From contig MHAR01000087.1 in assembly GCA_001803045.1 (NCBI GenBank), positions 1-38,557 of the forward strand: DNA of 38,557 nucleotides, given 5' to 3'. Both the position numbers and the translations under genes were made by a program. The notes under the pieces are model-generated. The model did not search any database. It was not told the DNA's origin and was given only the letters and a program-made list of their open reading frames with translations. Below are positions 1 through 38,557 of the stretch, piece after piece (position 1 is the stretch's first letter; the number at the start of each line of letters is the position of its first letter). The DNA is from Ignavibacteria bacterium RIFOXYB12_FULL_35_14 (GTDB lineage: Bacteria > Bacteroidota > Ignavibacteria > Ignavibacteriales > Ignavibacteriaceae).

Positions 1-95
1 GTTTTTATTTTTAATTAGATGATTTATTTAAATCCAATATATCTAATTTGCAGAAAGGATGCCGCTGTTATTTTTTAAACATAATATCTTATTTT

Positions 96-175
96 TTGAC
101 AAAAACCAGATCTACCTGATAATTTATTTATCAAGAACCGATAATTATAAACTCCAAATTGATTTTTTATGTTTG
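96..175 (+). promoter_or_regulatory. Possible promoter region of the amidotransferase gene
   Basis: Two alternatives are visible upstream of the ATG at 195. TTGACA (96-101) lies 16 bases before GATAAT (118-123), a sigma70-like pair. TATGTTTG (168-175) matches the Bacteroidota -7 word TAnnTTTG, but no good -33 TTTG lies about 20 bases upstream. Neither can be preferred from sequence alone. Confidence 0.35.
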
Positions 176-194
176 ATTAAACAAAATTGCATAA

Positions 195-1013
195 ATGAAA
201 AACATTAAAGCAGCCCTAATTGATCTTTACAATAACGAAGAAAATCTCGGCATTAGTGCAATTCAAAGATTGCTTGCTGAGTTTGATGGGAAAGTGAACG
301 GGCAACCGCTCTCTTATCAAACTTTTGAAACACGTTACAAAGCAGAAATTCCCGACTTATCTTACGACATTTATATTTCTTCTGGCGGACCCGGAAGTCC
401 TTTTGAAGGCGAAGGAACACACTGGGAGAAAAAATATTTTAATCTGTTAGAAAAGATTTGGAACAACAATCAGAAAAATGAAAAGAAGAAATATATTTTC
501 TTTATTTGCCATTCATTCCAGTTGATGGCAAGGTTTTATAATCTCGGCGAGGTTACAAAAAGAAATGCTCGATCATTTGGAATTTTTCCCGTTCACAAAA
601 CAGAGAAAGGAATGAATGATCCAATATTAAAGAATTTGCCCGAACCATTCTTTGCTGCGGATTTCAGATGGTGGCAGGTAACTCAGCCCAACAAAAAAAT
701 ATTTAATGAGCTTGGTGCAGAAATTTTAGCATTAGAAAAAATTCGTCCGCATGTCGATTTTGAAAGAGCAATAATGGCAGTTAGAATTTCACCTGAGATT
801 GTCGGTGTGCAATTTCATCCCGAAGCTCATCCTGAAGGAATGCGTTATCATTATCAAAAGGAAAAGATAAAACAAAAGGTGATAGAAGATCATGGTGAAC
901 ATAAGTATGAAGATATTCTTGAAAAGCTTGAAGATCCAGAAAAGGTTGCATTAACACAAAAAGAGGTTTTGCCAAAATTTTTAGAACAAGCAGTACGAAA
1001 CTTCAGAGGTTAG
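195..1013 (+). CDS. Class I glutamine amidotransferase-like protein
   Basis: A 272-residue protein with the flavodoxin-like layout of class I glutamine amidotransferases. SSGGPGSP (62-69) is the usual loop after the first strands. The putative nucleophile is Cys105 in FFICHSFQL, and His208/Glu210 in VQFHPEAHPEG complete a Cys-His-Glu triad. The nucleophile elbow is unusual: the family normally has G-x-C-x-G, and here it reads I-C-H-S. No synthetase domain is fused and no partner enzyme lies alongside, so the substrate is unknown; in family terms it would release ammonia from glutamine or hydrolyse a gamma-glutamyl compound in the cytoplasm. The ATG at 195 gives a natural N-terminus (MKNIKAALIDLYNN). 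The gene stands alone and is convergent with the redox operon. The fold is fairly certain; the activity is not. Confidence 0.85.
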   Translation: MKNIKAALIDLYNNEENLGISAIQRLLAEFDGKVNGQPLSYQTFETRYKAEIPDLSYDIYISSGGPGSPFEGEGTHWEKKYFNLLEKIWNNNQKNEKKKYIFFICHSFQLMARFYNLGEVTKRNARSFGIFPVHKTEKGMNDPILKNLPEPFFAADFRWWQVTQPNKKIFNELGAEILALEKIRPHVDFERAIMAVRISPEIVGVQFHPEAHPEGMRYHYQKEKIKQKVIEDHGEHKYEDILEKLEDPEKVALTQKEVLPKFLEQAVRNFRG

Positions 1014-1053
1014 CAGACCTTTGATGCCCAGAAACCTCATAGGTTTGTAAAAA

Positions 1054-1203
1054 CTATCTTACAAAAAACTCAGCTACAACTTTACTTGGTGGTTGCTTTC
1101 CCATAAACCTAGTTTCTTGACGAAATAACTTAGACATGAGCAACTGGGTTTGCCTATCCGACTCTCTTGTCACTGAATGGTCCGTAACAACCGTGCTGTA
1201 CAG
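1054..1203 (-). pseudogene. Coding remnant echoing the C-terminus of the neighbouring response regulator
   Basis: On the minus strand an open frame runs from 1203 to a TAG at 1054-1056 and ends in GKQPPSKVVAEFFVR. The adjacent regulator gene (stop at 1365-1367) ends in WQKVVAEFFIR. Across the shared 10 codons the base differences are synonymous or conservative (GCA/GCT for Ala, GTC/GTA and GTA/GTT for Val, ATA/GTA for Ile/Val), as expected of related coding sequence. Upstream of this stretch the similarity stops. In both copies an AAACCTnnnAGGTTT hairpin lies just beyond the stop codon (1032-1046 and 1339-1353). It may be a decayed paralogue or a dispersed 3'-end cassette. There is no convincing start; an internal ATG at 1135-1137 would give 27 residues. 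Confidence 0.4.
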
Positions 1204-1233
1204 CTATACAATATTACATGGTTGTTTAGAAAA

Positions 1234-1299
1234 ATGTAGGGATCGATCTCCTGATCGATCCGCAGATAGGCGGAACAAGCAGGAGCTTGTTCCCTACAT
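1234..1299. repeat. Cloverleaf-shaped palindromic element (REP-like)
   Basis: These 66 bases fold with no unpaired base at the junction. The closing stem is 1234-1240 with 1293-1299 (7 bp). Arm 1 is GATCGATC 1241-1248 with 1253-1260, loop TCCT. The middle arm is CGC 1261-1263 with GCG 1270-1272, loop AGATAG. Arm 3 is GAACAAGC 1273-1280 with GCTTGTTC 1285-1292, loop AGGA. The loops of the two long arms are complementary (TCCT/AGGA). It lacks tRNA hallmarks. It sits between convergent genes, the typical place for REP-type extragenic repeats. Confidence 0.7.
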
Positions 1300-1307
1300 C
1301 ATTTAAT

Positions 1308-1353
1308 CCTCCGAGGTTTGCAAAACTTTAGAGCTCCAAAACCTTGGAGGTTT
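1308..1353. repeat. Inverted repeat just beyond the regulator stop codon
   Basis: CCTCCGAGGTTTG (1308-1320) pairs with CAAAACCTTGGAGG (1337-1350) apart from one mismatch and one bulge. Nested in the right arm is AAACCT-TGG-AGGTTT (1339-1353). A similar AAACCT-CAT-AGGTTT hairpin lies at 1032-1046. No T tract follows on either strand, so a classical intrinsic terminator is not shown, although it could protect the 3' end of the minus-strand operon mRNA. Confidence 0.5.
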
Positions 1354-1364
1354 ATCTCCCACGA

Positions 1365-2528
1365 CTATCTTATAAAAAACTCTGCGACTACTTTTTGCCA
1401 GTTTACATCATTTAGTTTTTCAAGCTGCCCGATGTACAACTGTCCTTCTTCAACATACTCGCCCTCCTGTTTTTCAGATTTCAGAATATCTTTCATCAGC
1501 ACTTTGAACTTTTCAATATCATCCTGAAATAGAGCTACAGCAGATTTCCCGATAGCCATACCTTTAATTTCGTTATCTAGGTTATCGGTATCGAGGGCGC
1601 AAATCCAATTTCTTTCATATGGAGTAACATCAAGCGCGGCAAGGTTTTCTTTAAGCAAAGTATTTATCTGCGAAACTTTTCCACTTACAGGTGAATTAAA
1701 TGTTATGTTTCTATTTCCTTGCTTAACGGTAAACAAAGGCTGACCGGCTTTTACATTCATACCAAGATTTGGAAGCTCAATCGAAGCGACTCTGCCAATT
1801 AATTTTTTAGCAAGGTCATCTATTCCAATCTTTCCTATTCCTTCCTGGTTCATGCTAACCCAAGTATGATTGTTAGAAATAAAAACTCCTCCGGGGATTG
1901 AAAACTCACCTTTAATAAAATCACCTGAAGCAGGAACATGAGTGATATGAACTTTTGGCTTCAGTTGCTTCTGAATTTTATCCTGTCGTTTGATCAGTGT
2001 TTTCTTCACAAAGTCAAGAAGTTCATCTTCGGTAAATGGTTTTTGAACATAATCCATTGCTCCGTATTTCATTGTTTCAACAGCAGTTTCCACCGAAGCA
2101 TAACCCGTAATAATAATAACATCAATATCCGGACGCATATGTTTAACGGATTTGGTCACTTCAACTCCATCCATCATAGGCATTTTAAGATCCGTAAAAA
2201 CAAAATCATAATGATGTTTTTGAATCATACCAAGTGCTTCCTGCCCTGTTTCAACTGTATCGACTGAGTAACCATCAAGCACGAGAATTTTTCTGAAGCT
2301 GCCAAGAATAACTTCCTCGTCATCAACACAAAGAATTTTGGCTTTTGGATTAGGAACTTCAGCACGCTTTAGTGTTTTTGCTTCATTTGTAAAATCCAGC
2401 CTAAGGCTTTCCTGCAATACAATTTCACGTTCTTTCTTTAGCTTCTTTTCAGTTAAACGCTTGCTAATCATCCGGATCAAGATATCAGCAATAATGAATA
2501 CAATTACAGCAAGTATGAATAAAGCCAT
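1365..2528 (-). CDS. Membrane-anchored response regulator with GcvH-like output domain
   Basis: A 387-residue protein with an N-terminal membrane segment (about 3-19), a basic linker and a receiver domain at about 64-178. The receiver has acidic residues at 69-71, phospho-acceptor Asp113 (TDLKMPMMDG), Thr141 and Lys163. Residues about 214-345 resemble the lipoyl-carrier protein GcvH: HTWVSMNQEGIGKIGIDDLA, a GRVASIELPNLG strand pair and SPVSGKV. The canonical lipoyl lysine is not clearly placed; Lys269 in FTVKQGNRN resembles the SVKA of GcvH but the hairpin is about three residues longer. There is no DNA-binding domain, so output is probably protein-protein. It is the last gene of the redox operon, with AGGAG about seven bases before the ATG. 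A membrane anchor on a response regulator is uncommon and would hold it near the kinase or the NrfD complex. Domain calls are firm; the role is inferred. Confidence 0.85.
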   Translation of the reverse strand: MALFILAVIVFIIADILIRMISKRLTEKKLKKEREIVLQESLRLDFTNEAKTLKRAEVPNPKAKILCVDDEEVILGSFRKILVLDGYSVDTVETGQEALGMIQKHHYDFVFTDLKMPMMDGVEVTKSVKHMRPDIDVIIITGYASVETAVETMKYGAMDYVQKPFTEDELLDFVKKTLIKRQDKIQKQLKPKVHITHVPASGDFIKGEFSIPGGVFISNNHTWVSMNQEGIGKIGIDDLAKKLIGRVASIELPNLGMNVKAGQPLFTVKQGNRNITFNSPVSGKVSQINTLLKENLAALDVTPYERNWICALDTDNLDNEIKGMAIGKSAVALFQDDIEKFKVLMKDILKSEKQEGEYVEEGQLYIGQLEKLNDVNWQKVVAEFFIR

Positions 2529-2580
2529 GACGTTTCTCCTAAAAAATTAATTTATTTTCAAACTTATAACAAGAATGATT

Positions 2581-3387
2581 TTATAATCTATCTGAACTAT
2601 ACGGAACTAAATTTTTTATTTCGTAACCAATGTCGTTAGGAATAACACGATAAATCCATCCCTCAAAGTATGGATCTTTCTCTATTAGGTTTAAATTTAA
2701 CTTAAGATTTTGATTTACTTCAATTATTCTACCTGATACGGGCGAAAGAATTTTATGTGTTCTATCGTCAGCCGATTTGACAGTAACACAACTAACTCCT
2801 TGAGCAATTTCTTCTTCTGCTGAAAGAAATTCTATTTCTTTTACCGACTCGATGGTCTTAAGAAAAAGATCGCACAAACCAATTAATACGCTGCCATCAA
2901 TCTCTTGAAGCATCCAACTTGTGTAACCCAAACGTAAATATTTTGCAGGACAAGAAACATAGAGAAGACTGTGTCCAATATTTTTTCGGGAAAGTTCTTC
3001 CTGTTTCTTTTTAATCTCCTGATATTTATTTGCTCGAAATACCGAACTGAGGAGTTCATCCACAGTAAAGGGTTTAGGAATAAAATCTACTGCGCCCTGG
3101 TAAAGCGAATTGACTGCATTTTCAACCGTTGAGTAACCTGTCATCATTATTAAAGCGCTGTCAATATTTTTATTTTGAAGTTGATCAAGAATTTGAAAGC
3201 CGTCGCCGTCAGGCATCATTATATCGCAAACAACAATCGAGTAATAATTTTTTGAGATTTTTTCAATGGCGGTCTTAACAGTTAAAGCAGCATCAACAGT
3301 ATAATTTTCAAGTTTACAAATTTTAACGACTGCATCAATAATCACCTGCTCATCGTCAATAACCAATATGTCTGATGGATTGCTCAT
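2581..3387 (-). CDS. Response regulator with GcvH-like output domain
   Basis: A 268-residue soluble protein. Residues 5-122 form a receiver domain with acidic residues at 11-13, phospho-acceptor Asp55 (VVCDIMMPDGDG), Thr83 and Lys105. Residues about 144-255 form a second, more diverged GcvH-like domain (LRLGYTSWMLQEIDGSVLIG, then TVKSADDRT and SPVSGRIIEVN) ending in a GWIYRV strand like the GWI(F/Y) of H-protein. As in the neighbouring regulator, a VK precedes a lengthened hairpin, so lipoylation is uncertain. There is no HTH or enzymatic output. It starts nine bases after the kinase stop and is followed after 52 bases by the membrane-anchored paralogue, so the kinase very likely feeds both. 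It lacks the membrane anchor of that paralogue. Confidence 0.85.
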   Translation of the reverse strand: MSNPSDILVIDDEQVIIDAVVKICKLENYTVDAALTVKTAIEKISKNYYSIVVCDIMMPDGDGFQILDQLQNKNIDSALIMMTGYSTVENAVNSLYQGAVDFIPKPFTVDELLSSVFRANKYQEIKKKQEELSRKNIGHSLLYVSCPAKYLRLGYTSWMLQEIDGSVLIGLCDLFLKTIESVKEIEFLSAEEEIAQGVSCVTVKSADDRTHKILSPVSGRIIEVNQNLKLNLNLIEKDPYFEGWIYRVIPNDIGYEIKNLVPYSSDRL

Positions 3388-3396
3388 AAATTTAAC

Positions 3397-5265
3397 TTAC
3401 TTCTGAGGAGTAAGCGGAAGCCGAATAATAAAATTAGTACCTTTTCCTTCTTCGCTCTCAACGGTTATAGTTCCATTATGATTATCAATTATTCCCCAGA
3501 TGACAGCTAAGCCAAGTCCGGTTCCTTTTTGTCCTTTAGTAGAGAAAAATGGTTCAAAAATTTTGGGAAGATCATCTTTGGTGATACCGCAGCCCGTGTC
3601 GGATATTTTTATCTCTATAAACTCTTTTAAACCGGCGGAGTCAACAAAATCCCACTTTTCCCAATTACTGTTTTCGGAAGAACAAACTTCGTACACACCC
3701 TGCCCGCTTATTTCAAACGACAGAACAGGTGCAGCGCATTGAGGACAGAGTTTATCTTGCTGAACAATGGAACTATTACAATCCGGGCAAACAAATTTTG
3801 CTTCGGTGCTAACATCAAAACCAAGGTCAAAATGATTTCGATGTTTTCCGTAAACAGGATCGAGATGAACTATTCCTTCTTTACCATTTGAAACAACTTT
3901 CACTTTCAATGCCGGAAGTCCGTCAATCTTAAATTCGTTATCAATAAGGCTATGGCGTTTTGGGCAGGCAGCTTTTTTTATTTGAGCAACTCCAAAAGGT
4001 GAAAGCGATATTTGTTTTGTTATTACTGTAATCGTTCCACCATCTTTACTTATGGCATCCGATGCATTAACAAAAAGATTTATGAATACTTGCTGCATCT
4101 GGTTTGAATCTACAGTTATTCTGGGAAGATTATTTTCCGACTGCTTAACAATTTTTATTTTTTTAATCGATAATTGCTTTTCAATTACGCCGATTGATTT
4201 TTCAATTATTTCATTTATGTCTGCAATGCTTTTCTTCGGAACGGACTGACGGGCAAAATCTAACAAGCTTTTTACAATTTCTCTGCTGCGTAAAGTTTCT
4301 CTAACAATTACCTTCAGATCTTCCTGCAATTCGGGATTGTCTTTTGTCCTCTTGAGCAAAAAGCTGCTGTATGTTAAAACACCTGTAAGCGGATTATTAA
4401 TTTCATGCGCAACACCTGCAGCTAATCTTCCGAGTGAAGCCATTTTATCCGATTGAAAAAGCTGCATACGTGCTTCGGACAATTTCTTCGTCATATTATT
4501 AAATGATTCACCGAGCTTTCCAATTTCATTATCGCCAAGATCTTTAATTGCATAATTTAAATTGCCCTGGCTAACTTGTTGAGTTGCATTTAGTAAATCA
4601 TGAACGGGATTTGAAACCCAGTGCCTAACAAAGAATGCAATTAATAATCCAACAGCAATAATCGCAATGATTGCGAAAATTACTATCTCCCATTCTCGTG
4701 TAACGATTGCTTTATCAATCTCTGCAAGTGAAATTGAAACATCCAGAACACCAAGAACTTTTTGATTTTGTGGGTGCGCATGACAGTCAGCATTCCAGCA
4801 GGATTTTTCGTTATAGATTGGAGTAATAATTCCGATTAAACGGTTAGAATCCGGATGTACCCTAAATATTCGGGTCCTTTCAGTGATAGAGATATGTTCA
4901 AGCGGTTTATCTTCGGCGTGGCAAGCGTAGCAGCTTTCAGCTTGCTTATCAACCATTTTATTAATATTAATAGAATCGGAAGAGTAAATAATCTCACCGT
5001 CTTTATTAATGATCCTTACATCTCTTATTTGCGGCTGCGTACCAATTGAATTAATTGTCTGCTGAATGCGATCTCTTTGATTAAGCATCATATCAAAGCG
5101 CGTGCTGGAGATAACCGTTTCACCAAGCTGATTTGCATGTCTTTCAACTTCGGAGATGGAACTGCTGCTTTGCGATTTTACATTGAAGTAGGCATACACG
5201 CCAATTATTACAAGCGATGTTAACGCAACAACAAATATTAAACGGAATCCTATTTTTTTAAACAT
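3397..5265 (-). CDS. Haem-binding sensor histidine kinase with zinc ribbon inserted in the ATPase domain
   Basis: A 622-residue inner-membrane kinase. Membrane segments at about 8-26 and 191-213 enclose a periplasmic sensor with CYACH (112-116) and a C-x4-CH motif (156-162), consistent with covalent c-type haem. A HAMP linker (about 214-266) leads to HisKA with phospho-acceptor His287 (GVAHEINNPLTG), an N box near 397-403, G1 DTGCG (556-560) and G2 GTGLGLA (582-588). Between the N-box strand pair and G1, residues about 419-550 are an insertion. It has CPKRH (434-438) and a CPDC...CPQC zinc ribbon (Cys493, 496, 507, 510). The sensor may read redox state, NO or oxygen. Its position after the cytochrome gene and before two regulators suggests it monitors or controls that electron-transfer complex. 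Confidence 0.9.
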   Translation of the reverse strand: MFKKIGFRLIFVVALTSLVIIGVYAYFNVKSQSSSSISEVERHANQLGETVISSTRFDMMLNQRDRIQQTINSIGTQPQIRDVRIINKDGEIIYSSDSININKMVDKQAESCYACHAEDKPLEHISITERTRIFRVHPDSNRLIGIITPIYNEKSCWNADCHAHPQNQKVLGVLDVSISLAEIDKAIVTREWEIVIFAIIAIIAVGLLIAFFVRHWVSNPVHDLLNATQQVSQGNLNYAIKDLGDNEIGKLGESFNNMTKKLSEARMQLFQSDKMASLGRLAAGVAHEINNPLTGVLTYSSFLLKRTKDNPELQEDLKVIVRETLRSREIVKSLLDFARQSVPKKSIADINEIIEKSIGVIEKQLSIKKIKIVKQSENNLPRITVDSNQMQQVFINLFVNASDAISKDGGTITVITKQISLSPFGVAQIKKAACPKRHSLIDNEFKIDGLPALKVKVVSNGKEGIVHLDPVYGKHRNHFDLGFDVSTEAKFVCPDCNSSIVQQDKLCPQCAAPVLSFEISGQGVYEVCSSENSNWEKWDFVDSAGLKEFIEIKISDTGCGITKDDLPKIFEPFFSTKGQKGTGLGLAVIWGIIDNHNGTITVESEEGKGTNFIIRLPLTPQK

Positions 5266-5300
5266 CTTGTTATACTATTCTTCATCTGCTTCTAAATTAA

Positions 5301-6443
5301 TTATTTGCGAACTAACTTGCCCGGTTTAAGTTTCGGATAAACATAGTCTTCATGACAATTTGTGCAGCTTGGTTCTTCTGAATAATTATTTTCCGCATGA
5401 CAATCTTCACAACTAAGTTCTAAATGTGTCTCATCAAGCTGCAAGCCTGTTACCGAATGTTTAAATGTTTCATTGTTCCATCCATGATGACAGCTTAAAC
5501 ATTTATTATCAGCTTTCTTGTACGGAAGTTTTGATCCATGGCAATTTGTACAAGATAATTTTGAGTGATACTTGCCCAATGCCCAGCCGGTTCTCTTCAC
5601 ATGATCAAATGGTTCAACTACTTTATCGCTATGGCATTGGGTACAAGACTCATTTTTACTGTGACAGCTTATACAATTTTTATGCTGCTCCTCAAATGTT
5701 TTTTTAGTGCTGACTAATTTCGGCTTTGCATCCGTTTTCTTATTCACGTCATGGCATTTTGTACAGCTTTCCTGCTTATGACAGCTTGCACAGCTTAATC
5801 CAAATTTATTTGTGTGATCATCATGATAAAATGTAACAATTTTTCCTTTATCAGAATTAGTTTGATAAGTGATAAAAGTTGGTTCTGATATTACCGGATG
5901 TTCCTTACCTGCAAATTTTTTCTTAACATCCTCATGTTTGGCCTCTTTCAAATTCTTTTTTAATGTATGGCATGAATTGCATCCGGTTTCATGGCTCCAT
6001 TCACGATGACAATCCATGCATTGCCTGTGATATGCACCCTTCAGATCAGGAAGGCTGACATCTTCCCGCTTTCTTGCTGTTTCATGACAACTATTACATT
6101 GCAAAATTGGTCCCGAAGTGTTGAAATGATGACAATTTTCGCAGCCGCCGGACATAACGGACATTTGAGCATGAATTTTATGTGAAAAGTAAACGGGTCC
6201 GTATCTATCACTTATTTGATTAATAACAATAAGTTCAGGAGTCTGTTCGGGTTTCTGATAAACTGTTGAAATTTTTTCACGAGGGCAAAGTATCAAACAA
6301 GGTTCATCTTTTGTAGGAACATCGCAAATATGACAAGTTTTGCAACTGATGTTCAACTTCGAGTGATTTTTGCCAGGGCTTTGCTGTGCTTCAATCCCAA
6401 CTGTTAAAATTAATGTTAATACAATAACTAAAATCTTTTTCAC
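5301..6443 (-). CDS. Secreted multihaem cytochrome c, 13 CxxCH motifs
   Basis: A 380-residue protein with a Sec signal peptide (MKKILVIVLTLILTVGIEAQ). I count 13 CxxCH haem sites: CKTCH, CENCH, CNSCH, CMDCH, CNSCH, CASCH, CTKCH, CISCH, CTQCH, CTNCH, CLSCH, CEDCH and CTNCH. An extra cysteine pair (CDVPTKDEPC) follows the first site. Many upstream histidines could be distal ligands. It should be periplasmic and carry electrons to or from the NrfD/ferredoxin subunits encoded just upstream; the start overlaps the NrfD stop by four bases (ATGA type), so translation is probably coupled. Composition recalls Hmc, Qrc or Geobacter Cbc-type complexes, but the exact partner or terminal acceptor cannot be read from the sequence. 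No nitrite-reductase-like CxxCK is present. Confidence 0.9.
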   Translation of the reverse strand: MKKILVIVLTLILTVGIEAQQSPGKNHSKLNISCKTCHICDVPTKDEPCLILCPREKISTVYQKPEQTPELIVINQISDRYGPVYFSHKIHAQMSVMSGGCENCHHFNTSGPILQCNSCHETARKREDVSLPDLKGAYHRQCMDCHREWSHETGCNSCHTLKKNLKEAKHEDVKKKFAGKEHPVISEPTFITYQTNSDKGKIVTFYHDDHTNKFGLSCASCHKQESCTKCHDVNKKTDAKPKLVSTKKTFEEQHKNCISCHSKNESCTQCHSDKVVEPFDHVKRTGWALGKYHSKLSCTNCHGSKLPYKKADNKCLSCHHGWNNETFKHSVTGLQLDETHLELSCEDCHAENNYSEEPSCTNCHEDYVYPKLKPGKLVRK

Positions 6444-7687
6444 TTTTCCACCCCTCTGATTGCGTATTTAGTGGGTTGGGCAGTTTGTTTACCAGGCAAG
6501 CTTATCACAGGAAAATTCATAATAATAAATCTGTATGCCAGTACTAACATTGCAGTAAATCCAACTGTTACTGAAATTTCACCAAACGAGGGGAAATAAC
6601 TTGTGGTTGAATACGGTGGATTGTAAGCAACAACAAAATTGTTAATTCGGTTTAACAATACTCCAATTACAACAAGTGCAGATGCCGTAAAAAGCAACGG
6701 GGGTGATTTCAAAACTTTTGGCGATAAAAACATTCTCAAAGGAATTATTACTCCAAATAGAATTTCTATTGTGAACATTACACTTGCGGTATTAAATTCT
6801 CCAAGATACACAAACGTTTCGCGGATGAACATATCGCCAATTTTAAATGCGAGGTAAATTCCAAGCAAAGGAGCAATCATTGATCCTAATCTAGAAAGAA
6901 TGTGCATTTCAGGTTTTAATTTTAGAGAATGTGATGCTATGAGAGATTCAAAAATCACCATTGGAAATCCAACAGACACTGCGGATAATAAAAATAACAA
7001 TGGGAGAACAGGAGTTTGCCAAAGCGGATGCATCTTGGGTCCGGCAATAATCATTAAAGTACCGAGTGATGATTGATGAAGAGTTGAGAGAACAACTCCA
7101 GCAATAATAAATATGAACATTGTTTTTGAAAGTCCGCGATCAAGCAATCTTAAAATTTTGTCAACAAGTTTGTTTAACCTGGAAAGGATTCCCGGCAAAT
7201 TAACTTTACCAATAAATCTTTCCGTAAAAATGGGAAGAAATTCGATGTAGAGAACAGTCATATAAATCATAACACAAATACCGACTTCAAACAAAGCTGA
7301 GTTACCGTTCCACATAATGAGTGGATGCCAGATGAGGTACCATCTTCCGATATCAACAAAAACTCCCACAGCAACAAAAGTGTAGCCAAGCATAGCTGTT
7401 AACAATGCAGGGCGTACAATGGCGTGATATTCTTCTCTGTGCATTACATGGCCGAGAGCGGCAGTTGTAAATCCACCAGCAGCAAGTGCAACACCTGCAG
7501 CAACATCAACTCCAATCCACAATCCCCACGGATACTGATTGTTAAGATTTGTAACCGCGCCAAGTCCGAAGAAAAATCTTCCCATTAAAAATACCAAACC
7601 ATTGAGTGCAATAATGATAAGTGCAATTACACCTGGAGTAAAAAATTTATGTTTAATTGGAACGGGATTAACTAATTCGTAGTTCAT
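6440..7687 (-). CDS. NrfD/PsrC-family quinone-interacting membrane subunit
   Basis: A 415-residue polytopic protein with about ten hydrophobic segments and the NrfD-family pattern: a first helix ending near LMGRFFFGLGAVTNLNNQYP, then WGLWIGVDVAAGVALAAGG, GRWYLIWHPL and a long C-terminal half as in HmcC or HybB-type subunits. Members exchange electrons with menaquinone through a partner ferredoxin and carry no cofactor of their own. The start overlaps the ferredoxin stop by four bases and the stop overlaps the cytochrome start by four bases, so the three subunits are made from one coupled mRNA. Direction of electron flow (quinol oxidation or quinone reduction) is unknown. Confidence 0.92.
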   Translation of the reverse strand: MNYELVNPVPIKHKFFTPGVIALIIIALNGLVFLMGRFFFGLGAVTNLNNQYPWGLWIGVDVAAGVALAAGGFTTAALGHVMHREEYHAIVRPALLTAMLGYTFVAVGVFVDIGRWYLIWHPLIMWNGNSALFEVGICVMIYMTVLYIEFLPIFTERFIGKVNLPGILSRLNKLVDKILRLLDRGLSKTMFIFIIAGVVLSTLHQSSLGTLMIIAGPKMHPLWQTPVLPLLFLLSAVSVGFPMVIFESLIASHSLKLKPEMHILSRLGSMIAPLLGIYLAFKIGDMFIRETFVYLGEFNTASVMFTIEILFGVIIPLRMFLSPKVLKSPPLLFTASALVVIGVLLNRINNFVVAYNPPYSTTSYFPSFGEISVTVGFTAMLVLAYRFIIMNFPVISLPGKQTAQPTKYAIRGVEK

Positions 7688-8592
7688 ATTTTCCCCTCCT
7701 CTTCTAATTCTTTACGGCGTTTTGAAATCCACATAATTCCTCCAAGCAATGCATACAAAGAAACCGGTGGTACAAAGTAAGCAAATATTCCATGCTGGAT
7801 TGATTCGGAAACGCCGGGTGCAGGATTCCTGCCAATATCAGGGAAATCAAGCTCCTTAAAATCTTTACTTGCTAAATACATCCATGATGTTCCGCCAACT
7901 TCATATTCGCCAAAAATATGATCAATGTAACGATCTGAATTTCGCTTAATTCTATCGCGGCCTATTTTAACAAGATTAGTTCTTTGCCCGTAAGTGAGTG
8001 CTTCAACTGGACAAATACTTACACACGCCGGAAGCTTTCCCTCTTTTGTTCTGTCGAAACAAAAATCACATTTCATAATTAAAGGATTAAGCGCTTTATC
8101 ATACTCAAACGCCGGAATCTGGAACGGGCAAGCAGCCATACAATAACGGCAGCCAATGCACATATCTGTATCCCAAATTACTGATCCGTTTTCTTGCTTA
8201 GAAAAGGCACCAACAATGCAGGCGGAAACACAAGCCGGATGATCACAATGCATACACTGTATTTTTAAATCAACAGGTAGATTTGAATTTTTACCATGGG
8301 AGTATTCATTAATAACTGTGAGTGTTGTATGATCGGGTCTTCTTTTTGCTTCTAAAATTTTTCTGTCTTCGTAGGCTTCTAAATCACCGGCAGGTAAATT
8401 ATGAGCATCTTTGCACGCCCATTCACAATTTCGGCAGCCAACACAAACAGTTGTATCAACTAAGACTCCCATCCTATCTTCGGATAAAATATTTTTAGGT
8501 GCTGCTTTTGTAGTTGATGTGGAAAGCCCTGTAACCCCAGCCCCAATGATTGCAGATTTTTTAAGAAAATCGCGTCGACTTTTGCCGGACAT
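7684..8592 (-). CDS. Tat-exported four-cluster [4Fe-4S] ferredoxin subunit, HybA/HmcB-like
   Basis: A 302-residue protein with a twin-arginine signal (SRRDFLKKS, residues 5-13, followed by a hydrophobic stretch). It has sixteen cysteines in four groups: 50/53/56/60, 113/116/121/125, 145/148/151/155 and 175/178/190/194, enough for four [4Fe-4S] clusters. A C-terminal membrane helix (about 266-287) followed by a basic tail makes it resemble HybA and HmcB more than soluble DmsB. It would face the periplasm and pass electrons between the NrfD subunit and the 13-haem cytochrome. It is the first gene of the six-gene operon and sets the start of the transcription unit; a possible promoter word lies about 70 bases upstream. 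Confidence 0.93.
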   Translation of the reverse strand: MSGKSRRDFLKKSAIIGAGVTGLSTSTTKAAPKNILSEDRMGVLVDTTVCVGCRNCEWACKDAHNLPAGDLEAYEDRKILEAKRRPDHTTLTVINEYSHGKNSNLPVDLKIQCMHCDHPACVSACIVGAFSKQENGSVIWDTDMCIGCRYCMAACPFQIPAFEYDKALNPLIMKCDFCFDRTKEGKLPACVSICPVEALTYGQRTNLVKIGRDRIKRNSDRYIDHIFGEYEVGGTSWMYLASKDFKELDFPDIGRNPAPGVSESIQHGIFAYFVPPVSLYALLGGIMWISKRRKELEEEGKI

Positions 8593-8660
8593 TTTCCATT
8601 CCTTTCAAGAAATGTAATAATATTTTAATCAATTAATTAAAACCGATGCTTTTCTTAGTC

Positions 8661-8668
8661 CAAAATTA
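8661..8668 (-). promoter_or_regulatory. Candidate -7 element for the redox operon
   Basis: On the minus strand this reads TAATTTTG, matching the Bacteroidota sigma factor -7 word TAnnTTTG. A clear TTTG about 20 bases further upstream is missing, so the promoter would be weak or activator-dependent. The ATG of the ferredoxin gene is about 70 bases downstream. Confidence 0.3.
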
Positions 8669-8863
8669 TGCCATTTTTACCTAAAAATCGATTTAAATAA
8701 AATTGTGTGAATTTTTCAAATACAATAAGAGTTGACATAAATAAACCAAATCTTTTCAGGCAGTGGTGCACATAAAATTCTCAATACTGACAATTAAAAT
8801 TCTATTTTTTTATGATAGAGAAAGTTGTGGTTTGATCTTCTTTGTGTTGCTTAGTGCCTTTGG

Positions 8864-8919
8864 GTCTTAGTGGCATTGTTGTGGCTTCTCGTACAAATGA
8901 ATTTATACGTCACTAAGAC
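8864..8919. repeat. Inverted repeat inside a degenerate CACTAAG-rich noncoding stretch
   Basis: The divergent gap 8593-8978 contains no gene I can support. GTCTTAGTG (8864-8872) is perfectly inverted at CACTAAGAC (8911-8919), and the word CTTAGTG occurs again at 8850-8856. The stretch reads like a worn dispersed repeat made of variations on CACTAAGACnnnAAGGCACTAAG. The rest of the gap is plain AT-rich sequence with the candidate promoter at 8661-8668. Confidence 0.45.
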
Positions 8920-8978
8920 ATTAAGTTTCATTAAGATTTCTTATTTTTTATTGAAAAATTTTAGTGGAAATCAACAGC

Positions 8979-9488
8979 ATGCAAAAAGTAAAAATTCATT
9001 TAGAAATTGGTGACATCACCAAGCTAAAAGTAGATGCAATTGTGAATGCAGCAAACACAACTCTGCTCGGTGGTGGGGGAGTTGATGGAGCAATCCATTG
9101 TGCAGCAGGACCAAAACTTTTAGAAGAATGCAGAACTTTAAATGGTTGTCCAACTGGTGAAGCTAAGATTACGAAAGGATATAATCTGCCTGTAAAATTT
9201 GTGATCCACACAGTCGGCCCAGTTTGGCATGGTGGAAACAGAAATGAAGATAAATTATTAGAAAGCTGCTACAAAAGTTCTCTAAAACTTGCGAGGGATA
9301 ATGGAATTAAGTCAATTGCTTTCCCGGCAATATCAACAGGAGTTTATGGTTTTCCTTCAGAAAGTGCAGCGAGTATTGCAGTTAAAACCATAATGGAATT
9401 TTTAGAGAAAGACGAATCGATTAAGGAAGTGGTGTTCGTTTGTTTTGATGAGAGAACATATCTGAATTATAAAAAGATCCTCTACTAG
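8979..9488 (+). CDS. Macrodomain protein (O-acetyl-ADP-ribose deacetylase-like)
   Basis: A 169-residue single macrodomain. It shows [16 protein letters not shown] near the N-terminus, [12 protein letters not shown] for the ADP-ribose diphosphate loop, [10 protein letters not shown], the GEAKIT strand, HTVGPVW and the second loop ISTGVYGFP. All are typical of the YmdB/MacroD class that hydrolyses O-acetyl-ADP-ribose or removes mono-ADP-ribose from proteins and nucleic acids. I place the start at the ATG at 8979 ([12 protein letters not shown]); a GTG at 8964 is in frame but would add five residues that homologues do not have. The gene stands alone, divergent from the redox operon and convergent with the outer membrane protein gene. 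Function in this organism is inferred from family membership. Confidence 0.92.
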
Positions 9489-9576
9489 GGAACGATGCAA
9501 CATGAATTTGGTGAGGTTAGATAGTTCATTATAATTCAAAATATAAAGAGTCAAAAAGAATTTTCTCTGACATAGG

Positions 9577-10338
9577 TTATAAATTTATTGCCAAACCCAT
9601 CTTTGTGGTCAAATCAAATTTTTCAATGTTATCCGCAGGAAGACTATCGTATCGCATTTGAAGTTTGATAATAAAATCAACTTTATCTCCCAACTTGAAA
9701 TTAAGAGCATTGTCAAATAAGATTTTCAAATCATTAAAATTATCGAACTTGGGCTGTACATAAATGATGCTTAGAAATGAAATGCCCTGCTGTAAATTAA
9801 ATAAAGAGGTTAAATATAAATTTAATCTGGCATTATTAATTTTATTTTTATGTATAGCGGTGTTATCAAGATCATAAGTCTCGTGTTCGAAGAAAATAGA
9901 TGGACCTATCCTCATAATTATTTCATCATTTTCAATCAGCTTGATTCGTAAGCCGCCTCCAAACAATGCTCGATGCAGCAATAAAATTTGTTTATTGTTA
10001 TCGTATTGAAGAAACTCTTCTAACATAACAAAATCACCTAGAGAGCTGACATTTCTTAAATGTAAAAGAGCCTGACTGAAAAAGCTTTCTCCGCTTTTAA
10101 AACCATAACCGCCATTCACAACCAAAAATGCGTAATCCATTCCCCAGTTGTAATTGAAGCGGGTATTTGTTCCTAAAAAACTAAAATCCGTATTGCCTGC
10201 CATTAGTGTAAAATCAAGATCTGACCTTACTGAAAACCCAAGAGTGTCTGTTGCAATTCTAAATTTCTCTGTATTAACCTGGGAATAAATATTCGAAGTA
10301 AGCCAGATAAAAAGGAAATAATAAAATAGCTCTTTCAT
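9577..10338 (-). CDS. DUF481-like outer membrane beta-barrel protein
   Basis: A 253-residue protein that starts with a signal peptide (MKELFYYFLFIWLTSNIYSQ) and continues as alternating beta-strand sequence ending in a hydrophobic strand (LTTKMGLAINL). The pattern FSVRSDLDFTLMAGNTDFSFLGTNTRF followed by many short strands is that of DUF481 (YdiY-like) barrels. I prefer the ATG at 10338 to an in-frame TTG at 10360-10362, because the signal peptide then begins immediately. No operon partner is obvious: the upstream ribonuclease gene ends 233 bases away. The family has no firm biochemical role; members are reported as salt- or stress-linked. Barrel identity is likely, function unknown. Confidence 0.75.
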   Translation of the reverse strand: MKELFYYFLFIWLTSNIYSQVNTEKFRIATDTLGFSVRSDLDFTLMAGNTDFSFLGTNTRFNYNWGMDYAFLVVNGGYGFKSGESFFSQALLHLRNVSSLGDFVMLEEFLQYDNNKQILLLHRALFGGGLRIKLIENDEIIMRIGPSIFFEHETYDLDNTAIHKNKINNARLNLYLTSLFNLQQGISFLSIIYVQPKFDNFNDLKILFDNALNFKLGDKVDFIIKLQMRYDSLPADNIEKFDLTTKMGLAINL

Positions 10339-10570
10339 TTTCTCAATTAGAAGTCTTACCAAAAGAATTTATATTGGAAGGTAAAATAGCCATTTCCCTG
10401 GAAGTGCGGGAACGAATTAAATTTATTAAAACGAAAGACCGATTGTCAATTCCTGCATTCCACATTAAAGCATAAAAATTTTTCACTCGGTTGTTAGCCT
10501 CACTATTAATCGGTTGGAAAAGTCAATGTTATTGTTTTAATCTTCATCTTCATCTTAATCTTGGGTTGCC

Positions 10571-11971
10571 TTATCCAACCTCAAACGCATCACCCTTCTT
10601 AGGATACTCAACTCTTCTAAAACCTTTTGCAATTATCTTTTCACGCAGCGGCAGAGATTGCTCACTTTCACCATGAACTAAGAAAATGTTCTTAAGCTTA
10701 TCCAGTTTATTTAGCTTTAAGTATTCCAGCAAGCCATTTTGATCTGCATGAGCACTAAAGTAATCCATTATAATAATTTCAGCATTCACTTTATAAACAT
10801 CACCAAGAATGCTGACTTCCTTCATGCCATCCATAATTTTTCTTGCGAGAGTTTCTTGAGCTGCATAACCGACAAACAAAATTAAATTTCTATGATTCTC
10901 AATATTATTTTTTAGATGATGAAGAATTCTTCCTGCCTCCGCCATTCCTGACGCCGAAATGATTATGCAAGGATCTTTAAGATCATTTAATTCTTTCGAA
11001 TCATTAACATCTCTAATGTAAGTCAAACGGCTAAATCCAAATGGGTCTTCATAGTTATGAATAAATACACGATAAGTTTCTCTATCATAGCATTCGGGGT
11101 GAGTGCGATAAACACTTGTTGCATCAACAGCCAGAGGACTGTCAACATAAATCGGCAGAACAGGAATTCGGTTCTGATCGAACAGCTTATGCAAAATGTA
11201 AACGAGCAGCTGGGTTTTTCCAACTGCAAAAGCAGGAATAATTATCTTTCCTTTTCGTTGAGCAACTTTGTTTATCAACTTTGCAACTTCTTCTTCAACC
11301 TCATCAGATACTTGATGAAGCTTATTTCCATAAGTGCTTTCCATTATGAGAACATCAAGATCGGAAGGTAGAACAGGATTTTTAATTACAGGCATTTCGG
11401 GTCTACCAATATCTCCGCTGAACCAAAAACGATAATTTTTCTTATTTTCTTCTATCTCCAATAAAACTGCTGCTGAACCGAGAATATGTCCAGCATCTAT
11501 AAATTGAAGACTGACTCCAGGAGCAATCTCATTAATCTTATTATATTGAATTCCTACGAAATGAGACATTGCATTCTCAACCTCTTGAATTGTATAAAGC
11601 GGTTCAAAAGGATTTTGGTTTTGCTTAATTCTTTTTTTGTTCACAAACTCAACATCACGCTCTTGAATGTAGGCCGAATCGCGAAGCATTATCTGGCAAA
11701 GATCAACTGTTGCCGATGTTGCATAAATTGGCCCGTCAAATCCATTCTTAACGAAATTAGGAATGTTACCGCTGTGGTCAATGTGAGCGTGAGATAAAAC
11801 AAGCACATCAACATCAGAAGGATTAAATGGAAAATTTCTGTTTATTTCAAATGCTTCTTTTCGTTTACCTTGATTGAGTCCGCAGTCTAATAATATTTTT
11901 TTCCCGTTGATTGATAACAGATGCTGTGAACCTGTAACTGTTTGTGCTGCTCCAAAGAATTGAATTTTCAA
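10571..11971 (-). CDS. Beta-CASP metallo-beta-lactamase ribonuclease
   Basis: A 466-residue cytoplasmic protein of the CPSF73/Ysh1-like beta-CASP group that processes RNA. Motifs run in order: the N-terminal FFGAAQTVTGS, zinc-ligand HAHIDH (61-66), the GDIGR aspartate motif, the beta-CASP insert with ESTYGNKLH and IIIPAFAVGKTQ, SASGMAEAGRILHHLK, SAHADQNGLLEYL and LVHGE. The start is taken as TTG at 11969-11971 because GGGAG lies five bases upstream and the protein then begins as homologues do; an upstream in-frame TTG at 11983 has no ribosome site. Family members are exo- or endoribonucleases; RNA processing or decay is the likely role. No KH domain is present. Confidence 0.9.
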   Translation of the reverse strand: MKIQFFGAAQTVTGSQHLLSINGKKILLDCGLNQGKRKEAFEINRNFPFNPSDVDVLVLSHAHIDHSGNIPNFVKNGFDGPIYATSATVDLCQIMLRDSAYIQERDVEFVNKKRIKQNQNPFEPLYTIQEVENAMSHFVGIQYNKINEIAPGVSLQFIDAGHILGSAAVLLEIEENKKNYRFWFSGDIGRPEMPVIKNPVLPSDLDVLIMESTYGNKLHQVSDEVEEEVAKLINKVAQRKGKIIIPAFAVGKTQLLVYILHKLFDQNRIPVLPIYVDSPLAVDATSVYRTHPECYDRETYRVFIHNYEDPFGFSRLTYIRDVNDSKELNDLKDPCIIISASGMAEAGRILHHLKNNIENHRNLILFVGYAAQETLARKIMDGMKEVSILGDVYKVNAEIIIMDYFSAHADQNGLLEYLKLNKLDKLKNIFLVHGESEQSLPLREKIIAKGFRRVEYPKKGDAFEVG

Positions 11972-12361
11972 GTTAACTCCCAAATTTTTATTGATGGAAA
12001 ATATAGCATAATAATAGGTAAATATTTTTTTTAGATCTCCGGTTTTCCTACCGGATTCTATTTCATCCCTAAAAGGATTCTAATTATGTTATTTTATTTT
12101 TACTACAAATATTGAGGGTGACCAAAAAGTAATTATTCAAATAATAAATCTGCGAAATTCATTTAAAATCAGCGTCATTAGCGTTCTATTTGCTGATAAA
12201 TTTTACTTTTTGGTCACCCTCAGAAATTTTCAATTCCGAAGGAATGATATATTTATAGTTGATATGAATGAATAAAAACCTAAAAATCCCTTTAGGGATG
12301 ACATAAAAATCTTTCGTTAATTATTAAATTAAAATATCAGAATAAAGATTAAATACCTCAG
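11972..12361. other. Gene-free gap rich in small palindromes
   Basis: No gene is supported here. Besides the large inverted repeat at 12113-12222 there are short hairpins: TCCGG/CCGGA at 12038-12055, an ATCC/GGAT pair at about 12065-12076, and ATCCCT-TT-AGGGAT at 12286-12299. The last lies just beyond the stop of the transporter gene and could end its mRNA. Such CATCCC/GGGATG words look like dispersed extragenic repeats. Confidence 0.45.
12113..12222. mobile_element. MITE-like element with 20-bp perfect terminal inverted repeats
   Basis: The arms 12113-12132 and 12203-12222 are exact reverse complements (outer end TGAGGGTGACC, inner end AAGTAA) around a 70-base AT-rich core with no coding capacity. 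The size and noncoding core fit a miniature inverted-repeat element mobilised in trans by a transposase. I see no clear target-site duplication, so an ordinary large stem-loop is also possible. Confidence 0.5.
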
Positions 12362-13252
12362 TTATCTCAAAAACAATATAGCAACTCCGGCAACTGCAAT
12401 CACCGCTCCAACTACAGCTTTTATTGATATACGTTCCTTAAAAATGAATTTACCAATAGGCAGCATAATTACCGGAACAGTTGCCATAAGCGTAGATGCT
12501 ATTCCAACTTTTGTATGGGCAATTGAAATAAGACTTAATGTAATTCCGAGAAAGGGTCCGAAAAATGTTCCACCTAAAGTTAATGCTAGACCTTTCGTGT
12601 CCGATTTATAAAGTGAAATTGGATTTTTATATCGCTTAAGTAAAAATGAAACCGGAAGAATTAATATTACAGCAGAAAATAATCTCACAAAAGTTGCAAT
12701 GAATCCATTGATGTTCGATTCCTCAAACGCAAGCTTAGCAAAAATTAATGCAACAGCTTGACCAAATGCACCAAGAATCCCATAAAATATTCCAAGTCCT
12801 TCCTGCGGATGCGGTGATTCACCATTTCCCTTTTTATCAAACACAACTAAAATAATTCCAAAAAGTGTGATGATCATTCCGATAATTCCGAGGAAAGAGA
12901 TTCTTTCATTCAAAAAGAAGTATGCCATAATCGCGCTCATTGCAGGAGTAAGCGACATTAATAGCATGCTTAACCGAGTTCCAATCATCGTGAAAGCTTT
13001 GAACAGAAATGAATCGCCGAGAACTAATCCAATTATACCGCTTACTGATAAATTGAATATCTGATTGTTTGAAAGCTCAAAATTAATTCCAGCGAGAGTG
13101 ATTGTAATGAAAAGCAGAATAACTGCAAATATCATTCGATTGATATTAAGCTGAACTGAACCGATTCTATGAGCAGCCGCAGTAAAAATGTATGAGCTGA
13201 ACAACCAGCAGCATGCAGTTAAAAGGGATGTTATTTCTCCGAGGTGTGGCAT
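12362..13252 (-). CDS. EamA/DMT-superfamily transporter
   Basis: A 296-residue integral membrane protein with ten hydrophobic segments arranged as two EamA repeats (about 1-135 and 150-296). The family signature appears in each repeat: LMSLTPAMSAIMAYFFLNER ends the first and MATVPVIMLPIGKFIFKERIS lies near the end of the second. Such carriers move metabolites or drugs across the inner membrane; the substrate cannot be read from sequence. It starts 22 bases after the restriction subunit stop on the same strand, so it may be the trailing gene of that transcript, but nothing ties it functionally to defence. Confidence 0.9.
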   Translation of the reverse strand: MPHLGEITSLLTACCWLFSSYIFTAAAHRIGSVQLNINRMIFAVILLFITITLAGINFELSNNQIFNLSVSGIIGLVLGDSFLFKAFTMIGTRLSMLLMSLTPAMSAIMAYFFLNERISFLGIIGMIITLFGIILVVFDKKGNGESPHPQEGLGIFYGILGAFGQAVALIFAKLAFEESNINGFIATFVRLFSAVILILPVSFLLKRYKNPISLYKSDTKGLALTLGGTFFGPFLGITLSLISIAHTKVGIASTLMATVPVIMLPIGKFIFKERISIKAVVGAVIAVAGVAILFLR

Positions 13253-13274
13253 TCTGTTAGTTGTAGAGGAAATC

Positions 13275-15962
13275 CTATAATTTGCTTATCTGATGAACGG
13301 ATATAAGCTCCTTAAATGATTTAGCAGGATATTTCTCATAATGTTCTTCTTTCACATAAAGCCATTTAAATTTCTTTTCGGAGGAGAGATTGTTTATATC
13401 ATCACACCATTGGGCAAGGCGACTAATTTTTAGTGCATCATCCAAATCCTCCCTGCCTTTTGTTTCAACAACATAAATTTCATGCTCTTTGTATTTCACT
13501 ATAAAGTCAGGGTAGAAATTTGATGGATTACCTTCCGAGTCTATATAGTCAATCTTGAAGTGGACAGCATAGTAATTTTTTGAATATGAAATTATATCGG
13601 GGCATTCTTCAAGAAAAGTAGAAAATTTTAATTCAAATCCACTATCCCCAACAATTTTATTAAACACACTCTTTTTCGGTACAACATATTTTTGATCTTT
13701 TACAACAAACGGACGTGTTTTGCTTAACTTAATGTAATCCTTTATCTCAGCATCACCCTTGTCTTTTACTGTTAAAGCATTTATTTCCTTCTTAAAAGTT
13801 TCGACTATAATTTTTTGTGTTTCTAATTCTGAGAGATTGCGGATAGTCTGAGGATCATTCAAATCAACTTTTCGATCAAAAAGGAAAAGGGATACAAACT
13901 CCTTGACTTTACCATAAAGAATATCAAAACCACTGACTAATCTCAATTCTCGCATGACTAATTGTGCGAAGTAACCTAATACGCTCTGTGGATTCACTTG
14001 GTAACTAGAATCTAGTATCGTTTTGTGTGAAACTTCACCGGTAGTTATATCCTTAAATATTATTTCCCTAAGTTCCTCTAATTTGTAATCATAAAAAGAG
14101 GCTTTTTTATTTTTGAATAAAGTGACATTAAGTTCAGAAAGGTTTTTCCATTCGCGTTGAATACGGGGAGTTAAGATTGGGATTTCAATATCAAGATCAT
14201 GTAAATTCTTTTTCTTGTTTCCTTGTTCAATTTCAATAACCATCGGAGCTTTAGTCGAAGTTCCAGCGCCCATCGAACGTCTTTCTAATTCTACACCTTC
14301 GCTTTTTATTGATTCAACAAAATCCATAAATGCTTCAGTACCGACTACGCTTAATTCTTCGGTTAAATCTGAATTTCCCGGATACATTTTCCTCAATCCT
14401 CTACCCAGTGTCTGCTCAGGCAGAATGTTGCTTTTTGCAGTGTAAGCACGTAATCCAACTATAGTTACTACATTTCGGACATCCCATCCTTCTTTAAGCA
14501 TAAGAACAGAAACCACTGCTTTATGTTTCCCACTGAATGTATCAATTGTATTTGCAGCTTCTCTAAGATCATCAAGAACTTGTTTACTCTTTCCGGAAAC
14601 ACTTTCAGATATTTCACCGTTATTTTTCGTGTGAATTACAAGAACTGAATCATTGAACTCAGGATATTTTAAGGAAAGATATTCAGCAACCTCATCACAA
14701 TTTTTAGTATCATCTGTCATAACAAATAAAACTGATTTTTTTCCAGCTTTAATTTGTTCATCATAAATTTTTTGCCATTCTAAATATCCCAGATGAAGAA
14801 AATCCTCGTACTTCTCGGTGAATTTTGAAGATTGTTTCTCTTGAAGCTTTTGCCTGCTTGGACCATCCGGCAAAACCGGATGTTTGACTATATTTTGATG
14901 AATGGCTTCAACGAGCGGATAATCCGAAACGGTTTGAACAAAAATAGCACCGTTATTATGACGTGGTGTTGCGGTCGTATCTATTTGAAGAGAAATTTCA
15001 GAGCCCTTCATTTTAAGACGATTGTTAATGTCCTGAATTGATTTGAACCAAGCCAATTCCTGATCGTGAATATGATGTGCTTCATCATTCAGCACTAATA
15101 TTTCGTCAAGGTCACGAACTATTTCACCAAGGTCAATCTTTGAATCTGTCGTTGCTCCGGATGGCTTCTTTCCAAGGAAATAATCCTCGAGATTACTATC
15201 CTCATAAGTGGGTTCTTTATAATTACTTTCATACACCCTATGGATGTTCGAAAGAAATAAATTTCCAGTTTTACGAATTGTACCGATTTCATCCTGAATA
15301 TGAACAGTTAATTGGAAATCATCTCTCCAATTATGACCCTCATAACCATTTTCAGGAAGAATTAGATCCTCATAAAAGATTTTTAATCCTTGAAAGTCTC
15401 TTCTTATTCTGTCGAGTACAATTATGTTGGGGGTGATAAGGAGAAAATTGCGAGCTAATGTTGAGTCACCTTCATAAAGCTTATGGAAAAATGACCAGGC
15501 AATTACCAGACTTAGGACTTTTGTTTTACCACTGCCTGTTGCCATTTTAATTACAAACCTTTTCCAATCTTCATCAAACATTCCAGATGAAATTGAGCTA
15601 GAACTATCGAACCTTAATAAATCGTACTTGTCTTTAATTTTAACAACTTCATACAAATAAATAATCGTTTCAACCGCTTCACGTTGAGCAAAATAATATT
15701 GGAAAGTAGATGCAGAACCATCATAATTGTTTTTGAGGTGTCGAGTCTTAAACCACCAGGTGAGTAACGATTTACCTGTTGAAGAAACCTCTCGATAGTC
15801 TGCTTCACGCCATTCCTTTACTTTCACTCTAAGTTTAGCAACAAGCGGAGGAAGTAGTTTATCGTAACTTTTTTCTCGAAGGTCTTCATCAGCAGGAAAC
15901 CAACGGATTGATGGATCAAGTATTTCATAAGGAGATTTTGGAAATTTGGGATGCAGTGCCAT
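13275..15962 (-). CDS. res: Type III restriction enzyme, Res subunit (helicase plus nuclease)
   Basis: An 895-residue protein. The superfamily 2 helicase core has Walker A ATGSGKT (141-147), NDEAHH with DEAH at 293-296, the ATP motif DTTATPR (328-334) and a motif VI-like QTLGRGLRK. A PD-(D/E)xK nuclease domain lies at the C-terminus: Pro818-Asp819 (YPDFIVKY), Glu833 and Lys835 (VVETKGRED). This is the arrangement of type III Res subunits, which translocate with Mod and cut DNA after two head-to-head sites are met. It is the last defence gene of the operon, starting two bases after the PIN-like gene stop. Mod is encoded at the other end, with three other genes between them, which is not the usual adjacent mod-res layout. 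All catalytic motifs look intact. Confidence 0.93.
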   Translation of the reverse strand: MALHPKFPKSPYEILDPSIRWFPADEDLREKSYDKLLPPLVAKLRVKVKEWREADYREVSSTGKSLLTWWFKTRHLKNNYDGSASTFQYYFAQREAVETIIYLYEVVKIKDKYDLLRFDSSSSISSGMFDEDWKRFVIKMATGSGKTKVLSLVIAWSFFHKLYEGDSTLARNFLLITPNIIVLDRIRRDFQGLKIFYEDLILPENGYEGHNWRDDFQLTVHIQDEIGTIRKTGNLFLSNIHRVYESNYKEPTYEDSNLEDYFLGKKPSGATTDSKIDLGEIVRDLDEILVLNDEAHHIHDQELAWFKSIQDINNRLKMKGSEISLQIDTTATPRHNNGAIFVQTVSDYPLVEAIHQNIVKHPVLPDGPSRQKLQEKQSSKFTEKYEDFLHLGYLEWQKIYDEQIKAGKKSVLFVMTDDTKNCDEVAEYLSLKYPEFNDSVLVIHTKNNGEISESVSGKSKQVLDDLREAANTIDTFSGKHKAVVSVLMLKEGWDVRNVVTIVGLRAYTAKSNILPEQTLGRGLRKMYPGNSDLTEELSVVGTEAFMDFVESIKSEGVELERRSMGAGTSTKAPMVIEIEQGNKKKNLHDLDIEIPILTPRIQREWKNLSELNVTLFKNKKASFYDYKLEELREIIFKDITTGEVSHKTILDSSYQVNPQSVLGYFAQLVMRELRLVSGFDILYGKVKEFVSLFLFDRKVDLNDPQTIRNLSELETQKIIVETFKKEINALTVKDKGDAEIKDYIKLSKTRPFVVKDQKYVVPKKSVFNKIVGDSGFELKFSTFLEECPDIISYSKNYYAVHFKIDYIDSEGNPSNFYPDFIVKYKEHEIYVVETKGREDLDDALKISRLAQWCDDINNLSSEKKFKWLYVKEEHYEKYPAKSFKELISVHQISKL

Positions 15963-15963
15963 A

Positions 15964-16437
15964 CTAAAATTTCCAATCCATTTCAGTTAGAAAACCTTCT
16001 AAGTTAATGCAATGAATGCCAAAGTGATCACAAATGTTTGGAATTTTCGCTGCATTATGTTTTTTATCTTCTTCGGTCACAACTGTACCTTGTTCTTTCC
16101 AAGCTTTAGCGATCACAAAGGGATCGGCGAAGAACCCACCAGAGAGAATTTTCTTCTTATCTAAATTTTGTTGGAAATGCTTTACAGAATAAATCTGTGT
16201 AATGAAACTTAATTCTTCTGGAGTTGGACTTGTAAAAAATTTGTCGTTCATTTTTGCTAAGCGATCAATTTTATCATCATCGAATTTAAGAGTTAGTTCG
16301 TTTAGTACTTCACGCACTGAAAGAAGATTTACTGCTTCAACTATTTTATCGTACTTCTCCCAAAAGCTTGGGAAGCGTTCAGTATAATAATGATTCAGAA
16401 TATTGGAAAGAGAATTATTATCAAAGACATAAATCAT
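15964..16437 (-). CDS. DUF4411-family PIN-like protein, probable toxin ribonuclease
   Basis: A 157-residue protein with PIN-like acidic residues: Asp6 in YVFDNNSL, Glu47 in VREVLNEL, Asp105 in FFADPFVIAKAW and an acidic TEED at 121-124. The order and spacing match DUF4411, a PIN-like family often found beside XRE/ImmA-IrrE proteins and proposed to act as the toxin. PIN domains cut RNA with Mg2+ bound by these acids. The start overlaps the stop of the metalloprotease gene by four bases, giving the tight coupling expected of a toxin-antitoxin pair. It is likely that the HTH-metalloprotease is the antitoxin or regulator. Toxicity is inferred from family and context. Confidence 0.8.
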   Translation of the reverse strand: MIYVFDNNSLSNILNHYYTERFPSFWEKYDKIVEAVNLLSVREVLNELTLKFDDDKIDRLAKMNDKFFTSPTPEELSFITQIYSVKHFQQNLDKKKILSGGFFADPFVIAKAWKEQGTVVTEEDKKHNAAKIPNICDHFGIHCINLEGFLTEMDWKF

Positions 16438-17594
16438 TTTCTCTTTCCCCCTTCCATAACCATATATTCAAAAGTTGGAAGGTTTTTTGCCTTAACATTT
16501 AAGTATTCAGCAACGGTATCTATTGTAATTTTGTTTTGATAATATTTTCCATAAACTAAGCTTATGTATCTATCGCCAAGATATGCTTTTTTATTGTAAT
16601 AATAACTCCCGCCTTCACCTTCTTCCTTTTGTTCTTCTGCTTGCTTTTTCCATTTTGCTACTAATTCATCATAAAGCATCTGATCAATTATTCCACGATC
16701 CAAATAATTTCTTAAAATCACTTCACGACTAACCGAGAAATGATCGGCGAGTCTTTGAAACTGTGTTTCGGAAACAGATAGTTGGAAAGAATCAAAGACT
16801 TCTTGCGGAACAAGAAATCCGTTAGCAAATTTATTACAGCTAACTTCAACATTATAATAGTAACCTTTGAAAGTTTTAGTGTAATTGCTGCTTCTGAAAT
16901 CAATTCCGCCGGATTTGAAAAGTAAGTGTCCTAACTCATGAAACAGTGTAAACACTTGTCTTGAATCAGGCATACTATTATTAACAAAAATGACAGGGTA
17001 TTTTTCATCGTACAAACAAAATCCCGAATAGTCATTATTCTTAAAAGCGTCCTTAAAAACAAAAATTCCGTTCAACTCAAAAGCATTTCGCCAATTTGTA
17101 AATGCGGCTTCTGCCGAATGCCATTTGGATTGCTCATTAATATTTATGTTTAGTTCTTTTCTGATTTCCTGGGTCAAGCTTGTAATGTCTGTTTGCTCTG
17201 AAAGCGAAAATCTCTCCAACAATGGTTTCTCAACCGGCTTTTGTCCGTCGAACAACTCCTCAAGGTAAAGTTGATACAACTTAGCTCTTCTATAAAGTTT
17301 TACAATTTCCGTAGGTAGTTCACTTATTATGGTATCGGGAAGCGTACGGAACTCGGTTTTTGGTGTATCTTCTTTAGGTACGTCCGGAAAGAAGAAAACA
17401 GCCAATGGTCGTTTGTAAATTTCAAACGCTAAACGTTCCAATTGAGAAAATGTTGGTGAAGTTATACCTTCTTCCCATTCTGAAATTTCTTTTTCCGATC
17501 TTTTGAATTTATTTGCAACTTCTTCAACAGATAATCCTATCGAAGTTCTTGCCCAAACTAAAACGTCTTTATTTATCGGTAGCTTTTCTTTCAT
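16434..17594 (-). CDS. XRE-type HTH with ImmA/IrrE metalloprotease domain
   Basis: A 386-residue protein. Residues about 8-62 form an XRE helix-turn-helix (VWARTSIGLSVEEVANKF...EISEWEEG). Residues about 150-290 form an ImmA/IrrE zinc peptidase: HELGH at 219-223 is the HExxH motif, and Glu250 within the following EVSCNKFANGFLVP is a plausible third ligand. A C-terminal region with KKAYLGDRYISLVYGKYY follows. Such fusions repress promoters and cleave or sense partner proteins, and act as antitoxins or stress switches. The start lies inside the end of the SIR2 gene (26-base overlap) and the stop overlaps the PIN gene by four bases, so it is coupled on both sides. It could repress the whole operon through the inverted repeat before mod. 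Confidence 0.88.
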   Translation of the reverse strand: MKEKLPINKDVLVWARTSIGLSVEEVANKFKRSEKEISEWEEGITSPTFSQLERLAFEIYKRPLAVFFFPDVPKEDTPKTEFRTLPDTIISELPTEIVKLYRRAKLYQLYLEELFDGQKPVEKPLLERFSLSEQTDITSLTQEIRKELNININEQSKWHSAEAAFTNWRNAFELNGIFVFKDAFKNNDYSGFCLYDEKYPVIFVNNSMPDSRQVFTLFHELGHLLFKSGGIDFRSSNYTKTFKGYYYNVEVSCNKFANGFLVPQEVFDSFQLSVSETQFQRLADHFSVSREVILRNYLDRGIIDQMLYDELVAKWKKQAEEQKEEGEGGSYYYNKKAYLGDRYISLVYGKYYQNKITIDTVAEYLNVKAKNLPTFEYMVMEGGKRK

Positions 17595-18732
17595 AATTCC
17601 AATTGTTTATAAAACTTTTTATCCTAATCCAAGTAGTATTTTCATCAATGTATTCTTTAATATAAAAAATATTTCCGTTTTTATTAAGGAAACTAAAATT
17701 CGTTTGAATAGCCGGTCGAGCATTTTTTATTAGCTCATCTGGATTCTTATGAATCAAAAAAATCCTTCTGTTTCTGGATGCCAAAACCCAATTAATAATT
17801 CGAGAATTAATACCTTGATCACCAAAGCTATAGCCACTGATAATCAAATCATCCGACTCGCTGAGTTGTTTCGCAAATAAACACTGTAAATCAAAATTAA
17901 TGCTGCGACTGTATGCATGCAACTTATTAAAACTACCAATAAGCATTAATGGTCTATCACCATTACGTTGAGGTTGTTCATATATGCCAATTCGATCCTC
18001 ATAATAATCCTTCCCTAAGATCCTGTACCAGTTGATTGAACCATGCAGTTTTAATAATGAAATTCTTTTATTAAAATTCTCAGGAGACCAAATCCTATGG
18101 CCATAACCATCAGAATGAAAGCCATCTGAAAAAGCATCAATTTTTTTAAAGAAGTTTTCAATAAGCACATCATGATTTAAGGTAAAAATGTTAATCTTGG
18201 ATATGGATTTGGCACTATCAACCTCCGCTAAAAATTTCAAATGTTCAATTGAAGCATTTGGTTTATCAAGACACATAATAACAATATCTTGAATATAATT
18301 TAACGCTTCACGGGTTAAATCCATTAAACTGATCTCCCCAATAAGTGGATATTTTGTCTTGAATAAATCTCTGTATTGGGTTCGAAAGTCATCACAGTAC
18401 TTTGAAATGATAGGATTTACATATTCACCACTCTCATCATCGTATAAAGCATTTATCAGATAGTACATATCTTCATAGTTCAGACCTCTCTTTTTATAAA
18501 GATAATGATCGTGAACTGAATTCTGAATAATATTAAAGAGTTCCTTTACTTTGGGAACATAATCCCGAATATCAAGACTATCAAATCTTTTGGGATTTTC
18601 CATTTCCAAATATCTGCTGCTAAGGTGAACTATATTGGTTGCTTCGAATATCTTACTGGTAAGTTCTTCTGTACCTATTAGACTTCTTTGTGAAACACCT
18701 GCCCCGAATAAAAACGCAATATTATTACTCAT
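17569..18732 (-). CDS. SIR2-like domain protein, putative NAD-consuming defence effector
   Basis: A 387-residue soluble protein with the sirtuin-like NAD fold used by phage-defence effectors. It shows GAGVS (10-14) for the first dinucleotide loop, TLNHD (184-188) in place of the TQNID of deacetylases, LKLHGSINW with catalytic-type His230, and GYSFGD at 300-305. A mainly helical insert fills about 35-175. No zinc-binding cysteine set typical of protein deacetylases is seen, and no SLOG, Argonaute or helicase part is fused. In known systems (Thoeris ThsA, DSR, SIR2-pAgo) such domains destroy NAD+ when a phage is sensed; that activity is inferred here. It directly abuts the methyltransferase stop (one base apart) and overlaps the next gene by 26 bases, so it is an integral member of this operon. 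Confidence 0.85.
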   Translation of the reverse strand: MSNNIAFLFGAGVSQRSLIGTEELTSKIFEATNIVHLSSRYLEMENPKRFDSLDIRDYVPKVKELFNIIQNSVHDHYLYKKRGLNYEDMYYLINALYDDESGEYVNPIISKYCDDFRTQYRDLFKTKYPLIGEISLMDLTREALNYIQDIVIMCLDKPNASIEHLKFLAEVDSAKSISKINIFTLNHDVLIENFFKKIDAFSDGFHSDGYGHRIWSPENFNKRISLLKLHGSINWYRILGKDYYEDRIGIYEQPQRNGDRPLMLIGSFNKLHAYSRSINFDLQCLFAKQLSESDDLIISGYSFGDQGINSRIINWVLASRNRRIFLIHKNPDELIKNARPAIQTNFSFLNKNGNIFYIKEYIDENTTWIRIKSFINNWNYERKATDK

Positions 18733-21081
18733 CTATACTCCCACCTCAATCACTTTCATTGTATCGTTACCAAAAATATCAACAACTTTAACTGCAATTT
18801 TATAACGACCTTTTTTAGTGTACTCGTGGTAAATGCTTGTGAGTTCTATGCTGCGGTCTTTCTTTGTTCGGAAGGATTGCCATTCATTTTCAAAGATGTA
18901 ATCGCCTGTCCACTGTTCTTCGAACTCAACAAGCTGAAGCTGCTGCGGTTCGGCTGTGCCGTCAAGTTTCATCTGTGCACCGTGTTGATTTTTAGGAACT
19001 CTTATTATTTCTTTTTTACCCTCGTAATCAAAATCAACAGACCAGTAATCAATCCAGTCCGTCCATTTCTTTGTTAATATTTCTTCTGAGGCAATTCCAG
19101 ATTTGTCTTTTGAAAGTTTTTTTATGACTCCATTTTCAACATAGATTTTACTTGAACCGTTTTTAAGAGTTGCTTCAATATTTGCTTTGATGTCCTGATT
19201 GTAATAAACGGAAAAGTCGGTTAACTCAACTGCAACAGCCAACTTAAAACTATCTCCCTTTCCTGTCCCTTTGGGATTCGGTTCTTTGTAAATCGGTTTA
19301 ACTTCTATGTAAGAAACATCATGGAACTGAACCTGATTTTTCTCTACTGCGCGTTTATCAAAAACTTCTTTGGGAATGTATTTGAGTGCAAGATCAATTC
19401 CTTTGCTTTTAGCTTCATCCTGAATGTTTGGTGCTAAGCCCATCTCAAATTCGAAAGCGAGAATATCAACTTTGGTTATCTGTTTGCTTCGGCATTCGAG
19501 CATCACTTCTTCAACAAATAGGCGGGTAACGGGAAGGTTTATTGGTCCAATTGATACAAGCCGAGCGCCTTTCTTGCCATGAAAGGTTTTGAAGCCATCA
19601 ACTTTGTCAGAACGGTAAGCATGAAGAATTAGCTCAATAAAATTCTTTTCTTTTTCTGCAAGCTGTTTTTGTTTTTCTTCCTCACGGAGGTTTGGATTTA
19701 TACCAATGTAATGCTGTCTCTCATACTTACCGAGATTGAGAATTTCAAACGCTCGGAAATCATGTCCCTTTGCTTTTAACTCCCTCTGCACACCAATTAG
19801 TCGTTTACGGGTTGTGTGTATTGCAAATTTACCAAGGTCGCTTCCTATCCATTTTCTTCCAAGCTTTTCTGCAACGGCAAGTGTTGTTCCTGATCCGCTG
19901 AAAATATCTGCAACAATATCACCTTCGTTTGAAGAGGTCTTGATTATTCTTTCAAGCATGGATTCGGGTTTTTGTGTGGGATAATCAGTTCTTTCCAATG
20001 ACATTGAATTTATAGGTGCGATCTCGGACCATATATCTTCAACTGGGTTTCCTTTAGTTTTATCTAAAAACCTTTTTAAACGCGGCATTTTCCCGGAAGT
20101 AAAAACAATTAACCCGTCTTTTATTCCCTCATCGATTTTTTCTTGAGTCCATATCCAATGTTTACCAGAAGGCGGTTCTAACCAACCTTTTTCTTCACCA
20201 AAATATCTTGCTAATCCCTGTCCTCTCTGTGTGAAATCACAAAGTTGATAAGATTGTTTACTGATTTCATCATATTTGTTGTAATGTTTTTCTAATCGTT
20301 CCTTAGCCAGTGGTGTGTATTGTTGATTGAAGATTGATTTTTCTGACTTAGAGTAAAAGAAGATACTGTCTGAAACATTACCATAAGAATTACTTTGTGC
20401 TTTTGATGAACGGATTTTTTGCCAAATGATTTCATTTTTAAAATTATCCTTATCAAACAATTCGTCTAAGACCAAACGCAAAAAACTATTCACTCTCCAA
20501 TCACAATGCACATAAATGCTGCCATCATCAGCAAGCAAATCTCTCATTAAAGAGAGCCGTTCATAAATCATTGCAATAAAACTATCTGCACCTTTTCCCC
20601 AAGTATCGCGGTAAGCAATTTCTTCAAGAATGTTAGCTTCCTTAGTGAATTGTTCGCCGCCAATTTCAATGTTCATTGAGAAATCGGCGCCAACATCAAA
20701 TGGAGGATCTATATAAAATAGTTTTATTCCTCCGTTATCTTCAATTTCTTTTCTCAGTGGTCCATTCTTAAGACTTGAGAGAATAAGTTTATTATCACCC
20801 CAAATAAGTTTGTTTGTCCAACCGGTTTGCTGTCTGCCTCTATGGTCAAAAATATTAAACTGGGCATCCTGGGTTTCTTCTTTTTCTACACGCGGTTCAT
20901 CAATCTGCTCAACGATTTGGAAAGGCAGTACTATGTTGGTTACTTCATTTGTTTTCCCGTTCCATACTAGCTCAACCTCACGCTTTTCTTCAAAGAGCAT
21001 AAAGCGATACTTTTCAGGCAGCGGCTTACCTGCTTCGAGGTACTTAACTATGTCACGTATTTCGTTATCGGTTAATCTCAT
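18733..21081 (-). CDS. mod: Type III DNA methyltransferase, Mod subunit
   Basis: A 782-residue N6-adenine methyltransferase of the beta class, with catalytic motif IV (DPPF, 125-128, in LFYIDPPFDVGADF) before the AdoMet motif I (FSGSGT, 394-399). YPTQKPE (367-373) lies between, as is usual. Residues between about 210 and 360 would hold the target recognition domain. A long C-terminal part (about 430-782) contains no motif I can name and may contact Res. Mod alone methylates and, with Res, recognises and cuts. It is the first gene of the operon; the downstream SIR2 gene begins at the base after its stop. An AT-rich inverted repeat 28-57 bases upstream of the ATG may be its operator. Confidence 0.93.
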   Translation of the reverse strand: MRLTDNEIRDIVKYLEAGKPLPEKYRFMLFEEKREVELVWNGKTNEVTNIVLPFQIVEQIDEPRVEKEETQDAQFNIFDHRGRQQTGWTNKLIWGDNKLILSSLKNGPLRKEIEDNGGIKLFYIDPPFDVGADFSMNIEIGGEQFTKEANILEEIAYRDTWGKGADSFIAMIYERLSLMRDLLADDGSIYVHCDWRVNSFLRLVLDELFDKDNFKNEIIWQKIRSSKAQSNSYGNVSDSIFFYSKSEKSIFNQQYTPLAKERLEKHYNKYDEISKQSYQLCDFTQRGQGLARYFGEEKGWLEPPSGKHWIWTQEKIDEGIKDGLIVFTSGKMPRLKRFLDKTKGNPVEDIWSEIAPINSMSLERTDYPTQKPESMLERIIKTSSNEGDIVADIFSGSGTTLAVAEKLGRKWIGSDLGKFAIHTTRKRLIGVQRELKAKGHDFRAFEILNLGKYERQHYIGINPNLREEEKQKQLAEKEKNFIELILHAYRSDKVDGFKTFHGKKGARLVSIGPINLPVTRLFVEEVMLECRSKQITKVDILAFEFEMGLAPNIQDEAKSKGIDLALKYIPKEVFDKRAVEKNQVQFHDVSYIEVKPIYKEPNPKGTGKGDSFKLAVAVELTDFSVYYNQDIKANIEATLKNGSSKIYVENGVIKKLSKDKSGIASEEILTKKWTDWIDYWSVDFDYEGKKEIIRVPKNQHGAQMKLDGTAEPQQLQLVEFEEQWTGDYIFENEWQSFRTKKDRSIELTSIYHEYTKKGRYKIAVKVVDIFGNDTMKVIEVGV

Positions 21082-21108
21082 CTACCGAAAATATAACTAA
21101 AAAAGTTG

Positions 21109-21138
21109 TTAAAGTGTGAAGTACATATTATACTTTAA
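21109..21138 (-). promoter_or_regulatory. Inverted repeat around a TATAAT, candidate operator of the restriction operon
   Basis: TTAAAGT (21109-21115) is inverted at ACTTTAA (21132-21138), 23 bases centre to centre. Between the arms, overlapping one, the minus strand carries an exact TATAAT (21127-21132) 46 bases before the mod ATG. A dyad at a -10 box is where an XRE repressor such as the one in this operon could bind. No convincing -35 is seen. Confidence 0.35.
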
Positions 21139-21198
21139 TGGCTGTAGCCTTGTATCGATCAACAAGAATATTTCATTCCTCAATTGCTAATCTGTTTT

Positions 21199-22305
21199 CT
21201 ATCCTTCAGACGAGCCAAAAACCTCGGCCAACTTATTTATCAAATCATCTCCCCGAAGATTTCGGGCAATAATTTTTTGATCCTTATCAAGGAGAACATT
21301 GGCCGGGATCGAGTTAATGCCATAAAGTTTGCCTGCGGCATTTGCCCATCCCTGGAGATCAGAAACATGATGCCAGGTAAGCTTATCATCCTCAATTGCT
21401 TTCAGCCATTTTTCACGGTTCTTATCGAAGGAACAGCCGAGAATATCAAATCCTTTTTTATTGTATTGCTGGTAAGCTTTAACAACATTGGGATTCTCTA
21501 CACGGCAGGGACCACACCACGAAGCCCAAAAATCGACAAGAAGTATTTTTCCTCTTAGAGACGAAAGTGTTAACGGTTTTCCTGTCGGATCGTTCATGGT
21601 TAAATCCGGCGCTGTCCTACCGATCTCAACACCCCTCAAAATATCAATTCGCTTTTTGAGTAATTGAGTGTACTGTGAAACGTTAATTAACGTATCAAGT
21701 CCAGAGACGATTTTTTCCAAGTCTGGAAGTTCAAACTGCCAACTGTTTCGCATTACTAAATAGGGAGCTACCACTGTGGCATTATTTGTTTTCGCAAAAT
21801 CGATAAGCAATTTTTTCATTTCGCCATCAAGAACGGTTGAGATTGAATCTGCACGGTTCATAATTATACTATCACCGACTTCCTTTGCCTTCTTCCATTC
21901 CTTATAAGCTTCTTCCATTCTTTGGTCGATCACCTCACTCAATGTAATGTACTCTTGGTACTTGTCTTGAGAAGTTGATCCCTTTACAATCGATTTATCA
22001 ATGCTGTCAGGAAAAATCTGTACATCAATATTTGAATTTTCCACAAACAGGGGAATAACTACTTGTTTCTCCTCCATGATAATTTGCCGCATCTCAGGTA
22101 TCTCAATTGTTCCTTTGAAAGTAAACTTTCCCTTCTCCAGACGAGTGGAATCTATATTAATCCATTTTTCCGAATCGTATTTCTGAAGATAGATTTTGCC
22201 AGTATCAACACCTTTAACAGTTCCATGGATAGCATACTGATCTTTTTTAGTAGAGCATGATGCAAAGATGATGGTGAATAACAGGAATAATACAACTCTT
22301 TTCAT
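21199..22305 (-). CDS. TlpA/ResA-type thioredoxin lipoprotein with DUF4369 N-terminal domain
   Basis: A 368-residue protein beginning with a lipoprotein signal (MKRVVLFLLFTIIFASC, lipidated Cys17). The N-terminal part (about 25-115) has the beta-rich DUF4369 pattern (AIHGTVKGVDTGKIYLQKY), a charged helical middle follows, and a thioredoxin fold starts at about 228. It carries the active site FWASWCGPC with Cys264 and Cys267. Such proteins reduce disulfides in the periplasm, often for cytochrome c maturation, which would suit a genome with multihaem cytochromes; that link is inference. I chose the ATG at 22305 over an upstream in-frame ATG because GGAG lies nine bases before it and the lipobox then sits correctly. 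The gene is monocistronic and divergent from the GH16 gene. Confidence 0.9.
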   Translation of the reverse strand: MKRVVLFLLFTIIFASCSTKKDQYAIHGTVKGVDTGKIYLQKYDSEKWINIDSTRLEKGKFTFKGTIEIPEMRQIIMEEKQVVIPLFVENSNIDVQIFPDSIDKSIVKGSTSQDKYQEYITLSEVIDQRMEEAYKEWKKAKEVGDSIIMNRADSISTVLDGEMKKLLIDFAKTNNATVVAPYLVMRNSWQFELPDLEKIVSGLDTLINVSQYTQLLKKRIDILRGVEIGRTAPDLTMNDPTGKPLTLSSLRGKILLVDFWASWCGPCRVENPNVVKAYQQYNKKGFDILGCSFDKNREKWLKAIEDDKLTWHHVSDLQGWANAAGKLYGINSIPANVLLDKDQKIIARNLRGDDLINKLAEVFGSSEG

Positions 22306-22334
22306 AAGAATTTCTCCAGTTTGATTTAATAACA

Positions 22335-22366
22335 CAAAAATACACGTTCCCATGGAATTAAGTAAA
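22335..22366 (-). promoter_or_regulatory. Bacteroidota-type promoter of the thioredoxin lipoprotein gene
   Basis: On the minus strand TATTTTTG (22335-22342) matches TAnnTTTG, and TTTA (22363-22366) lies 20 bases upstream where TTTG is expected. The ATG is 30 bases downstream of the -7 word. This is the best match to the two-part Bacteroidota promoter in the window. Confidence 0.45.
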
Positions 22367-22612
22367 TCTTTACATTGCTTTGACCAACGCTGCGCAATGA
22401 AATAAAGTAAAATGAGTATAGGTAAATGAAGTTTGATAAGCCGATTAATAATTTATTTATTAGCTCATAAATTGGACAATTATTGACTTTAAGCAATATT
22501 TTGAGCAAGTTAATTAAAAATGAGGCATAAAAATTATCCTGCTGGCTTCAAGTAAAAGCAATTCAGCTTAATTATATAGCTGGTCATAACAAAAAAAAGT
22601 TGAGGGAATGCC

Positions 22613-25117
22613 ATGAAACTTCAATCAAAAAAAGAATGTCTTCTCAAATTTTACTTTTTTCTTTTTATACTGATTTATCTATCCGATTTAAAAGCACAAA
22701 CCTTGATCCAAGTCTGGTCGGACGAATTTAACGGACCAACGATCGATCATTCCATTTGGGATTTTGAGATAGGCCCTACCAATGACAATGTCCACTACTA
22801 CACTGATCGACTGAATAATGCAAAAATAGTTGATGGTAAATTACAGATCATCGCTCTTAAAGAATCATATCAAGGTTTCAATTACACATCAGCTCTTTTA
22901 ATGACAAAAAACTCAATGAATTGGAAATACGGAAGAATTGAAGCTCGAATAAAATTGCCTGGTACGCCAGGATTTGTTCCTGCTTTCTGGCTGCTGCCAT
23001 CAGATGGCCGATACGGTTGGTGGCCGCAAAGTGGAGAAACTGATATTATGGAACACCCATCAAATGAAGTAACCTCAATTTACGGTACAGTTCATACACA
23101 AGCTTACAACTCTTTTACTGGATCAGGCCCGCGGGGCGATCTTATACATATCCCGGATGCCGAGACGCAATTTCATATTTATGCTGTTGAATGGACAAGT
23201 GAACAGATTGATTTTTATGTCGATAATCAAAAATATTTTACGTTTAATAACGATCACGGTGCATCAGATACTTGGCCGTTCAACCAGCCATTTTACATCA
23301 TCCTAAATTTAGCAGTTGGTGGTGGTTGGGTGGGTAATCCGACTTCAGCTTCTGTTTTCCCCGCAGTGATGGAAATCGATTATGTTAGAGTTTACCAAAA
23401 TTTAAACGACGCCGCAATTAATGGTGCTGACTTTACTACGTATAACAGCCAATCTATTCCGTACTCTGTCCCCAATATCAGCGGCGCAGGTTATTCGTGG
23501 AACGTTCCAGGAGACGCGCAAATTATTGCCGGAAGTAATACTAATAAAATTGATGTTGACTGGGGTATATTCGGCGGAGATGTGGTTGCAGAAATGACCG
23601 ATGGAAGTGGATACTATAAATATCAATACCCAGTTAAAGTATCGTATAATTATCTTAAAAATGCTGGGTTTGAAAAGGGAGTGAGGTACTGGAACAAAGC
23701 GATCGGGTATCCGGCTGCAGCAGATTTTAGCTTAACTCCAAACGATGTACATGAAGGAAGTTTTTCGTTGTATGTTGATGTAAAAACCGCTGGCAGCAAT
23801 CCTTGGGATGTTCAGTTGTCTCAAAGGAATTTAATGCTCAACGCTGGTAAACAATATCGTGCAAGTTTTTGGGCAAAATCTCCTGCTACAAATAGTACAC
23901 TTAATGCTGCAATCATTAACTCCACCAATTATACCCTGTATGCGAACAAGAGCATTATACTCACCAATACATGGACGCAATACGAATTGAATTTTGCTGC
24001 ACCCTCCAATGCTTCAGCTTCATTTAATATTGATATGGGTGGTCACACTGGAAACTTTTATTTTGATAATTTCGTTTTTACCACACCTGAATTAACCAAT
24101 TTAAACCAGATTGTAAATGCTGATTTCACAGATGGTAGTACTCCGTGGGTTTTTACAACATATTCACCAGCCCAAGCTAACGGGTCAGTGCAAAACGGAG
24201 AGTATGCCATTTCAATCAGTAATGGCGGGACCTATCCATGGGATATTAATTTAGGACAAATTGGCTTTTCTATTGAAATGGGAAAACAATATACTGTCTC
24301 ATTTGATGCCTATGCTGTTTCTCCCAGACAGATTTCGGCGCTCGTCGGTAAGAACTCTAGTCCATGGACGGTATATAGTGGAAGCCAAATATTTTCACTA
24401 ACAACTGCAAAGCAAACCTACCCCTATTCCTTTTTTATGAATGATCCTACTGATAACCAAGCAAGACTTGGATTTGATATTGGTACATCCCCGATTGATG
24501 TTTTTTTTGACAATGTTATGCTAAGTTTTGGAGTAACACCAACATTGACTGTAAGTCCATCAAATCAACCCGTAACATACGAAGCTGATAGTACAAAATT
24601 TACAATAACATCTAATACTAGCTGGAGCGTAGGTGATGATGCCACTTGGCTCACAGTCAGTCCAATCACAGGGAGCAATAATGACACTCTTAAAGTAACA
24701 TTTGAAGAAAACACAACGTCTAGCGAACGAGTAGGCACAATAACAATATCAGGAGGTGGAATAATTAGATCAGTTAAAGTAACTCAGGAAGTTCCTACTG
24801 ATATTAAAGATTTGAAATTTATTGACAATGTGCCAAACGCATATATGTTATTTGACAATTACCCCAATCCATTCAACCCATCAACTTCGATTAGATATGC
24901 AATACCAATCATTAGTACCGTTGAAATACATATCTATAATACTTTAGGACAAGAGCTAGAAGTATTTAATGCGGGCTTAAAGGAACCCGGATATTATAAC
25001 ATAACCTGGCAACCTAAGAATTTATCATCTGGAATATATTTTTACACTCTTGCAGCAAATAGTATAGATGGAAAGAATAATTTTTTAAAAACTCTGAAGA
25101 TGCAATTAATGAAATAA
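22613..25117 (+). CDS. Secreted GH16 beta-glucanase with CBMs, BACON-like domain and T9SS signal
   Basis: An 834-residue exported enzyme. The signal peptide spans about 1-28. The GH16 domain (about 33-262) has catalytic residues Glu142, Asp144 and Glu147 in SGETDIMEH, plus WSDEFNGP and the final MEIDYVRVYQ. GH16 members with this signature cut beta-1,3 or mixed-link glucans such as laminarin. A short Ig/PKD-like domain (265-343), two CBM4/9-like beta-sandwiches (about 347-492 and 498-640), a BACON-like domain (about 645-735) and a type A T9SS sorting domain (NYPNPFNPSTSIRYAIP onward) follow. GAGGG lies about six bases before the ATG. The regulator gene starts 46 bases after its stop and probably controls it. 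Confidence 0.93.
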   Translation: MKLQSKKECLLKFYFFLFILIYLSDLKAQTLIQVWSDEFNGPTIDHSIWDFEIGPTNDNVHYYTDRLNNAKIVDGKLQIIALKESYQGFNYTSALLMTKNSMNWKYGRIEARIKLPGTPGFVPAFWLLPSDGRYGWWPQSGETDIMEHPSNEVTSIYGTVHTQAYNSFTGSGPRGDLIHIPDAETQFHIYAVEWTSEQIDFYVDNQKYFTFNNDHGASDTWPFNQPFYIILNLAVGGGWVGNPTSASVFPAVMEIDYVRVYQNLNDAAINGADFTTYNSQSIPYSVPNISGAGYSWNVPGDAQIIAGSNTNKIDVDWGIFGGDVVAEMTDGSGYYKYQYPVKVSYNYLKNAGFEKGVRYWNKAIGYPAAADFSLTPNDVHEGSFSLYVDVKTAGSNPWDVQLSQRNLMLNAGKQYRASFWAKSPATNSTLNAAIINSTNYTLYANKSIILTNTWTQYELNFAAPSNASASFNIDMGGHTGNFYFDNFVFTTPELTNLNQIVNADFTDGSTPWVFTTYSPAQANGSVQNGEYAISISNGGTYPWDINLGQIGFSIEMGKQYTVSFDAYAVSPRQISALVGKNSSPWTVYSGSQIFSLTTAKQTYPYSFFMNDPTDNQARLGFDIGTSPIDVFFDNVMLSFGVTPTLTVSPSNQPVTYEADSTKFTITSNTSWSVGDDATWLTVSPITGSNNDTLKVTFEENTTSSERVGTITISGGGIIRSVKVTQEVPTDIKDLKFIDNVPNAYMLFDNYPNPFNPSTSIRYAIPIISTVEIHIYNTLGQELEVFNAGLKEPGYYNITWQPKNLSSGIYFYTLAANSIDGKNNFLKTLKMQLMK

Positions 25118-25163
25118 ATATTAACTGCTTAAGTTAAAGATCACAAAGCATTATAGTCTCTAT

Positions 25164-28100
25164 ATGAATTTTTATTGCAGAGTAAAACTAATTAATCTTT
25201 TTTTATCAATTGTGTTTTTTAGTTTGCAGCTAAATGCAAATGCACAATCAATTCTCTTTAATCATTTAAAAACAAACAATGGTTTATCAAACAATTATGT
25301 TTCGGATATAATTCAAGACAATACCGGATTTTTATGGTTTGCAACAGAAGATGGGTTAAACCGGTTTGATGGATATGAATTTAAAGTCTTTCGAAATATA
25401 CGGGATAACAGCAATTCAATCTCAGACAATACAGTTCTATGGTTTTCAAAAGATAAGAAAGGTAACCTATGGATAGGAACTAAAAATGGTAATATTAATT
25501 GTTACGATCCTTTGCTTGATAAGTTTAAAAAATGGGAAATTGAATCAGATATAACAAATGACAATCCGATTACTGAAATTCACATCGATAAAAACAATTT
25601 AGTTTGGATTGGAACATACAGAAGAGGAATTTATCGTTTAAATCCTGAATCTGGAAAAATTGATCATTGGGTCTTTAACTCGGATGATCCAAACTCAATA
25701 AGTAACAATTATATTTCCTCAATTGTTGAGGATGACCTTGGAAATTATTGGGTGGGAACTTTTAATGGATTAAATAAATTAAGACTCAATAATTCTCAAA
25801 TAGAAATTGAGAGATATTATTCTGATAAAAATAACCCAAACAGTGTTAGTGATAATTTAATCTGGGGAATTTCAGAATCGACAATCGATAAAAACACATT
25901 TTGGATTGGAACCACAAATGGATTAACTGTATTTAAAAGTGATTCGATAAAATTTAAAAGAATTGAAATCCCAAACCCTGATCAAATTCAATTTGGTAAC
26001 GGTGCGGGAATAGTTTTAGATGAAGTTATTAATGGGGAGCAGATTGTTTGGATAAATTCATTTGCCGGGTTACTTCGGTTTAATGTTTCTAAAAATCATT
26101 TTGAAAGATTTTTATCCAGCAGCAAAAATCCATCGGCTTTATCCAGTAATCAGATTAATAAAATATATAAAGATCGTTCAGGTGTATTGTGGGTGGCTAC
26201 AAATAAAGGGATAAGTTATTACTCGCAAAAGCAGGCAAAATTTAATAATTCATTTACAGATAATCATATCCAATTTGAATCAGATCAACTGGAAATATTT
26301 AGCGTAAACTCTATTGCGAAAACCTCTGATGGAAAACTTTACGTTGGAACTGATAAGGGGTTATATTATTCAGTCAATCAAAATGGTAAAACATTATTAA
26401 TAAAATACCCTAAGATTTCTTCGGTAAACATCTGGTCACTTGCTGTGGGTAAGAATAATGATCTCTGGATTGGAACATACGGATCTGGTTTATTCCGTCT
26501 GGATATAAAAAACAATAGTCTATCAGAACATAATTTTCTAAAAAACACTATACGATCATCTTCACAATATTTTGTTAAATCACTTTATGTTGATAACGAA
26601 AACAATCTTTTTGTAGGATATTGGGGGATAGGATTATCTAAGCTAAATCTTTCAACTTCAGAATTAAAATACTATAATCAAACCAAAGATAATCTATATT
26701 CAATTTCCCACGATGATGTCTGGGTAACTTATCAAGACAGAAGATCAAGAATTTGGATTGGAACTAATGGCGGCGGCTTAAATTATTTTGATAAACAAGC
26801 CGGTGGAAAATTCTATAGTTTAAATGAAGATTTAAAAAGTGAAAATGGATTAAGCAGCAACAGTATTTATTCAATTATAGAATCAAAAATTAAAAACACC
26901 AATAAAAGTGAAACAATTCTGTGGATCGGAACAAACAATGGGTTAAACAAAATTATTATTGATGATACAGAATACAATCCATCAACTTTTCCTAAAATCA
27001 AAAGTATTGATGTTTTCAAAACTGAAAATGGACTTGATAATAATTCTATAAAAAGCATAGTTGAAGATAATAATGGAAATTTGTGGCTCGGCACAAGTTC
27101 AGGAATAACCTTTTATGATATTAATAAAAACACATTTACTAACTATTCAAATTCAGATGGAATAATTGGAGTTGATTTTAATTTTTCATCTGCCCTGTTA
27201 TATGATGATAATCTTATTCTAATGGGCAGCACCTCGGGATTAAATTTATTCGATCCTTCGGCAATCAGTCAATCAGAATTCAAACCAACAGTTGCCATTA
27301 CAGATTTTCAGATATTTAATAAGTCTGTTAAGGTTGATCCAAATTCTGTTTTATTACAAAATATTATCTACACAAATAAGATAACCCTTTCTCATACGCA
27401 GAATGTTTTTTCATTTCAGTTTTCTTCATTCGATTATAACAGCCCTAGCTCTATTAACTATGCTTATAAGATGGAAGGATTTGATAAAGATTGGATACAA
27501 AGCGGAACACGCCGTTTTATAACTTACACAAATTTAAATCCCGGCGAATATACTTTTAAAGTTAAATCAACTAACAGCGATGGAGTTTGGAATAGTAATG
27601 AAATATCTCTTGCCGTTACTATAGCCCCGCCCTGGTGGCAAACCGGCTGGGCAATTCTTTTGTACTTTGTTGTCTTTGTTCTTGGTGTTTGGGCGATTAT
27701 AAAATTTCAGAATTATAGAACAAGATTGCAGCACGAATTAAAATTTCGGGAACTTGAATCTTATCATCTGCGGGAAATTGAACAGATGAAATCAAGATTT
27801 TTTGCAAATCTTTCACACGAGTTTCGCACTCCGTTAATGCTTATTAAAGGACCACTGGAAGCTCTGCTAAATGGAAAAATAAAAGAGAATGTTTCTAGTT
27901 ATTATAAAATGCTTTTACGCAACACAGAAAAACTGCAGCAGCTTATTGATCAGCTTTTAGAATTATCTCAGCTTGAATCTGAGTCTATCCCATTAAGAAC
28001 GGAGGTATATGATTTAGTCAGTGTTGTTAAATCCTTGTCAGATAATTTTAAATCTTTAGCAGATGAAAATAATATCAAGTATAGTTTTAACACTTCTATC

Positions 28101-29345
28101 CAATCTGTACAAGCAAATATAGATAGAGATAAGTTGGAAAAGATTATCAACAATTTGCTCAGCAATGCTTTTAAATTTACGCCGGTTGATGGAAATATTT
28201 CTGTTGATATATTAATTGAAAATAAATATGAACCCGTGATTGCAAATATTTCTGTTAAAGATTCTGGAATTGGAATTCTTAAAGAATACCAATCAAAAAT
28301 ATTTGATAGATTTTATCAGGCAGATAATTTATCTAAAACAAACTATGGCGGATCTGGAATTGGATTGGCACTTGTTAAAGAATTAGTAACACTGCATAAG
28401 TGGGATATAGGGGTTAAAAGCAACCCGGGATTGGGAACGGAATTTATTTTAAGCATTCCTTTGATAGCTGATAAAGAATTGACAGAAGTAAATCAACAGC
28501 AGAATAATAATGATATCGCCGAAAGAACTTCAGAGAATAGATTGATCAAAGATGAATCTATAGAACCTAACACTTCTGAAAATCAAAACGATAAACCATT
28601 AGTTCTTTTTGTAGAAGACTCAGAAGATGTTAGAAAATATGTTTATGATTTATTAAAATCAGATTATAATGTTTTGATCGCAGAATCCGGTGAGGCTGGA
28701 ATTGATGTTACGCAAAACAACTTGCCGGATTTAATTTTAAGTGACGTTATGATGCCGGGAATGGATGGGTTTGAGTTTTGTAAAAAAATAAAATCAGATT
28801 GGAGAACAAGCCACATACCCGTTATACTTCTTACTGCAAAAGTAACTCATCAAAGTAAATTAGATGGGCTTGAGCTTGGCGCCGATGATTATATTACAAA
28901 GCCGTTTGATTACAATGAGCTTTTGATACGCATAAAAAATCTTATTGATCAGAGAAAAAAATTAAGAGAAAAATTTAGTAAAGAGATCAGCCTTCAAGCG
29001 GAAACAATTTCTGGAAATTCTTCTGATACAGAATTAATCCAAAAAACTATTGATATAATTGAGAAAAATCTTAATAACGAAAACTTTAACAGCGATACTC
29101 TTGCCAATGAACTTTTTGTAAGCCGCAGCCAGTTGAACAGAAAACTACAAGCGGTTGTATCACAGGGTCCCGGTGAGTTTATAAGAAATTATAAGCTTAA
29201 ACGCGCTGCACAAATGATTTTAGAAAAAAGATTTAGCATCACACAAATTGCTTTAGAAGTTGGTTTCGGAAGTCCCGCACAATTTACCCGTGCATTTCAA
29301 AAACACTATAACTGTTTACCATCTGAGTTTAAGCAAAACAAATAA
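25164..29345 (+). CDS. Hybrid two-component system, 14-blade propeller sensor with AraC-type HTH
   Basis: A 1393-residue one-protein phosphorelay. After a signal peptide (about 1-28) come fourteen Reg_prop blades, each ending in a (L/I)WIGTxxGLxxF-like strand, enough for two seven-bladed propellers. Then a Y_Y_Y domain (about 715-815), a membrane helix (about 827-847), HisKA with His885 (NLSHEFRTP), an ATPase domain with GSGIGLAL, a receiver with Asp1194 (SDVMMPGMDG) and a C-terminal AraC helix-turn-helix pair (about 1290-1393). HTCS proteins sense glycan breakdown products in the periplasm and activate matching degradation genes. The GH16 gene just upstream points to a beta-glucan signal. 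No SusC/SusD pair is present in the window. A candidate binding site lies downstream at 29442-29479. Confidence 0.95.
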   Translation: MNFYCRVKLINLFLSIVFFSLQLNANAQSILFNHLKTNNGLSNNYVSDIIQDNTGFLWFATEDGLNRFDGYEFKVFRNIRDNSNSISDNTVLWFSKDKKGNLWIGTKNGNINCYDPLLDKFKKWEIESDITNDNPITEIHIDKNNLVWIGTYRRGIYRLNPESGKIDHWVFNSDDPNSISNNYISSIVEDDLGNYWVGTFNGLNKLRLNNSQIEIERYYSDKNNPNSVSDNLIWGISESTIDKNTFWIGTTNGLTVFKSDSIKFKRIEIPNPDQIQFGNGAGIVLDEVINGEQIVWINSFAGLLRFNVSKNHFERFLSSSKNPSALSSNQINKIYKDRSGVLWVATNKGISYYSQKQAKFNNSFTDNHIQFESDQLEIFSVNSIAKTSDGKLYVGTDKGLYYSVNQNGKTLLIKYPKISSVNIWSLAVGKNNDLWIGTYGSGLFRLDIKNNSLSEHNFLKNTIRSSSQYFVKSLYVDNENNLFVGYWGIGLSKLNLSTSELKYYNQTKDNLYSISHDDVWVTYQDRRSRIWIGTNGGGLNYFDKQAGGKFYSLNEDLKSENGLSSNSIYSIIESKIKNTNKSETILWIGTNNGLNKIIIDDTEYNPSTFPKIKSIDVFKTENGLDNNSIKSIVEDNNGNLWLGTSSGITFYDINKNTFTNYSNSDGIIGVDFNFSSALLYDDNLILMGSTSGLNLFDPSAISQSEFKPTVAITDFQIFNKSVKVDPNSVLLQNIIYTNKITLSHTQNVFSFQFSSFDYNSPSSINYAYKMEGFDKDWIQSGTRRFITYTNLNPGEYTFKVKSTNSDGVWNSNEISLAVTIAPPWWQTGWAILLYFVVFVLGVWAIIKFQNYRTRLQHELKFRELESYHLREIEQMKSRFFANLSHEFRTPLMLIKGPLEALLNGKIKENVSSYYKMLLRNTEKLQQLIDQLLELSQLESESIPLRTEVYDLVSVVKSLSDNFKSLADENNIKYSFNTSIQSVQANIDRDKLEKIINNLLSNAFKFTPVDGNISVDILIENKYEPVIANISVKDSGIGILKEYQSKIFDRFYQADNLSKTNYGGSGIGLALVKELVTLHKWDIGVKSNPGLGTEFILSIPLIADKELTEVNQQQNNNDIAERTSENRLIKDESIEPNTSENQNDKPLVLFVEDSEDVRKYVYDLLKSDYNVLIAESGEAGIDVTQNNLPDLILSDVMMPGMDGFEFCKKIKSDWRTSHIPVILLTAKVTHQSKLDGLELGADDYITKPFDYNELLIRIKNLIDQRKKLREKFSKEISLQAETISGNSSDTELIQKTIDIIEKNLNNENFNSDTLANELFVSRSQLNRKLQAVVSQGPGEFIRNYKLKRAAQMILEKRFSITQIALEVGFGSPAQFTRAFQKHYNCLPSEFKQNK

Positions 29346-29353
29346 AACCATAG

Positions 29354-29382
29354 CACAGCCTTATCCGCCGCGGCGGACTGTG
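29354..29382. terminator. GC-rich hairpin after the HTCS gene
   Basis: CACAG (29354-29358) pairs with CTGTG (29378-29382), enclosing the perfect 14-base palindrome TCCGCCGCGGCGGA (29364-29377). It starts nine bases after the HTCS stop. The T tract is absent, so it may be a REP-type repeat with termination or mRNA-stabilising effect. Confidence 0.45.
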
Positions 29383-29441
29383 TTACGTTGCTGCTTTAAT
29401 AATCTTAACATTTAACACTACGCCACTAATATTTCTGCTTT

Positions 29442-29508
29442 TTGAATCAAAACAGCAAAACATTGAATCAAAAAAGCAATTTACCGCGCTAATAAAAACA
29501 TACTTTTG
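29442..29508 (+). promoter_or_regulatory. AraC-type direct repeats in front of a TAnnTTTG promoter word
   Basis: TTGAATCAAAACAGCAA (29442-29458) is repeated with one change at 29463-29479. The 17-bp half-sites lie 4 bp apart, a 21-bp period equal to two helical turns, which is the geometry of the E. coli AraC I1-I2 site. TACTTTTG (29501-29508) follows and matches TAnnTTTG; its -33 partner is poor, as expected for an activated promoter. The adjacent HTCS ends in an AraC HTH. Confidence 0.5.
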
Positions 29509-29585
29509 AATATCACAAAAACAGTTATTCAGTGGATATTCCTTTTGTCTTAAAATTTAATAAATGAATAATTAGCGAGTTTTTA

Positions 29586-29744
29586 ATGAAACAGAAAAGG
29601 AGCGGACAAATTAGCATATCTGAAAAATCTGATGCTCATATAAAAAACAAAGAAAAAAAAATTGAGATAAGTATTTATGCATTAATCATAATTGTAACTA
29701 TTGCACTAATGCTGATATTCTTTAACATAATTCTGAGGGCTTAA
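29586..29744 (+). CDS. Small single-span membrane protein, 52 residues
   Basis: An ATG at 29586 opens a 52-codon frame. It encodes a basic, hydrophilic N-terminus (MKQKRSGQISISEKSDAHIK), a lysine-rich stretch, one clear membrane helix (about residues 31-50, isoleucine/leucine rich) and a short end. The positive charges before the helix predict an inward N-terminus. I recognise no family. It lies about 75 bases downstream of the candidate HTCS-controlled promoter and before the S74 surface protein gene. The ribosome site is weak (GCGAG). It could be genuine or chance; the hydrophobicity pattern favours a real gene. Confidence 0.45.
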   Translation: MKQKRSGQISISEKSDAHIKNKEKKIEISIYALIIIVTIALMLIFFNIILRA

Positions 29745-29921
29745 TTATGATAAACAGTGTTTTAAATTATAGCATAAGCGGATTTAAGCAGAACTTTTTC
29801 AAAATACATACACGATTTTGCTGATTGCTTTGCTTTTATCGCTTCAAGGTAAATGATGATTTTCAATCGATGGCCTTTTCTAATCACTAAAATTAATTAC
29901 CTAAACTTAAGGAGCATTAAA

Positions 29922-31499
29922 ATGATAAAAAACAATTTCATTTTTACTGTTTTATCTTTTCTTTTCCTAACCCAATTAACTTGGGCTCAGGTTCCGGCAA
30001 CTATCAGCTATCAAGGTGTATTAGCTGATTCAGAAGGGAATATATTATCTGATGGCAATTACGATCTTTATTTTAATTTGTATGACTCATTTTTCAATGG
30101 GAATATACTTTGGTCGGAGAGCCAGACTATAAACCTGCGTAATGGAATTTTTAATGTAATCTTAGGCGAGTTTGTTCCCATAACCTTACCTTTTGATAAA
30201 CAATATTGGTTAGGAGTTTCAATAGGTACTGACCCAGAATTAACCCCAAGAATCCAATTAACAGCATCGCCTTATAGCATGATTTCTCAAAGAGTAGCAG
30301 GTGGTACAAATGTTTTCCCAAACGAAGGAAATGTTGGTATTGGAATAAAAACCCCAGCTGAAAAGCTAGAAGTGGCAGGAACAATTAGATCAACAACCGG
30401 CGGGTTTATGTTCCCGGATGGAACGACTCAAACAACTGCTGCAACCGGAACTGCGAGCGGCAATACACTCGATCAAGCGTACGACCAGGGAGGACCAGGT
30501 GCGGGTAGAATTATTAATGCTAATGCTGGGCCGGTGAATATTGCCGGAACTGATGGATTAACAGTAACCGGTAAGGTCGGAATTGGTACTAATGCGCCAA
30601 GTGATAACCTTGAGATTTCTGAGAATAAAGATGGATTTGTTGGTATGACAATTTCTAACACCAATACAAGTAGTAATTCTTCAGAAGGTATTTACTTTAA
30701 TAACGAAGATGGCTCATTAGCGGGTATAACGCTTTATGACGATAATAGTGTATATCCATCGCAAATGCACATTGGTAATAATCGCCCATTAGGTTCAATT
30801 CATTTTAGTACACAAGGGGAGAAAAAAATAACTTTGGCTAATAATGGTAATTTGGGAATTGGAACGACTGACCCTCAACAAAAACTTCATGTAAATGGAC
30901 TGGCTCGTTTTGATTTACCTACCGGACAAATCAACATTAGTACACCGGGAGGAAATCCCGGGATTATTTCTTTTGTACCTAATGGAAATAGGAGAGATTT
31001 AGTTTTTGATAATTATGGAATAAAGTTAGTCGCAAGTACATCTTCCTTAGCACCTTCAAATGGAATTCGAATAGAAGAAAATGGTTATGTAGGAATAAAT
31101 ATGGGTGAATTTCCCTCAAATAATATCTTAACAATACAGCAGAACTCACCGACCGACCCAATTGCCGATGATTGGACCACTTATAGTTCAAAAAGATGGA
31201 AAACAAATATAGAACCTATAATCAATGCGATGGACATGATTAAACGACTTCGAGGTGTTACATATGATCGGAAAGAAACTGGTAAACACGACATCGGTCT
31301 TATTGGCGAAGAGGTGGGAGAAGTAATTCCGGAAATAGTGACATACGAAGAAAACGGAATTGACGCAAAGTCGATTGACTATGCACGAATTGTTGCGGTT
31401 CTTATTGAAGGAATGAAAGAACAACAAGAGAAAATTAATCTGCAGCAAAACACAATGATTGAATTACAAGATAGAATTACTAAACTTGAAAATAAATAA
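29922..31499 (+). CDS. Secreted surface protein with S74 intramolecular-chaperone domain
   Basis: A 525-residue exported protein. The start is the ATG at 29922, preceded by AAGGAG, giving the signal peptide MIKNNFIFTVLSFLFLTQLTWA; an in-frame ATG 69 bases upstream would bury that signal. After VPATISYQGVLADSEG comes a beta-rich head. Tail-fibre-like repeats each centred on (V/L)GIGTxxPxxKLxVxG follow. The C-terminus is a peptidase S74 (endosialidase-type chaperone) domain, with SSKRWKTNI, HDIGLIGEEVGEVIPE, IDYARIVAVLIEG and a final coiled coil. S74 domains trimerise fibres and cleave themselves off. Bacterial versions occur on cell-surface adhesin-like proteins, and no phage gene is nearby. 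It has no T9SS signal of its own, but the next gene carries one. Confidence 0.88.
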   Translation: MIKNNFIFTVLSFLFLTQLTWAQVPATISYQGVLADSEGNILSDGNYDLYFNLYDSFFNGNILWSESQTINLRNGIFNVILGEFVPITLPFDKQYWLGVSIGTDPELTPRIQLTASPYSMISQRVAGGTNVFPNEGNVGIGIKTPAEKLEVAGTIRSTTGGFMFPDGTTQTTAATGTASGNTLDQAYDQGGPGAGRIINANAGPVNIAGTDGLTVTGKVGIGTNAPSDNLEISENKDGFVGMTISNTNTSSNSSEGIYFNNEDGSLAGITLYDDNSVYPSQMHIGNNRPLGSIHFSTQGEKKITLANNGNLGIGTTDPQQKLHVNGLARFDLPTGQINISTPGGNPGIISFVPNGNRRDLVFDNYGIKLVASTSSLAPSNGIRIEENGYVGINMGEFPSNNILTIQQNSPTDPIADDWTTYSSKRWKTNIEPIINAMDMIKRLRGVTYDRKETGKHDIGLIGEEVGEVIPEIVTYEENGIDAKSIDYARIVAVLIEGMKEQQEKINLQQNTMIELQDRITKLENK

Positions 31500-31532
31500 T
31501 ACTTTCTCTTAAAAGAGTAAGGAGAGAATTTT

Positions 31533-32066
31533 ATGTTATACTCAAAAGTGATTTTTTTGTTTTTAGGGACTGTTATTGGTTTGCATTCTACGGTTTTAGC
31601 ACAGGCAAAAATGCAAAACAGTGTATTAAGTAATGGGTGCAAAAACATGTACGGTAGTAGCAACCGGATTTATAGTACTCTTGGTCAGCCCTTCGTTGGT
31701 AAATCAAATAATTCTAATACTTTTAGTTACCTGGGATTTTGGTACCAAGCAGATATGCTTGGCATTACAGATGTCGAGCAATTAACTTTTGATATATTAC
31801 CGAAAGAATACTCGCTTAAGCAAAACTATCCAAATCCATTTAACCCTGCCACAAAAGTAAAATTTGCTGTGCCGGAAAAAAGTAATGTGTTAATAAAAGT
31901 TTATGATATTCTTGGAAGCGAAGTGGTTACACTTGTTAATGAAGAAATGGATGCAGGATGGTACGATGTTAATTTTAATGCTGCCGGATATTCTTCGGGT
32001 GTTTACCTGTTAAGAATGGAAGCCGGAAGCTATGTAAACACAAAGAAGATGATCTTAATGAAATAG
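31533..32066 (+). CDS. Small T9SS cargo protein
   Basis: A 177-residue secreted protein with a signal peptide (about 1-24), a short N-terminal domain, and a complete type A sorting domain from NYPNPFNPATKVKFAVP to KKMILMK. The N-terminal domain contains the pattern SNGCKNMYGSSNRIYSTLGQPFVGKSNN ending in YLGFWYQ when read with gaps of a few residues. TLGQ..(V/I)G and GFWY are familiar from short proteins encoded next to S74 surface proteins in this bacterial group, which suggests it helps display or anchor the product of the preceding gene. AAGGAGAG lies eight bases before the ATG. The 33-base gap to the S74 gene indicates one operon. Partnership is inference. Confidence 0.85.
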   Translation: MLYSKVIFLFLGTVIGLHSTVLAQAKMQNSVLSNGCKNMYGSSNRIYSTLGQPFVGKSNNSNTFSYLGFWYQADMLGITDVEQLTFDILPKEYSLKQNYPNPFNPATKVKFAVPEKSNVLIKVYDILGSEVVTLVNEEMDAGWYDVNFNAAGYSSGVYLLRMEAGSYVNTKKMILMK

Positions 32067-32165
32067 CGACATGTGTCATAATAGTAAATAGTATCAGATA
32101 AACTGAGCTTTAAGTGATTTGGTTTAATTAGAATAAAAAAAATAATCGACATTCAGGAGCTTGTT

Positions 32166-33608
32166 ATGAAAACGAATCAACGCACATTTATTTTGATTCC
32201 GTTTATTGCAATTTTTTCGCTGACCGGGTATTCGCAACCGTGGACCAAAACCTATGGCACGCTTTATAATGATGAAGCTTATTGTGTGCAGCAAACCTTT
32301 GACGGAGGTTACATCATTACCGGAAACACCTCTCCACATAATCCATGGGATTCTGATCTCTATCTGATTAAAACGGACAAACACGGTGATACCCTATGGG
32401 CAAAAACCTATGGTGGAGCAGGCAATGAGACAGGTGTTGATGTAAAGCAAACAACAGATAATGCTTATATCATTTGCGGGTATAACGCCACAATAGAAGC
32501 AGGAAACTTTGATGTTTGGTTATTGAAAATAAACAGCAGTGGGGACACTTTGTGGGCAAAAAAATTTGGAGGGAATAACAATGATTTCGGAAACTCAGTA
32601 TTTCAAACTGATGATGGCGGCTATGTAATTATTGGTTCTACAGAATCGTATGGAGCTTTTGATTCCAATTTAATGATGATAAAAACAAATGCCTCAGGTG
32701 ATTCGTTGTGGTCAAAGGTACATATTATTTCTTATCACCAGATTGTTTCTGAAGCACAGCCGACATCGGACGGGGGTTATATAGTAGCCGGGTACACACA
32801 ACTAAAAGGTTTTTTCAATGCTGATGTCTGGCTGGTTAAACTATATAGCAATGGTGAAATTGAATGGACAAAAACTTTTGGCAGTGACCTTGACGACATT
32901 GCTTATTCGGTTCAGGAAACTGCTGATGCAGGGTATATAATTACTGGTTCACGATACGGGGATCTGTGGTTGATTAAAACGGATATGTACGGCGATACGC
33001 TCTGGACAAAAACCTTTGGTGGAACTTCCAATGATGCTGGTCATTCTGTCATTGAAACAGATGAAGGCGATTTCCTGGTGTGTGGATATACATTTTCTTT
33101 TTCGGCAAGTGGCGATGTGGACCTCTGGCTGATCAAAACAGATATTAGCGGATACACCTTATGGACAAAGATGTACGGTGGCAGCGGTGCTGAAATTGGT
33201 TTTTCCGTGATTGAAACTTTTGATGGTGGACTGACGGTTTGCGGCTTTACTTCATCGTATGGTGCCGGTGATAAAGATGTCTGGCTGCTTCATACGGATC
33301 TAAACGGTACGGTGGGAATAGAAGATAAAATCTCCGGGACAGCAAACGCCTATATTTTGGAACAGAATTATCCTAATCCATTTAATCCGACAACAACAAT
33401 TCAATTTTCAGTACCAAAGCAATCATTTGTAACTCTTAGAATCTACGATATTCTCGGAAAAAATATAATGAAACTTGTTGATGATGAACTTCAACCAGGT
33501 GAATATAAAATTAATTTTGATGCTGATAATTTATCAAGTGGAATTTATTTCTATCAACTTAATAGCTCAGAATTTGTGTCAGTTCGTAAGATGATGTTAA
33601 TAAGATAA
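32166..33608 (+). CDS. T9SS cargo protein with seven-fold W-K-T-x-GG repeats
   Basis: A 480-residue exported protein. After a signal peptide (about 1-24) there are seven repeats of about 50 residues, each with (L/E)W(T/A/S)K-(T/K/M)(Y/F)GG, then DxGxSVxxTxDGGY(I/L)(I/V)xGxT, DxWL(I/V)KT(D/N)xxGDT. Seven copies suggest a seven-bladed beta-propeller. A type A sorting domain follows (NYPNPFNPTTTIQFSVP to VRKMMLIR), so the protein is delivered to the cell surface or medium. No catalytic residues are visible; binding or structural roles are likely. AGGAG lies about six bases before the ATG. Confidence 0.9.
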   Translation: MKTNQRTFILIPFIAIFSLTGYSQPWTKTYGTLYNDEAYCVQQTFDGGYIITGNTSPHNPWDSDLYLIKTDKHGDTLWAKTYGGAGNETGVDVKQTTDNAYIICGYNATIEAGNFDVWLLKINSSGDTLWAKKFGGNNNDFGNSVFQTDDGGYVIIGSTESYGAFDSNLMMIKTNASGDSLWSKVHIISYHQIVSEAQPTSDGGYIVAGYTQLKGFFNADVWLVKLYSNGEIEWTKTFGSDLDDIAYSVQETADAGYIITGSRYGDLWLIKTDMYGDTLWTKTFGGTSNDAGHSVIETDEGDFLVCGYTFSFSASGDVDLWLIKTDISGYTLWTKMYGGSGAEIGFSVIETFDGGLTVCGFTSSYGAGDKDVWLLHTDLNGTVGIEDKISGTANAYILEQNYPNPFNPTTTIQFSVPKQSFVTLRIYDILGKNIMKLVDDELQPGEYKINFDADNLSSGIYFYQLNSSEFVSVRKMMLIR

Positions 33609-33631
33609 ATTCCAAATGGATATGTCAATAA

Positions 33632-34015
33632 ATTGTAAAATATATAGAACTTATAATTAAAGGTAAAGTAAATCAATTCTTGGAATTCATTCATGAAGAT
33701 TATTCCGGTTGGAATAATGTTGAATCAATTCCAGCAGATAAGCAAAGTTTAGTTACAGAATTAAATTTTGAAATACCTATAAAAAGAATGGAAGATTATA
33801 GTATAATCCCGGTAAAATTAAATATTCATGGTGAAATTGCCGTTGTACATTATTATTTGAAGAATAAATCAGAAAACAATAAAAATTTACTTAGCAATGA
33901 TGCAAGATACTATACAGATGTGCTGATAAAGAATAACTGTCGATGGTTATTATTTGCAGATCATTTTGGAGTACAAGAAAGTAGAAATTATTTCTTTAAA
34001 AATAAATCGGAGTAA
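33632..34015 (+). CDS. SnoaL/NTF2-like small protein with disrupted 5' end
   Basis: The frame is open from 33632 and reads IVKYIELIIKGKVNQFLEF, then IHEDYSGWNN and a beta-rich C-terminus with VKLNIHGEIAVVHYYLK. That is the helix-then-sheet pattern of SnoaL/DUF4440 NTF2-like proteins, usually 120-150 residues. No ATG begins this frame: the first usable codon is TTG at 33680, which would delete the first conserved helix. An ATG at 33622 lies one base out of frame; removing a single A at 33631 gives MSI joined to the helix and a normal 130-residue protein. So there is a one-base insertion, a rare start codon, or a sequencing error. It is followed after two bases by a T9SS gene with its own GGAG. 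Confidence 0.65.
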   Translation: MVKYIELIIKGKVNQFLEFIHEDYSGWNNVESIPADKQSLVTELNFEIPIKRMEDYSIIPVKLNIHGEIAVVHYYLKNKSENNKNLLSNDARYYTDVLIKNNCRWLLFADHFGVQESRNYFFKNKSE

Positions 34016-34017
34016 AT

Positions 34018-35439
34018 ATGACTTTCATTAAACTAAATATTATCACTATTTGGGGGGTGTTGCTAATTGTTCCAAATCTATTTTCACAGACACAACAATT
34101 TGAAAAATTTCTTATAAAAAGCAATAAAATATTTTTGCATGATTTTAAGAATAAAATTCATGATGAATTCATTAATAATGAATTGCATAATAAATTAACT
34201 ACTATAACTATTCAAAATCTAAATTCTGGGGATACTATTGTTGTTGATCATATGATGGGGACTCATGCTAACGGTAATAAATCAATACATACCTACACCT
34301 ATAATCAGAATGTGAAAAGAACTTCATATTTATATGAAACTTGGGATGGCAGTCAATTGGTCCCTTTCTGGCTCTGTACATACACATATGATTTAATGGG
34401 AAATAGGTCTATTGAATTACAAAAACGTTGGGAGGGTAATCAGTGGGTGAATTCTTTGCTAAAAACCTTCATATATGATTCGAACGGAAATATGATTTCG
34501 GAATTATATGAAACTTGGGATGGCAGTCAATGGATAAGTGCAGAATTATATAATTATACATATAATTTTAATGGAATAATGACTTCACAGTTTTCTCAAA
34601 CTTGGGATGGCTCCCAGTGGGTGAATAAACGCAGAGAAACTTACACTTTTGATTTCAACGGAGATAGAATTTTAGAGTTCGTGGAAATTTGGGAAAGTAA
34701 CCAGTGGGTGAATTATTGGCGAGCTACCACTTCATATGATTCAAACGGAAATAGGAGTTCGATTTTGAGTGAAACTTGGGATGGTAACCAATGGATAATT
34801 TTTAATCGTAGCACATTCGCTTATGATTCCAATGGAAATTTAACTTCTGGGTTAAATGAAACTTTTGATGGCATTCAATGGGCTAATTCCACTCTATATA
34901 CTTATACTTATGATCCCAATGATAATTTAACCTCGGAACTATTGGCAGTTTGGTATAATTACTGGATGCAGCAATCCCGTAAAACTTATGTCTATAATTC
35001 CGACGGAAAAATGGTTTTGGGGTACTCCGAAAGAAATTTATCAGGAAACTGGGAAGCAAGTGATGGCTGGTTTGAAGTTCATGATTCTTTCGGAAACATT
35101 AGTAGTGCAATTGCATCAATTATAACCATATTCTATTCCAAGTTAACCGATATTTCGGATAATGAAAAGGTTATCTCAGATTATTCATTAGCTCAGAACT
35201 ATCCAAATCCTTTTAATCCGAGCACAACAATTAAATACGAAATTCCAGAAAATTCATCCGTTATTCTAAAAGTCTATGATGTTTTAGGGACAGAGGTAAT
35301 AACATTAGTGAATCAAAAACAACCAGTTGGTAATTATGAAGTAACTTTTAATGCTAACGAATTACCAAGTGGAGTTTACTTATATCGGTTGCATACTGAA
35401 TTATTTTCATTAACAAAAAAGATGCTTTATTTAAAATAA
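34018..35439 (+). CDS. T9SS cargo protein with TWDGSQW repeats
   Basis: A 473-residue exported protein. After a signal peptide (about 1-24) and a short leader, eight or nine repeats of about 30 residues follow. Each contains (E/Q)TWDG(S/N)QW(V/I), a few variable residues, then Y(T/N)Y(D/N)xNGN(M/L/R). The alternation of aromatic strands with NGN turns recalls RHS/YD-type repeats, though it is not a canonical RHS core. A type A sorting domain ends the protein (NYPNPFNPSTTIKYEIP to TKKMLYLK). Function is unknown; the DNA repeats are close enough to recombine. GGAG five bases before the ATG supports the start. Confidence 0.88.
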   Translation: MTFIKLNIITIWGVLLIVPNLFSQTQQFEKFLIKSNKIFLHDFKNKIHDEFINNELHNKLTTITIQNLNSGDTIVVDHMMGTHANGNKSIHTYTYNQNVKRTSYLYETWDGSQLVPFWLCTYTYDLMGNRSIELQKRWEGNQWVNSLLKTFIYDSNGNMISELYETWDGSQWISAELYNYTYNFNGIMTSQFSQTWDGSQWVNKRRETYTFDFNGDRILEFVEIWESNQWVNYWRATTSYDSNGNRSSILSETWDGNQWIIFNRSTFAYDSNGNLTSGLNETFDGIQWANSTLYTYTYDPNDNLTSELLAVWYNYWMQQSRKTYVYNSDGKMVLGYSERNLSGNWEASDGWFEVHDSFGNISSAIASIITIFYSKLTDISDNEKVISDYSLAQNYPNPFNPSTTIKYEIPENSSVILKVYDVLGTEVITLVNQKQPVGNYEVTFNANELPSGVYLYRLHTELFSLTKKMLYLK

Positions 35440-35457
35440 AAAAATTAAGGAGCTATT

Positions 35458-38400
35458 ATGAAACCGCTCTTCAAACTATTTGTTCTAATTATTTTTTTGC
35501 TTTATGCGTTGCCTGTAGCTGCTGATATTCAGGTTAGAAGCAGCTTAAATAAAGATAGTGAACCAGCAATTGCATATAATTCTGCAAACGATGAGCACCT
35601 AGTCGTATGGACAGAATCCTCCACCACTAGCGTTGCCGTAATGGGGCAACGCATGAAAGGTGACGGAACTGGAACTATTGGTACTCCTTTTACAATCTAT
35701 ACAATTGGTGTTTACCCGTCTGTTGCCTACAACTCTCAATCAAATGAATATCTGGTGACAGCATCACTTTTTGGCAATATTATTGGACAAAGAGTGAGCA
35801 ATACCGGAGCTCTAGTAGGGAGTCCAGTTACATTAATTAGTAAAACTAACTCTATTTGGTCGAAGATTATCTACAATTCTCTCGGCAATAATTATCTTCT
35901 TGTAGCAGGGGAACTTTTTGATCTTGGTAATGACCAAGCAAATATTAATATCTATACAAGAAAAATAGATTTTAATGGACAGCCGATTGGTACCGAACAA
36001 CTCATCCGTAATCAAGGGCATGGGAATTACAGTGATGGAGCAAGATTTTCAGTCGCCTACGCACCTATAACTTCCGCAATCACTCCAGCCGGCAGATACC
36101 TTCTTGCAATTAAAGACCCAACCGATCTAACTATGCTGGATGACAATGGGGTTATAGTTTCGAGAGTTTACGACTCACAACATCCCGGTAATATTGTAGA
36201 TGACCATGTGCCATTTCAGCAATCTAAAGTCGGTACACCTCACAATGTTGATGTTGCTTTTGGAAACTGGGAAGGTGAAAACAGTTTTATGGTTGTATGG
36301 GGTGACCGAAACCAACAAGTCAGCGGTCAAGAGTGGACAGGTATTTGGGCAGGCATAGTTAAGGCAGCACCGGTTGAGTTCTATTCTAATGATGTTGTTA
36401 CTACTACGGTGTTTCCTGTTTCAATTATATGGGCGCATTGGGCTACTACCGAAACTGCCAAGACATGGAAACCGGTTGTGGCTTATAATAAAGCTGCATA
36501 CAAGTTTATGATTGCATGGCGTGAGACTCCGTCAACAGATCCTAATAATGATACTCAAGTAAATCATATCCGGGCAAATGCTGTTTCTTCATCTACCATA
36601 CCACCTCCAGCCAATGTGGTACTTTCAGCCATTACCGGCAGCGAAAATCCAAAAAATCCGGCAATTGCCGCCAGCACAACAAACACCAATGCCTTCGTCG
36701 TCTGGGACGATTCGCGTAATTTTGCGACGAAGGATATTGATTTATACGGCAGCTTGCTAAATACCACACCTGCTAAAGCATTTATACTTACTTCACCGAA
36801 TGGCAATGAAATATGGGAAGTGGGCTCTCAGCATCAAATAAAATGGGAAAGTAACGACATTGGCAATGTTGATGTAACAATTGAATATTCTATAGATAAT
36901 GGGGTGAGCTATCAGTTCGTTGCTTTTTATACAAATATTGATGGATTAAATTCTTTTGATTGGGAAGTTCCAAACAGTCCATCTACTCAATGCCTGGTGA
37001 AAATTTCTGTTTCGGGAGTATCTGATGTCAGTGATGCTGTTTTTACAATTACAGATTCTATACCTACAATAACTGTTATTTCACCAAACGGTGGTGAAGT
37101 TTGGACTGAAGGTGAACAGCATGAAATTAAATGGACCAGTACTAATTTTACTGATCCCGTGAGAATTGATTTCGGGGCAATGGTCAGTGCTTACTGGATA
37201 AACATTGCAACCAATGTTCCAAATAACGGTTCTTTCATTTGGACACCAAAGCTCTCTGATATATTTCCTTTGGTTCCACCACCAGTAGGTTCAGCGAAAG
37301 GTTTTATACGCGTGGCAGAAGCCACGAAAAATGACCCTGATGGAATTGAAGACGGGAAGGCTTTTGACTGGAGTGATGACTTTTTTACAATTGCTGATTC
37401 AACACCTCAAATAACTATTATTAGTCCAAACGGCGGCGAAGTATGGAACGTGGGGTCGCAGCAGGAAATTAAATGGACAAGCACAAATTTTAGTGATCCG
37501 GTCAATATTGTTTTGACTACTTTTGATCAAATAGTGATAAGCGGTGTCATTGCACAAAATGTCCCCAATACCGGATCATATTTTTGGACAGTTACAACAG
37601 GTATTACCGATACTGTTCAAGCATCAATTCGAGTAGAAGAAGCTAAAATTATGGCTACTATTCACGATGAAAGTGATTCTCTTTTCACAATTATAGATTC
37701 CACACCTAGAATAACCGTTATTAGCCCAAACGGCGGCGAAGTTTGGACTGTCGGTGAACAGCATGAAATTAAATGGACTAGCGCAAATTTTACTGATCCA
37801 GTGAGAATTGATTTACAAACAGTAGATCTGCTTGGTGGAGGCATTTTATGGGCGAACATTGCAACCAATACTCCAAATGACGGTTCTTTCATTTGGACAC
37901 TTAAGGTTTCTGATTTACCTCCTGTTTCTCTGCCGACGGTAGGTTCTATAAGAGTGGCCGATGCCACTAAAAATGACCCGGGCGGAATTGAAGATGGAAA
38001 GGTTTTTGATTGGAGTGAAAACTATTTTACAATTGCTGATTCCACACCTAGAATAACTGTTATTAGCCCGAACGGCGGCGAAGTATGGACTGAAGGTGAA
38101 CAACACGAAATTAAGTGGATTAGTGAGCATTTTACCGATCCGGTTAGAATTGATTTTGGTTCATATGTGACAATGGGTGGTCCAATATTTCCTCAACTTG
38201 GATATATTATAGCAAACATCGCAACTAATCTGCCAAACACAGGCTCATTCATATGGACAGTTCCTGATTTTTCGCTTATACTAGGTGAGTGCGAAATCCG
38301 AGTTGCAGATGCTACCAAAAATAATCTTGGAAATCCTGATGATGGAAAGATTTTTGATATGAGTGACTCAGCTTTTACATATTATCCTAAACCAAATACT

Positions 38401-38557
38401 TCAACTGGGAATAATGTTGTTGTTCATTTAAATGAGGGAACAGAGATCAATTTTGACAAAGTTGATAGCATTGGGATCACGACTCAGTTCATTGGAGATA
38501 TTGGATCGCCCCCGCCAAGCGGGACAAAAATCTTTCCGTTTAATTCACCAAAACATT
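35458..38557 (+). CDS. Very large secreted protein with Kre9/KNH-like tandem modules (3' end outside window)
   Basis: The frame is open from the ATG at 35458 (AAGGAG upstream) to the window edge, at least 1033 residues. The signal peptide is MKPLFKLFVLIIFLLYALPVAA. Residues about 25-435 hold repeats of the NPAIAxxxxxNxFxVVWxD type, probably a beta-propeller. From about residue 440 come five beta-sandwich modules that each begin near (V/I)SPNGGEVW, then Q(H/Q)EIKWTS, starting at about 442, 538, 652, 752 and 866. These match the Ser-Thr-rich GPI-anchored/Kre9-KNH-like domain family common in large surface proteins of this group. A new region starts near residue 980. A T9SS signal would be expected beyond the edge. 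Confidence 0.88.
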   Translation, partial: MKPLFKLFVLIIFLLYALPVAADIQVRSSLNKDSEPAIAYNSANDEHLVVWTESSTTSVAVMGQRMKGDGTGTIGTPFTIYTIGVYPSVAYNSQSNEYLVTASLFGNIIGQRVSNTGALVGSPVTLISKTNSIWSKIIYNSLGNNYLLVAGELFDLGNDQANINIYTRKIDFNGQPIGTEQLIRNQGHGNYSDGARFSVAYAPITSAITPAGRYLLAIKDPTDLTMLDDNGVIVSRVYDSQHPGNIVDDHVPFQQSKVGTPHNVDVAFGNWEGENSFMVVWGDRNQQVSGQEWTGIWAGIVKAAPVEFYSNDVVTTTVFPVSIIWAHWATTETAKTWKPVVAYNKAAYKFMIAWRETPSTDPNNDTQVNHIRANAVSSSTIPPPANVVLSAITGSENPKNPAIAASTTNTNAFVVWDDSRNFATKDIDLYGSLLNTTPAKAFILTSPNGNEIWEVGSQHQIKWESNDIGNVDVTIEYSIDNGVSYQFVAFYTNIDGLNSFDWEVPNSPSTQCLVKISVSGVSDVSDAVFTITDSIPTITVISPNGGEVWTEGEQHEIKWTSTNFTDPVRIDFGAMVSAYWINIATNVPNNGSFIWTPKLSDIFPLVPPPVGSAKGFIRVAEATKNDPDGIEDGKAFDWSDDFFTIADSTPQITIISPNGGEVWNVGSQQEIKWTSTNFSDPVNIVLTTFDQIVISGVIAQNVPNTGSYFWTVTTGITDTVQASIRVEEAKIMATIHDESDSLFTIIDSTPRITVISPNGGEVWTVGEQHEIKWTSANFTDPVRIDLQTVDLLGGGILWANIATNTPNDGSFIWTLKVSDLPPVSLPTVGSIRVADATKNDPGGIEDGKVFDWSENYFTIADSTPRITVISPNGGEVWTEGEQHEIKWISEHFTDPVRIDFGSYVTMGGPIFPQLGYIIANIATNLPNTGSFIWTVPDFSLILGECEIRVADATKNNLGNPDDGKIFDMSDSAFTYYPKPNTSTGNNVVVHLNEGTEINFDKVDSIGITTQFIGDIGSPPPSGTKIFPFNSPKH
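37069..38392 (+). repeat. Tandem DNA repeats coding for surface-protein modules
   Basis: Four of the five modules are close at DNA level. Module starts at 37069, 37411, 37711 and 38053 give spacings of 342, 300 and 342 bases. The modules starting at 37069, 37711 and 38053 share DPVRIDF-type sequence; the one at 37411 is 14 codons shorter and more diverged. The longest identical words cover the SPNGGEVW and EIKW segments, so copy-number change by recombination is plausible. Confidence 0.75.

Follow-up and report, generated by a model that had tools for sequence, protein, structure and literature searches.

Results

A probable tandem operator and promoter lie behind the HTCS gene

Positions 29442 to 29508 of the window (the whole 38,557-nucleotide stretch of DNA that was analysed) very probably form the operator and core promoter by which the adjacent hybrid two-component regulator (HTCS) activates the operon downstream, judging from sequence comparisons. 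Two half-sites with 16 of 17 bases identical form a direct repeat with a 4-bp spacer (AACA) and a period of 21 bp, and a further 21 bases separate the end of the proximal half-site from the -7 element. Since 21 bp corresponds to two helical turns, both half-sites would lie on one face of the DNA. The preliminary description of this DNA had claimed two 17-bp direct repeats 4 bp apart, a TAnnTTTG word with a weak -33 element 21 bases past them, and an adjacent HTCS with an AraC-type HTH, all of which were confirmed. It had also proposed that the HTCS acts through this site on the genes downstream and so links glucan sensing to surface display; a conserved tandem operator and promoter between the HTCS gene and the small ORF, S74 and T9SS genes upholds the first part of that proposal but not the link to glucan. 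The features of the region are listed below.

22613-25117, + strand: GH16 / CBM4_9 / BACON protein with a T9SS tail (Pfam); ends 46 bp before the HTCS gene
25164-29345, + strand: HTCS with Reg_prop propellers, Y_Y_Y, HisKA, HATPase_c, receiver and AraC-type HTH (Pfam); proposed binder of the site
29346-29389, + strand: hairpin directly 3' of the HTCS stop codon, fold -17.0 kcal/mol, G+C-rich, palindrome TCCGCCGCGGCGGA
29442-29458, + strand: distal half-site TTGAATCAAAACAGCAA (read from the sequence, pattern scans, alignment of loci)
29463-29479, + strand: proximal half-site TTGAATCAAAAAAGCAA, abutting the -33 region (sequence, scans, alignment of loci)
29480-29483, + strand: weak -33-like element TTTA (alignment; consensus from the available portion of PMC7366714)
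29501-29508, + strand: -7 element TACTTTTG, fitting TAnnTTTG (sequence, alignment; consensus from the same portion of PMC7366714)
29586-29744, + strand: small protein of 52 aa with one hydrophobic span, first gene behind the site (translation, homologue searches)
29747-29856, + strand: second small hydrophobic ORF with a broken frame; stop codon at 29822-29824, matching tail in another frame at 29803-29856 (by eye)
29922-31499, + strand: Peptidase_S74 protein (Pfam); the ORF reaches 29853, likely start ATG at 29922 after AGGAG
31533-32066, + strand: T9SS-tail protein, probable operon member (profile matches)
32166-33608, + strand: T9SS-tail protein with repeats, probable operon member (weak Arylsulfotrans and SBBP matches)
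34018-35439, + strand: T9SS-tail protein with RHS/YD-like repeats; a homologue (32-33% identity) lies behind the site in the relatives G043 and G044

The Bacteroides promoter consensus has TAnnTTTG at -7 and TTTG near -33, and a -33 motif was not found in Flavobacterium, according to the portion of PMC7366714 at hand. The window's TTTA aligns with TTTG in four relatives (G044, G040, G042a and G045a). The hairpin that precedes the site may be the end of the HTCS transcript; at its place in 11 other loci the folds were -18.2 (G042a), -12.9 (G048b), -9.4 (G044 and G048a) and otherwise -7.1 to 0 kcal/mol.

Exact matches to TTGAATCAAAANAGCAA in the window's own genome (4.10 Mb, 95 contigs) were confined to these two half-sites. 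With up to 2 mismatches there were 21 matches, against 24 for the reversed control; a lone half-site therefore carries no meaning, and the pair does. The pair scan returned one site in this genome, so a wider regulon there is not supported.

The module is conserved behind HTCS homologues

A search with the HTCS protein gave a match at 1e-50 in 63 of 80 genomes of the family. Twenty loci were compared, the window and 19 fetched regions, with HTCS identities of 43-100%; one further locus (L057, G045:C88) was left out, as its match lacked the C-terminus. The module 17-4-17-21-TAnnTTTG, or a near form of it, was present downstream of the HTCS stop codon in all 20 loci, at +27 to +164. Loss of the repeats in relatives that keep the HTCS had been named in advance as the observation that would count against the site, and the repeats proved to be conserved. 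When 9 periods and 13 gaps were combined, the geometry with period 21 and gap 21 ranked first of the 117 in 19 of 20 loci; in the exception, G062a, which has a poor -7 word (TACATTAT), period 23 with gap 19 scored one point higher.

The loci scored 22-31 and 200 shuffled regions reached at most 19, with a scoring consensus derived from the same 20 loci and single-base shuffles. Across the 614,764 positions of these loci, 22 sites scored at least 22, of which 20 lie behind the HTCS and 2 before other genes of the same loci; the next-best score, 21, occurred once. One locus (L056, from G050) has another operator of this type 3561 bp past the HTCS stop codon and before its second gene, which suggests two adjoining HTCS-controlled units.

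Because the consensus came from the loci that it scored, two checks less closely tied to it were used: column information and the self-similarity of paralogous loci. Information per column in 12 aligned loci was 1.43 and 1.28 in the half-sites, values favoured by an alignment anchored on them, 1.21 in the spacer and 1.50 in TAnnTTTG; the spacer, and the TAnnTTTG word in 11 of the 12 loci, played no part in the anchoring. By contrast the left flank had 0.60, the gap 0.64 and the part downstream 0.47.

For the second check, regions behind 44 further HTCS paralogues were scanned without a consensus at periods of 12-40 (29 periods); 40 of them had been chosen by hand from the HTCS matches, five (L082, L192, L193, L212 and L229) are members of the second motif group, and for L205 and L207 the stop codon used was later than the true one. 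Period 21 was the best in 10.3 of the 44, the next period in 4.0, and the mean self-similarity was 10.59 at period 21 and 8.75-9.66 at the others. Most single loci peak away from period 21, some of them more strongly (e.g., 17/17 at period 26 in G003:C1).

These results bear on whether the repeats could be a product of chance, a recent duplication or some other intergenic element without a regulatory role. There are two copies only, in an A+T-rich region, and single half-sites occur at background level; yet sequence, spacing and position recur in all 20 loci while the flanks vary, at scores that the shuffled regions do not reach, and we regard this reading as scarcely credible. The site shows two properties of HTCS operators: it is a direct repeat at about 21-bp distance, and it is conserved before the presumed target genes where the regulator is kept.

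The pattern follows close HTCS homologues across the family

A strict pattern of the pair (26 fixed bases, up to 3 mismatches) gave 5 matches in the 80 genomes and none for the reversed control, and all five sit 58-97 bp past the stop codon of an HTCS homologue. With a looser pattern (24 fixed bases, up to 3 mismatches) there were 17 matches in 11 genomes and one for the reversed control; ten lie directly behind HTCS homologues and seven elsewhere. Six of these seven contexts were inspected by eye, and five (all except G034) have TAnnTTT 21 bp past the second half-site; G036:C95:4726, the seventh, conforms as well, with TAACTTTG. The pattern was present in 10 of 11 genomes with a close HTCS versus 1 of 69 others, where a close HTCS is a listed match with an identity of 50% or more across 550 residues or more, a rule set afterwards. 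A pattern for the second motif group had 17 matches in 12 of the 80 genomes, none in the window's own genome and none for the reversed control. The only other listed genome of the genus (G079) has neither the HTCS nor the site and is uninformative.

Half-site words and the recognition helix

The second recognition helix reads SP[ASG]QF in 13 of the 20 loci and SPSHF in 7. AGCAA ends at least one half-site in all 13 QF loci (both half-sites in 6) and in none of the 7 SPSHF loci, which carry CGCTA in the first half-site (7/7) and CGACA in the second (6/7; ACAACA in G050). Among the 40 further HTCSs, four have SPSHF; three of these (L192, L193 and L212) face CGCTA and L208 faces CGCCT instead. 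Nine others have DQ[AS]YF, and seven of them (L194, L195, L196, L197, L214, L222 and L231) share a third motif in the 17-4-17-21-TAnnTTTG geometry, its first half ending in TCCTA or TCCAA and its second in TACAA or TGCAA; none was seen in L213 and L216. These groups of helices and words were read by eye after the data were in hand, and at each locus a site of either consensus type was accepted by the scan. Similarity of the HTH correlated with that of the site at 0.66 (0 of 2000 permutations as high), with that of the flank at 0.59, and similarity of the receiver (REC) with that of the site at 0.56; the partial HTH-site correlation given REC was 0.48. The words change with the recognition helix of the HTCS, in part through shared ancestry, with which this covariation is largely confounded.

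The site might be real and be bound by another AraC-type regulator, or by a paralogous HTCS encoded elsewhere. At 1e-50 the window's genome gives three further matches to the HTCS, and in relatives the same geometry is seen at operators located in stretches with no HTCS match (L079-L081). Against this, the site adjoins the HTCS gene in 20 of 20 loci and is almost confined to genomes with a close HTCS, the half-site words track the helix of the neighbouring HTCS, and the own-genome paralogue on C13 faces a different repeat, so that a binder other than the adjacent HTCS is improbable. The C13 repeat is the clearest of the 44 at period 21 (17/17) and the only clear one at that period among the three own-genome paralogues; C45 has none and C11 has one of 16/17 at period 32.

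Two other HTCS genes of the window's genome (L075:8200-8800 and L076:4238-4800) are followed by short ORFs that, by eye, amount to hardly more than a T9SS sorting tail, and the short tail ORF on C13 is preceded by the perfect repeat of 21-bp period. In L079-L081 (from G040, G043 and G044; L079:7515-7870 and the corresponding place in the other two) the HTCS-type operator leads into a leader rich in hairpins, after which come a 42-aa ORF of another kind, with LK[KR]KE and one hydrophobic span, and genes for proteins with signal-like N-termini. This operator is likely a target in trans. An Rfam search of the leader gave only tRNAs at the gathering threshold.

The HTCS and the gene upstream of it

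All domains of the HTCS class occur together in the 25164-29345 polypeptide, every one above its Pfam cut-off, and the receiver contains a SHIP motif (TSHIPVILLTAK, read from the translation). The S/CHIP motif is found in most HTCS receivers, not all, and marks the interface through which the receiver holds the DNA-binding domain in check before phosphorylation, as stated in the available part of PMC11253607. Among the matches listed, which comprise close relatives only, the best named relative of the C-terminal part is from an Ignavibacteriae MAG (48% identity).

The GH16 gene is perhaps co-transcribed with the HTCS gene; the T9SS tail of its product fell under the Pfam cut-off in one search and over it in another. 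No operator scoring at least 21 was found upstream of either gene in the window. None scoring at least 22 was found upstream of the HTCS in the 19 other loci, with a single 21 on the reverse strand in G039, where the upstream span available was at least 4.2 kb in 15 loci and 0-1.4 kb in four (G042a, G042b, G045a and G046). Autoregulation, or control of the GH16 gene, through the same kind of site was rejected, as there is no upstream operator at threshold.

In the 19 other HTCS loci the best match to the GH16 catalytic part had E 0.58; this search was done with the catalytic part alone, an earlier one having kept one best match per locus. Upstream neighbours vary, with nine proteins in eight homologous loci (PagL-like, FG-GAP, beta-helix, YCF48-like, GH20, cytochrome-like and other T9SS-tail proteins). 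A glucan signal is therefore unsupported: the catalytic part was not found in the other loci over the spans available, and the GH16 gene has no operator in front of it in the window. A sugar of some kind may still be the signal, since one of the eight loci (G048a) has a glycan enzyme, GH20, upstream.

A small membrane protein and surface proteins follow the site

In 11 of 12 aligned loci, all but G036, the first gene to follow the site is the small ORF. Differences among 10 sequences at the three codon positions of a 30-codon block were 0.334, 0.127 and 0.581, and dN was lower than dS in 13 of 15 pairs, that is, in all with a computable dS; by these measures the ORF is conserved as a protein. 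The search of the 80 genomes gave 27 matches, 15 of them with E up to 1e-4, and all 15 have the operator module upstream. Thirteen lie right behind an HTCS; in G036 the copy is another 1.1 kb downstream and has a separate site, and that in G038:C252 has a site on a 5.1-kb contig with no listed HTCS match. The 12 weaker matches (E above 1e-4), which were excluded, comprise one with a site (G038:C146) and 11 without. In 395 genomes of the phylum the protein was found in three, all from the same family as the window's genome.

The window's copy fell below every Pfam cut-off and had no NCBIfam match, and a named family for it was accordingly rejected; the best Pfam E-value among nine members was 0.00043, to TMEM132_C. 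The second small ORF is uninterrupted in G040, G043, G044 and G045a (35-37 aa), and its broken frame in the window may be either a sequencing error or decay.

S74 genes come downstream in the window and in G040, G042a, G045a and G048a, and at a much greater distance in G062a; in G043 and G044 the homologue of the 34018-35439 protein takes the place of S74. Of the seven SPSHF loci, six open with a gene whose product of 1108-1109 aa has a signal-like start (truncated at the contig end in G042b), and G035 is the exception. A phage origin of the region was rejected, as 261 bases had no match in 50,697 phage records.

The window's genome encodes SprA, and at E 0.001 the T9SS tail was matched 147 times in it, with four matches under the cut-off. 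Three SusD models (PF07980, PF14322 and PF12771) gave no match in it at E 0.001, with the control Bacteroides ihuae positive each time, and by these models the regulated locus has no susD-like gene of the kind that defines a SusC/SusD PUL.

Discussion

The arrangement of the site suggests how activation would proceed. The periplasmic propeller sensor would detect a ligand and the receiver would become phosphorylated, which would free the AraC-type HTH from the receiver. Two HTH domains would then bind the half-sites in tandem, and the proximal one would contact RNA polymerase at the weak -33 element in class II activation. The resulting operon would begin with the small membrane protein and continue with the S74 and T9SS-sorted surface proteins.

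AraC-type proteins are capable of both activation and repression, and the site could in principle serve repression, or repression along with activation. A class II activator usually sits where the proximal half-site does, abutting the -33 region, which argues for activation. So does the suppression of HTCS DNA binding until phosphorylation (PMC11253607, available part). We consider a repressing role very improbable and activation by the adjacent HTCS the better reading.

The small membrane protein could be a dedicated feedback partner of the HTCS, produced from HTCS-type promoters alone, inserting by the sensor's transmembrane helix and tuning the sensor as MgrB does PhoQ. By analogy this is possible rather than probable. 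Equally open is a variant in which the protein may help to export or anchor the surface proteins whose genes follow its own. Were the feedback role true, a small-protein modulator would be built into the HTCS circuits of this bacterial family, and these circuits would govern T9SS surface display without SusD. Among the papers listed in searches of the open literature there was no earlier report of a small-protein modulator of HTCS circuits and no paper on HTCS control in Ignavibacteria.

The site offers a testable operator rule for HTCSs beyond gut Bacteroides, a fixed geometry combined with half-site words that follow the helix, so that the targets of many uncharacterised sensors could be predictable from sequence. 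It also suggests that HTCSs control surface proteins in a genome with 147 T9SS-tail matches and without a match to the three SusD models, and ties an unnamed family of small membrane proteins to HTCS-type promoters.

Comparison with known systems

At araBAD, the AraC I1-I2 site consists of tandem 17-bp half-sites 4 bp apart, with the proximal half adjoining the -35/-33 region. The window's site is likewise a 17-4-17 tandem with its proximal half at the -33 region. It differs in its proposed regulator, a hybrid sensor kinase rather than a sugar-binding AraC, and in its promoter, which is of the Bacteroidota TAnnTTTG type.

MgrB, a membrane protein of 47 aa, inhibits the sensor kinase PhoQ and is part of the PhoQ regulon (PMC8404706, available part). 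The window's small membrane protein resembles it in having lysines near the N-terminus and in being presumably under the control of the sensor on which it may act. Unlike MgrB, the small ORF stands at the head of a surface-protein operon, and the likeness is one of size and place only.

The closest parallel is with the HTCS operators of B. thetaiotaomicron. Motifs inferred for 16 Bacteroides HTCSs are direct repeats spaced 21 bp on average, and the HTCS_Man group has 16-bp sites with a 5-bp spacer (Ravcheev et al. 2013, PMC3878776, portion available); since tandem sites of period 21 are inferred there, the type of site is already known. The window's site shares with them the tandem direct repeat of about 21 bp and the AraC-type HTH of an HTCS. 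The B. thetaiotaomicron regulons, in the same portion of that source, are polysaccharide loci, several with SusC/SusD, whereas the window's genome has no match to the three SusD models. Unlike those operators as described there, the site closely follows the HTCS gene and keeps a fixed distance of 21 bp to TAnnTTTG, and its presumed targets are the genes for a small membrane protein and for S74/T9SS-tail proteins. The operator type is known; what sets this case apart is that it occurs in this family, stands at a fixed distance from the promoter, precedes presumed T9SS-tail targets in a genome without SusD matches, and comes with a small membrane protein.
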